44,183 nucleotides of DNA from a virus. Each line of letters opens with the position of its first letter. The first letter of the stretch is position 1. The DNA is taken from the IMG/VR virus record IMGVR_UViG_3300033153_005033, positions 1-44,183 of that record, one strand, 5' to 3'. Positions 1 to 44,183 of this stretch are shown here, piece by piece. The notes beneath the pieces are model-generated. The model was not told where the DNA came from. It was given only the letters and a program-made list of their open reading frames with translations, and ran no database searches. Position numbers and translations under genes: made by a program.

Positions 1-1
1 A

Positions 2-784
2 GACCAATATTTTAACGTACTGCATAATAGCGGCAAGACAACCCTTGCACTAAATATTATGGAGACTGTCAACGACAGCGACCAGTTTACCATGTTCTTT
101 AGTTTAGATATGAATAAAAATTTAGTGTACTTAAAACTAGCACAAAAACTAACTCCGTACGGACAAGACGAGATTCTTGGGTTTTATAAAAATAAAAATA
201 CCCCTAAAATAGAGGAGATTAAAAAAGCTATCGCAGTAAAATATAAAAATACTTTCTTTGATTTTTCTGCTACCCTAACTATAGAGCAGATGAGAGACAA
301 GGTGCTGAGCTTAGAAGAACGTAATAATTGTAAGATTAAACTAGTGCTTGTGGACTACGCTTCTAGAGTGACAGGACAATATTCAGATACTTATGCAAAT
401 GCTAAGTACAACGCTCTAAAATCTACAGAAGTGGCAGTGGACACTGATGCAGCGTGGATTTGGATATCACAAGTCAGTAGAATAAGTGGGAACGGAGCCA
501 CTCCATTACGAACAAAAAGAGTAGCAAAAGACTCTTCTGACTGGGAAGAAAGTTCTACCAACCTAATAACTATGTGGAGACCTTTTATGGGTAATCCCGA
601 AGATGACGATGTATGTAGACTGTTTCTAGCTAAGAATCGACTTGGCGTAGAGAAAGAGGAAGTACTTCATTGGGACGGCGCAAAAGGAGTCATCAAAGAC
701 ATGACTCCTAGAGAACTGTTAGATTACAAACAAGAGAGACAGGAGTTAGAGACGGTAAAAACTTCTAAGGGTGGGTGGAATTAA
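2..784 (+). CDS. DnaB-like replicative helicase, C-terminal ATPase part (5' end outside window)
   Basis: The reading frame is open from the left edge, so the protein is truncated here by the window and the ATG at 59 is internal. The first visible residues include a Walker A loop (HNSGKTTLALNI) encoded at about 23-58. Downstream are a Walker B-like strand (IKLVLVDYASRV), a SQxSR segment like the DnaB H3 motif, and a late KNRLG segment where DnaB has its arginine-rich AKxRxG loop. This is the RecA-fold helicase domain of the DnaB family, which unwinds duplex DNA ahead of the polymerase. The ligase, exonuclease and PolA genes downstream fit a replication cluster. A KaiC/RadA-type ATPase is the alternative, but the order of motifs favours DnaB. 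Confidence 0.82.
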   Translation, partial: DQYFNVLHNSGKTTLALNIMETVNDSDQFTMFFSLDMNKNLVYLKLAQKLTPYGQDEILGFYKNKNTPKIEEIKKAIAVKYKNTFFDFSATLTIEQMRDKVLSLEERNNCKIKLVLVDYASRVTGQYSDTYANAKYNALKSTEVAVDTDAAWIWISQVSRISGNGATPLRTKRVAKDSSDWEESSTNLITMWRPFMGNPEDDDVCRLFLAKNRLGVEKEEVLHWDGAKGVIKDMTPRELLDYKQERQELETVKTSKGGWN

Positions 785-786
785 CA

Positions 787-1050
787 ATGTTAGAATTTTT
801 AAATGATTATTGTGACGGCGTATTAATAAACAGTAACGACACTTTTAGTTACGCAACAGCTGACTACACCTTAATAGACTTAATGGACATACAGAAGCTA
901 CTAGAGATCGAAAAAAAATATGGTTATTGTGGTGTATTGGCGTTTTGTGCTAAAGTTAGGTCAGAAGAACCCCTAAAACCGCTCGTAACAAAATCCTATA
1001 AACTAGCTAAAAAAGAATTAAAAGATTATACACTTTTCGAAGATACTTAA
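787..1050 (+). CDS. Hypothetical protein, 87 aa
   Basis: I do not recognise this protein. A GTG at 775 is in frame, but the ATG at 787 sits about 8 nt after GGTGG and just after the helicase stop at 782-784, so I prefer it. The sequence is mixed charged and hydrophobic with no signal peptide or membrane segment. It lies between the helicase and ligase genes, so it was probably co-transcribed with them. Confidence 0.6.
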   Translation: MLEFLNDYCDGVLINSNDTFSYATADYTLIDLMDIQKLLEIEKKYGYCGVLAFCAKVRSEEPLKPLVTKSYKLAKKELKDYTLFEDT

Positions 1051-1067
1051 TTACTATTGAGGTTTCA

Positions 1068-1907
1068 ATGACGGAACATAAAGTGATGCTGGCTCCTTCA
1101 AAACTAGCAGAAATAACTAACGTAAACTACCCAACGTTAGTTCAACCTAAGTATGATGGGTTTAGAGCAACTTACGTACCAGAAGTCGGATTTTTATCTA
1201 GGACAGGTAAACCGTTTCGTAACAAACGTTTAGTGGAGTATTTCAGCAGTTTAGAGACATCCCACATAGTTTTAGACGGTGAGTTGTACGTAGCGGAAGC
1301 AGACTTTGCAGACACGCAATCACTAATAACCACAGAGGACGCTAGGATCAATTGTAAGCTCCAGTTCAGAGTATTTGATGCAATGCCCTTAGCCGACTGG
1401 GAAAGCCGCTCATGCGAGCTTAAGTACTCTGACAGGCTAGTATTACTGAGAGAGGTTGTTAATTCTGTAGCTGATTATACCAAGGTACTGGATGTACCTA
1501 CAGACACGATAAATTCTTCGTCTGAATTAATCAAACTCTACAAAAAGACGTTGACTTCAGGGCTTGAAGGTGTTATGATAAAGGACGAAGACGGTTTGTA
1601 TAAATGGGGTAGAGTAGGAGCTGACAGGAGAGTTCAAAAACTCAAACCTATGAAAACAGGCGATTTTGTAGTTAGTGGTATTTTTGAAGGTAAAGGTAAG
1701 CATGTAGGAATGGCTGGAGGTATTATTATGAATATAAACAATAACACCGTTAAGGCTGGTACAGGTTTTACTGACGCTGATAGAAAAGAAATTTTCAACA
1801 ACCAAAACGATTACATCGGACGTACTGCCGAAATTAAGTACATGAGCGAGACTAAAGACGGAAGTCTTAGACACCCAGTATTCTATAGATGGAGAGATGA
1901 CAAATGA
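1068..1907 (+). CDS. ATP-dependent DNA ligase
   Basis: Seals nicks in duplex DNA using ATP. The nucleotidyltransferase motifs are visible in order: motif I with the adenylated lysine (QPKYDGFR, Lys28), motif III (LDGEL, about 70-73), motif IV (EGVMIKD, about 167-173) and motif V (KLKP, 191-194). A C-terminal OB-fold segment follows (GDFVVSGIFEGKGKH onward). At 279 aa it is a compact phage-size ligase. The ATG at 1068 follows TTGAGG. The end overlaps the next gene by 4 nt (ATGA). It probably joins Okazaki fragments together with the neighbouring helicase, exonuclease and PolA. Confidence 0.93.
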   Translation: MTEHKVMLAPSKLAEITNVNYPTLVQPKYDGFRATYVPEVGFLSRTGKPFRNKRLVEYFSSLETSHIVLDGELYVAEADFADTQSLITTEDARINCKLQFRVFDAMPLADWESRSCELKYSDRLVLLREVVNSVADYTKVLDVPTDTINSSSELIKLYKKTLTSGLEGVMIKDEDGLYKWGRVGADRRVQKLKPMKTGDFVVSGIFEGKGKHVGMAGGIIMNINNNTVKAGTGFTDADRKEIFNNQNDYIGRTAEIKYMSETKDGSLRHPVFYRWRDDK

Positions 1908-2374
1908 CAGTTAGAAAAGCATTTGATAGAGACTTATGGCTGGCTAATGACAAAATAGCCAAAGAGGCTGTTGAGAATTTATTTAGCCTCCCTTGGAATA
2001 GTAAGTTCGAAGTGGTAGAACACGAATCTCATACAGCAGTTGATATGGAACTGTTCGTGAACGGTGACGTAATAGCTAATATAGAGACGGAAATAAAACG
2101 AGTATGGAAAGGAGATTCTTTTGAATACCCTACAGTACAGTTCCCAGAAAGAAAGCGTAAGTTTTGTGAGTTAGCAGATCCAACAATATTCATAATGTGG
2201 AATTTTGACCTCACATCATTTATAGCGGTTACTAGCGAGGATATGTTAAAATCTCCGTGCACAGAAGTACCTAACAAGTATGTATACAAAGGAGAAATGT
2301 TTTTTCAAGTGCCTTTAAACAAAGTACACATTAACGACATAAAAACTCCACTAAAGAAATTAGGACTGTTATGA
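1904..2374 (+). CDS. Putative PD-(D/E)XK-fold nuclease-like protein
   Basis: The 156-aa protein begins in an ATGA overlap with the ligase gene. Residues 45-68 read AVDMEL, then a strand-turn-strand, then ANIETEIKRVW. This gives Asp47 and a Glu63-Ile-Lys65 pair on consecutive strands, the layout of the PD-(D/E)XK active site. I recognise no specific family. The nuclease role is an inference from this pattern and from its place among DNA-replication genes. It could equally be a catalytically dead member of the fold. Confidence 0.5.
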   Translation: MTVRKAFDRDLWLANDKIAKEAVENLFSLPWNSKFEVVEHESHTAVDMELFVNGDVIANIETEIKRVWKGDSFEYPTVQFPERKRKFCELADPTIFIMWNFDLTSFIAVTSEDMLKSPCTEVPNKYVYKGEMFFQVPLNKVHINDIKTPLKKLGLL

Positions 2375-2437
2375 TCTAGTTCAAGCGGGGAACGATTATT
2401 TTTTTAAAACGAAATGCCGAATATGAGGAAACTTATT

Positions 2438-2623
2438 ATGGAAAAAGATCTAGACAAACGAGTACTGACACTAGCACGTAAGTTAGCAGGAAAAAAATTC
2501 ACTAAAGTATTAACTTCAGCAAAAACGCTAAAAGAGTCGTCTGGAAAATCTCCAGAGAGAGCTTTGGCAGAGTCGTTAGAAGCTTACGGATTGGGAGGAA
2601 GTTATGATAAACACTTTGAATAA
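2438..2623 (+). CDS. Small basic hypothetical protein, 61 aa
   Basis: In-frame ATGs exist at 2414 and 2438. Only 2438 has a good ribosome binding site (GAGGAA, 7 nt upstream), so I start there. The protein is lysine-rich and probably helical (MEKDLDKRVLTLARKLAGKK at the N-terminus). It overlaps the next gene by 20 nt. I do not recognise it; a nucleic-acid-binding accessory is possible but unproven. Confidence 0.6.
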   Translation: MEKDLDKRVLTLARKLAGKKFTKVLTSAKTLKESSGKSPERALAESLEAYGLGGSYDKHFE

Positions 2624-3200
2624 AACTTTGTTCATTGACCTAGAAACTACTGGAGTGGATAGCAATGTTAATATGATCACGCAGATTGCTGCGGAATACC
2701 ACGTTGATGGCGTAGTAATTTCCAAGTTCTACGAAAAATTAAAAGCGGTTCCTAACCCACAAAAATCAATAAGCTTGGGAGCGTTAAAAATAACTAAACA
2801 AACTCTAAACGTTACTATGACTGAAGGGGAAGACGAAGCAAAAGTAGTGATTGACTTTGTAGATTGGTTATTACAATTGGATATGAAGAAAGCCCATATC
2901 TGCGGACATAACGTAAACTTTGACATAGAGTTTATAAAAAATACCTTACGAGCGTATAACATAACTGGTTGGGACGAAGTAGTCAGTTATAGGGTTGAGG
3001 ATACTTGCTCTTTGGCCAGGACTATGATGAAAGCTGGTATATTAGAGGAAGGTAGCGTGTCTTTAGGAGAGTTAGCAAACACTCTAGGAGTCTTAGTACC
3101 AAAAGGAGAATACCTACACAACGCAGCTACAGACGTTTCAGTAACTGCAGAAGTTTATTACAAACTGTTAAATATTTTGAAAGAAGTGAAAGGAGTCTAA
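2604..3200 (+). CDS. DnaQ-like DEDDh 3'-5' exonuclease
   Basis: All three Exo motifs are present: FIDLETTG (Asp12, Glu14), GHNVNFD (Asp107) and LHNAATD (His172, Asp177). This is the complete DEDDh set of the DnaQ/RNase T/exonuclease superfamily, which removes 3' nucleotides with two metal ions. At 198 aa it is a stand-alone exonuclease. The PolA encoded at 4137 has its own exonuclease domain, so this enzyme is probably for RNA or DNA-end processing or extra proofreading. The start ATG at 2604 follows GGGAGG inside the previous gene. Confidence 0.9.
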   Translation: MINTLNKTLFIDLETTGVDSNVNMITQIAAEYHVDGVVISKFYEKLKAVPNPQKSISLGALKITKQTLNVTMTEGEDEAKVVIDFVDWLLQLDMKKAHICGHNVNFDIEFIKNTLRAYNITGWDEVVSYRVEDTCSLARTMMKAGILEEGSVSLGELANTLGVLVPKGEYLHNAATDVSVTAEVYYKLLNILKEVKGV

Positions 3201-3201
3201 A

Positions 3202-3804
3202 ATGGCCAGCATTTACAATAAAGATGACATAGATAGGTTTTTTGACTACGATATACACTTACCTACTAAAACTTTGTACTTAGGTTCAGCTAATTACTCG
3301 GACGAACACGGTGAGACTGGTACTGATCACTTAATGGCTGAGATGGCAATCAAAGGTTTGCATTTGTTGGACAAAACTAAACCTGACTCACCCCTAACTA
3401 TCGTAATGAACAATCCTGGAGGCGACGAGTATCACGGCCTAGCTATTTACGACGCTATTAAGATGTGTACTAGTGAAGTACACATAAAAGTGTTAGGACA
3501 TGCTATGTCTATGGGAAGTATCATACTACAAGCGGCTGATTGGAGAATTATGACAGAAAATTCTAGGATGATGCTACACTACGGTACTTGGGGACACAAC
3601 GACCATACACTGAACGTATATAAATGGGCAGAAGAAGGCAAAAAGTTTGATAAGTGGATGGAAGATCTATATTTGGAAAAGATTCACCAAAAAAAGCCTA
3701 CTTATACTAGAAAGAAACTACAGACGGAGATATCTTTCGATAAGTTTTTAACAGCAGCAGAAGCAGTTGATATGGGACTAGCAGACGAAGTTCTAATCAC
3801 TTAA
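3202..3804 (+). CDS. ClpP-like serine protease (cytoplasmic)
   Basis: A 200-aa protein of ClpP fold. The triad can be placed: Ser103 in GHAMSMGS (ClpP GQAASMGA), His126 in MMLHYG, and Asp180 in FDKFLTAAEAVDMGLAD (ClpP RDxFxSAxEAxxYGLxD). The NNPGG loop at about 70-74 matches the ClpP oxyanion-side loop. There is no signal peptide, so it acts in the cytoplasm. In phages ClpP-like proteins are often head-maturation proteases, but this one sits in a replication block far from visible head genes. It could instead act on host or replication proteins, perhaps with a host Clp ATPase. Start ATG at 3202, 1 nt after the previous stop. Confidence 0.85.
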   Translation: MASIYNKDDIDRFFDYDIHLPTKTLYLGSANYSDEHGETGTDHLMAEMAIKGLHLLDKTKPDSPLTIVMNNPGGDEYHGLAIYDAIKMCTSEVHIKVLGHAMSMGSIILQAADWRIMTENSRMMLHYGTWGHNDHTLNVYKWAEEGKKFDKWMEDLYLEKIHQKKPTYTRKKLQTEISFDKFLTAAEAVDMGLADEVLIT

Positions 3805-3813
3805 GGAGAGTAA

Positions 3814-4134
3814 GTGTTATTAGCATTCTTATTAGGTTTCGTAGGACTGTTGTGCCAAGCTTACGTAAGTTACGAACCCTCTATACAAAATAAATGGTAC
3901 TACTACCCACTAGGAGTAGGATTAAATGCTTTGGGAGCCTTTTTGTGGTTCTACGTTGCTAAGATAACTTCTGGAAAAGGGACTTTCTTAGCTGCTATGG
4001 TATGGGATAGTATGGCAGCCGCTGCTTTCCTACTTTTACCTTTACTGTTATTTAACATTAAGTTGACGGGATTGAATATAATAGGACTACTATTTGGAAT
4101 AGTAGGAATAGTTTTGATGAAACTTGGAGGATAA
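3814..4134 (+). CDS. Small integral membrane protein, about four TM helices
   Basis: GTG start at 3814, placed after AAGGAGAG. The 106 aa are almost entirely hydrophobic, with segments near 1-18, 28-48, 56-80 and 84-103. Length and topology resemble small multidrug-resistance/EamA half-transporters, and the C-terminal GLLFGIVGIVLMKLGG is similar in style, but I see no conserved glutamate in helix 1. A transport function is therefore not claimed. It lies between the protease and polymerase genes. Confidence 0.65.
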   Translation: MLLAFLLGFVGLLCQAYVSYEPSIQNKWYYYPLGVGLNALGAFLWFYVAKITSGKGTFLAAMVWDSMAAAAFLLLPLLLFNIKLTGLNIIGLLFGIVGIVLMKLGG

Positions 4135-4136
4135 CT

Positions 4137-6452
4137 TTGCAAAACGCTACAACACACATTATTGACTCCTTACCACTACTAAAAAGACTATATACTTATT
4201 ATGAAACACTGTCACCAGAATTAGTAGTGTTAGACCTTGAAACTGACAGCCCTATAGAAAAAGTGGCTAATTTATACGGTTTAGGACTATGCTTCAACCT
4301 TAAAAAAGCGTTTTACATAGCGTGGAGAAATCCAGACGGAAGTCATGTGTGGAGTGTTTCTGAGAGAGCTAGTATAGCTGAGTGGTTGGAGAGCGTATGC
4401 ACTAAGTCAAAGTTAATAGGACATAACATATCTTTCGACACTATAGTATTTCGTAACGAGACTAAAATAAATCTCACCCCTCTCATATATAGTGACACCA
4501 TACTATTAAAACATTCTATAGACGAGGAACGACCTTTTGCTTTGAAAGAATTAGGAGTGCGAGAATTAGGTGAGTGGGCAGACAAAGCTCAAGACGACCT
4601 GAAAGAAGCTGTATTGGCAGCTGGAGGAAGTTGGAAAAAAGCTCAAAAGGACATGTACTTAGCTCCAACAGAAATATTAGGTAAGTATTGTTGTTGGGAC
4701 GTACTAATTACTTTAGAACTGTTCAACACTTATCAAGAAAGACTAATCTCAGAAGGACTTTACGACTTATTTTACAAAGAAGAAGTGATGCCTTTATACA
4801 AAGAAGTCACAATTCCTATGAAAGAAGTTGGAGTGCGTATTGATGTGAAACACTTCGAGAAATTAAAAAGTGACATAGAAACAGACATGACAACCCTAAC
4901 CAACAAGATTCAAAAAGACGTTGGACAAGATGTGTACAATTTTGTCCAGAGTATACTGGATAAAGATTGTCCAATAAAAAACAAAGGAAACTTTCCTAAA
5001 ATTTTAGCAGAAGTGTTGGGAGTATCTTTACCTATAAATAGAAAGACTGGAGCCTTTTCTTTGGCAGCGAAGGCATTGGAGAAACAAGTCAAAGCAACTC
5101 CTCAATACAAACCTTTTTACGATTGGTTGTCTGGTACGGCGCAGTTGAAGAAAGTCTTCACTAAAGGTAAATTGTCTAACGCTGATGGAGACCTTTGCGT
5201 AACTAATAGAGACCTTAGATACGTTCAGGAGAAGATGTACTTTAACAAGTCTGTTAACGCTGACAAAACCCACGTATTTAATTTGAATAGTTCTGACCAC
5301 ATAGCACATTTAATATTCCAAATACATAAGTTTCCTAAAGATCCTAGAAAGACTACTGATGGAGGAAAACCTCAAGTAGACGTAGAGGTATTAGAATCTT
5401 TTGCAGGAGGTTTACCAATCATAGACGACCTACTAACCTTAAAAAAGTTGGCTAAGTTGTACAGCACTTACGTAATGGGTATATTGGACAGGCAAATTGA
5501 CGGTAGAGTGTACGCATCTTTACTACAGTTCGGTACTACTAGTGGTAGATACGCTTGTAAGAACCCTAACTTGAACAACTTACCTAGACCTCCAGATAAA
5601 ATTACTACTGTTGTTGAAGAGTACACTAATGCTATTCGAGCAGGCTTTATTGCTAGTGAAGGACATAGTTTAATTGACACTGACTATAGTGCATTGGAGC
5701 CTCGGTGTTTTAGTGCGGTGAGCGGTGACAAAGGTTTAATAGATCTTTGGGCTAAAGGTGAGGACATGTATAGTAGAATTGCTATAGACGTATTCGAACT
5801 AAAAAACATCAGCGCCAATCCGAACGACAAAAACTACTTAAAAAAAATAGACCCAGAGTATAGGCAGAAATCAAAAATATTTTGCTTGGCCGTACCGTAC
5901 GGTGCTGAGGCTGGACGCATATCACAGGCTATGAAATGCTCTAACAAAGAAGCTAAGTCAGTTATAAACAAGTACCTAAGTACTTACACAGGTCTTAAGA
6001 AGTACATGAGAGACCAAGAACACGAAGCGAAGACTACTGGAAAAGTAACTACCATGTTCGGTAGAGTACGACACTTACCTAAAGTAAAAAGTATTTATGC
6101 GATTTACGGAGATCAAGTACTTGACTACACTTGGGCTAAGCAAAACAGACTACTTGAAGTTAGACGTAAGTTTAAGAACGGACTAAATAACGCTAAGAAT
6201 TTTTCTATTCAAGGCCTTGCCGCTCACGTATTAAATAGAGCTATGATAGCAATAGCTAGGAGACTTGCAGCAGGTAATTACAAGGCTAGAATGATACTAC
6301 CCGTACATGACCAGCTGATTGTTGACTGCCCTGACGATGAGCTGGAGGCAGTGTTTAAAATAATACAAGACTGCATGGAGAACACTACTAAAATTTCCGT
6401 ACCTTTTATAGCAGAGCCAGAAATAGCACAAAATATGGCGGAGAGTCACTGA
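4137..6452 (+). CDS. polA: Family A DNA polymerase with 3'-5' exonuclease
   Basis: TTG start at 4137, six bases after GGAGG. The 771-aa protein has an N-terminal proofreading domain (LDLETD with Asp33/Glu35, GHNISFD with Asp101, YCCWD with Asp188). The polymerase domain follows: motif A DYSALEPR (Asp516, Glu521), motif B starting at Arg576 (RQKSKIFCLAVPYG: Lys580, Leu584, Tyr588) and motif C VHDQ (His724, Asp725). There is no 5'-nuclease domain, as in T7-type phage enzymes. Leu584 occupies the position of E. coli Phe762, a residue known to affect nucleotide selectivity and a type common in virioplankton. Motif C has Gln where VHDE is usual. This is the probable phage replicase. Confidence 0.95.
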   Translation: MQNATTHIIDSLPLLKRLYTYYETLSPELVVLDLETDSPIEKVANLYGLGLCFNLKKAFYIAWRNPDGSHVWSVSERASIAEWLESVCTKSKLIGHNISFDTIVFRNETKINLTPLIYSDTILLKHSIDEERPFALKELGVRELGEWADKAQDDLKEAVLAAGGSWKKAQKDMYLAPTEILGKYCCWDVLITLELFNTYQERLISEGLYDLFYKEEVMPLYKEVTIPMKEVGVRIDVKHFEKLKSDIETDMTTLTNKIQKDVGQDVYNFVQSILDKDCPIKNKGNFPKILAEVLGVSLPINRKTGAFSLAAKALEKQVKATPQYKPFYDWLSGTAQLKKVFTKGKLSNADGDLCVTNRDLRYVQEKMYFNKSVNADKTHVFNLNSSDHIAHLIFQIHKFPKDPRKTTDGGKPQVDVEVLESFAGGLPIIDDLLTLKKLAKLYSTYVMGILDRQIDGRVYASLLQFGTTSGRYACKNPNLNNLPRPPDKITTVVEEYTNAIRAGFIASEGHSLIDTDYSALEPRCFSAVSGDKGLIDLWAKGEDMYSRIAIDVFELKNISANPNDKNYLKKIDPEYRQKSKIFCLAVPYGAEAGRISQAMKCSNKEAKSVINKYLSTYTGLKKYMRDQEHEAKTTGKVTTMFGRVRHLPKVKSIYAIYGDQVLDYTWAKQNRLLEVRRKFKNGLNNAKNFSIQGLAAHVLNRAMIAIARRLAAGNYKARMILPVHDQLIVDCPDDELEAVFKIIQDCMENTTKISVPFIAEPEIAQNMAESH

Positions 6453-6709
6453 TGAGAAGCGAAACTTTAACTTGCGTTTGTAGCGCAATAACTCACTCTA
6501 TTAGAGTGTCTACTATAGATGGCGACGAAGATCTTTATGTAGAGGTATTAAATATACCGTCCGACTACTTTCACCACCGAGTTATTCAAGGAGTAAAATT
6601 GATGTTTGGCTTGAGGAGTCACTCTGCTGAAGTTGTACTGAATACACAACAACAAAAGAAACTTACGCACCTACTACAGAAAAAGCTTGACAAGTCTTTG
6701 AAAGTATGA
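6452..6709 (+). CDS. Hypothetical protein, 85 aa
   Basis: Starts in the TGATG overlap with the polymerase stop, so it is translationally coupled to it. GGAGAG lies upstream. The protein is soluble and mixed alpha/beta by appearance, ending in a lysine-rich helix. It carries no motif I recognise. Position suggests a replication accessory, which is only an inference. Confidence 0.6.
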   Translation: MRSETLTCVCSAITHSIRVSTIDGDEDLYVEVLNIPSDYFHHRVIQGVKLMFGLRSHSAEVVLNTQQQKKLTHLLQKKLDKSLKV

Positions 6710-6736
6710 GACTATTAGGACTTGAAAGGAGAAGTC

Positions 6737-7297
6737 ATGAGTTTTAGAGAGATAGAATATAAATATAAGGCAGATGGAGTAGGTCTCACTCAATTCTGCA
6801 CTCTTATGGAAACGTTGCAGGTCGAGAAGAGATTAGACGTATCCTCTTGGGACAGATACTACACTAAAGAAGGCGAGCCAGAAAGTTTTCAACGCTACCG
6901 TTCTGGGAATACCCCTGAGCTTACTAAGAAGCGTAAAGTAAATACCAATAACAATTGGGAGCGTGTGGAGATAGACCTACCCTTAGACCCCTCTCTTGTT
7001 ACTGAGGAGATAGTGTCCAAATACGTAGCGTTAGACGGGTACAAAGAAAACTTTAGGATATACAAAACTTGTAGTATCTTTTGGTTAGACAACATCAACT
7101 TTGTTTACTATATAGTATATGATAAAGAGCTTAGAGAAAAAGCTAGGTTCATTGAAGTAGAGGTAAATAAAGACAAAGTAATTGGTTTGGAAGATGCTGG
7201 AGCTACTCTAAACGAAGCTGAGAAAATACTAGCTGAACTAGGCATTTCACCTAAGAATAGACTTAAGAAATCTCTGTACGAGATGTTCGTAAAGTAA
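6737..7297 (+). CDS. CYTH-domain protein (triphosphate tunnel metalloenzyme family)
   Basis: The N-terminal REIEYKYK (Glu5-x-Glu7-x-Lys9) is the ExExK signature of the CYTH superfamily (class IV adenylyl cyclases, thiamine triphosphatases, inorganic tri-polyphosphatases). Later strands carry the charged residues expected inside the tunnel: QRYR, LTKKRK, ERVEIDL and FIEVEVN. The length of 186 aa fits the domain alone. The family hydrolyses or cyclises triphosphate substrates with metal; the substrate here cannot be read from sequence. A TTG at 6722 is in frame, but ATG 6737 follows AAAGGAGA and is the likely start. Its role in the phage is unknown. Confidence 0.82.
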   Translation: MSFREIEYKYKADGVGLTQFCTLMETLQVEKRLDVSSWDRYYTKEGEPESFQRYRSGNTPELTKKRKVNTNNNWERVEIDLPLDPSLVTEEIVSKYVALDGYKENFRIYKTCSIFWLDNINFVYYIVYDKELREKARFIEVEVNKDKVIGLEDAGATLNEAEKILAELGISPKNRLKKSLYEMFVK

Positions 7298-7356
7298 TAA
7301 TCAATACAATAAAGCTCACTAACGAGTTAACAAAATGTCATTTATGGAGGGTAAGT

Positions 7357-7719
7357 ATGACAAAATATAAAATCTTTTTTAATAACCTGATCTCAGTCCT
7401 AAATAGGTACGGAACTGACGACATTAAACTGGCTATAGGAGACTCTACTAACAATCATAGAACAGTTACAGTAAACCAAGTTATTAGGTTCCTATCTTTG
7501 AGTAAAAACCCAGCGTTCTTAGAACTTAGTACTGATTTGGCAGAGGCTTACGAAGCTCTTCAAGAAGATTTAGTTTTTATCAGAACTACTAACAATAATA
7601 GATCCGACGCCTACGACATCAACGAGTTTATTGATACGTTCGCAGCAGTAGTAATCAACGGCACTGATCAACAACTCAAAACAGAGTTGAATGAGCAGTT
7701 ACTAGCCACAAACATTTAA
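7357..7719 (+). CDS. Hypothetical protein, 120 aa
   Basis: ATG at 7357 with GGAGGG upstream. It is preceded by a 59-nt gap in which I see no convincing promoter or terminator. The protein is soluble and mostly helical by appearance, without recognisable motifs. It lies directly before the exported ClpP-like gene. Confidence 0.6.
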   Translation: MTKYKIFFNNLISVLNRYGTDDIKLAIGDSTNNHRTVTVNQVIRFLSLSKNPAFLELSTDLAEAYEALQEDLVFIRTTNNNRSDAYDINEFIDTFAAVVINGTDQQLKTELNEQLLATNI

Positions 7720-7727
7720 GGAAAATT

Positions 7728-8585
7728 ATGAAAAAATTATTATTAACAGCTTTCTTGCTTATGTTATCTACACTAGCGGAAGCAAAAACAGTAAAAGTGA
7801 CGCTAACTGAAAACAATACTATCAGTATGAGAGATTATTTTTATTTCGGTTCAGTTGTAAAGGTTATGCAAAAAGCTCACGAACTAGATTCACTACTACC
7901 TACTAAAGCTCCGATTTATTTAATTTTAGATTCTGGAGGAGGTTCAATCTCAGCTGGGCTTGAGCTAATCGAGAACCTAAAAAATCTTAAGAGACCTGTA
8001 CGAACTATCACACTGTTCGCTGCTTCAATGGGTTTTCAGACTGTACAAGGTTTGGGTACTAGACTAATTCAACGAGAAGGTACTTTGATGAGTCATAAGG
8101 CTAGAGGAGGTTTCTTTGGAGAATTTCCAGGACAACTAGATTCTAGATACTCTTTTTGGTTACGTCGAGTAACTGTGATGGAAGAGACCACAGTTAGTAG
8201 AACTAAAGGAACACACACACTACAATCATACAGAAATTTGATTGAGAATGAGTACTGGTGTCAAGGCGCAGACTGCATTAAACAAGGTTTTGCGGACGTT
8301 CTTGTCAATGCTACGTGCGCTTCTGACCTACAAGGCACAGTGGAGCATCATGATATATGGTTTCAGCAAGGACATAGAATAGATCTAATTACCCACAGAG
8401 ACAAATGCCCTTTGAATACTGGAGTCATTAAACAAGAAGTTGATATTAGTCCTCTACTAGAAGCTAGTGAGTACCAAGACAACCACCTAACTCCTGCGCA
8501 GAACCATGAGATCATAACTAGTATTAACGAGCGTAAGCAGAAAATCTTAAACAATGTTAACAGAGTAGTCCACAAAGGATATTAA
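7728..8585 (+). CDS. Exported ClpP/SppA-like serine peptidase
   Basis: Residues 1-19 form a classical Sec signal peptide (KK, hydrophobic core, AEA cleavage site). The mature part has a ClpP-fold core: LILDSGGGSISAG (about 66-77), the nucleophile segment FAASMGF with Ser100, and LMSHKARGG with His123. In the segment aligned with the catalytic Asp (EYWCQGADCIKQGFAD) the acid is Glu or absent. Several cysteines suggest disulfides in an oxidising compartment. It would act in the periplasm or at the envelope, possibly on membrane or cell-wall proteins during infection. It is a second, divergent ClpP-like protein besides the one at 3202. Start ATG follows AAGGAAA. Confidence 0.78.
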   Translation: MKKLLLTAFLLMLSTLAEAKTVKVTLTENNTISMRDYFYFGSVVKVMQKAHELDSLLPTKAPIYLILDSGGGSISAGLELIENLKNLKRPVRTITLFAASMGFQTVQGLGTRLIQREGTLMSHKARGGFFGEFPGQLDSRYSFWLRRVTVMEETTVSRTKGTHTLQSYRNLIENEYWCQGADCIKQGFADVLVNATCASDLQGTVEHHDIWFQQGHRIDLITHRDKCPLNTGVIKQEVDISPLLEASEYQDNHLTPAQNHEIITSINERKQKILNNVNRVVHKGY

Positions 8586-9515
8586 ATGACAAAGAAATTC
8601 AACTTACAATCGTACAAAGATTCTATAGGAGTTGACGAAGTTCCTTTAAAGAAGGCTAAGTACGTAGTGTTGGATGAGTGTTTGCAGTCAGTGTTAGGAC
8701 AGCCTGGGTTTGAACTAGGACACATAACACAGATCTACGGCAAGAGTGACACAGGCAAGACCAGCCTGTTGTTTCACGCCGCAGCAAAAGCTCAACAACA
8801 AGGAATACTACCAATTCTAATCATCACTGAGGGTAAGGTAGATTGGGATAGAGCAGCTTCTATGGGCTTCGATAAAGATAACGCTATAGTACACTCTAAC
8901 CTAGAGTATATGGAAGATGTGTTTGAGTTTATGGAAGCTAGGATACAGGATATGCACTCAGGAGTACTACCTGAGAATATTATGTTCTTCTGGGACTCTG
9001 TAGGCAACACCATAAGTAAGCAGGAAGTGAAAGCCGACCCAAAGACAGGTAAATTAACTAGAGCTAAGACTATGATGGTAGCTAGTAAAGTACTGTCAGC
9101 GAACTTAAGAATATTCTCTAAAAAGATTAACGACACTAGGAAAGAACCTTGTCCCAAACAGGTTGGAGCGGTGTTTATAAACAGTGGGTACAACAAACCA
9201 CCAACTTTTCCAGGAGGTATGACTTCTTTTGTTCCTTATGGAGGAGAAAAACCTTACTACGTTTGTACACTAATAATAAAAACAGCTAGAACTAAGAAAT
9301 TAGAAGCTGTTAAAGAAGGTAGAAAACTTAAGTTCGGCATAGTATCAAAAATAACCACAGAGAAAAACCACTCTGGAGCCGTGTCAATGGCAGGAGAGTT
9401 TGTTATCACTGCTGATGAGATCATACCCAATGACACAACAGCTATAAAACATTACAAAGATACCCACAAAGAGAGTTGGGGCGACATTGAAATAGGAGAG
9501 CAGGATGAGAGTTAA
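8586..9515 (+). CDS. recA: RecA/UvsX-like recombinase
   Basis: Strand-exchange ATPase. Walker A is GKSDTGKTS (Gly52-Thr59) and Walker B is IMFFWDSVG (Asp137). TEGKVDWDRAASMGFD corresponds to the DAEHALDxxYAxxLGVD stretch of RecA. The 309 aa lack the long C-terminal domain of bacterial RecA, as in phage versions. ATG at 8586 follows AAAGGA. It sits with a RuvC-like resolvase gene 3 kb downstream, so recombination-dependent replication or repair is likely. Confidence 0.92.
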   Translation: MTKKFNLQSYKDSIGVDEVPLKKAKYVVLDECLQSVLGQPGFELGHITQIYGKSDTGKTSLLFHAAAKAQQQGILPILIITEGKVDWDRAASMGFDKDNAIVHSNLEYMEDVFEFMEARIQDMHSGVLPENIMFFWDSVGNTISKQEVKADPKTGKLTRAKTMMVASKVLSANLRIFSKKINDTRKEPCPKQVGAVFINSGYNKPPTFPGGMTSFVPYGGEKPYYVCTLIIKTARTKKLEAVKEGRKLKFGIVSKITTEKNHSGAVSMAGEFVITADEIIPNDTTAIKHYKDTHKESWGDIEIGEQDES

Positions 9516-9942
9516 ACTTAAAAATAAAACAGGCGGTGTACTAAGCTACCAAACAGGTATGTCAGCTGGATTGGACGTAGTGAGCACTAAAGACATAGTA
9601 TTACCTCCTAACAAAGTAGTGGCCGTACCTACGGGACTATGGATAGATGATTACGACTTAGAATCAAACATGTTAGGTGAGATTCAAGTTAGAGCTAGGA
9701 GTTCTATGGCACATAAACACAACATCATATTAGCCAACGGAGTAGGAACTATAGACCTTGATTACCCTGATGAGATCGGAGTACTACTTTTGAACTTAGG
9801 TACAGAATCTTATGAGATTAAAGCTGGAGAACGTGTGGCTCAATTAGTATTGTCAGGAGCTGAATATTTATCTGGTAATGGTATAGAAATTTCAGGAGTA
9901 GACAGAATCGGTGGGTTCGGATCTACTAATACTAATGGATAA
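9505..9942 (+). CDS. dut: dUTP diphosphatase (trimeric dUTPase)
   Basis: Hydrolyses dUTP to dUMP, preventing uracil incorporation and feeding thymidylate synthesis. All five motifs are seen: SAGLD (20-24), RARSSMAH (63-70), GVGTIDLDYPDEIG (79-92, catalytic Asp84), GERVAQLV (108-115) and RIGGFGSTN (134-142). Length 145 aa is typical of the trimeric family. Motif 3 has Pro-Asp where Arg-Gly is common. The gene overlaps recA by 11 nt. It works with ThyX (22028) to make dTMP. Confidence 0.95.
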   Translation: MRVKLKNKTGGVLSYQTGMSAGLDVVSTKDIVLPPNKVVAVPTGLWIDDYDLESNMLGEIQVRARSSMAHKHNIILANGVGTIDLDYPDEIGVLLLNLGTESYEIKAGERVAQLVLSGAEYLSGNGIEISGVDRIGGFGSTNTNG

Positions 9943-10237
9943 TTTATACAACATCTTCAACAAGAAGAAAATCACTAAGTCAGAAATACCAAAGCCGCCT
10001 AAGTCTGAAGAAAATTTTCTGGACAGATTTAAGAACTGTTTATTGAACGCAGAAAAAAACGGTTATTGTGATTGTGATATTTGTGAAGATAAAGTACAAC
10101 TATCCAACAAATTATTCGATATTGTGCGGTATCTGTGTAAAAGTTATACTGAAGAGACTGGAAATAAGATGTACGTAGCCGACGCTTTAGAGATAGTGTT
10201 GGTAGTAGCCACTAAACTAAAAGACGAAATAAAATAG
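9935..10237 (+). CDS. Hypothetical cysteine-containing protein, 100 aa
   Basis: A GTG at 9911 is in frame, but the ATG at 9935, overlapping the dUTPase stop, gives a more natural N-terminus. Neither has a strong ribosome site, so the start is uncertain. The middle holds a CDCDIC cluster that could bind metal, and the rest is helical. I do not recognise a family. Confidence 0.55.
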   Translation: MDNLYNIFNKKKITKSEIPKPPKSEENFLDRFKNCLLNAEKNGYCDCDICEDKVQLSNKLFDIVRYLCKSYTEETGNKMYVADALEIVLVVATKLKDEIK

Positions 10238-10245
10238 GAATATTT

Positions 10246-11091
10246 ATGGAAGTTTACTCTGGTATGTTAGTGTTAGATATTAAAGAAACGGACTGGCAGC
10301 AATGGTACGAAGAAGGTAAAATAAGCTTGTCTGGGTACAATAAAGACAAAACTTTTTACCCGAACATGGGAGTAGTACTAAAGTCTGAAGGAAAAAAACA
10401 ACACGGAATTGTAAAAGGTAATTTCATAGAAAAGATACCCTTTACTCAGGCTTTTGGAGTTAAACCTAAGAACACCGAACAATCACTTGCTATGGGAATG
10501 TTATTAGACGACGACGTAAAGCTGAAGATGGTTACTGGCAAAGAAGGTACAGGAAAAAATTTCATCACTGCGGCGTGTGTACTAGAGATGTTGCTTAACA
10601 AAAAATCTTACAATAAGTTAGTGCTTACTAGAACTACTGACGAAGTAGGAAAAACTTTAGGACTGTTTCCAGGATCTGCAGAAGAGAAGTTCGCTAACCA
10701 CACTGCAAGTTTTTTGTATACTCTTAAAGCTATCATGGGTGATGACGGAGCTTACATCGACGTGATGATGGAGAAGGGTGAGATAGAATACTTACCAGTA
10801 CAGTTGATGAGAGGGATTTCTTTCCCTCCTGGAACTTTGGTATGGGCTGATGAAATTGCAGGTCTATCTCCTTACGAGCTTAGGATGCTTGGCACTAGAT
10901 TAGGAGAAGATTGCGCCTTAATATTGACTGGTAGTTTTGAGCAGATAGATAGGAAAGGTAGTGCGGAAGGTACAGGACTAGCAAAGCTTGTCAATAGCGT
11001 TAAGATTAAGAACAGTGACCTAAGCAGTCACATAGAGTTAATCAAAAATGAGAGAAGTGCCCTGTCTAAACTAATAAGCGACACACTATGA
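10246..11091 (+). CDS. phoH: PhoH-like P-loop ATPase
   Basis: A 281-aa protein with the PhoH-type ATPase core: NTEQSLAMGMLLDD before the P-loop, P-loop GKEGTGKN (Gly98-Asn105), LVLTRT, a Walker B region LVWADEIAGLSP and TGSFEQID. These match the order in PhoH and PhoH2-type helicase/nucleases, found in many phages with an RNA-related or unknown role. The P-loop ends in Asn where Thr or Ser normally binds Mg2+, which is unusual. The residues before about 65 are not conserved by eye. It overlaps the next gene by ATGA. Confidence 0.85.
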   Translation: MEVYSGMLVLDIKETDWQQWYEEGKISLSGYNKDKTFYPNMGVVLKSEGKKQHGIVKGNFIEKIPFTQAFGVKPKNTEQSLAMGMLLDDDVKLKMVTGKEGTGKNFITAACVLEMLLNKKSYNKLVLTRTTDEVGKTLGLFPGSAEEKFANHTASFLYTLKAIMGDDGAYIDVMMEKGEIEYLPVQLMRGISFPPGTLVWADEIAGLSPYELRMLGTRLGEDCALILTGSFEQIDRKGSAEGTGLAKLVNSVKIKNSDLSSHIELIKNERSALSKLISDTL

Positions 11092-11627
11092 AAAAAATAA
11101 TAAACTGGTTAGTTGATAAATACGTATTGATTAAGTTTTGGGTAGATCAGACCATTTTAGAGAAAGATCTGGACAGAGAGTTACAATACTACACCTCAAT
11201 GCAAAGTCAGGTTATTTTTGATTCTGAGACTCAGAGAAAGTATTCTGAAGGGTTGTCGACAGTAAAACAAAAGATCAACCAAGCAAGTAAAAGAGGTTCT
11301 AAAGAAGATTATAGAGAAGCTTTGGAGTCTATGCGAGAGCTTATAGCTTTGGCAAACAATGAAACTGTTAGTCAGAGAGTACTAAGAAAAACTTTAGAAA
11401 GAATGTACGTACATTACGGCAGCGACGTAAAGTCTAATCGAGATAAAGTTGACATGATAGACACCAGAATAGGACATTACGAAGAGTTACGTAAATATAA
11501 TATTGAGAGACGTTTGCTAAAGGGCATCAAAAAAGCTAGAAAAGACGGCAACGAGGAGTTGGCGCTACGATTAGAGAGTGATTGGAGAGAGCAGTATGGG
11601 AAAACTAGAGACGGTAGAAGACGTTAA
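11088..11627 (+). CDS. Hypothetical coiled-coil protein, 179 aa
   Basis: Begins in an ATGA overlap with phoH. Very charged, with long helical stretches rich in Glu, Lys and Arg from about 20 to 179. The N-terminal KKIINWLVDKYVLIKFWVDQ is amphipathic and might touch a membrane. It overlaps the resolvase gene by 32 nt. No recognised family; a structural or scaffolding role is possible. Confidence 0.6.
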   Translation: MKKIINWLVDKYVLIKFWVDQTILEKDLDRELQYYTSMQSQVIFDSETQRKYSEGLSTVKQKINQASKRGSKEDYREALESMRELIALANNETVSQRVLRKTLERMYVHYGSDVKSNRDKVDMIDTRIGHYEELRKYNIERRLLKGIKKARKDGNEELALRLESDWREQYGKTRDGRRR

Positions 11628-12276
11628 GGACGACATAAACATTGGACAAAAAGTTGAAGAAGTTAACATATTATTCTTGGACGTTAGTTCAGCTTGTACG
11701 GGCTACTCTATAATGAAGGTAAATTTTGCTGACAAGACCTGTCAGTTGTCCAGCTGCGGCAGTCTTTGGCTAGATAGGAAGTGGAAAGATCAAGAGAAAT
11801 ACTCGTACTTGTTCAAAGCTATTAGTCAATACTTTTGGGTAGTAGGACAAGTTGATTACATAGTGTCAGAACAATATTCAATCAACCCTAAAAAGATGGT
11901 AGGAGTTCAAGTGCTACCTGAAATGATGGGAGTAGTCAAGGTTGCTGCTGAAGAGAATGGAGTGTCAGTTTCTTCCATACTGCCTCAGACTTGGAGATCT
12001 CAGCTAGGGATTAAACCTACTATAACTTTGGATAAGAATGGAAAAAATAAAAGAGATTATAAAGCCCCTACAAAAGAAGTTGTTTTAGAGTTATATGAAA
12101 TACCTGAAAGGTCTATTTCAAACATAACTGGAAAAGATAGAGCCACTCCTTCTGATCTGTACGATGCTATAGCTATTGGACTAGGTTGGACAAAGAAATA
12201 CGGAGTAGGTACAGTGGTTATGGGAGACTACGAAGTTAATCCTCACTTAGGAGCGTTAGAACATCATGTTAAATAA
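11596..12276 (+). CDS. RuvC-like Holliday junction resolvase
   Basis: RNase H-fold endonuclease. The acidic residues of RuvC can be placed: Asp29 in LFLDVSSACTGYSI, Glu92 in YIVSEQYS, and Asp187/Asp190 in PSDLYDAIAIGLG. The central SSILPQTWRSQLGI corresponds to the RuvC region that contacts the junction. At 226 aa it is longer than E. coli RuvC (173 aa), with an insert before the last motif. A GTG at 11578 is in frame, but ATG 11596 has GGAGAG 6 nt upstream. Probable role is resolving branched DNA before packaging. Confidence 0.85.
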   Translation: MGKLETVEDVKDDINIGQKVEEVNILFLDVSSACTGYSIMKVNFADKTCQLSSCGSLWLDRKWKDQEKYSYLFKAISQYFWVVGQVDYIVSEQYSINPKKMVGVQVLPEMMGVVKVAAEENGVSVSSILPQTWRSQLGIKPTITLDKNGKNKRDYKAPTKEVVLELYEIPERSISNITGKDRATPSDLYDAIAIGLGWTKKYGVGTVVMGDYEVNPHLGALEHHVK

Positions 12277-12508
12277 GATTGCTATGAAGGACACTTCAGG
12301 AAACAAGTCTGTAACAGTTACTGCGTTTGTGGTAGGGTTCGTACTAGTTAACATCAAATTAATGATCAGTGGTATGGAATTATTCGGACACACTATGGAA
12401 GTATTTACGGGAACCTCTTACTCAATGGCAATGGCCGCTTTAGGCGGAGTTTATGTTATGAGGAGAGCTACCACTACACCAAAGGAGAAACAGAATGACA
12501 AATCTTAA
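12266..12508 (+). CDS. Small membrane protein with two TM helices
   Basis: 80 aa, with hydrophobic segments near 16-35 and 50-66, a polar N-terminus and a charged C-terminal tail. It overlaps the resolvase gene by 11 nt and lacks a strong ribosome site. Size and topology fit a holin, and the next genes also encode membrane proteins, but no endolysin is visible nearby, so holin is only a possibility. Confidence 0.55.
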   Translation: MLNKIAMKDTSGNKSVTVTAFVVGFVLVNIKLMISGMELFGHTMEVFTGTSYSMAMAALGGVYVMRRATTTPKEKQNDKS

Positions 12509-12761
12509 AACTAAACGAGGTACCAACAAAAAACAACCTTCAGAGATTAGACTCTCTGGTAAGAAAAGTATCACTGCTTGGGAACAGTCTCTAGAAGCCC
12601 AACTAAAACATTTGAAGTCTATTAAAGAAGAGGCTGAGAAGGCTGCTAAGTTCAACGGCCATAAGTCTAAGGTAAAGATAACTAAAAGATTCGAACTTTT
12701 TTATCAAGAAGAGATCGCATTGGCTAGAATTAGGAATAAGCGTAAGAGAGGGAGAAAGTAG
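12495..12761 (+). CDS. Small very basic hypothetical protein, 88 aa
   Basis: ATG at 12495 follows AAAGGAG inside the previous gene. Lys and Arg dominate, especially at the C-terminus (RIRNKRKRGRK). It is probably nucleic-acid binding or a membrane-surface partner of its neighbours. No family recognised. Confidence 0.6.
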   Translation: MTNLKTKRGTNKKQPSEIRLSGKKSITAWEQSLEAQLKHLKSIKEEAEKAAKFNGHKSKVKITKRFELFYQEEIALARIRNKRKRGRK

Positions 12762-12762
12762 T

Positions 12763-13176
12763 ATGAAGTACTTAGTATTTTTTGTTTTCTTGTTTTTTTC
12801 TGACGTAGTCTTGAGTTGTGATAAGAGCGTTACGAGTTTAGGGCAAGGAGATCCAGCGCCTTGCGACGGGTACTTATTCAGTCCTGAAGCAGAGTCTAAA
12901 GCTAGAGAGTCACAATACACACTGAAGTACACTAAGAATAGGTTAGTTTCTCAAGAAAAGTTAACCGATTTGTACAAAAGAAAATATGAATTGTTGATTA
13001 CTTTGGCAGACAAAGAAAATCTAAAGGCTGAGGTATGGAGAAAAGAAGCTGAGAGAAGTACGACAGCTTTAATAAAAATCACCACCACAACAAACTACAA
13101 AGACTGGGTATTATTCGCAGGCGGAGTATTAACGACAGTAGCAGCAGGGTACGCTATAGGTCAGGCAGGGAGATAA
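12763..13176 (+). CDS. Exported coiled-coil membrane protein, spanin-like features
   Basis: The N-terminal 18 residues form a signal peptide ending VVLSC, possibly a weak lipobox with Cys19. A GDPAPCDGYLFSPEAE segment follows; similar P-A-P-x-D-G-x-L motifs occur in small phage envelope proteins. Residues 45-105 look helical and charged, and a C-terminal hydrophobic stretch (about 113-133) could be a TM helix. Signal plus coiled coil plus TM suggests an envelope-spanning role such as a spanin, but I cannot confirm this. GGGAGA precedes the ATG. Confidence 0.6.
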   Translation: MKYLVFFVFLFFSDVVLSCDKSVTSLGQGDPAPCDGYLFSPEAESKARESQYTLKYTKNRLVSQEKLTDLYKRKYELLITLADKENLKAEVWRKEAERSTTALIKITTTTNYKDWVLFAGGVLTTVAAGYAIGQAGR

Positions 13177-13178
13177 TT

Positions 13179-13679
13179 ATGATGGACGCAGGACAATCTT
13201 TACTTTTATTTGCTGGAGTGTTAGTTACGTTGTTACTTATAGTGACGACAATAAACGCATTCTTAGACAGTAACTTAGAAAAAGAGGAGGCTAATGTAAA
13301 GGCTGGAGAAGCTTTGTTAGAAGCTCAAGCAGCTTTACAGACTTTGGAGACAGAGAGAAACAAGTACAAATTACTACTATCCCAAAAGAAATCTTCGGAA
13401 ACTCGCTTAGGACAAATAACAGAGAATTTAGTACCGTTTCTGGACGGATGTGCATACGACCCTAAGTCCATGCATTTCCAAGGCAACCCTATTGACTACG
13501 TAGTGTACGATATGGACGCAGGAAGAATAGTTTTTCTAGAAGTTAAGTCAGGGAATTCTAAAGCTTCCAAGAACCAGAGAACTATTAAAAATATTATTCA
13601 GTCTGGTAGAGTTTATTATGAAGAGATGAGAGTAAACGAGAAAGGTATAGTATCAAAGAAGGCTAAAAATGCTGAATAA
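13179..13679 (+). CDS. Membrane-anchored Holliday-junction-resolvase-related nuclease
   Basis: Residues 5-27 are a TM helix, 31-75 a charged coiled coil, and 95-150 a nuclease-like domain. GNPIDYVVYD (Asp106) is followed by a strand IVFLEVKSG (Glu121-Val-Lys123) and KNQRTIKNIIQSGRVYYEE. This is the pattern of the Holliday-junction-resolvase-related endonuclease family (PF10107-type), a PD-(D/E)XK fold. The family in bacteria is often membrane-anchored. A nuclease domain held at the inner face of the membrane could act on entering DNA or on host DNA; this is inference. The neighbours on both sides also have TM segments. Confidence 0.75.
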   Translation: MMDAGQSLLLFAGVLVTLLLIVTTINAFLDSNLEKEEANVKAGEALLEAQAALQTLETERNKYKLLLSQKKSSETRLGQITENLVPFLDGCAYDPKSMHFQGNPIDYVVYDMDAGRIVFLEVKSGNSKASKNQRTIKNIIQSGRVYYEEMRVNEKGIVSKKAKNAE

Positions 13680-13956
13680 GCTAAAGGACTACGGACTACA
13701 TTTACTAATATTGATTGGTGGAGTGTTAGCTTTCTTGTTTAAAAGTAAGAGCGAGAGTCTGATAGCTAGTGAAGCTGAAAATAGACTAAACAAAACTGGC
13801 GCAGAATCAGATAAGATTGACTCTGATGTCAAAGACTTGAGAGATCAAGACAAAGACTTGACTAAGAAGATAAAAGAAATCGAAGATAGTCAAGAGAGAA
13901 TGAAGGACGCTGATAATCTAACTCCTTCAGAGATAGAAGATTACTGGAACGATTAA
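13669..13956 (+). CDS. Small TM plus coiled-coil protein, 95 aa
   Basis: A TM segment at about 9-24 is followed by a strongly charged helical region (30-85) likely to form a coiled coil. This layout is shared by inner-membrane spanins and by many phage membrane proteins. It overlaps the nuclease gene by 11 nt. Either lysis or a partner of the membrane nuclease is possible. Confidence 0.6.
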   Translation: MLNKLKDYGLHLLILIGGVLAFLFKSKSESLIASEAENRLNKTGAESDKIDSDVKDLRDQDKDLTKKIKEIEDSQERMKDADNLTPSEIEDYWND

Positions 13957-13978
13957 ACAACGTACAATAAGGAACACT

Positions 13979-15604
13979 ATGACTAAGAAGTTTGATGTGT
14001 GGGATAATAAGTTTGCTCATGATATTTTTTTACAAAAGTATTCAATGAATGGGCAGGAGACTTGGGAACAAACATGTAATAGGGTTGTAGACAACGTATG
14101 TGGACAGTTGCTGAGTACTGAAGATAAAGAAAAAATAACTAAGTTGATGGTGGATAGAAAATTTATTCCAGGAGGAAGATATCTATACTCCTCTGGAAGG
14201 TCTCTTCACCAAGTTAATAATTGTTTTTTATTTCGTGCAGAAGATTCTAGAGAAGGTTGGGCGGACTTGATGCAGAAAATAACCTCTAGCTTGATGACTG
14301 GAGGGGGTATTGGAGTGGATTACTCTTCTGTTAGGGAAGAAGGCGCTCCGATAGGAAGAACTGGAGGGTTTTCTACAGGACCTATAGCCTTGATGCAAAT
14401 GGTCAACGAAGCTGGTAGACATATTATGCAAGGAGGTTCTAGAAGAAGTGCTATATGGTCAGGGCTGAGTTGGAAGCACTCAGACATATTCACTTACATG
14501 GCAGTGAAAGACTGGCCAGAAGAAATAAAAAAACTTAAGGAGAAGGACTTTAGTTTTCCTGCTAAGTTAGACGGCACTAATATTTCTGTGAATTATGACA
14601 CGGAGTTTTTTGTGGCTATGGAAGACAGAAAACACGAACTACACAAACACGCAAAAAAAGTGTGGGAACAAAACTGCAGACAAGCCTTTGAAACTGCTGA
14701 ACCAGGAATGTCGTTTAATTTTTTGAAAGATAGTGAATCTCTTAGAAATGCATGTTGTGAGGTTACTAGCGAAGACGATAGTGATAAGTGCAACTTAGGT
14801 ACTCTGTGGATGAACAGATTCTCTGACAAAGAGGAATTTAGTGAGGCTGTCAATCTCTCCACTAAGTTTTTGATGTGTGGAGGAATTTATTCGGACGTAC
14901 CTACAGAGAGAATTAAAGAAGTCGGAGTTAAGAACAATCGTATAGGGCTTGGCTTGGGCGGAGTGCATGAGTGGTTGATGTTAAGAGGTTCTAAGTACGA
15001 AGTTACCCAAGAGTTGCATAAATGGTTGAACACTTACAAAAGAGAGTCGGACGCATCAGCTTTTATTACTGCCAAAGAACTTGGAGTAACAATCCCAAAA
15101 GGCGTAAGGGCTATAGCACCTACGGGAACCATAGGAATATTAGCAGAGACTACTACAGGTATAGAGCCGCTGTTCTGCAAGGCTTACAAGAGACGTTACC
15201 TAAAGGATAATGACTGGCACTACCAATACGTAATAGACGGCGCTGTGAAGCGATTAGAGGCCTCTGGAGTTAGATTAGAGGACATACAAGATGCCTATGA
15301 TATCTCATTTAAAGAGAGGGTAAAGTTTCAGGCAGACGTACAGCAGTACGTAGACATGGCAATTAGCTCTACCTGTAACATGAGTCCTTGGGGAAGCGAA
15401 GAAAATAACGAAGAGACTAGTAAGAAGAACGCTAAGACTTTGTTAAAATACGCTAAACGATTACGAGGGTTTACGTGCTACCCCGACGGTTCTAGAGGCG
15501 GCCAACCTTTGACTAGAGTAGACTTGAAAGAAGCTCTAGGACAAGAGGGAGTTGAATACGAAGAGAAGGAACATGAGTGTGTAGGTGGATCTTGCGGCAT
15601 TTAA
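13979..15604 (+). CDS. nrdJ: Class II (adenosylcobalamin-dependent) ribonucleotide reductase
   Basis: Reduces ribonucleotides to deoxyribonucleotides. Visible landmarks are FIPGGRYLY, NNCFLF with Cys82, the active loop NACCEV (257-262), CNLGTLW with Cys271, APTGTIGIL and TTGIEP. The C-terminal redox pair is CVGGSC (Cys534/Cys539), with the same 5-residue spacing as the monomeric Lactobacillus enzyme. The PTGT-type barrel motif and the absence of a neighbouring NrdB or NrdD/NrdG partner indicate class II, so activity would depend on host B12. At 541 aa it is shorter than cellular NrdJ. The loop reads N-A-C-C-E instead of N-P-C-G-E. It is the last gene before a strong terminator. Confidence 0.9.
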   Translation: MTKKFDVWDNKFAHDIFLQKYSMNGQETWEQTCNRVVDNVCGQLLSTEDKEKITKLMVDRKFIPGGRYLYSSGRSLHQVNNCFLFRAEDSREGWADLMQKITSSLMTGGGIGVDYSSVREEGAPIGRTGGFSTGPIALMQMVNEAGRHIMQGGSRRSAIWSGLSWKHSDIFTYMAVKDWPEEIKKLKEKDFSFPAKLDGTNISVNYDTEFFVAMEDRKHELHKHAKKVWEQNCRQAFETAEPGMSFNFLKDSESLRNACCEVTSEDDSDKCNLGTLWMNRFSDKEEFSEAVNLSTKFLMCGGIYSDVPTERIKEVGVKNNRIGLGLGGVHEWLMLRGSKYEVTQELHKWLNTYKRESDASAFITAKELGVTIPKGVRAIAPTGTIGILAETTTGIEPLFCKAYKRRYLKDNDWHYQYVIDGAVKRLEASGVRLEDIQDAYDISFKERVKFQADVQQYVDMAISSTCNMSPWGSEENNEETSKKNAKTLLKYAKRLRGFTCYPDGSRGGQPLTRVDLKEALGQEGVEYEEKEHECVGGSCGI

Positions 15605-15617
15605 ACACAATTAAAGC

Positions 15618-15646
15618 TTGACTTTTAAGCCCGACTACGCTATTAT
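15618..15646 (+). promoter_or_regulatory. Sigma70-like promoter embedded in a terminator
   Basis: TTGACT (15618-15623), 17-nt spacer, TATTAT (15641-15646), followed by ATAG. The same hexamers, spacing and flanks (gCTTGACTTTT, CTATTATRTAG) recur at 20582-20610. It would drive the small membrane/lipoprotein genes from 15691. The spacer and the TSS region form the arms of the terminator hairpin. Confidence 0.75.
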
Positions 15647-15662
15647 ATAGGTAGTCGGGCTT
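15627..15662 (+). terminator. Rho-independent terminator after the RNR gene
   Basis: A perfect inverted repeat (arms 15627-15638 and 15651-15662, core GCCCGACTAC/GTAGTCGGGC) with a 12-nt loop runs into TTTTT at 15661-15665. It ends the replication block transcript. Confidence 0.9.
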
Positions 15663-15690
15663 TTTAACGTTTAATATTTTAGGAGTAAAG

Positions 15691-15873
15691 ATGAATTTAT
15701 ATAGGTTATACTTACTAAATTGTGGGTTATTGGGAGCAGTTACCCACCACATTTATAAGGATGGTTTTGAGTCTATCACACCCTACAACATTGAGTTAGC
15801 GTTATTAGCAGCTGTAGTAGTTACTAACGTTGTCAGCTTATTTTATTTAGGCGTAGTGAAGAAGAAAGTCTAA
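15691..15873 (+). CDS. Small membrane protein, 60 aa
   Basis: ATG follows TAGGAG. It is the first gene after the promoter at 15618. Two hydrophobic segments (about 5-18 and 35-55) and a KKK tail indicate a two-TM inner-membrane protein. No family recognised. Confidence 0.6.
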   Translation: MNLYRLYLLNCGLLGAVTHHIYKDGFESITPYNIELALLAAVVVTNVVSLFYLGVVKKKV

Positions 15874-15874
15874 C

Positions 15875-16225
15875 ATGAAAATAACTAAACAAGACATTGG
15901 AAGAACGGTAATGACTAGAGATGGACAACAGTTCACTCTAACAGGTTGGTCAGACGACTCTGTGTATAAAATAAATTCCGCTCCTTATTGTTGGACTGAT
16001 GAGGGGTTTTATATGCATAGTATATCAGAACATTCTTTGGACATTGTAGCATTCTTAAAAAAAGATTGTGTTAGCATGTTCTCAAGTTACTACGGAGAAG
16101 ACTCTTCGGACTACGTGTCGTGCTCACATGAATGGGTGGGGTCTGGGTTCTCTGGAGGATCTGTATGGTGCAAAATATGCGACCTTGATTACAACGAAAA
16201 ATTACACGGAGACAGCGGATTATGA
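15875..16225 (+). CDS. Hypothetical protein with possible zinc-binding C-terminus
   Basis: 116 aa. The N-terminal KQDIGRTVMTRDGQQFTLTGW looks like a small beta-barrel (KOW/SH3-like) start. Near the end, Cys83-x-His85, Cys99-x2-Cys102 and His111 could form a zinc site. It overlaps the next gene by ATGA. Function unknown. Confidence 0.6.
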   Translation: MKITKQDIGRTVMTRDGQQFTLTGWSDDSVYKINSAPYCWTDEGFYMHSISEHSLDIVAFLKKDCVSMFSSYYGEDSSDYVSCSHEWVGSGFSGGSVWCKICDLDYNEKLHGDSGL

Positions 16226-16452
16226 AATATTTATTATTACTATTATTGTTAAGTTGTGGCTGCACTACACAAAGTTACTATTACGAGGTCACTCTTCCTT
16301 CTGGGGAGGTAGTAAACTGTGACATCTACTACTCTTACTCTGGAGACCCTGTAGTATACGTAGAAGACTGTACTAATGGACAAGAGTATGTCATCTTATC
16401 TGGAGTAACGTCTTATAAAAAAGTTTACAAGGAGTTATCAGATGTGGATTAA
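16222..16452 (+). CDS. Small predicted lipoprotein, 76 aa
   Basis: MKY plus a run of leucines ends in LLSCGC, a signal peptide with a cysteine near position 12-14 suitable for lipidation. The mature part is beta-rich with two more cysteines. Starts in an ATGA overlap. Likely envelope-located; no family recognised. Confidence 0.65.
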   Translation: MKYLLLLLLLSCGCTTQSYYYEVTLPSGEVVNCDIYYSYSGDPVVYVEDCTNGQEYVILSGVTSYKKVYKELSDVD

Positions 16453-16726
16453 AATGATGTTTCTAACTTATATGAGCATAAGTGTGGTGGGCCAAGAAAA
16501 TGATGGCACATACAACTACTTGTTAATCACTAAGAGTAAACTTAATCGAAAATCTATATCTATCTCCACTAAGCAAGTGATCCCTTATAAATTGGGAGAA
16601 GAGTTTATTGGATATGTGTACGGAGAGTGTACGGACACCATGACTATAAATGAGAGCTATGTCACAAACAAAGAATACTTGTGTCTAGCAGACAGAGTAG
16701 TAACCAATAAAGGAGTGTACGAATGA
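16442..16726 (+). CDS. Putative exported small protein, 94 aa
   Basis: A short hydrophobic N-terminus (MWIKMMFLTYMSISVVGQ) could be a signal peptide. The remainder is beta-rich with two cysteines. Overlaps both neighbours by a few bases. Not recognised. Confidence 0.55.
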   Translation: MWIKMMFLTYMSISVVGQENDGTYNYLLITKSKLNRKSISISTKQVIPYKLGEEFIGYVYGECTDTMTINESYVTNKEYLCLADRVVTNKGVYE

Positions 16727-16980
16727 CTGCAATTGAAGTATATTCTCTAGGTTGTATAGTTGGTTTTGTATCACTAGTCACTCTAGAAACTTACGTAGAA
16801 GGACTAGATGAGAGTGTAGTGGGTGTTGCGCTTTTGTGTAGTGTGCTTAGTTGGCTCCTTGTGTCGTTGGTTTTGCGAGAGGGAATACTAGAAATAATGA
16901 AACGTCATAACCTAAGATTAACAATTAAGAGGAGATATAATGGACGCATCAAACTTAACTCAAGTAGTCGAACTACTTAA
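16723..16980 (+). CDS. Small membrane protein, 85 aa
   Basis: ATGA overlap with the previous gene. Two hydrophobic stretches (about 5-22 and 33-52) are followed by a basic tail rich in Arg and Lys, expected to remain in the cytoplasm. It overlaps the next gene by 41 nt in another frame. Not recognised. Confidence 0.55.
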   Translation: MTAIEVYSLGCIVGFVSLVTLETYVEGLDESVVGVALLCSVLSWLLVSLVLREGILEIMKRHNLRLTIKRRYNGRIKLNSSSRTT

Positions 16981-17140
16981 AACTGTATCGGGGGATGCCA
17001 GCTCTGCTGTAATCACCTACTTTGTAATATCTGGTTTAGTACCCTTGCTCAAATTTGTAGTGAGTTGGGGTGGAGCTTATTACATCGTAAAGTTAATCAC
17101 TAGTTTATTTAGTGTGCAGATAGAGAAGAAGAAGCTATGA
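16940..17140 (+). CDS. Small membrane protein, 66 aa
   Basis: ATG follows GAGGAG inside the previous gene. Hydrophobic segments at about 22-38 and 43-57 and a lysine tail suggest two TM helices. A holin-like role is conceivable given the size but there is no supporting neighbour. Confidence 0.55.
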   Translation: MDASNLTQVVELLKTVSGDASSAVITYFVISGLVPLLKFVVSWGGAYYIVKLITSLFSVQIEKKKL

Positions 17141-17298
17141 TGAATACAGTTGACCTAATATTTATTGGAGTATTCAGTATACTACTTCTTATATCTGTGC
17201 TATCTTGGGTGATTCGTGTTTACGAGATCTACTTAGATAATAAACTCGAATTAGCTAAAATTGAATTAGCTAAAATAAAGAAGAGGGAGCCGAGATGA
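17137..17298 (+). CDS. Single-TM small protein, 53 aa
   Basis: Read directly from the sequence: ATG at 17137 in an ATGA overlap, TGA at 17296-17298. One TM segment (about 6-26) is followed by a charged helix with a repeated LELAKIELAKIK pattern. It overlaps the downstream lipoprotein gene by ATGA, which supports it being real. A TM plus amphipathic helix fits an envelope-protein partner. Confidence 0.6.
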   Translation: MMNTVDLIFIGVFSILLLISVLSWVIRVYEIYLDNKLELAKIELAKIKKREPR

Positions 17299-17528
17299 TT
17301 AGAATATTTTTAATGAGCCTATTATTAACTGGTTGTATCACTACCTCTACTGGTGCTGTTGGAGCTAAGTACTCTTCAATGAATTGGGGCTATTATACAG
17401 ACATGAGTAGCGTAGTGGCTCATTGCTACCCCAACGAATATAGAATCATAGCCAGAAACTATAGAAATATATTCGGTGCAGGGTACATTCAAACGATATA
17501 CACCTGCTCTTTATCAAAGGGTTTATGA
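17295..17528 (+). CDS. Small predicted lipoprotein, 77 aa
   Basis: Good lipobox LTGC with Cys14 after a short hydrophobic core; AGAGGGAG precedes the ATG. The mature part is aromatic-rich with two cysteines that could pair. Likely anchored in an envelope membrane. Not recognised. Confidence 0.68.
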   Translation: MIRIFLMSLLLTGCITTSTGAVGAKYSSMNWGYYTDMSSVVAHCYPNEYRIIARNYRNIFGAGYIQTIYTCSLSKGL

Positions 17529-17626
17529 TGGAGAGAACATTGTTAAGGTCGATCTGTTGCAGTAAAAATATCATGCGTAGACTATGAGGCTATCAAAGAT
17601 CATGGGTACCACAGTAAGGAGAAGAA

Positions 17627-18037
17627 ATGAGTAGAGGCATAGATTGCCTGATAGCTGAACATGTGTTTGATTGGGAAGCGATAGCTGTTGACGAAGACGG
17701 TCAACTAATAGGACATTGGGACGATGAAGATGGTGGCAACAGAAGTGTAGTGCCGCAGTACTCTAAACACGATGTGTATGCACTGGCAATCATTGAAAAG
17801 CTAAACTACCTGTCCTTCTCCATCAACAGAGAAAGTTGTTCGGGAGTTAGGTGGGATGTAGAGGCCTACAATGACTTGGGTATCAAAGAGAAGTGGGCGG
17901 CAACTTGTCAAGACAGTCTTGCAATGGCAGTGTGCCTAGTGGCATTAAAGTCTAAAGGAGTAGTGATACCCTATACAGAACAAGACGTAGAGGAATTTTT
18001 AAGAAACAACACAGAGTTATTTGACCAGCTAGACTAA
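17627..18037 (+). CDS. Phage ABA-sandwich domain protein
   Basis: 136 aa. MSRGIDCLIAEHVFDW at the start, VVPQYSKHDVYAL in the middle and a final SLAMAVCLVALKSKGV helix are the hallmarks of the phage ABA-sandwich family (PF18066-type), widespread in phages and of unknown function. A paralogue lies at 21664. ATG follows AAGGAGAAGAA. The 98 nt before it (17529-17626) hold only a doubtful 20-codon ORF. Confidence 0.72.
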   Translation: MSRGIDCLIAEHVFDWEAIAVDEDGQLIGHWDDEDGGNRSVVPQYSKHDVYALAIIEKLNYLSFSINRESCSGVRWDVEAYNDLGIKEKWAATCQDSLAMAVCLVALKSKGVVIPYTEQDVEEFLRNNTELFDQLD

Positions 18038-18086
18038 TGATTTCACAATATGAAGTCACATCAGATAATGAAATGATAGGGGATAT

Positions 18087-18275
18087 ATGTTAAGTAGAGA
18101 GCAAAGGAAATGTATAGCCCTAGAGCTACTATACGATGCCGTAGAAATGTGGGAGATTTGTAGAAGGCTTGACGATGTTGATGTCCCAGGATCTACAGAA
18201 GAGCACATGGAGTCTATACATGCACTGATAAGCGCATTTAACCTAGTTAAAGTAATAGTAGAGGAGAATTCGTGA
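18087..18275 (+). CDS. Small acidic hypothetical protein, 62 aa
   Basis: ATG follows ATAGGGGAT. The protein is helical and soluble with two or three cysteines. It overlaps the next gene by 4 nt. Not recognised. Confidence 0.5.
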   Translation: MLSREQRKCIALELLYDAVEMWEICRRLDDVDVPGSTEEHMESIHALISAFNLVKVIVEENS

Positions 18276-18454
18276 TTGAATTGAAATATAACCATAGTAA
18301 TATGAGAAGCGGTAAAGTGACTGAAACAGCGTCAGTAGTACTGCCTCACGACGACATTAGTATGGAAGACTTTTATGAAGCAGTCAAGAGGTTTGCACTT
18401 GTGTGTGGGTATCATCCAGACACTGTTACTGAGTATTTTGGAGAAGGTGGATGA
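18272..18454 (+). CDS. Small hypothetical protein, 60 aa
   Basis: GTG start in a GTGA overlap, with GAGGAG upstream. The protein is soluble with a beta-strand-like N-terminus followed by a helix (DISMEDFYEAVKRFALVCGY). Small phage proteins of this layout are common; function unknown. Confidence 0.55.
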   Translation: MIELKYNHSNMRSGKVTETASVVLPHDDISMEDFYEAVKRFALVCGYHPDTVTEYFGEGG

Positions 18455-18972
18455 AGTATTTATTAATATTAGGACTACTATTCACAGCTTGCGAAGCTGA
18501 GAGTCGAACTAAAGAGGAACTACTTACTAAGATTCAAGAGCTAGAGAAGATAGTTCAAAAGATGAGTCCTAGTGAGTCTAGGTGGAAAGCTGAATATAAT
18601 GAAACATACTATACTATATATAGTGGTGGGAACGTGTATGAAAGCTTTTTCGTCAAATACCACGAGGACTTAAGGAGGCTTAATTCTGGCAACATGTTCA
18701 AAGACAAGGCTACTGCACAACACTACGCAAAGAAGCGAGCAGCTAGACAAAGACTGGAACTGTTAGCACTTGCACTTAATGGTGAGATTGTGGAGTTTGC
18801 GACACATACCAATAAATACATACTGATTGGAAGCAGAGGTAAAATAAGTGTCTACGCCATTAGCAGTATGAACTCTGGTGAGGTATTATTTAAGACAAGA
18901 GCGTTAGCTGAAAGAGCTATAGATCTGACCAGTAAAGAAGACTTAACCACATTATTCGGGAGTAAGAAATGA
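18451..18972 (+). CDS. Predicted lipoprotein with coiled coil, 173 aa
   Basis: Signal peptide with lipobox FTAC (Cys14). Residues 20-40 form a short coiled coil. A GNMFKDKATAQHYAKKRAARQRL region (about 79-101) follows, a segment type that recurs in phage proteins of unknown function. The protein would be tethered to an envelope membrane by its N-terminal lipid. ATGA overlaps occur on both sides. Confidence 0.65.
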   Translation: MKYLLILGLLFTACEAESRTKEELLTKIQELEKIVQKMSPSESRWKAEYNETYYTIYSGGNVYESFFVKYHEDLRRLNSGNMFKDKATAQHYAKKRAARQRLELLALALNGEIVEFATHTNKYILIGSRGKISVYAISSMNSGEVLFKTRALAERAIDLTSKEDLTTLFGSKK

Positions 18973-19088
18973 GTTCGGGACTTATATTTTTAGGAATAGT
19001 AATACTTCTAACCAGCTTATCTGAAGCATACGATAAGCATTGTGACTCTAAGGTAGAGATAGAGAGAATTAAGAAGGAGAAGAAATGA
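18969..19088 (+). CDS. Tiny single-TM protein, 39 aa
   Basis: Read directly: ATG at 18969 overlaps the previous stop and TGA at 19086-19088 overlaps the next ATG. A TM segment at 4-17 is followed by a charged tail. The overlaps on both sides support it as a real gene. Confidence 0.5.
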   Translation: MSSGLIFLGIVILLTSLSEAYDKHCDSKVEIERIKKEKK

Positions 19089-19438
19089 GTAAATTTAATT
19101 TATATTTATGGACTAGATTGGATGATGTGAAAGCCCTCTTTGTCGCACTTATTATACTATCAATTATCACTGCTGCGGTATCGGGTGTAGTACTTGGGGA
19201 AGCTAGAACCCAAGAAGCATTAGACATAGCAATGACTATACTAATTGGGGCAGGAATTACAGTTGTTATGAATACAATACTTGTAATACTCACACCAACA
19301 AGTAGGGATGTAGCACTAATCTGGGGACTAGAATCGCTCACCAATAACAAAGAGCTAGCTAAACTACCAGATAATGTAATTAAAGCTACTAATAATTACC
19401 TAGAAGGTCTACAACCTAAACCAGAGGAGAAGGAATGA
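19085..19438 (+). CDS. Membrane protein with two TM helices, 117 aa
   Basis: ATG follows AAGGAGAAGAA, the same start context as at 17627. TM segments are near 17-36 and 47-68, followed by a soluble helical tail that is charged and ends PKPEEKE. Not recognised. Confidence 0.6.
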   Translation: MSKFNLYLWTRLDDVKALFVALIILSIITAAVSGVVLGEARTQEALDIAMTILIGAGITVVMNTILVILTPTSRDVALIWGLESLTNNKELAKLPDNVIKATNNYLEGLQPKPEEKE

Positions 19439-19635
19439 TTAATTTAATAATGGCAATAGCAATGTTGTGCCAAGTAAAACCAATTAAACTAATGAGTGCG
19501 GAGCAGGTAGACCAATACCAGTTGACGTGTCAGCAAGAGTACTTCAAATGTGTCACCAAAAAAAGACTAGCTACCACCGCCCTAGCGGAGTGTTTGTTAG
19601 AGAGAAAGATCAACAAAGTAAAGAGAAGTAAATAA
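19435..19635 (+). CDS. Small exported or membrane protein with cysteine pair, 66 aa
   Basis: ATGA overlap. A hydrophobic N-terminus (1-13) with Cys12 is followed by a helical segment with CQQEYFKC and AECLLERK. The cysteine spacing suggests a disulfide-stapled helical hairpin. Very basic C-terminus. Not recognised. Confidence 0.55.
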   Translation: MINLIMAIAMLCQVKPIKLMSAEQVDQYQLTCQQEYFKCVTKKRLATTALAECLLERKINKVKRSK

Positions 19636-19988
19636 TGCTCAAACCAATAAAATACTTACTACTTCTCGCTTTGTTCTTAAGCTGCTCACATGCTAACATA
19701 GAAGCTAGATTATCAGAGTTAGAAACTTACCAAAAAGCTATAGGCGATTCTGTAGAAAAAACTCAGAGAATAGTTATGACTAATCTACTTTATGGTGATC
19801 TTGAAGCTGGGTGCCGTGATCTGTTTGTTGACGATCCTTGGAAAGAAGTAGTTTTTTACGTAGACACTAGCCTATCTTTCTCCCCTAACGTAATATGTGT
19901 GAGTTATTCTATAGAAGGTGGTAAAGAGGCGTTACACTTGGAACAATTATTACAACGTTTAGGAATGGAGAAAATAGAATGGAACTAA
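19635..19988 (+). CDS. Predicted lipoprotein, 117 aa
   Basis: The hydrophobic signal sequence ends FLSC, with Cys17 as the likely lipid site. A short coiled coil (about 21-45) comes next, then a beta-rich part with two cysteines. It overlaps the kinase gene by 10 nt. Confidence 0.65.
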   Translation: MLKPIKYLLLLALFLSCSHANIEARLSELETYQKAIGDSVEKTQRIVMTNLLYGDLEAGCRDLFVDDPWKEVVFYVDTSLSFSPNVICVSYSIEGGKEALHLEQLLQRLGMEKIEWN

Positions 19989-20578
19989 TAGCTATATCAG
20001 GACACAAAGGCTCAGGGAAAGACACAGCAGCTGACTACCTTGTTAAACATTGTGGATACACTAGACTATCTTTTGCGGACACCTTAAAGAAGATGGTAGC
20101 AGAACAATACAAAATACCTTTAAACTTTATGCATGATCAAACGTTGAAAGAGAAAGCTCTCCTAAAATACCCAGTAGTAAACACTGACGGGTTCACTAAA
20201 CAAGTACAAGAACTACTAAAAGATGAGTTTGCTAGAGTAGGAACCAATGACTACTGGACTCCTAGAGCATTGTGTATCTTGGAAGGTTCCGTGAAGAGGT
20301 CTGTGATATCCTCTTATTGGGTACAAGTAGTACTAAAGTCTATTGAAGAGTTAGGAGCCTCTGCTAAAGTAGTGATACCAGACTTAAGGTATAGATCAGA
20401 GATCCGTCAGATATTAGAAGCGTTTCCAGAAGCTAAGATAACAAGAGTTGATAGAGGGTTGGTAATAACTACTGACGATCCCTCAGAAAGAGATTTAGAT
20501 GATTACCAGTTTACTAACGTGTTGGACAACACCAAAGACATCAAACACTTACAACTACAACTAAATAATTTTATTTAA
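19979..20578 (+). CDS. Deoxynucleoside monophosphate kinase
   Basis: Phosphorylates dNMPs to dNDPs. The P-loop is GHKGSGKDT (8-16), with the Asp-Thr ending typical of the T4 gp1 family. VIPDLRYRSEI and the late DDPSERDLDDYQF match the lid and acceptor regions of that family. Length 199 aa is slightly shorter than T4 gp1 (241 aa). It complements the RNR, dUTPase and ThyX of this phage. Confidence 0.88.
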   Translation: MELIAISGHKGSGKDTAADYLVKHCGYTRLSFADTLKKMVAEQYKIPLNFMHDQTLKEKALLKYPVVNTDGFTKQVQELLKDEFARVGTNDYWTPRALCILEGSVKRSVISSYWVQVVLKSIEELGASAKVVIPDLRYRSEIRQILEAFPEAKITRVDRGLVITTDDPSERDLDDYQFTNVLDNTKDIKHLQLQLNNFI

Positions 20579-20581
20579 GGC

Positions 20582-20610
20582 TTGACTTTTTAGATCAGTT
20601 AGACTATTAT
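20582..20610 (+). promoter_or_regulatory. Sigma70-like promoter, second copy
   Basis: TTGACT (20582-20587), 17-nt spacer, TATTAT (20605-20610). Flanks match the promoter at 15618-15646 almost base for base around both hexamers. Located in the gap after the kinase gene, 21 nt before the TTG start at 20632. It would drive the metallophosphoesterase-to-histone operon. No hairpin is associated with this copy. Confidence 0.75.
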
Positions 20611-20631
20611 GTAGCAAGTGGAGGAGTTACC

Positions 20632-21228
20632 TTGAAATACTTTATATCAGATACTCACTTTAATCACAGTAATATAATCAAATATTGTGATCGGCCATTC
20701 GACTCTGTGGAAGAGATGAATGAGGTTCTAATTAAAAACTGGAACAATACAGTGGGCGAGGATGATACGGTGTATTTCTTAGGTGACTTCTCCATGTCAA
20801 TTGGAGCAGTAGATAGTATAACTAGAAGATTAAAAGGCCACAAGAAAATGATAACAGGAAATCATGACTGTTGTTTTAGTGGTCATAGAATGTGCCGAAA
20901 AGTGGACAAAGCCTTAGAAGTTAGGCACAGGTATTACACGGCTGGTTGGAGGTCTATCAAACCTGTCGACACCATTGAAGTGTGTGGAGTGGAAGTCAAC
21001 CTTAATCACTTCCCTTACAAAAAGATAAAAGATTCTAACAGACATGATAGACGTTACGATAAATATAGAATAGAAGATAATGGTTTGTGGTTACTTCACG
21101 GACATATTCACTCCAGCTCCCAGACTATGCTGGACAAGAGAATGATAGACGTAGGAGTAGATTGTAATGACTACGCTCCTGTGTCGGAAGAGAGAATAAA
21201 AGAGATTATGGAGAAAAACAATGTTTGA
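20632..21228 (+). CDS. Metallophosphoesterase
   Basis: TTG start after GAGGAG. The metal-binding motifs of the calcineurin-like family are complete: SDTHF (Asp7, His9), GDF (Asp52), GNHD (Asn77-Asp79), NHFPY (His126) and HGHIH (156-160). The 198-aa size matches phage and bacterial single-domain phosphoesterases acting on nucleotides or phosphoprotein/RNA substrates. The substrate cannot be deduced. Confidence 0.9.
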   Translation: MKYFISDTHFNHSNIIKYCDRPFDSVEEMNEVLIKNWNNTVGEDDTVYFLGDFSMSIGAVDSITRRLKGHKKMITGNHDCCFSGHRMCRKVDKALEVRHRYYTAGWRSIKPVDTIEVCGVEVNLNHFPYKKIKDSNRHDRRYDKYRIEDNGLWLLHGHIHSSSQTMLDKRMIDVGVDCNDYAPVSEERIKEIMEKNNV

Positions 21229-21658
21229 TACATACGTAACCAAAACTTCTTCGGCGCCTAGCCATACCAGTGTTACAGTACACGAACACAAAGCACCTAC
21301 AGACGAATCTGTCAAGCTTTTAAGGGAGATGGAGAAGACCTCTCAGGATAACATCCTAGCTACCTTAAGAGTAGAGAGTAACGTCGTTAATGGTGTTGCG
21401 CATGTTGTAAGAATGCCTCATTTATCAGACGTTGAAGTGATAACTATAATTAAGATAAACGGAACTGAAGTGGAAAACAGACACGTATTTAAGAATACGG
21501 ATCTAATGTCAGTCAGAGTGAACGACTTCTCCAAACTAAGAACGCAACTGCTCACTGATTGGGCTGCCGCCATATCTAGAGATTTAATATTAGAAGCATT
21601 AAAAGTAGATTCTGGGGATTTTGGTCCAGCTGTTAAAGAGATACTGAACATAGTGTAG
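21221..21658 (+). CDS. Conserved-type phage hypothetical protein, 145 aa
   Basis: Overlaps the previous gene by 8 nt. HEHKAPTDESVKLLREME (about 22-39) is a motif I associate with a widespread family of small phage proteins of unknown function. A beta-rich middle and a helical C-terminus follow. No catalytic motif seen. Confidence 0.65.
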   Translation: MFDTYVTKTSSAPSHTSVTVHEHKAPTDESVKLLREMEKTSQDNILATLRVESNVVNGVAHVVRMPHLSDVEVITIIKINGTEVENRHVFKNTDLMSVRVNDFSKLRTQLLTDWAAAISRDLILEALKVDSGDFGPAVKEILNIV

Positions 21659-21663
21659 GAGTT

Positions 21664-22035
21664 ATGATGAGTAGGAAAATAGACGCACTAATTGCCCAAC
21701 ATGTATTTGGGTATATAGTCTCCGAAGGTAGGGAGATACATGAAGGTATGTGCTATAGGAATAGTATTGATGGAATAGTCTTGGGAGAGGACTCCGTTAC
21801 TCCTGTCCCTTACTACTCTACTAACATATCAGATGCTTGGGAGGTAGAGAAAGTTTTCTCTGAAGACTGTAAGTACGTAAGCAGGTATTATTGTGGACCT
21901 GATGGAATAGAGTGGTGTTTTGACTTAGTAATCCCTGAAGACGGTCAAATAACGTCTTATCTAGGCGAAAGTAGTACGGCACCAATGGCTATATGTTTAG
22001 CTGCTTTAAAAGCTAAGGGAGTTGTTTATGAGTAA
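21664..22035 (+). CDS. Phage ABA-sandwich domain protein (paralogue)
   Basis: 123 aa with MSRKIDALIAQHVFGY, VPYYSTNISDAWEVEKVF and APMAICLAALKAKGV, the family hallmarks also seen at 17627. Here the Y-S-T-D/N-I-x-x-A-W block is complete. Two ATGs in tandem (21664 and 21667) are possible starts. Overlaps thyX. Function unknown. Confidence 0.78.
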   Translation: MMSRKIDALIAQHVFGYIVSEGREIHEGMCYRNSIDGIVLGEDSVTPVPYYSTNISDAWEVEKVFSEDCKYVSRYYCGPDGIEWCFDLVIPEDGQITSYLGESSTAPMAICLAALKAKGVVYE

Positions 22036-22669
22036 AGCTAAACTGGTATGGATTACTCCAGATGCTGAGAAGGTTATGATGTCTTGTGCAAGGGTATCCA
22101 ACCCTGCAAATCAGGACTCTGATGATACGAGACTGCTTAGCTACTGCATACGAAACAAACATTTTTCCATTTTTGAAATGGCTAACATGTGCGTAGAGAT
22201 CAACTGTTCCAGAACCATAGCAAGGCAGATACTTAGGCACAGATCCTTCGTTTATCAGGAATTTTCACAAAGGTACCAGGACGTTACAGCTTTAGGTACA
22301 GATCTTATTATAAGTCAGGCTAGGAGCCAAGACGATAAGAACAGGCAAAGTACTCACGACGATATGCCTCAGGACGACAAGGATTGGTTTGAAGCTACGC
22401 AAAAGGAAAGTTGGACCCAAGACCTCAAAAGGTATAAAGACGCCTTAGACAGGGGTATAGGCAAGGAGCAAGCTAGAGTATTCTTACCTGAAGGTTTAAC
22501 CCCTACTAGGATGTACATGAACGGTACGATACGGAGCTGGATACACTACTTACAACTACGTACTGGTAACGGCACTCAAATAGAGCACCAAGAAGTAGCT
22601 AAAGCTATATTAGAAGTATTTAAAACAGAAGTACCGACTATATACAACGCAGTTAAATGGGACACGTAA
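22028..22669 (+). CDS. thyX: Flavin-dependent thymidylate synthase ThyX
   Basis: Makes dTMP from dUMP using FAD, NADPH and methylene-tetrahydrofolate. The ThyX signature RHR-x7-S is present as RHRSFVYQEFSQRY (Arg70-His71-Arg72 to Ser80). A late LRTGNGTQIEHQEVA matches the C-terminal substrate-binding region. 213 aa is a normal length. A TTG at 22022 is in frame, but ATG 22028 lies 6 nt after AAGGGAG. It uses dUMP supplied by the dUTPase. Confidence 0.94.
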   Translation: MSKAKLVWITPDAEKVMMSCARVSNPANQDSDDTRLLSYCIRNKHFSIFEMANMCVEINCSRTIARQILRHRSFVYQEFSQRYQDVTALGTDLIISQARSQDDKNRQSTHDDMPQDDKDWFEATQKESWTQDLKRYKDALDRGIGKEQARVFLPEGLTPTRMYMNGTIRSWIHYLQLRTGNGTQIEHQEVAKAILEVFKTEVPTIYNAVKWDT

Positions 22670-22671
22670 AA

Positions 22672-23571
22672 ATGAAACAAAAAAATAAAAACTACTCAGG
22701 ATTCGTTAGTCGCAACGGACTATTCAAGGCTGCTGAAAATCAGGTATTGGTAGACAAGCTCCCTCCAGGTACTTACGGAGTAGAGCAAGACTTGGCTGGA
22801 AACTTGTACTTCAGGGACACAGAAGTTAATTGCGACTCCTTAGTAGACCTGCCTGACCCTGCTTACGAAAAGGTTGTGAACGAAATGGAACACTTCCTGA
22901 GACCAGAGACGAAACAAAGGTTCAAGGATTTAGGATATTTATACAAGAGAAGCTCACTGCTTCACGGTCTTCCAGGTACTGGAAAGACGTCAATCGTAAA
23001 TAGAGTAGCAAAAGCAACTATAAAAAAACAAGGCGTAGTACTATTGAATCCTGTACCTAGCGTACTACAAGAAGCCTTAACTATAATAAAAGACTTACAA
23101 CCAGAAGCTACTGTTCTAGTAGTCTTTGAAGAGCTTGACCAACTACTAGTAAACTATGAGTCAGAGCTTCTTAACGTATTAGACGGAGAAGTACAGAAGG
23201 ATAACGTAATTTATCTAGCTACTACTAACTTCATTAAAGAAGTACCTCCTAGACTACTAAGACCTGGAAGATTCTCTTCAGTTATTGAAGTAGGATACCC
23301 TAACGCAGCTGCTAGAAGAGCTTACCTAAGAACTAAGTTAAATGAAGATAAGGCTGTTAGTATTGCTAGTGCTACTAAAGGACTGTCTATAGACGAACTT
23401 AAAGAAGTAGTACAGTCAACTGAATGTTTTGAGTACGACCTAAAAGACACTATACAACGTATAAAAGACGTTAAGAAGTTGGCAGGAGAAGATAAGAGAG
23501 CTAGTGACGAGTACGATACTACTCTCTATGAAGAGAGGTTGATCAGTAGACATCACCACGGTAATCTTTGA
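22672..23571 (+). CDS. AAA+ ATPase (FtsH/Cdc48-type module)
   Basis: Residues 60-90 resemble the N-linker of AAA modules (DPAYEKVVNEMEHFLRP). Walker A is HGLPGTGKTS (98-107). The Walker B region VLVVFEELDQ has Glu where Asp is usual. Sensor 1 is ATTN (183-186) and the arginine-finger region is PPRLLRPGRF (192-201). The 299-aa protein has no protease domain, so it may unfold proteins for a separate protease such as the ClpP-like one, or act alone. An in-frame ATG at 22657 is possible; neither start has a strong ribosome site. Confidence 0.85.
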   Translation: MKQKNKNYSGFVSRNGLFKAAENQVLVDKLPPGTYGVEQDLAGNLYFRDTEVNCDSLVDLPDPAYEKVVNEMEHFLRPETKQRFKDLGYLYKRSSLLHGLPGTGKTSIVNRVAKATIKKQGVVLLNPVPSVLQEALTIIKDLQPEATVLVVFEELDQLLVNYESELLNVLDGEVQKDNVIYLATTNFIKEVPPRLLRPGRFSSVIEVGYPNAAARRAYLRTKLNEDKAVSIASATKGLSIDELKEVVQSTECFEYDLKDTIQRIKDVKKLAGEDKRASDEYDTTLYEERLISRHHHGNL

Positions 23572-23993
23572 TGTTGTCTCCAGAGCTACAAGAACTCTTA
23601 CTTAAGATGTTATTCGCTACTATAGCTGGAGGCATTGTAGGCTTAGAGAGAGAGTTTAGGAATAAGGACGCAGGACTTAAGACGTTTGTACTTATATGTT
23701 CTGGAGCTGCTATATTCTCTCACTTGGGTATGCTATTAGGTAGTACAGACCCTGCTAGAATAGCTGCTCAGATAGTTACTGGAGTAGGTTTCTTAGGAGC
23801 AGGAGCTATCTTTAAGGGTAAGGATAGGATATCAGGCCTAACTACAGCAGCCTTTATATGGGTAGTATCTGCTATAGGAGCTTTGATAGGTATAGGGTTA
23901 GTAGAAGAAGGTTTACTTTTGGCTGTAGGTATGGTAATATCAGTATCAGTTACAGGGTTTATAGAATCTCTAATTAGGAAGGTAAGAACATGA
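23571..23993 (+). CDS. MgtC/SapB-like membrane protein
   Basis: 140 aa with the MgtC N-terminal domain pattern: GGIVGLEREFRNKDAGLKT (20-38), DPARIAAQIVTGVGFLGAGA (about 61-80) and GLTTAAFIW. Four to five TM helices are expected. Cellular MgtC has an extra C-terminal cytoplasmic domain, which is missing here. MgtC supports growth at low Mg2+ and modulates the host ATP synthase in pathogens; a phage copy could tune host energy or ion state. ATG at 23571 overlaps the AAA stop by one base. Confidence 0.85.
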   Translation: MLSPELQELLLKMLFATIAGGIVGLEREFRNKDAGLKTFVLICSGAAIFSHLGMLLGSTDPARIAAQIVTGVGFLGAGAIFKGKDRISGLTTAAFIWVVSAIGALIGIGLVEEGLLLAVGMVISVSVTGFIESLIRKVRT

Positions 23994-24199
23994 AACAAGT
24001 ATTCAAGTATTTAAACGACAACAGGAAGAACTGCGTATTAGGTATCACTAACTTTGAAGACGTTAGGATTGTTGGCCCAGGAGAAATTACTACCTTTGAG
24101 TTGGACGTAGAAGACGACGACGTGGTGTTTATTAAGACGTGGAAGCACGACGATAAGATATTAGTATCTACTACAAAGAAGAGCGTATGGGCAAGGTAA
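23990..24199 (+). CDS. Small hypothetical protein, 69 aa
   Basis: ATGA overlap with the mgtC-like gene. The protein is beta-rich with an acidic middle (ELDVEDDDVVF). Not recognised. Confidence 0.55.
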   Translation: MKQVFKYLNDNRKNCVLGITNFEDVRIVGPGEITTFELDVEDDDVVFIKTWKHDDKILVSTTKKSVWAR

Positions 24200-24201
24200 A
24201 T

Positions 24202-24375
24202 ATGATAGACTTATTGAAGCTAGCGGCAGAGGCTTGGTTGGGAGACCTAGAAGAAGCTGACCCTTTAAAGGTAGAACACTTCTGCACAGGTTGGGGCATG
24301 TACCCTGATTACTGGGTTACTGCTACTGTTGATTGGAAGGCTGGTTACTTAGCTAGAAAAAGATTGGATAAATAA
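24202..24375 (+). CDS. Small hypothetical protein, 57 aa
   Basis: ATG at 24202 follows CAAGGTAA just after the previous stop; an alternative ATG at 24187 overlaps the previous gene. Tryptophan-rich soluble protein (DYWVTATVDWKAGYLARKRL). Not recognised. Confidence 0.5.
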   Translation: MIDLLKLAAEAWLGDLEEADPLKVEHFCTGWGMYPDYWVTATVDWKAGYLARKRLDK

Positions 24376-24377
24376 CA

Positions 24378-25001
24378 ATGAATATAACTTATATATCAGA
24401 CACTCACTGTGCTCAGCCTGGACTCCCAGGAGGAGACTTGCTTATTCATGCTGGAGACCTTACTTACCAAGGTAGGACGAAAGAAACTAAAAAACAATTA
24501 GATTATTTAGCTAGGAGCCTTGATCTCTATAAGAACATAGTTATCGTCCCAGGTAATCACGAAGTAGACTGGGATAAGGGACGAGTACCTTTTAGAAGGT
24601 ATTGCGAAGAGAGGGGTATAACAGTACTTGTAGATCAAGCCGTAGTTATTGACGGCGTTAAGATATACGGAACTCCTACTACCCCTGAGTTCTGCGGCTG
24701 GGCATACATGAGAGGCCCTGAGGACATCGTAGCGACGTGGGAATGCATCCCAGAAGACACTGACATACTGATTACTCACGGACCTCCTAGAGGCATCCTA
24801 GACTCTAACTTAGAAGGTCAAGAGTGCGGCTGCCCGTCCTTACTAGTTAAGGTAAAGCAAATAAAGCCTAAGATACATGTGTTTGGTCATATACACGAGG
24901 CTCATGGGCTTAGGTTTGAAGACGACACTACTTTTATTAACGCTTCTATAATGAACAGACAATACGAACCTGTAAACTCCCCTACAACACTAGAATACTA
25001 A
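24378..25001 (+). CDS. Metallophosphoesterase, MPPED-like
   Basis: 207 aa with ISDTH (Asp8, His10), HAGDLT (Asp27), VPGNHE (Asn60, His61), LITHGPP (His134) and VFGHIH (His171, His173). The THGPP and NHE forms resemble the MPPED1/Rv0805-like branch of calcineurin-type phosphoesterases, which includes nucleotide phosphodiesterases. It differs from the enzyme at 20632, so the phage carries two distinct phosphoesterases. Follows the previous gene by 2 nt. Confidence 0.9.
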   Translation: MNITYISDTHCAQPGLPGGDLLIHAGDLTYQGRTKETKKQLDYLARSLDLYKNIVIVPGNHEVDWDKGRVPFRRYCEERGITVLVDQAVVIDGVKIYGTPTTPEFCGWAYMRGPEDIVATWECIPEDTDILITHGPPRGILDSNLEGQECGCPSLLVKVKQIKPKIHVFGHIHEAHGLRFEDDTTFINASIMNRQYEPVNSPTTLEY

Positions 25002-25010
25002 GGAGTAATT

Positions 25011-25139
25011 ATGAGTAGAGATTGGTGGGACATGTTTGTCTGGGGATACGCCTCAGGACTGGATGGAGATGATGACGAAAACAACGAAGAGTTCGTTGAT
25101 ATTAATATTACTATTGAAATAGGAGAAGACGATGACTGA
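25011..25139 (+). CDS. Tiny very acidic protein, 42 aa
   Basis: Read directly: ATG at 25011 after AAGGAG, TGA at 25137-25139. N-terminus SRDWWDMFVWGYASG is aromatic, and the rest is dominated by Asp and Glu. It overlaps the histone-fold gene by 8 nt. An acidic partner of a DNA-binding histone-like protein (chaperone-like) is an attractive but unproven idea. Confidence 0.55.
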   Translation: MSRDWWDMFVWGYASGLDGDDDENNEEFVDINITIEIGEDDD

Positions 25140-25320
25140 AGAGAAAGTACCTCTACTTATTGTAGCTAGTAAGGTTAAAGCTTACGTTAAGGACAAAGGA
25201 TTGAGAACTTCTGAAGGGTTCCTTCACATGTTATCAGAACGTTTGACCATTACTATCGATCAATGCATTGAAGATGCTTTGGCAGACGGTAGGAAGACTG
25301 TGATGGACAAAGACGTTTAA
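25132..25320 (+). CDS. Bacterial-type histone-fold protein, 62 aa
   Basis: The protein is a single predicted histone fold. IVASKVKAYVKDKG forms helix 1, TSEGFLHMLSERLTITIDQCIEDALADG the long helix 2, then loop GRKTV and a final Asp61. Arg54-x-Thr56 and Asp61 match the archaeal histone RKT loop and the Arg-Asp clamp with the same 7-residue spacing (HMfB Arg52-Asp59). VASKVKxYxK with RKTV is the style of small bacterial histones such as that of Bdellovibrio. It probably dimerises and bends or coats DNA. AGGAGA precedes the ATG. No relatives were searched. Confidence 0.75.
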   Translation: MTEEKVPLLIVASKVKAYVKDKGLRTSEGFLHMLSERLTITIDQCIEDALADGRKTVMDKDV

Positions 25321-25526
25321 ATAAAGGTATTGGAGGCTGCACTGGAAGCTAGGGTCGTTGGAATATCTATAGCCTACATCCCTTAGAGAAGTGTTGAGCG
25401 ATAAATGGAGCCTTACTTGCGTAAGAGGTTGATCTCTCGTAACATAGAGTTGGTACAAGTTGAGCTTACTAGACGTAGAGGTAGGAAGTAGCGTCCTACC
25501 CTCCAGTCAAACGAAAGGTTTATATT
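25321..25526 (+). other. Intergenic region with small hairpins and a doubtful 28-codon ORF
   Basis: 206 nt without a clear gene. It contains CTTAC-TTGC-GTAAG (25412-25425) and GGTAGGA/TCCTACC (25480-25486 with 25494-25500) hairpins. An ATG at 25405 opens a 28-codon basic ORF ending at 25491 without a good ribosome site. No promoter, tRNA or known riboswitch was recognised. It could be a small RNA or an mRNA leader for the lipoprotein at 25527. Confidence 0.4.
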
Positions 25527-25601
25527 ATGAAATTTATTGTTGTACTATTAATGTTGTTTCTATGTAGTTGTGGTTACGTAGTAGGTAAGATACTTAAATA
25601 A
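25527..25601 (+). CDS. Tiny predicted lipoprotein, 24 aa
   Basis: Read directly: ATG at 25527 with AAAGG upstream. MKFIVVLLMLFLCSCGYV is a signal sequence with a cysteine pair suited to lipidation at Cys15, leaving a mature peptide of about 10 residues, as in entericidin-like peptides. The stop codon lies at the base of the terminator hairpin. Confidence 0.55.
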   Translation: MKFIVVLLMLFLCSCGYVVGKILK

Positions 25602-25638
25602 GAAAGCCCCTAGCTAATTTCTAGCTAGGGGCTTTCTT
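25600..25638. terminator. Bidirectional terminator between convergent blocks
   Basis: Perfect 17-bp inverted repeat (25600-25616 with 25622-25638, core AAAGCCCCTAGCTA) and a 5-nt loop. Flanked by T-rich sequence on the right and A-rich on the left, so it can stop transcription from both the forward accessory genes and the reverse tail genes. Confidence 0.93.
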
Positions 25639-25652
25639 TTAATTAGTTGTTA
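25633..25652 (-). repeat. Intercistronic repeat, copy A (degenerate)
   Basis: Reverse-strand TAACAACTAATTAAAAGAAA, one base different from copy B; the change destroys the Shine-Dalgarno core. It lies after the last tail gene with no gene downstream, and overlaps the terminator arm. Confidence 0.7.
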
Positions 25653-26099
25653 TACTTGAAAAAGTGCTTGCAGTGTTACCATACCATTACCGGTAATATC
25701 TTTATACTCCACCTTACCAACACTTTGGCTGACCACTCGGAAAGAATCGTCGGATAATTTCCCAGCGAATTTTGCTACCAGATCAAAATGCGTTGGTGAG
25801 GTTGAAGTCGGACCCGCTGGATTAATTATACGATTCCAAGAAATACTGTCCATATCAGCTTGTGTAGTTAACGGGAAGGTAAAATTTTCCTGAATCGTAA
25901 ACGGCAGTTCAGGATTAGGAACGGTAAGTTTTATTCCTGACTCCTTAAAATGCAATTCTACGGAGGCGTGACCTTTTGATAATGTTGATGAAGTGAGAGT
26001 AATATCCAAGGCGTTTCCGATGAGGGGGTAGCGGAGGTTTCTGGGGGAGAGTGTGACCATACCGTGAGTTTCTGTGGTGAATCGGGTTATACTTTCCAT
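25650..26099 (-). CDS. Putative tail/virion protein, 149 aa
   Basis: The last gene of the reverse tail block. Its N-terminal ETHGMVTLS, central HFDLVAKFAGKL and C-terminal ITGNGMVTLQALFQ echo segments of the proteins at 26249 and 27926 (FEI-F-AGKL and GNGM-VQG-I-Q), so it appears to be a shorter relative. Beta-rich. ATG has AAAGGA upstream within the repeat copy B. Function in the virion is inferred only from position. Confidence 0.62.
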   Translation of the reverse strand: MESITRFTTETHGMVTLSPRNLRYPLIGNALDITLTSSTLSKGHASVELHFKESGIKLTVPNPELPFTIQENFTFPLTTQADMDSISWNRIINPAGPTSTSPTHFDLVAKFAGKLSDDSFRVVSQSVGKVEYKDITGNGMVTLQALFQV

Positions 26100-26105
26100 G
26101 TTAAA

Positions 26106-26125
26106 TTTCCTTTAATTAGTTGTTA
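26106..26125 (-). repeat. Intercistronic repeat, copy B
   Basis: Reverse-strand TAACAACTAATTAAAGGAAA, ending in the ribosome binding site (AAAGGAAA) of the gene starting at 26099. Confidence 0.8.
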
Positions 26126-26177
26126 GTTTTTTTGTGAAAAACTTAGTTAGTTTTTTATTAATTTTACATTAAGTGCA

Positions 26178-26218
26178 AAGAGAGCACTAACTGCCGAGGA
26201 AACACTTAGTACTCTCTT
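26178..26218 (-). promoter_or_regulatory. RNA hairpin between two tail genes
   Basis: On the reverse-strand transcript, arms AAGAGAGUACUAA (26218-26206) and UUAGUGCUCUCUU (26190-26178) pair over 13 bp with one G-U, around a 15-nt loop. A second small hairpin AGCUG-GUAA-CAGCU lies just upstream at about 26221-26235. There is no proper U-run, so this looks more like a processing, stability or attenuation element than a terminator. The whole spacer is 26100-26248. Confidence 0.6.
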
Positions 26219-26248
26219 CTAGAGCTGTTACCAGCTTTTCTTATTTAA

Positions 26249-27076
26249 TTATACAGTTGTAGTAGTTTGTGAGATAGTTCCTTGTACAGTAGTTTCAGAG
26301 AATCCGTTCCCAGTGGTGATCGTAGCGAGAGGGTTAGTCGGACGTATCCTATCTTCAATACCTGGTGACAGAGTAGCCGAGGAATTCGACATGGGCTGTC
26401 CTGCGTTGTCAAACGATTGATCGTAAGTTAGGTGTATTTCACTAGATGACGCTACTCTCTGAGTCAGCACTACGCCGAGAGCGTCTGCCGTAGCATCTGT
26501 GATTCTATCTACGTCAGCGTTTATTAACGCTACCATCCTTAATACAGATTCCTCTGTAGTCTCACCTAAAACAGTTTCTAAGGTGTAACTCCTAGAGCTT
26601 CCATATGGATTGTTTGTCCAGTACTCCTCACCAGTCCTAAAAGTCAGGTCGTTTTCAGGTAGAAACCAACCTTGGCCTTTTTCTCCTGCCTTAAAATTTC
26701 TCATAAGCACTTTTGATGTATTATTTAGTTTACCAGCATTAACAAAACTAATTTCAAAAGAAGCGAATTCTACAGGACCTAAGTTTAGGACTCCGTTCAG
26801 AACCGTACCGTAAGGGTGCTCGCTCCCTTGGCTTGAAGTAATCTTAGAAACGTCTTCTAGTTTTATAGTCTGACCGTTAACTCCTGTGATAGAGTTTGTA
26901 ATCATACCTTTTGCTGACAGTTGTTTAGTAGTACTTACGTCTATTGAGTGAGTTTCTTGTGCGTAGCTTAGTGACTGTTCTACGTCCGATTTTGCAAGGA
27001 CCTGAGTAGTTGTCATACCTCTGTCTTGTGAGGACTCAGTAGTTCCTAATATTGTAATTTTATTAAGTATAGCCAT
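26249..27076 (-). CDS. Putative structural protein, 275 aa (paralogue of 27926)
   Basis: Opening NKITILGTTESSQDRGMTTT and the SDVEQ, TH, LSAKGM and KITSS blocks align with the 274-aa protein at 27926. FASFEISFVNAGKL and the C-terminal TTGNGFSETTVQGTISQ are also shared. Thr/Ser-rich and beta-rich, as in virion decoration or fibre-associated proteins. AAGGGAAA ribosome site lies within repeat copy C. Exact role unknown. Confidence 0.65.
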   Translation of the reverse strand: MAILNKITILGTTESSQDRGMTTTQVLAKSDVEQSLSYAQETHSIDVSTTKQLSAKGMITNSITGVNGQTIKLEDVSKITSSQGSEHPYGTVLNGVLNLGPVEFASFEISFVNAGKLNNTSKVLMRNFKAGEKGQGWFLPENDLTFRTGEEYWTNNPYGSSRSYTLETVLGETTEESVLRMVALINADVDRITDATADALGVVLTQRVASSSEIHLTYDQSFDNAGQPMSNSSATLSPGIEDRIRPTNPLATITTGNGFSETTVQGTISQTTTTV

Positions 27077-27081
27077 GATAA

Positions 27082-27101
27082 TTTCCCTTAATTAGTTGTT
27101 A
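27082..27101 (-). repeat. Intercistronic repeat, copy C
   Basis: Same 20-nt element with one substitution (AAGGGAAA instead of AAAGGAAA), giving the ribosome site of the gene starting at 27076. Confidence 0.8.
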
Positions 27102-27104
27102 GTT

Positions 27105-27899
27105 TTATATTAATAGTTCTGCTATTCTATATTCTACTTTAACCTTAAGCTCAGAGTCTCCAGTTAGGACCTCTCCAGCTAAAGTCTTAATAGTAACTGT
27201 TTCATTCTCTGCTACTAAGTGGGAGTTAGTATGGTGAGCTACTCTTCTTTGGTCAGTAACTTGATCCAACAAACCTGTCGACTCCAATTGAACCAACATA
27301 CCTGAAGTTTCGTAACCTACTACTAAATCTTTAGTGTTATCTACTGCAGTGTAAGCAGTAGTACCGTAAGTCAGTAATAGCTCAGCTCTCATAACTTCGA
27401 CATACTTACCAGCACCAGGAGCTTGTACTAAGACCTTAGGACTAGCATTAAGAGCTAACATCTCAGCTGCTGTAATAGTAGTAATAGTAGTGTATACTTT
27501 ATGTTGGTCAGCTTGATCAGCTAAGTAGTTAATAGCCGAAAAGGTTTCTTCTTTAGTTGCGTACTTGTCGAACTGAGAAGCCACTAACATAAGGTTAGCT
27601 TCTACGTCAGCCAATGCTTCAACTCTTTCAGACAATATCATAATAGTAGAAAGAATTTCTGCAGTGTCCTGCTCTTCTACTTTTTGAGATAACATCATGA
27701 AGGAGTCAAACAACTCTTGTACGTCGTGTTTCTCTACGTGATCGATTAGAGGTTGTATGTCCTCTAAAGTTAATCTCTGTTCAATCTTGTCAGAAGCTAT
27801 TTTAGCAAAGTCTTTCAACTCTCTTAAAATATACCCTGACCATTCTGGCATGTTTTCGTAGCCCCTGTCGGACATATCTTGTAAAGGTATTTTAGCCAT
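27105..27899 (-). CDS. Putative structural protein, helical N-terminus and beta C-terminus, 264 aa
   Basis: Residues 20-135 are acidic helices likely to form a coiled coil. From about 145 a beta-domain begins (TAAEMLALNASPKVLVQAPGAGKYVEVMRAEL, AYTAVDNTKDLVVGYE). That type of domain recurs in phage virion proteins encoded next to tail genes. An elongated trimer with a C-terminal head is plausible. AAAGGA precedes the ATG. Confidence 0.65.
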   Translation of the reverse strand: MAKIPLQDMSDRGYENMPEWSGYILRELKDFAKIASDKIEQRLTLEDIQPLIDHVEKHDVQELFDSFMMLSQKVEEQDTAEILSTIMILSERVEALADVEANLMLVASQFDKYATKEETFSAINYLADQADQHKVYTTITTITAAEMLALNASPKVLVQAPGAGKYVEVMRAELLLTYGTTAYTAVDNTKDLVVGYETSGMLVQLESTGLLDQVTDQRRVAHHTNSHLVAENETVTIKTLAGEVLTGDSELKVKVEYRIAELLI

Positions 27900-27925
27900 G
27901 TTGTGGTCCTTTAGTTAGTAGGTGA

Positions 27926-28750
27926 TTAAGCTTGGGTAATAGTTCCTTGTACTACTACAGTAGCCATACCGTTACCGCTAGTGGTAGTGCGTAAAGGGAA
28001 GAAGCTGCCGCTAGTGCCTGGATGTCCTCCATACAATCTCATATCGTAAATTATGAAATCAGTCACACGAGGTTCAACTACTACCTCTTCTAAGATCTGC
28101 CCTGGATAATCCGGTAGTCTTTGAGTAAAAGTTAATTCGTAGGTTTGTCCTGCGTACCCAGTACTAGTTACTTCCGCAGTTACTAACTCGCTGCTGGTAT
28201 TGATTTCTTCAGCCATCGCTTGTAAATTTCCCAATAAGTCTTGCGGCGCCGTTGGTGGAATCACAATATTTTCGGCAAACATGCCAGATGTAAACTCTAT
28301 GTTATCGTTCCCTGAAAACATACCACCGTTAGTAAAAGCTAGTTTACCTTGATCTTGAGTACCTGTAACCTCTTTAGTAATATCAATTTGTTGATGGTGA
28401 CCTAGTTTACCAGCCATTTTGAAAATAATCTCAAAGTTACTAAACTCTGACGGATCTAAGTTTGTTCCTTGTCCGTCAGTGCGCTCTACTGAATCGTAAG
28501 CTCTTAATGCAGTAGAAGTTATTCTAGCGTGATCGCTTAGTGCTATTGATTGAGTAGCCCCTTTAATAGTGATCTTTGACATCCCCTTCGCAGCAAGGGA
28601 TTCACTGTTTGATATACCAACGGTGTGAGTGTCAGAGTTAGTTGATTGTTGTTGAGTAACGTCGGAAGTTTCTATCGTAGTTGAGGAAGTCATACCTTTA
28701 GTTTCTGTTTGAGTTCCTTGACCTAATATAGTTATGTTGTGAGTAGTCAT
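27926..28750 (-). CDS. Putative structural protein, 274 aa (paralogue of 26249)
   Basis: NITILGQGTQTETKGMTSST and later THTVGISNSESLAAKGM, FEIIFKMAGKL and TTSGNGMATVVVQGTITQ match blocks of the 275-aa protein at 26249. The middle parts differ strongly, suggesting a conserved scaffold with a variable insert. Repeat copy D supplies its AAAGGAAA ribosome site. Confidence 0.65.
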   Translation of the reverse strand: MTTHNITILGQGTQTETKGMTSSTTIETSDVTQQQSTNSDTHTVGISNSESLAAKGMSKITIKGATQSIALSDHARITSTALRAYDSVERTDGQGTNLDPSEFSNFEIIFKMAGKLGHHQQIDITKEVTGTQDQGKLAFTNGGMFSGNDNIEFTSGMFAENIVIPPTAPQDLLGNLQAMAEEINTSSELVTAEVTSTGYAGQTYELTFTQRLPDYPGQILEEVVVEPRVTDFIIYDMRLYGGHPGTSGSFFPLRTTTSGNGMATVVVQGTITQA

Positions 28751-28756
28751 GTTAGT

Positions 28757-28776
28757 TTTCCTTTAATTAGTTGTTA
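28757..28776 (-). repeat. Intercistronic repeat, copy D
   Basis: Reverse-strand 20-nt element identical to copy B, just upstream of the start at 28750. Confidence 0.8.
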
Positions 28777-28784
28777 GTGTTATG

Positions 28785-29054
28785 TTAAGGCTTATTACTG
28801 TAGTCTGCGAGCATAGTTAGTCCGTCACCACTCACAGTATCTTCTAATTTACTGCTCCAATCAGCGATCAACGCAGCTAATCTTTCTATCGCTTCTTGCA
28901 TTTCTTCTGGAGATGCTCCATCCCAATTTGCAGGAGTGGTTGCTTTGAAGTCGTTACTCTTTTCGATACTAGTTGCTACAGATGCTGGACTACTTGTTCC
29001 GAGCATATCTTTAACACTGATACCTCTACGACCTGGTGATAATATTTTAGACAT
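28785..29054 (-). CDS. Small hypothetical protein of the tail block, 89 aa
   Basis: N-terminus MSKILSPGRRGISVKDMLG is followed by a helical region (PEEMQEAIERLAALIADWSSKL). AGGG lies upstream of the ATG. The spacer before it (29055-29171) is AT-rich with a weak hairpin; I see no clear promoter. Not recognised. Confidence 0.55.
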   Translation of the reverse strand: MSKILSPGRRGISVKDMLGTSSPASVATSIEKSNDFKATTPANWDGASPEEMQEAIERLAALIADWSSKLEDTVSGDGLTMLADYSNKP

Positions 29055-29171
29055 TGTGTATCCCTATTTAAATTTTTTGGTGTATAATTTAGGTAAGCTT
29101 ATTAAGATTAGTTGCAAACGAATGTTGCACTATTATTCTACTACATGTTAAAAGTATATACTAAGTAAACG

Positions 29172-29645
29172 TTATGTTGCAGAGGAAATTCTAACAGTGG
29201 CTACAATGTCTGTTTCAGCAGCTTTGGTAGCGTCGTCTTCAAATCTTAACTCATCTAACGTGGAGTCAACAGATTCAATAGTTATTGTTTTTCCTTCATA
29301 CTCGCCTTCTTGTAGTTGTACTTTATCTCCAGCAAGTAACCCTAAAGATTCTATTAGCCCTACTGCTAAGGTCATTCTAAGTCCGAAGTCAGACGTACCG
29401 AAATCATGTCTGTCGAAATCTAGAGCTTGGATCTCTGCTGCAATTTCTGCTTCCTGTGCAATACCGTCAACTCCGAAAGAGTCGTCCATCCGTCTTTGTT
29501 GTCCTCTTATTAAAGCGACTACTCCAAGACTGTCTGATAGTACTTCTTCTCTTAAGTTTATTTTGTCGAAGTTTCCTTTAGTCCTAGCCTTAACGTCTCT
29601 TACTTGTTGTTGTATTTTCTTAATCAGTTTTAATTGTGTTCCCAT
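29172..29645 (-). CDS. Hypothetical protein of the tail block, 157 aa
   Basis: Residues 1-65 are helical and basic to acidic (KLIKKIQQQVRDVKARTKGN). The C-terminal part is beta-rich (KVQLQEGEYEGKTITIESVDS). AAGGAAAT precedes the ATG. No family recognised; virion location inferred from its position. Confidence 0.58.
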   Translation of the reverse strand: MGTQLKLIKKIQQQVRDVKARTKGNFDKINLREEVLSDSLGVVALIRGQQRRMDDSFGVDGIAQEAEIAAEIQALDFDRHDFGTSDFGLRMTLAVGLIESLGLLAGDKVQLQEGEYEGKTITIESVDSTLDELRFEDDATKAAETDIVATVRISSAT

Positions 29646-29684
29646 TGTATTTCCTTAAAGTGTTGTTAGGTTGTTTTAAAAGTA

Positions 29685-30554
29685 TTACCAAGCTTGCGGC
29701 TGGTGGTTAGTTAATTGTTCTATCACCACGTAACTTACTTCGTGCTCATCTCTTGAAGCACTCACAGTATCTAACTCACCTTTTAGGTGAAACCCAGAAA
29801 ATCCTCCGGCTTGAAAGGAAATTTGTGAGTTGATTGCTGTTACGTACATAACGGCAGTTCCTGGACTTGCCGAAGATTTCTGTGGGCAAGTTGCCTGAGC
29901 AATTTTATCAGCATCCAAGCCGGTCATAGGTCCGTTGTACACTGCCATCCATATATCCGCACCGTTCGTACAACCTAAATAAAATGTTATTTTGTATGCA
30001 TATCCTGCAGGCACGTTAAAGCCGAAATCACTGACAGTTCCTCCGTCAGGAAAATCATTGTGCAGTCTCTTTTTTTGGTACAAAACCTTACTTAGGTTGT
30101 TTGTCAGTGTTTGTTCCTGACCTAAAGTGTTTTTTGTTTTGATGTTCCCTATACCATCATTAAAAATCTTTAAGTCTCCTACGTTAGTAGGAGATGATGG
30201 ACTTGCTGAAAATGGAATAGTAGTTTCAATAACGGAGATTCTATTGGTTGTTATGTCAGTTGAATTTACGTTGGTAGTGTTTACGTCTGTGGCACTTACT
30301 GTGGGAGTACTTACAACATTCCCTGACACCGTACCAGTCGCCGACACTGTAGTAGCACTAACTGCGTTAGCACTTACAGTGCCAGTAGCACTTACTGTGG
30401 TAGCACTTACTGTATCAGTAACCGTAGCGTCTACTGCTGTTGCCGTCTTATCAGCGTTGACGTCCTCAGTGGTAGTAATAGTTTCGGTAACGTCTATAAA
30501 GGTTGCCCCTTCTACACTACCGTCTTTTAGTTTTGTAGGTTCTTTAACGCTCAT
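29685..30554 (-). CDS. Tail fibre-like protein with VSAT repeats, 289 aa
   Basis: Residues about 47-85 hold tandem short repeats (VSATTVSATGTVSANAV and similar), which in phage fibres form thin repetitive beta-helical or trimeric shafts. A linker (PSSPTNVGDLKIFNDGIGN) resembles fibre regions that print on a base. The C-terminal 130 residues look like a jelly-roll/beta-sandwich tip (ISFQAGGFSGFHLKGELDT). Likely a host-contact or accessory fibre. AAGGAAAT precedes the ATG; it touches the next gene upstream. Confidence 0.72.
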   Translation of the reverse strand: MSVKEPTKLKDGSVEGATFIDVTETITTTEDVNADKTATAVDATVTDTVSATTVSATGTVSANAVSATTVSATGTVSGNVVSTPTVSATDVNTTNVNSTDITTNRISVIETTIPFSASPSSPTNVGDLKIFNDGIGNIKTKNTLGQEQTLTNNLSKVLYQKKRLHNDFPDGGTVSDFGFNVPAGYAYKITFYLGCTNGADIWMAVYNGPMTGLDADKIAQATCPQKSSASPGTAVMYVTAINSQISFQAGGFSGFHLKGELDTVSASRDEHEVSYVVIEQLTNHQPQAW

Positions 30555-33500
30555 TATAATTTCCTTAATAAAAAGCTAATGAAGTTGGTTACCTGAGTAC
30601 CAGCTAAGTTAGTTGAAGTGTATTGTAACTGTCCTGAGTCAGACATTGTTAACTCTACCCCTACATCAGACCCGATGAAAGTACTCTCTCCGATATGCCA
30701 ACGTTGTGTGTTGTCGTCGAAGAACCCTCTAAGAGTCAAGTGTTTACTGGTAGTAGTGTCTGCTACTAGCATAGCTAAGTTTGTAGCGGATATGGAATCA
30801 ACATCAGTGAACGTACCGTTTATTAGTGTATGGCCTTGGTATCCTATAGATACTCCAGTCAATGACACTCCAGTACTTGTGTGGATTGGGAAAGTGTCGT
30901 CTACCGTTCCGTCTACGTTCAACCTTACTAAGTTGTCAGCAGGGTCTCCGTTAAAGTCTTGGAAGTCTCCCACTACAACAAGCTTACCGTCAGGTTGTCT
31001 AGCAATATCTCTTACAATATTGTCAAAGGCCGTACCTACCGTAGTTGTGTACTCAGTGTTTTCAGTTCCGTCATTATTTAGTTTGACTACGTATCCAACA
31101 GGACTCCCCTCAAAAGCTACTAAACTTCCTGCTAGTATTATACTGTTGTCGCTTTGACCTATTATCTTGTTTATTCCTGGTCCAGCAACACCTACAGTGT
31201 TATTGAACCCTGGCTGCAATCTACCGAACTTGTCAAACTTTCTAAGCACTTGAGTTGCGTCCCAGAAAGACTCTTCTCCGGTGATTATTATGTCTCCGTT
31301 AGGTAGTACTGCTCCTTTTTTACCGTGTCTTATAGGGTCACTGTCCATAGCTCCTGGGGCACTGCCAGATACGTACCTAACTGCCCAAACACTCTGTTCG
31401 AAGTCGACGTCCAACAAACCCTGTGAAGTAATTCTAGTCATCGCTACAGGTGAGTTTTGTGGACCACCATTAATTTCTACTGACGCAGTGGTAGTTGTTA
31501 TATCTCCTACCAGTACTATCTTATTATCAGGTTGTAGAAGAATATCATAAATCAATAGCCCTCCAGAACCTCCTGTATAGGCTAATTCTGCCCAGTTTCC
31601 TACAGCCGTAGGATTAAAACTAGAGTCAATATCTCCGCTCGTCGATAATCTTAATAGTTTGGTGGAAACGTCTGAATTGAGAGCTACGTAAGTGAAGTCG
31701 CCTCCTACTAAAATATTTCCAGTAGGTTCTACTATTATGGAGTTTATGCTTATACTATCTCCAGACTGAGTGAAAGTTCCTATAGCGTTTCTAAAATCAG
31801 TGTCGTCAGTTCCGTCCACATTTATTCTAATCAATCTCTTGTTAGGCGCTACGTTATCTGGAGCAGCCAAACCGACTAAAACTTTGCCGTCTGGTTGCAT
31901 GGCTATAACACTTCCTGCAGGTACTGTAAAACCATTAGCAGTGTGGTTGGTTTGCCAAGTAGTATTAATAGTAGGTGCTAAAGCGTTAGTCCTACTCAAT
32001 ACTACGTCTGCAGAGAAGCCTTTGTCTATTGTGGAGTCAACCGCAAAATCTGGTATGTTTGTAAGTTCTGTTCGGTTGTTTTGTAAGTCTACTCTAGTTT
32101 TTGTAGGTAAGTTATTTTCCCAATTTAGATTCCCGTCGCCGTCATTGGTCATAGACTGCCCAGACAAGCCTTGAGTGGATGGTAGTAGCATTCTATAATC
32201 TGTAGTCAGTTTGGTCGCTTGAATTTCTGCTGAACCTGAAGTAGCTCCGTGTAATTTTATGTTAGTAGATTCGAAAGTATTTTTCACGTCTACCGCAAAC
32301 ACTAAAGGAGTGTTGTAAGCGTTCCACGAAAAAAGAGTTCCAGTCTCTTCCAAAAGCATACCTTCTGGGTAAGTCGGTAGTACAGTGGATTCAGTTCTTA
32401 ATATACTAGGGGTGACGTCAGAAGTTACTTCTTCAAACACTAAAAAATAGTTAGTCCCTTTTTTTATCTCTGCTGGAGTTGGGAATGAGAATGTTATTGT
32501 TTGCCATTGTCCAAACGCAACCGAGCCTGCAGGTATAACTGCGCTTGTAGCTAAAAGTCCTGTTGCTTGAGGAGTTCCAGTATTACCTTCAATTTCTGCA
32601 AATAGTTCCGCTTTGTACGTTAGGTTGTCAGGTTGGTTTAGTTGTACTCTAATTTCTTCAATTAGGCCTGTCTCATTAGCTAAGAACTTCTGCGCAAGTC
32701 TAGTGTTTAGTGCGCTAGTACCTACTACTGTGCTATCGTCTCCAGAAGTCTGCTCAGCTGTCAGTGAGATGACTTCCGTAGTAGTGGAGCTAGTTTGAGT
32801 TACTCCTTTACTAACGTTTAATCCTTGGTCTGCAGATACTACTAATCCTTGAGTACCTGTAATATCTACATCACCTTGACCTGAATCAGTAGTAATTCTT
32901 ACTGGTAAGTTGGTAACGTCTAGGTCATAAGCTTCTTGTAACGTTCCAGACTGAGCACCTGTTACTGCTGCAGATTCACTTTGTAATAAAAACTTACGTA
33001 TAGTTGTGATAACTGCTGAGGAACCTGACCTTTTAACTAAGACAGCTCCCATTTTTTTGTCTCCAGTTATAGCTGGGTACGGAGCTAAGGCTGGGTTAGC
33101 GTCAGAACTAGCTGCTGGAGTTGCTGTCAATATAGCAGTGACTCTATTGTCTGCAGAAGTGGTATCTTCCACTAACGAAAGGGAAAACCATTTATATTCA
33201 TTGTCAGAGGTTATATCTAATAGGATACCATTAAGACCGTCTGCTCCAGTACCTGCAGTAAAGTCTACCGTACCTCCAGAATAATCTATTATAAGTTCTG
33301 ATGATTGTTGAGAAAGTATAGAACCGTCTAATAGAGTTATGTCAGCTCCAGATACGTCTACTGTATCAGTACTAGACTGAGTTATTCTAATCTGCCCTAA
33401 CATTCTATTAAGCTCTGCTAAAGCTCCATCAAACTCTAGTTGTTCTTTATCTTTAAGTAAGAAGCTATTTCCTACTAGTACGTCATCTCCTACTCTCCTA

Positions 33501-35779
33501 GCAATAACTAGTATAGAAGCGTCTAAAGGTACTAAAGCAATATCAATAGCACTTACAGTAAGAACTCCTCCTGGAGCTGATCTATTAAGGTTAACGTATA
33601 ACACCTTACCGTCTGCATCTAGTCCACTAGAACTTCCTGCAGGAATACTGTTGATAGCTTCTGTTAGTCCAGCAATACTGACGTTTGCTTCAGTACTCCA
33701 ACTAAGAGTGTCTGTTCCTAAGTCCCATGACCAAGTACCACCTCTAACTAACTTAGCAGTTCTATCTTGATTAATTATAGTAGCTGCGTCAGTGTTTCCA
33801 GACCCATCGTCAGCACTACTCTCTCCAGAGGCTAGTATAATGCCGTTGTTAATGTATATTGTATTAGTCTCTCTAGTAGCTATTACGTAAGTACTGTAAC
33901 CTACTGGTAGAGTTCCAGGAGCGAATGTATCTAAATACACTACGCTAGTTCCTGTTGCTGTAGTGTCTCCGTCTAAAGTAATAGTCTTGTTAACGTCGTC
34001 AATTGCTACTATAGCAGCTGATTCGTTACTAGAGGTAATCAACACTGTATTACCTATCTTTGCGCCAGATAAATCTGGAGAGCCGCTTAAAGTTATTGCT
34101 GTTCCAGCTACTCCAAAGTTAGTTGTAGTGAGGCTTAGCTGCCCGTTAGCGACGTCAGAGTCTGCGCTAAGGTCGTAGTCCAGAAAACACGCAAGGGTGC
34201 CTCCATCCTGCAGTACGGCTGTGCTAGCAGGTAGTGTGGATTTATATAAGCTGTGAGGATTTACTATTGCGTAAGGGTCTTCCCAAACTAGTAAACCTTC
34301 TATTAATGCTGTACCTCCTGTCAAAGTAGCGCCACTTACCGTAGCTCCTATAGTACCTTGATCAGTGTAAGATATAGTGTACGAGTTGGCAGCAGTTCCA
34401 CTATCTACAGAAGTGATAGTTACTAATGTTCCTACTGCTTCTGCTGTTACTATTCCTACCAATAACGGGTCTGTACTAGAGTTGATAGCTTGTGCCAAAG
34501 CTGTCGCTGTTATAGTATCGCTACCTGAAGCAGTAAAATCAGTCCCTTCAATAAAGTCTACAGTACGTACTTCAAAAGTGTCAGTACTAAGGTCAGCAAA
34601 AGAAGTGATAGTGAATGATCCAAATGCTTTGGACGCAGGTTCTACAGTGGTAGTACCTCCTCCAGCTAGAGTCAAATCAAACTTTGTGTTTGCTGTGTCT
34701 TGAGAAGCTCCTGTTTTTGAGATTACTTGTCTCATGTCAGTTATTGCTGAATCGTGAGTTAGTCCGTCAGTACTCTTCCAAACGAATTTGGCTACTGGGA
34801 AAAATCTCTGTCCTAGAGGACTTCCATTAACAGTGTCTGTTGTGTATACGTCTCTCTTAATCAATTGGTAAGAGTTGCTCAAATTTAACACTGGGTCAAC
34901 TTGGCCATATTCTTTGTCTAGTTTGATTATATCTTGGTCGGTAGTATTTGACGGGTCGTTCTGTAGGAATACGATGTGGTATTCGTTCCCAACATTGTCT
35001 ATAAGCTTTCCGCCAGCAAAATCATCTTGATGTGTGTTTGATTTTGGTAGAGGGTTTTGTGCTCCTGTAGAACTGTTCAATACAACTACGTCTAAATCTC
35101 TACCGTCAATCTGCTCTGAACCTACTATAGAATTAATAGCTAGTACTGATCCAGGAGACCCAGCTCCTGCGACGTTCACTGTTATCTTGTTTGTCAAGTT
35201 TCTATCAGTATTGTCATGACTCTTATAAGGAGTTTGACTCTCTACTTGTAAACTCTCCTCAACTATATTGATAGTGTACGATAGTCTTAGTTTCTGGGCC
35301 GTAGCTTCGCTTAAGTTGGCGCTCTTTAGAAACTTGTCCTCTAAATTAGTTACAACTTCCTCACGAGCTTCGACAACTACTCTGAAAGTATCACTAGGTA
35401 CTGATCCTGGCAAGGTTATCTTTTTTCCTGGGTACCCTACGTCAGTAGTTTGTAAGTCTGTGATGGTAGTTCCGCTAGGGTATATGCCCAAAGCTAGTTC
35501 TGTACCTGACACTAAAGCGTCTGTAGAAGACCTCAAGAAATAAGGAAGTCCGTCGTACCAAGCTTCTCCAGGCCTGATTACAAAGCTTAGGTTATCCAGT
35601 CTCTCTACTTTCCAAGCCTCGCCAACGGCAACGTCTCCTAGCTGATTTTTAATCAAAGCCCTAGAAAATTCCATCAACTCCAACTCTAAGTCAGTTGCTT
35701 CTGACGCAAGTAGAAAAGTACCTTCAATAAATCGTGAACGTAAGTATCGCTCACTTCTGAATGTGTTGAACTTTAAAAT
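30554..35779 (-). CDS. Giant tail/receptor-binding protein with delta-60 beta-propeller, probable AUU start
   Basis: Conventional starts are TTG 35683 and ATG 35674, but the open frame upstream reads KFNTFRSERYLRSRFIEGTF, clearly protein-like. GGAGGG at 35793-35788 lies 8 nt before an ATT at 35779, and no ATG, GTG or TTG exists between it and the in-frame stop at 35803-35801. With this start the protein has 1741 aa. The N-terminal 330 residues look baseplate-attaching. The middle has beta domains including a jelly-roll (QKFLANETGLIEEIRVQLNQ). The C-terminal part (+ strand about 30790-31930) has six or seven delta-60 repeats (QPDGKxxVGGDF ... LxRLNxDGTxDxxF), a beta-propeller likely to bind the host surface. 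Confidence 0.78.
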   Translation of the reverse strand: MLKFNTFRSERYLRSRFIEGTFLLASEATDLELELMEFSRALIKNQLGDVAVGEAWKVERLDNLSFVIRPGEAWYDGLPYFLRSSTDALVSGTELALGIYPSGTTITDLQTTDVGYPGKKITLPGSVPSDTFRVVVEAREEVVTNLEDKFLKSANLSEATAQKLRLSYTINIVEESLQVESQTPYKSHDNTDRNLTNKITVNVAGAGSPGSVLAINSIVGSEQIDGRDLDVVVLNSSTGAQNPLPKSNTHQDDFAGGKLIDNVGNEYHIVFLQNDPSNTTDQDIIKLDKEYGQVDPVLNLSNSYQLIKRDVYTTDTVNGSPLGQRFFPVAKFVWKSTDGLTHDSAITDMRQVISKTGASQDTANTKFDLTLAGGGTTTVEPASKAFGSFTITSFADLSTDTFEVRTVDFIEGTDFTASGSDTITATALAQAINSSTDPLLVGIVTAEAVGTLVTITSVDSGTAANSYTISYTDQGTIGATVSGATLTGGTALIEGLLVWEDPYAIVNPHSLYKSTLPASTAVLQDGGTLACFLDYDLSADSDVANGQLSLTTTNFGVAGTAITLSGSPDLSGAKIGNTVLITSSNESAAIVAIDDVNKTITLDGDTTATGTSVVYLDTFAPGTLPVGYSTYVIATRETNTIYINNGIILASGESSADDGSGNTDAATIINQDRTAKLVRGGTWSWDLGTDTLSWSTEANVSIAGLTEAINSIPAGSSSGLDADGKVLYVNLNRSAPGGVLTVSAIDIALVPLDASILVIARRVGDDVLVGNSFLLKDKEQLEFDGALAELNRMLGQIRITQSSTDTVDVSGADITLLDGSILSQQSSELIIDYSGGTVDFTAGTGADGLNGILLDITSDNEYKWFSLSLVEDTTSADNRVTAILTATPAASSDANPALAPYPAITGDKKMGAVLVKRSGSSAVITTIRKFLLQSESAAVTGAQSGTLQEAYDLDVTNLPVRITTDSGQGDVDITGTQGLVVSADQGLNVSKGVTQTSSTTTEVISLTAEQTSGDDSTVVGTSALNTRLAQKFLANETGLIEEIRVQLNQPDNLTYKAELFAEIEGNTGTPQATGLLATSAVIPAGSVAFGQWQTITFSFPTPAEIKKGTNYFLVFEEVTSDVTPSILRTESTVLPTYPEGMLLEETGTLFSWNAYNTPLVFAVDVKNTFESTNIKLHGATSGSAEIQATKLTTDYRMLLPSTQGLSGQSMTNDGDGNLNWENNLPTKTRVDLQNNRTELTNIPDFAVDSTIDKGFSADVVLSRTNALAPTINTTWQTNHTANGFTVPAGSVIAMQPDGKVLVGLAAPDNVAPNKRLIRINVDGTDDTDFRNAIGTFTQSGDSISINSIIVEPTGNILVGGDFTYVALNSDVSTKLLRLSTSGDIDSSFNPTAVGNWAELAYTGGSGGLLIYDILLQPDNKIVLVGDITTTTASVEINGGPQNSPVAMTRITSQGLLDVDFEQSVWAVRYVSGSAPGAMDSDPIRHGKKGAVLPNGDIIITGEESFWDATQVLRKFDKFGRLQPGFNNTVGVAGPGINKIIGQSDNSIILAGSLVAFEGSPVGYVVKLNNDGTENTEYTTTVGTAFDNIVRDIARQPDGKLVVVGDFQDFNGDPADNLVRLNVDGTVDDTFPIHTSTGVSLTGVSIGYQGHTLINGTFTDVDSISATNLAMLVADTTTSKHLTLRGFFDDNTQRWHIGESTFIGSDVGVELTMSDSGQLQYTSTNLAGTQVTNFISFLLRKL

Positions 35780-35787
35780 TGTAATAT

Positions 35788-35793
35788 CCCTCC
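35788..35793 (-). promoter_or_regulatory. Shine-Dalgarno that decides the start of the giant tail gene
   Basis: Reverse-strand GGAGGG, perfectly complementary to 16S rRNA, positioned 8 nt before ATT 35779 and more than 100 nt before the first ATG/TTG. It has no other gene to serve. Confidence 0.65.
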
Positions 35794-35817
35794 GTACTAT
35801 TTATTAAGTAGGTGTGA

Positions 35818-37578
35818 TTAAGTTATTGTAAAAAGAAATCCTGCTTTTGTTCCAAATGGAATGTAAGAAGGTAGTAGTGTGTGTAATACCACGAACCTAT
35901 CTTTATTCAATGGAGACAATACTATCATACTGCCTTCAGTAGTCTTATTAATAACAGCTCCCTTAACAGTTACGCTATTAGAAGTGTTACTAACTATCTC
36001 AAATATATCATTAATCTCTTCTTCATTAGGTAATAAGAAGTTACCAACTAGTCCATTATCTACACCGTAGTCTACGCTATTGTCTACTATGGTAGTAGTA
36101 CCGTTAGCTATAGTAATAGTTTCTGATGTTCCTATGATCATAGCTACGTTAGGTAACGTCACTACGAACTCCCTAAAAGTAAAGAACCCAGGAATAACTA
36201 TTCCAGGTAAGCTTCTAGCAAACCTTCCACCAGAAACAACTGTAGGATCTGTTTGAGTTACTCTAGTGTTAGTAGAACCTAAGGCAGGAGCAAACAATCT
36301 TAATGCTTCTAGGTTAGGTAGGAAGTCTGCTATAGCTCCAGAGTAATCTCCAGTACCGTCAGTAATATCCCAAGTAGTTATCTTACGGATGAATACTCCA
36401 ATACCTTCCTTACTACCTTTAAGCTTCCAACAGGGGATCATATCTTTTGCTATTCTTCGTAGAGTATCTACTCCTATAGAAGATCCTATAGTAGGTAGCC
36501 CTGTCTGGTCAGCCAATGCTGGTAGTGCATTAGCGTGTACGTTATAAGTATCTTGCAATTTAAAGGAGTCTACGATGGCGTGGTTCTCTTGCATCTGAGA
36601 TCCGAACACTGACATTAAGTCTTTTATGTCTTCAGTAGTGTCTAAGTCTTTTACTACTCCTGGCCAATAGTTGTACAACAGTGTGCCAAAGTCTCTATCC
36701 TTAACGCTGATTGCTGATGTTTGTGTGGAATCAATAGAGTCTATGTTTGAGAATTCTGCTTGTGCTACATTCGATCCTTCAGGTTGGTTGAAAGCTGTGT
36801 AGTAATAGTATTTGTTGTCTATTAATCCTGAGCCGATTCTAGCTACTGCCTCTAAATCTGTGTTAAAAGAATCTACATAAGGTAGTGGTAAAGTGTTTCC
36901 AGCAAAGCTGTTTAGTATTGAAGTTCCCACCCCACTAGTGTAAGGAGTAGTTACGTCGAAGAAGTATACTGTGTCTACTGTGTTAGACTTTATTACTCTC
37001 TTTACTCCAGCCCCATCTACGTGAATAAGGTTGGCTAGCTCGTCCACTACAAATTCAACTAATACTAACTGTCCGTTGGTTATTGTTACTAAATCTTTAA
37101 CATAACCTACTCCAACTTCCGTCCTTACGTCGAAGGCAAAGCTTTTTAAACTGTGCGCTTCTTTAGGAAAGTCTGCCAATATTACGTAAGGTCCTATTGG
37201 GGAGGTGTCAGTAGTATCTAGGGTAAGTTCAGTGTTAGTATTGTCTAATATTCTGTAAACCTTACTATCACAATCTCTCACCAATCTTCCAATAAGCTTC
37301 GGGGCTGTTGGAAAGTTAGCAGAACTGTCAGTTAGGTTTCCTTCTGATGATGAAGTACTAGTACCTTGGATGACAGAGGCTCTATAAATTTCTATAGGCC
37401 TATTGTCAGTACTGCTGTTAGGGTACGTAGTATTTTCAAGCTCGGAAGGATAGTGTGATCCAGTCCTAGCTATTACCAGTTCGTCAGTAGAAGTGTTGAA
37501 TGCTTCTGGTTGATCCCAGTTCAAATTTATTTCGTTTGGAAGTCCTGGCAACGCTAAAAAATTTCTAGTCAATGTCAT
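35818..37578 (-). CDS. Baseplate protein with gpI-like domain, 586 aa
   Basis: The segment LPALADQTGLPTIGSSIGVD, followed by TLRRIAKDMIPCWKLKGSKE (about 350-390), resembles the P2 gpI/tail protein I core (LA.Q..., RR.I...I...KGT...I). N-terminal and C-terminal beta domains extend it well beyond the roughly 180-200 aa of gpI. Position immediately after the J gene, with the TAATG overlap, agrees with the usual W-J-I order of contractile tail baseplates. It would join the wedge to fibres. Confidence 0.75.
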   Translation of the reverse strand: MTLTRNFLALPGLPNEINLNWDQPEAFNTSTDELVIARTGSHYPSELENTTYPNSSTDNRPIEIYRASVIQGTSTSSSEGNLTDSSANFPTAPKLIGRLVRDCDSKVYRILDNTNTELTLDTTDTSPIGPYVILADFPKEAHSLKSFAFDVRTEVGVGYVKDLVTITNGQLVLVEFVVDELANLIHVDGAGVKRVIKSNTVDTVYFFDVTTPYTSGVGTSILNSFAGNTLPLPYVDSFNTDLEAVARIGSGLIDNKYYYYTAFNQPEGSNVAQAEFSNIDSIDSTQTSAISVKDRDFGTLLYNYWPGVVKDLDTTEDIKDLMSVFGSQMQENHAIVDSFKLQDTYNVHANALPALADQTGLPTIGSSIGVDTLRRIAKDMIPCWKLKGSKEGIGVFIRKITTWDITDGTGDYSGAIADFLPNLEALRLFAPALGSTNTRVTQTDPTVVSGGRFARSLPGIVIPGFFTFREFVVTLPNVAMIIGTSETITIANGTTTIVDNSVDYGVDNGLVGNFLLPNEEEINDIFEIVSNTSNSVTVKGAVINKTTEGSMIVLSPLNKDRFVVLHTLLPSYIPFGTKAGFLFTIT

Positions 37579-40500
37579 TAAGAAATACCGCCGAATATAT
37601 TGGTGATAATATCCTCTGCTGTGATTTGAGGAATTTCATTAAGTCTTACGTTTATTATGTCGTCAGAGTATCTAGCAGTCCTGAAGATAAAAGTATCTAC
37701 TGAGCTGTTAGGAACTCCGCCTACAGTACCCTTACCGTAAGCGTTAACGTCAGTAGCAAATACTATAGTACCGTTAGATATACCTAATACCAAAGACACT
37801 TCATTGTTGTCGTCGTAGTACCTAGAACTAATAGTACTACCTTCTCCCAATTGTGGAGTAAGATTACTGTCTATTGTTATTGACTGCGGTCCTTCCACAG
37901 AGAATATGGCGTCGGCTGTACCGAAAAGCGTCCAATTCGAAACTCCGTCAAAAGTTGTCATAGCGCCGTCTACGTAAGTTGGTGTAGTGTCGTCATAAGT
38001 TATGTGCACGTTGTCCTTAGCATAACAAGATGCGTCAGCACTTACTGCTACTATTTCGCTAGGTACTACTAAAGTAGTACTAGCTATAGTTAGTAGTTTT
38101 AGTACGTTGTCTACTGTTAAGATCTTAAAATGAGTGTCGGTAGAATCTCTAAAAAAGTTGTTGGTTGACACTCCTGATAAATCTGGGGAACCTGCGTAAG
38201 ATATTTGACCTGACGCTGAATCTATAGCAGTGTACGAATACCCTACCAAACTTGCGTTAGAGTATACCACTGCCTCAGTTTCTTGAGAAGTTTGGTACCC
38301 TGCATCACCACTCAAGACTAAATGGTATTGAATACCGCTTGATAGAGTTGGAGGAGTAGTAAAAGTGAACAACACTTTCTCAGACTCTTCGCTAACGTCA
38401 GTTACTGCTAAAGATTTTGAAATGGCTATTAAGTTTGTCACATCTGGAAGTCCTGTACCATCGTCTGCAACTATCCTAGCTACTAAGTTACCTACTGCGT
38501 TACCCTCTCTCTTTAGGTCTAAGCTTACTGTAGTGTATACTTCAGTGTCTTCTACTTTAAACCCTTGTGCAAATTGAGAGTCATCTCCAGCGCCTTTAAG
38601 CACCGAAGTACTAGTAGCTCCTGTTGCTGAGTATTGAGCTGAGGAATTTACCCTACCGTCTATCGCAGTTATATTGAAAACTTGTCCTAAGGAGTCAATA
38701 AGTAGATCAGAACTAGTTACTCCTCTTAAGTCTGGGTTGCCGTTAAGTAGTATGTTCTTGGTAGCAGCGTTAAAAGATACTAAGTCTGCAGCCACTCCCA
38801 AACTACCTAAGTTGTTTTGTACTGCACTAATTTCAAAGGGATCTCCAATAGTGCCTATCTGTGATAGTTGGCTACCTATTGAGAATATTGTGTTGGCGCT
38901 GTTGTACTGTATAGCAAAAGTAGTCCCATTGAATAGTACTTCGCTTCCCAACAACCTTGTAACAATCTTATAGTCCCCAGTAGCTACTGTAGAAATGCCT
39001 GCATCACTAACAGCAGTAATACCTACAGTTATAGTGTTACTAGTATTTGACACAATATCCCAGATGTTGTTAGAGGAGTCTACTAACAAGAAGTCTCCAG
39101 TAGCATACTGACCATCAATAAATACTTTTGAATTGTCTAGCAATACTCTAGTAGATATAGAAGCTGCAGTACTTCTTAGTACCGATAGATCTAAGTTATT
39201 GTCTGTGATACTATTTACAGATAAGTTAGAAGCTGTAGCTAAAGTCTTCTTATAACATTTGAAAGAGTCGTAAGAAGTGTCGCCTTTAAGTACGTTACCG
39301 TGCTCAGAATTACCGTTTAAGGTAGTGCTTATTACTAAGTCTCTAACAGCGTATAAATAGTTCCCTAAGTTACTAGCGCCTTGAATAGTTATAGGTCTTT
39401 GATGAGTAGTTCCTTGAGTAGGTGTTGAGAAAGTAAAACTACTATCTCCATCTCTAGTATCGTCAGTTACTCCACTAACAACGTTAGTTACTGTGACTTT
39501 ATCTATACCGTCAGAAGCTGCTAAAAAGCTTACTCCTTGTTGAACTATTGATATAATGAATCCTGATGTTGCTGGGCTAGCGTCTTCTAAAAAGGAGTTA
39601 AATCCAGTGACAGCTATTACATCTGATCCAGGAGTATTAGCTGCTGAGAACGTTGGCTCAGCGTCTATTACTAGTTGTGTAGCTGCTGCTACGTCACTTG
39701 CTGATAAGTTGTTCGCTGCTAGTACAATCTCTACAGGAGTTCTATCAGCTATGTTTAACGGTGGTGTTGGAGTTCCTCCAGCAACGTTGTAATAAAATGC
39801 TACTGAACCTGCAGTCTCATGCAATAAGAAATACTTTCCGTTGAGAGTATTAGAATTAGTTGTAGTTATGGAAGTTATTTCAGACAGGTTGAAAGAAGCT
39901 ATAGCTGAGGCTGAATTGTCAGCTACTTCTATTGCTGTAGCTATACCTGAAATACTAACTTCTACGCCTCCTGATGACTCTGTTGGGCTAGGGTCTACAG
40001 AACTTCCAGTGTTGTACCAAATATGGTAAGTACCTTTGTTGTGAGGGCTATTAAGTAGCCAATACTTTCCTCCAAGACTATCACTATTAGCTCCTTGTAC
40101 AGAAGTTTCTAGAGTAAATCCTGTTGCTACAATTCCGTCAGAAATATCTGTACGTGTTCCGTCAGTGGCGTCCGTAGCTGTTACTAAGTCTCCTACCAAT
40201 ACTGTAGTGTATCCTGCTGAGGCTAGTACTGCTTCTGTCGCAGTTGCTACTGCTTCTGCAGTGTCGTTAGAGCTTATGGACACTTCCTGTAGAGTGTTGC
40301 CTCCAGCTGAAGGTGCGGAAGACCCAGTGTCAACGTTGTACCAGACTCTGTTGATTCCTGTGTTACTGTCTATATCAAAGTAAGTACCTGATAAGAAGTC
40401 AGGAGTTACCCCTTCTTGGGTAGTAGATATTGCGAACCCTGTACCTGTGGAACCGTCTATAGCATTTGTTAGGTTTGCTTTTGTGTTGTTAGTTATAGTT

Positions 40501-42545
40501 ACTACTTCTAATGCAACTGTTGCTGTAAAGGCAGAGTCACTATTAACTAATGTTTGTAGACCAAGAGCTACGTCAATACCAGAATCTGATGATGATATAC
40601 CTAGTTCAAGAGATCTGTCAGCTCCGTGAGCAGGTTGTGTATTTGCAGCGTCCACATTAATCCACACGGCTACTGATCCTGCTAGATCCTGTAGCAATAA
40701 GTAAGAGGCTCCGGTTATTGCAGACCCTATTATAGTGGTTATGCTGGTTATTTCTTGAACACCTTGTACGTCTGGTAATGTAGTTATCTTAGATTCTTCT
40801 AATTGGCCTACAGCTTCAGGAAGAACTGTTATCTCACTAACTTCTGCAGAACCTTCACCAGTGATGAAAGTGTCTCCTGAGGATACTTGTGATAAGTCTA
40901 CTTCAGATACGTACGATATTTTTCCTGTAGTTTGGTCGTACGAAAAGTCAACTAAACTATCATTAGAGTACAACACCTCTCCTGCATTTTCTCCTACTGG
41001 TCCAGCAGGCGCAAGGAGCCATTCAGACTCACTAACGTTAGGGAAGATGTTAACTTCACTTGTTTGGTACTCAGTTAAGAAGCCTTTTATGTTGTGGTCT
41101 ATTCTAGGTCTATAAGTTAGTCTCTTTATTTCGAAACGTTCTACACCTTCAACCTCTTGTACTAGGTCTCCAATATCTTTTAATAAGATGTTCTCTGCAA
41201 ACCCTATACCTGCTCCAGAAGTTCCACCTAAGTTTAGGTCAAAGAACTCTTGGATTACTGTGGAAATTTCCTCAGCTACAGTAGTCTTTGATGCAGTGTC
41301 TGATATAAATACTTCTAGTGTTATTAGCGTGTCTATGCCGTAAGCATCTAACAGTTGAAATTGTACTGTCACTGTTTTCCTAAGCTCTACGAAACTGTTT
41401 ATTCTGTTAGTTAGTAGAGAGTTGTCAGTGATCTTAGTGATACCTGTTCCTTGAGGTACTACGAATATGTTTATGTCCACTCCAAGGTCGGAGCTATTTT
41501 TTTCTGTCGAGGCCGTGAATACTTCTGGAAAGTTAGTGACAATAATGTCAGAGTAGTCTTGTTCTGCTACCGCTCTATCCAACGTTCTTAGGCTAGCTGG
41601 TATTAGATCTCGTAGCTGTTCTATAGTCTGTTCGTCAGACCCTCCAGAAAAATCTCCTGGATTTGTTACGCTGTCCAAATTAGTCAAAGAGTCTACTAGT
41701 TGTACTAAAGAGTTTTTAGATACATTACCAGCAGATCCTCCTCCAGTTCTGTAAGTGATTATTACATTGTCTGAAGAGGTTAGCTTTCTTCCGAACACTC
41801 CATCTCCGAACTTGATATATTCAGAGTCGTCTCTTCTTTTTTCTAAAGAGAAAACTCTTCCGCCGCCGCCTACTATGTTCCCTAAAGAATCTGTAACAGC
41901 TTGAGTGTCGCTTCCGTCGTGTCTAATAAAACTGCTGACTAATGTATAAGAGTTTCCGTTTACTGTTACTTGTGGGGATATGTCAGCTGATACTGTGTTA
42001 GTTAAATCTCTTATGACGCCTTTTCCAGACAAAGAGAACTCTTCGTTCTGTAAGCCTGTTGCAGCAAAACTTTCAGTATTTTCTTGGCCTTGAATTACAG
42101 TTCCTGGGATCTCTCCAGCTGCTGTTGCAGTGATTGAAGACGTTACATAAAACTGTTCGCCATTAGTAGCTTGTACCCTAAAACCTCTTGGTATGGTCAA
42201 TGGTCCAGACGTAGTGAATATTACGTCTCCAGTAGCAGAGGTAGCTGTGGCTGTAGTATATCCAAACTGTTTAGCTATGTCCTCAACTGCGGACCTGACT
42301 GTAGCTGTCTGTAAATAAGATTGAGTTGCTTGTACGTCTAAGTAAAAATATAAAGAGTCTGAAACAAAGCTGACAATCTCTAACCAATTACGGCTGAAAG
42401 AGTCTGCGTTAAAGTCTGTCCACAATCTGTTAGCAGAAGTAGACGAGCCGAAATTAACGTTGGCGTAAGAAATTAACGCATCTACAACGGAGTCGTAGTC
42501 ACGGTTAATGTAATCTATATCTTTATTTGAACTATTAGTAGTCAT
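37578..42545 (-). CDS. Baseplate J-like wedge protein with large repeat insertion, 1655 aa
   Basis: The N-terminal 490 residues match the baseplate J/gp6 family. They include DYINRDYDSVVDALISYANV, an SYLQTATVRSAVEDIAKQFGY helix, the FGDGVFGRKL motif and DRAVAEQDYSDIIVTNFPEV. A typical J protein ends soon after; here some 1150 residues follow. They include at least four related units of 75-105 aa (+ strand about 39530-40715), each starting like LxGKYFLL...VWYNV and containing VEVSIS...VA. A jelly-roll near 38300-38600 and a short conserved end (INVRLNEIPQITAED) follow. AAGGTAA precedes the ATG. Confidence 0.85.
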   Translation of the reverse strand: MTTNSSNKDIDYINRDYDSVVDALISYANVNFGSSTSANRLWTDFNADSFSRNWLEIVSFVSDSLYFYLDVQATQSYLQTATVRSAVEDIAKQFGYTTATATSATGDVIFTTSGPLTIPRGFRVQATNGEQFYVTSSITATAAGEIPGTVIQGQENTESFAATGLQNEEFSLSGKGVIRDLTNTVSADISPQVTVNGNSYTLVSSFIRHDGSDTQAVTDSLGNIVGGGGRVFSLEKRRDDSEYIKFGDGVFGRKLTSSDNVIITYRTGGGSAGNVSKNSLVQLVDSLTNLDSVTNPGDFSGGSDEQTIEQLRDLIPASLRTLDRAVAEQDYSDIIVTNFPEVFTASTEKNSSDLGVDINIFVVPQGTGITKITDNSLLTNRINSFVELRKTVTVQFQLLDAYGIDTLITLEVFISDTASKTTVAEEISTVIQEFFDLNLGGTSGAGIGFAENILLKDIGDLVQEVEGVERFEIKRLTYRPRIDHNIKGFLTEYQTSEVNIFPNVSESEWLLAPAGPVGENAGEVLYSNDSLVDFSYDQTTGKISYVSEVDLSQVSSGDTFITGEGSAEVSEITVLPEAVGQLEESKITTLPDVQGVQEITSITTIIGSAITGASYLLLQDLAGSVAVWINVDAANTQPAHGADRSLELGISSSDSGIDVALGLQTLVNSDSAFTATVALEVVTITNNTKANLTNAIDGSTGTGFAISTTQEGVTPDFLSGTYFDIDSNTGINRVWYNVDTGSSAPSAGGNTLQEVSISSNDTAEAVATATEAVLASAGYTTVLVGDLVTATDATDGTRTDISDGIVATGFTLETSVQGANSDSLGGKYWLLNSPHNKGTYHIWYNTGSSVDPSPTESSGGVEVSISGIATAIEVADNSASAIASFNLSEITSITTTNSNTLNGKYFLLHETAGSVAFYYNVAGGTPTPPLNIADRTPVEIVLAANNLSASDVAAATQLVIDAEPTFSAANTPGSDVIAVTGFNSFLEDASPATSGFIISIVQQGVSFLAASDGIDKVTVTNVVSGVTDDTRDGDSSFTFSTPTQGTTHQRPITIQGASNLGNYLYAVRDLVISTTLNGNSEHGNVLKGDTSYDSFKCYKKTLATASNLSVNSITDNNLDLSVLRSTAASISTRVLLDNSKVFIDGQYATGDFLLVDSSNNIWDIVSNTSNTITVGITAVSDAGISTVATGDYKIVTRLLGSEVLFNGTTFAIQYNSANTIFSIGSQLSQIGTIGDPFEISAVQNNLGSLGVAADLVSFNAATKNILLNGNPDLRGVTSSDLLIDSLGQVFNITAIDGRVNSSAQYSATGATSTSVLKGAGDDSQFAQGFKVEDTEVYTTVSLDLKREGNAVGNLVARIVADDGTGLPDVTNLIAISKSLAVTDVSEESEKVLFTFTTPPTLSSGIQYHLVLSGDAGYQTSQETEAVVYSNASLVGYSYTAIDSASGQISYAGSPDLSGVSTNNFFRDSTDTHFKILTVDNVLKLLTIASTTLVVPSEIVAVSADASCYAKDNVHITYDDTTPTYVDGAMTTFDGVSNWTLFGTADAIFSVEGPQSITIDSNLTPQLGEGSTISSRYYDDNNEVSLVLGISNGTIVFATDVNAYGKGTVGGVPNSSVDTFIFRTARYSDDIINVRLNEIPQITAEDIITNIFGGIS

Positions 42546-42557
42546 GGATTACCTTGT

Positions 42558-42962
42558 CTAAGAGAACGATAAATCTGTGCCAGTTCTTAATGGGAATATT
42601 AAGTTCACTTTTGTGTCGGTGGATTTTACTGCGAAGCTTATGCTGAAGGTCACTAATCCTGTGTTGTCGTTTGAATCTGCCGAAATGGAAATAACGTTAA
42701 TTCTAGGTTCGTATTTTTCCAGTGCGGATCTTATGATTCCTGGACCTTCTATAACCACTGCGTCTATATTTTCCCACACTAATGCTCGTAGTCCTGCTCC
42801 GAACTTTGGCCTATTAACTCTCTCTCCTGGAGAGGTCAACAGTAGTAGTTGTATATCTTGTAACAACAGATCCATACCTTTGATAGGTTCGAAGCTCCCT
42901 TGTATAGGGAATTTAGTATCTGCTCCAAGTCTTACGTTTAATGTGTTTTCAGAAGTAGTCAT
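42558..42962 (-). CDS. gp25-like baseplate wedge protein
   Basis: 134 aa from ATG 42962, which has AGGAGG 9 nt upstream and an ATGA overlap with the previous gene; a longer frame to 43019 has no such site. IKGMDLLLQDIQLLLLTSPGERVNRPKFGAGLRALVWEN is cut here only in mind: its LLLTSPGERVNRPxFGxGL core is the signature of the T4 gp25/GPW family. The protein is part of the inner baseplate wedge and initiates sheath assembly. Confidence 0.92.
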   Translation of the reverse strand: MTTSENTLNVRLGADTKFPIQGSFEPIKGMDLLLQDIQLLLLTSPGERVNRPKFGAGLRALVWENIDAVVIEGPGIIRSALEKYEPRINVISISADSNDNTGLVTFSISFAVKSTDTKVNLIFPLRTGTDLSFS

Positions 42963-43600
42963 TTGATAGTACCTCCTGCTCCTGTACCTGCTGATAGTGG
43001 TCCAGCTCCAGGAGGACATACTCCGTTAACTGTGTTGGGCAGGTAAGTAGCTTCTGAGTTCGTGATTATATAATCTGAGATTGCTGTGAAAATCTTGTTA
43101 GTTAATGTAGAATCTCCTCCAGTAGGCATACAAGAGCTGCCCCAATCCGAACCTACTAATTCATCTATAGTTCCTTGAGAGCCTTGACCTGCTGCTAGAG
43201 GGCCTGGAGAGGTTGGAGTACTCGTACATTGCCCAGTTATGTTACCAGCCGTAAAATTGATCCTGGAGGCTCCTGATAGGTAAGTGGTGGAGCATGTAGC
43301 TTCTTTGAGTAGTTCTGCTGGGTTAGCAGTAGGAAAACCTACTTGCATTACTCCAAACCAAGTAGGAGCTAGTAGAGGAGGTAGGAATAAGCCGTTGTCA
43401 GCCTTTCCAACCTGTAGAGGTGCTCCGTTAGCTGTAGTACCTTCTACTAATAAGTGTGTAAATGTAGCCGAAGTCAACGTAGTTATTACAGCTTCTGCAT
43501 AGGTTTCCATCTCCGAAGTTACGGCTATAGAATTGCCTTCTGCGTCCGTAGCTCCGATAGCGTCATTTATCTCTTTTGCTAGTTCCGTCTTATCTAACAT
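42959..43600 (-). CDS. Baseplate-region hypothetical protein, 213 aa
   Basis: Gly, Ser, Thr and Pro-rich, with two similar segments (GPLAAGQGSQGTIDE and GPLSAGTGAGGTIK) and several cysteines. A helical N-terminus (DKTELAKEINDAIGA) comes first. Located between the spike and gp25 genes, where PAAR or spike-tip proteins often lie, but I see no clear PAAR motif. Confidence 0.6.
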   Translation of the reverse strand: MLDKTELAKEINDAIGATDAEGNSIAVTSEMETYAEAVITTLTSATFTHLLVEGTTANGAPLQVGKADNGLFLPPLLAPTWFGVMQVGFPTANPAELLKEATCSTTYLSGASRINFTAGNITGQCTSTPTSPGPLAAGQGSQGTIDELVGSDWGSSCMPTGGDSTLTNKIFTAISDYIITNSEATYLPNTVNGVCPPGAGPLSAGTGAGGTIK

Positions 43601-43603
43601 TCA

Positions 43604-44182
43604 TTACTCTTTTATAGTAGCTAATTTAACTTGTATTGCTGCAAAATCAGCTACAGTGCTTATAGGTGCCCCGTAGCCCGGCGCTGTAGTGGTCGTAAGT
43701 TTTTGTAGTATTTCGTCTACTATTGACAGCAGCTCTTCCCCACTAGCACCAGTCATAGAGAATTTTCCTCCCTTGACTACTAAGGCTGCTCCCACTTCGT
43801 CAGTGAGAGTTACGTCTTTTGATGTTATTGTCGTACTTGCTTTAGTAGTAAGAGCAAAACCGTCGTCATTGATTATCATTTTATTGTTATCAGTGATCTC
43901 TAAAGTATAAGTATTAGTTAGTGTGTCTAATACGAACCCATTTCCTGCCGAGTCTTTCAGTGTTATATTAGTCTCAGCTTCGTCATCTATCATGTGAAAG
44001 ATGTGGAGTCCTGAGGTAGTTACTCGTATTCCTGCACCAGTTTTGTCTGGCCCTAGTCCATCGTCCAACTCAAACAAATGGTTGTTAGGTGTGTACATAC
44101 CTCTGTTAGTTGGAGCTGCTCTTAAGAATGTGTCAGGTACTGCTCCTCCACCCTTCTTGGTGAAGTTTCCCCATGCTATAGG
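43604..44182 (-). CDS. Baseplate spike/gpV-like protein, C-terminal part (cut by window edge)
   Basis: The frame stays open to the right edge: before the internal Met at 44098 it reads WGNFTKKGGGAVPDTFLRAA and PTNRGMYTPNNHLFELDDG, so the N-terminus is outside the window. The RGMYTPxxHLFELDDG block and the beta-strand repeat region after it (GAGIRVTTSGLHIFHM, NITLKDSAGNGFVL) resemble the C-terminal part of baseplate assembly protein V/T4 gp5-type spikes. It ends in a helix (LLSIVDEILQKL). It would form the membrane-piercing spike. Confidence 0.7.
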   Translation of the reverse strand, partial: PIAWGNFTKKGGGAVPDTFLRAAPTNRGMYTPNNHLFELDDGLGPDKTGAGIRVTTSGLHIFHMIDDEAETNITLKDSAGNGFVLDTLTNTYTLEITDNNKMIINDDGFALTTKASTTITSKDVTLTDEVGAALVVKGGKFSMTGASGEELLSIVDEILQKLTTTTAPGYGAPISTVADFAAIQVKLATIKE

Positions 44183-44183
44183 G

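Follow-up and report, generated by a model that had tools for sequence, protein, structure and literature searches.

A single-domain alpha3 histone encoded on a tailed-phage contig appears to straddle the two cellular alpha3 classes

Does a phage encode a histone of the bacterial type, and on whose DNA would such a protein act? The question arises from a 62-aa ORF in the window, the whole 44,183-bp stretch of DNA analyzed here, which probably is a fragment of a phage genome. A block of genes on the plus strand encodes a DnaB-like helicase, an ATP-dependent ligase, an exonuclease, DNA polymerase A, two ClpP-like proteins, a UvsX-like recombinase, a dUTPase, PhoH, a Holliday-junction-type nuclease, ribonucleotide reductase, a dNMP-kinase-like protein, ThyX, an AAA ATPase, MgtC, and a calcineurin-like phosphoesterase. 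The minus-strand block contains tail genes, including those for T4-type baseplate proteins, and the contig comes from a tailed phage with a T4-like baseplate. Phage relatives of its baseplate and polymerase genes are only distant. Terminase searches with phrog_2 and PF03237 were mostly without match on the histone-bearing contigs, so their identification as phages depends on the other genes present and on their being listed in IMG/VR. The 62-aa ORF is the last sizeable gene of the plus-strand block of replication and nucleotide metabolism genes, and on its 3´ side lie non-coding DNA that is conserved, then a very small lipoprotein-like ORF, and, where the two blocks converge, a hairpin. Much of the window is collinear, at ~67-88% DNA identity, with a sister phage contig (G001/L002). 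The features around the ORF are:

23568-23993, plus strand: MgtC-family membrane protein in the same gene run (PF02308, 5.2e-33), kept in L002
24378-25001, plus strand: calcineurin-like phosphoesterase, upstream in the same gene run (PF00149, 2.4e-12), conserved in L002
25011-25139, plus strand: acidic ORF of 42 aa, with L002 conservation and a strong SD sequence, AAGGAGT
25132-25320, plus strand: alpha3 (bacterial-type) histone ORF of 62 aa, from phmmer, AlphaFold2, Foldseek, and dN/dS against L002, with the SD-like sequence TAGGAGAAG upstream
25335-25510, plus strand: conserved non-coding stretch after the histone gene, from alignment with L002 (about 10204-10380)
25605-25645, no strand assigned: GC-rich inverted repeat GCCCCTAGCTAATTTCTAGCTAGGGGC with flanking A/T runs, read from the sequence and conserved in L002

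Other genes in the window also were noted. The two separate ClpP-like protease genes lie at 3202-3804 and 7728-8585 (plus strand), and the second matches head maturation protease families despite its replication-gene surroundings. Near the tail genes, a 1709-aa protein with DUF5122 beta-propeller repeats (30554-35683, minus strand), a possible receptor-binding or fibre protein, has no INPHARED match. The MgtC protein has matches in 31 INPHARED records, none covering 80% of the protein. As for the host, the best identities of this protein across 30 histone-bearing genomes were no higher than 48-52% and fell in unrelated lineages.

An earlier note on this DNA had read the 62-aa ORF as a bacterial-type histone encoded by a phage and consisting of one histone fold, and phmmer, AlphaFold2, and Foldseek all bore this out. 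A phmmer search of 177,635 PDB sequences gave HLp as the best match (9qt0, E 4.7e-7), with HBb at E 7.1e-7 (8cmp) and 7.8e-7 (a further HBb match) and HTkC at E 0.0014 (9f2c). Relatives are encoded on 278 genome-contig stretches (genome_contigs). The ORF start (...LLIVASKVKAYVK) is of the VASKVK type and R54-K55-T56 and D61 are present, as had been read from the translation. The single-chain AlphaFold2 model, built from 54 aligned window and locus sequences, is a histone fold (mean pLDDT 91.3) with helices at residues 12-20 (alpha1), 28-51 (alpha2), and 59-61 (alpha3) by DSSP. In Foldseek searches of the PDB with this model, ranks 1-9 were taken by HBb, HLp, and HTkC (TMq 0.79-0.84, rmsd 0.9-1.3 Å). 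Of the two structures singled out beforehand for comparison, Bdellovibrio HBb proved close to the single-chain model (0.9 Å) and the archaeal HMfB (1a7w) distant, at rank 37 (TMq 0.59, E 0.28, rmsd 2.9 Å). The protein matches HMfB only as a general histone fold, and its nearest solved relatives are HBb and HLp. Neither a model lacking a histone fold nor best matches to an unrelated family, the outcomes that the earlier note had set against its own proposal, occurred.

No family was assigned to the protein by Pfam, PHROGs, or NCBIfam, so it would have escaped a search by name alone; its cellular relatives also are largely missed by generic libraries. PF00808 (CBFD_NFYB_HMF) gave no match in the window at E up to 1, but the cellular HBb-like L025 and L006 match it only below the curated cut-off, indicating that the profile is insensitive. 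Comparison with L002 showed that the gene is under strong purifying selection: 58 of the 62 residues are identical, differences by codon position are 7/2/23, and dN is 0.054 against a dS of 1.13.

Schwab et al. (2024; PMC11390915) define the alpha3 family by an alpha3 helix of 3-4 residues and by an alpha2 helix that falls 4-5 residues short of its length in nucleosomal histones. In the model, alpha3 has 3 residues and alpha2 has 24, with the short alpha2 judged from the match to HBb and HLp and the poor match to HMfB; the long alpha2 and alpha3 and the close HMfB match of archaeal nucleosomal (HMf-type) histones were not found. On sequence and model, then, the ORF encodes a single-domain histone of the prokaryotic alpha3 family. 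The alpha1 lysines K14, K16, and K20 and the RKTxxxxD motif (R54-K55-T56...D61) are kept, as in bacterial dimer histones. The HLp DNA contacts A13/S14/K15/K17/K21/T27/T57 correspond to identical residues A12/S13/K14/K16/K20/T26/T56, and two others are changed (T56 to K55, G29 to E28). For HBb, the ten residues with the most DNA contacts in simulation (T8/S9/K10/K12/K16/N22/S24/K52/T53/R57; PMC11317129) map to A12/S13/K14/K16/K20/R25/S27/K55/T56/K60, of which seven are identical (S9, K10, K12, K16, S24, K52, T53) and three differ (T8 to A, N22 to R, R57 to K). Nearly all of the mapped contact positions thus are kept.

The assignment to a class within the family was less clear-cut. At the two sites before L2 where FtF tetramers have R and N, the window and L002 proteins have D (D48, D52), making a dimer likelier than a tetramer. 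Class HMMs built here scored the protein at 69.8 bits as dimer-type versus 66.9 as FtF-type, whereas in leave-one-out tests no cellular sequence favored its own class by less than 21.6 bits. In the tree, it was joined to three dimer-type cellular rows at 98/96, on a long branch. L2 (ADGRKTVM) is of the HBb type, and L1 looks archaeal (LRTSEGF; HTkC reads MRVSPEF). By these sequence comparisons, the protein appears to fall between the two cellular alpha3 classes and to be a clean member of neither.

The reading that we favor, at a probability of about one half, is a dimeric, non-specific DNA-bending protein that acts on phage DNA and is made with the replication proteins. The protein would form a small homodimer and bind DNA non-specifically through S13, K14, K16, and K20 of alpha1 and R25, T26, S27, and R54-K55-T56 of the L1-L2 loops, with an R54-D61 clamp in this region, and would bend the DNA as HBb does. 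Synthesized alongside the phage proteins for replication and nucleotide metabolism, it would cover and bend phage DNA during replication, replacing or supplementing a host HU- or histone-type protein. The sequence and fold matches to HBb and HLp, the kept contacts, the purifying selection, and the replication-block setting all argue for this reading. These points, like the predicted monomer fold and the recurrence in other phages, were observed here, whereas it is inferred that the protein dimerizes, bends DNA, and acts on the DNA of the phage and not of the host.

The charge of the protein complicates this picture. The core net charge is 0, compared with a mean of +4.0 (sd 1.3, minimum +2) for the cellular set, and affinity for naked DNA therefore could be weak. 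E28 occupies a position that is A, S, or G in 45/45 cellular relatives and is equivalent to the DNA contacts A25 of HBb and G29 of HLp, and positions 48 and 50, commonly basic, are D and L. With E28 and so little charge, the protein might bind more weakly, or it might mix with a host histone. It could then be an invader of host chromatin, forming mixed dimers with a host alpha3 histone or competing for its sites so that the nucleoid is loosened or reprogrammed for the phage. Its core residues are kept while its charge is reduced, which would suit a weakened partner. Many bacteria have alpha3 histones, HBb is reported to be essential in Bdellovibrio (PMC11390915), phage proteins acting on host nucleoid proteins are known (LUZ24 gp4 on MvaT, PMC8501957; T4 MotB, PMC7827196), and some single-histone eukaryotic viruses insert their histone into host chromatin (PMC9145170). 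However, such a role presupposes a host with a histone, and the DNA contacts are kept rather than lost, unlike in a simple dominant negative; we consider it rather unlikely.

The acidic ORF overlaps the histone start by 8 nt (ATGACTGA), and its Asp/Glu-rich composition (net charge -14, pI 4.05) and position agree with the earlier description. It is by far the most acidic among the plus-strand-block ATG ORFs of at least 38 aa. Given its strong ribosome-binding site and its conservation in L002 (34/38 aligned residues, with in-frame indels), it probably is a real, translationally coupled small protein. An AlphaFold2 model from the two sequences was of low confidence (pLDDT 62). L002 was the sole relative found: tblastn against INPHARED returned nothing, and no similar acidic ORF precedes the histone gene at L003, L004, L005, or L087-L090. 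The suggestion that the histone and an acidic antagonist form a device consequently found no support, with the acidic ORF recurring only in L002 and missing at the other phage histone loci. The histone fold is also used by NF-Y-type transcription factors, and the 8-nt overlap, which suggests translational coupling of the two ORFs, could be taken to point to a local transcription or anti-silencing factor acting on particular promoters, perhaps with the acidic protein. We regard this as very improbable, as HBb and HLp bind without sequence specificity, the window protein shares the contacts of these non-specific binders, and the acidic partner is found in one sister phage only.

Downstream of the histone gene, the ~175-nt non-coding stretch (25335-25510) is well conserved in L002 with frame-breaking indels, and its ends (TGGAGG / CCTCCA) could pair. 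A structured RNA there is unsupported, since the stretch has no Rfam gathering match and its folding is no more stable than that of shuffles (z +0.76); an IMG/VR scan with it returned only the sister contig. It is followed by a 24-aa ORF with a lipobox-like signal (MKFIVVLLMLFLCSCGYVVGKILK; 25527-25601, plus strand), in place of which L002 has a longer lipoprotein-like ORF (about 10390-10618), such that the window ORF may be a shortened form. The inverted repeat lies between the plus-strand genes ending at 25.3-25.6 kb and the minus-strand genes from 25650 on; from its sequence and position it probably is a two-way terminator, and it was absent from the list produced by a consensus scan.

Histones of this family recur on other phage contigs. 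IMG/VR scans with histone queries and with the non-coding stretch revealed at least eight further contigs with alpha3 histones (L002, L003, L004, L005, L087-L090), a lower bound because the search used short peptide patterns. By comparison, tblastn of INPHARED (50,697 records) with the window, L003, L087, and cellular L006 histones found nothing. In BFVD, a few unnamed viral proteins have a similar fold (A0A516LIY4, A0A516M1G1, A0A6J5QYV5) and may include published phage histones. A second match on G006 (69350-69511) was rejected as a histone, being without the SKVK motif and antisense to a 347-aa ORF. The histone of L003, an 87-kb contig, carries the R and N of FtF histones, and its gene has nine genes for tRNAs and one for tmRNA in its vicinity (5842-7278 and 18071-18396, plus strand). 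L087-L090 are contigs of 168-190 kb, and the histone neighbors in L087 and L088 are RIIA-like, helicase, or virion-type. On L005 (45 kb), the histone is beside nuclease-, deaminase-, Sak4-, and primase-like genes, the last read by eye, and this second association with replication genes counts for the replication-linked role.

The histone on L004 (7.8 kb) has a different setting, between a Mu-F-like head gene and a prohead protease, downstream of terminase and portal. The head gene (3965-5137, plus strand), just upstream of the histone ORF, is interrupted by Hint/intein-like and HNH homing-endonuclease-like domains. One shared role for all of these histones therefore is not assured, and the L004 arrangement is what would be expected for a histone tied to the virion or to packaging that accompanies or condenses the DNA in the capsid. 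For the window protein such a role is improbable: its gene is in the replication and metabolism block, on the strand opposite to the tail genes, and the L004 protein diverges further than any other (K54 for R, S61 for D).

In the trees, window and L002 group with Myxococcota- and Spirochaeta-titled sequences at 97/88 and 98/96, apart from L005 and L087-L090. On the question of a single or a repeated capture, the trees call for 3-4 label changes, and a single phage clade with L004 left out is not rejected (p-AU 0.38). R25 in L1 is common to 8/9 phage histones but to only 2/45 cellular ones, L060 (titled Diapherotrites archaeon) and L080 (titled archaeon), and F30 is present in 6/9 versus 2/45. 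Phages could conceivably own a histone lineage, with low charge and an archaeal-type L1 (R25, usually F30), that mixes with or displaces the histones of histone-bearing hosts during infection, here with a co-translated acidic partner, but we hold this out as a long shot. Among cellular sequences, Bacteriovorax-type genome loci (L042, L047, L056, L063, and similar) carry ORFs of 130-132 aa with two SKVK...GRKTVM units in tandem, each of which resembles a complete bacterial histone.

Tailed phages with a histone have precedent in the 'phage histones' of Schwab et al. (PMC11390915); what is new is a motif-complete, single-domain phage histone that appears to straddle the two cellular alpha3 classes. 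A search of freely readable full texts found no other description of such a phage histone. That histones are major chromatin proteins in bacteria is a recent finding, and the sole described class of phage histones is built differently. With histones that mostly keep the DNA-contact motif on several unlike phage contigs, two questions become testable: whether phage DNA is organized by the phage's own histones, and whether phages act on host histone chromatin. The combination of an archaeal-like L1 with a bacterial-dimer-like L2 bears on the movement of alpha3 histones between archaea, bacteria, and viruses, and chromatin built on histones may be something that phages, too, exploit or disturb.

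Among known systems, HBb (Bd0055) of Bdellovibrio bacteriovorus (8cmp, 9ezz, 8fvx) resembles the window protein in length, fold (TMq 0.84, rmsd 0.9 Å), SKVK..xxK alpha1, near-identical L2, RD clamp, and lack of the FtF R/N pair, but the two share only 43% identity, the window L1 is one residue shorter, and R25, E28, and K60 replace N22, A25, and R57. HLp of Leptospira perolatii (FtF; 9qt0-9qt2) shares L1 length, LIVASKVKAY, and most DNA-contact residues; it has the FtF R and N where the window protein has D48 and D52, so wrapping tetramers as in FtF histones are not expected. The archaeal FtF histone HTkC of Thermococcus kodakarensis (9f2c) has the same fold and an L1 like that of the window and other phage proteins, but about 35% identity and no bacterial-dimer-like L2. 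The 'phage histones' of Schwab et al. (2024; A0A2E7QIQ9) also have the alpha3 fold and come from metagenome-derived tailed phages, yet they lack RxTxxxD and carry a C-terminal helical tetramerization domain (PMC11390915), whereas the window protein has RxTxxxD and ends at residue 62, right after alpha3. LUZ24 gp4 (PMC8501957) and T4 MotB (PMC7827196), small phage proteins that act on host nucleoid organization, are functional analogies only and are described as targeting H-NS-family proteins. Finally, bacterial dimer histones are found in bacteria, whereas the window histone comes from a virus record whose other genes include those for phage replication and baseplate proteins.
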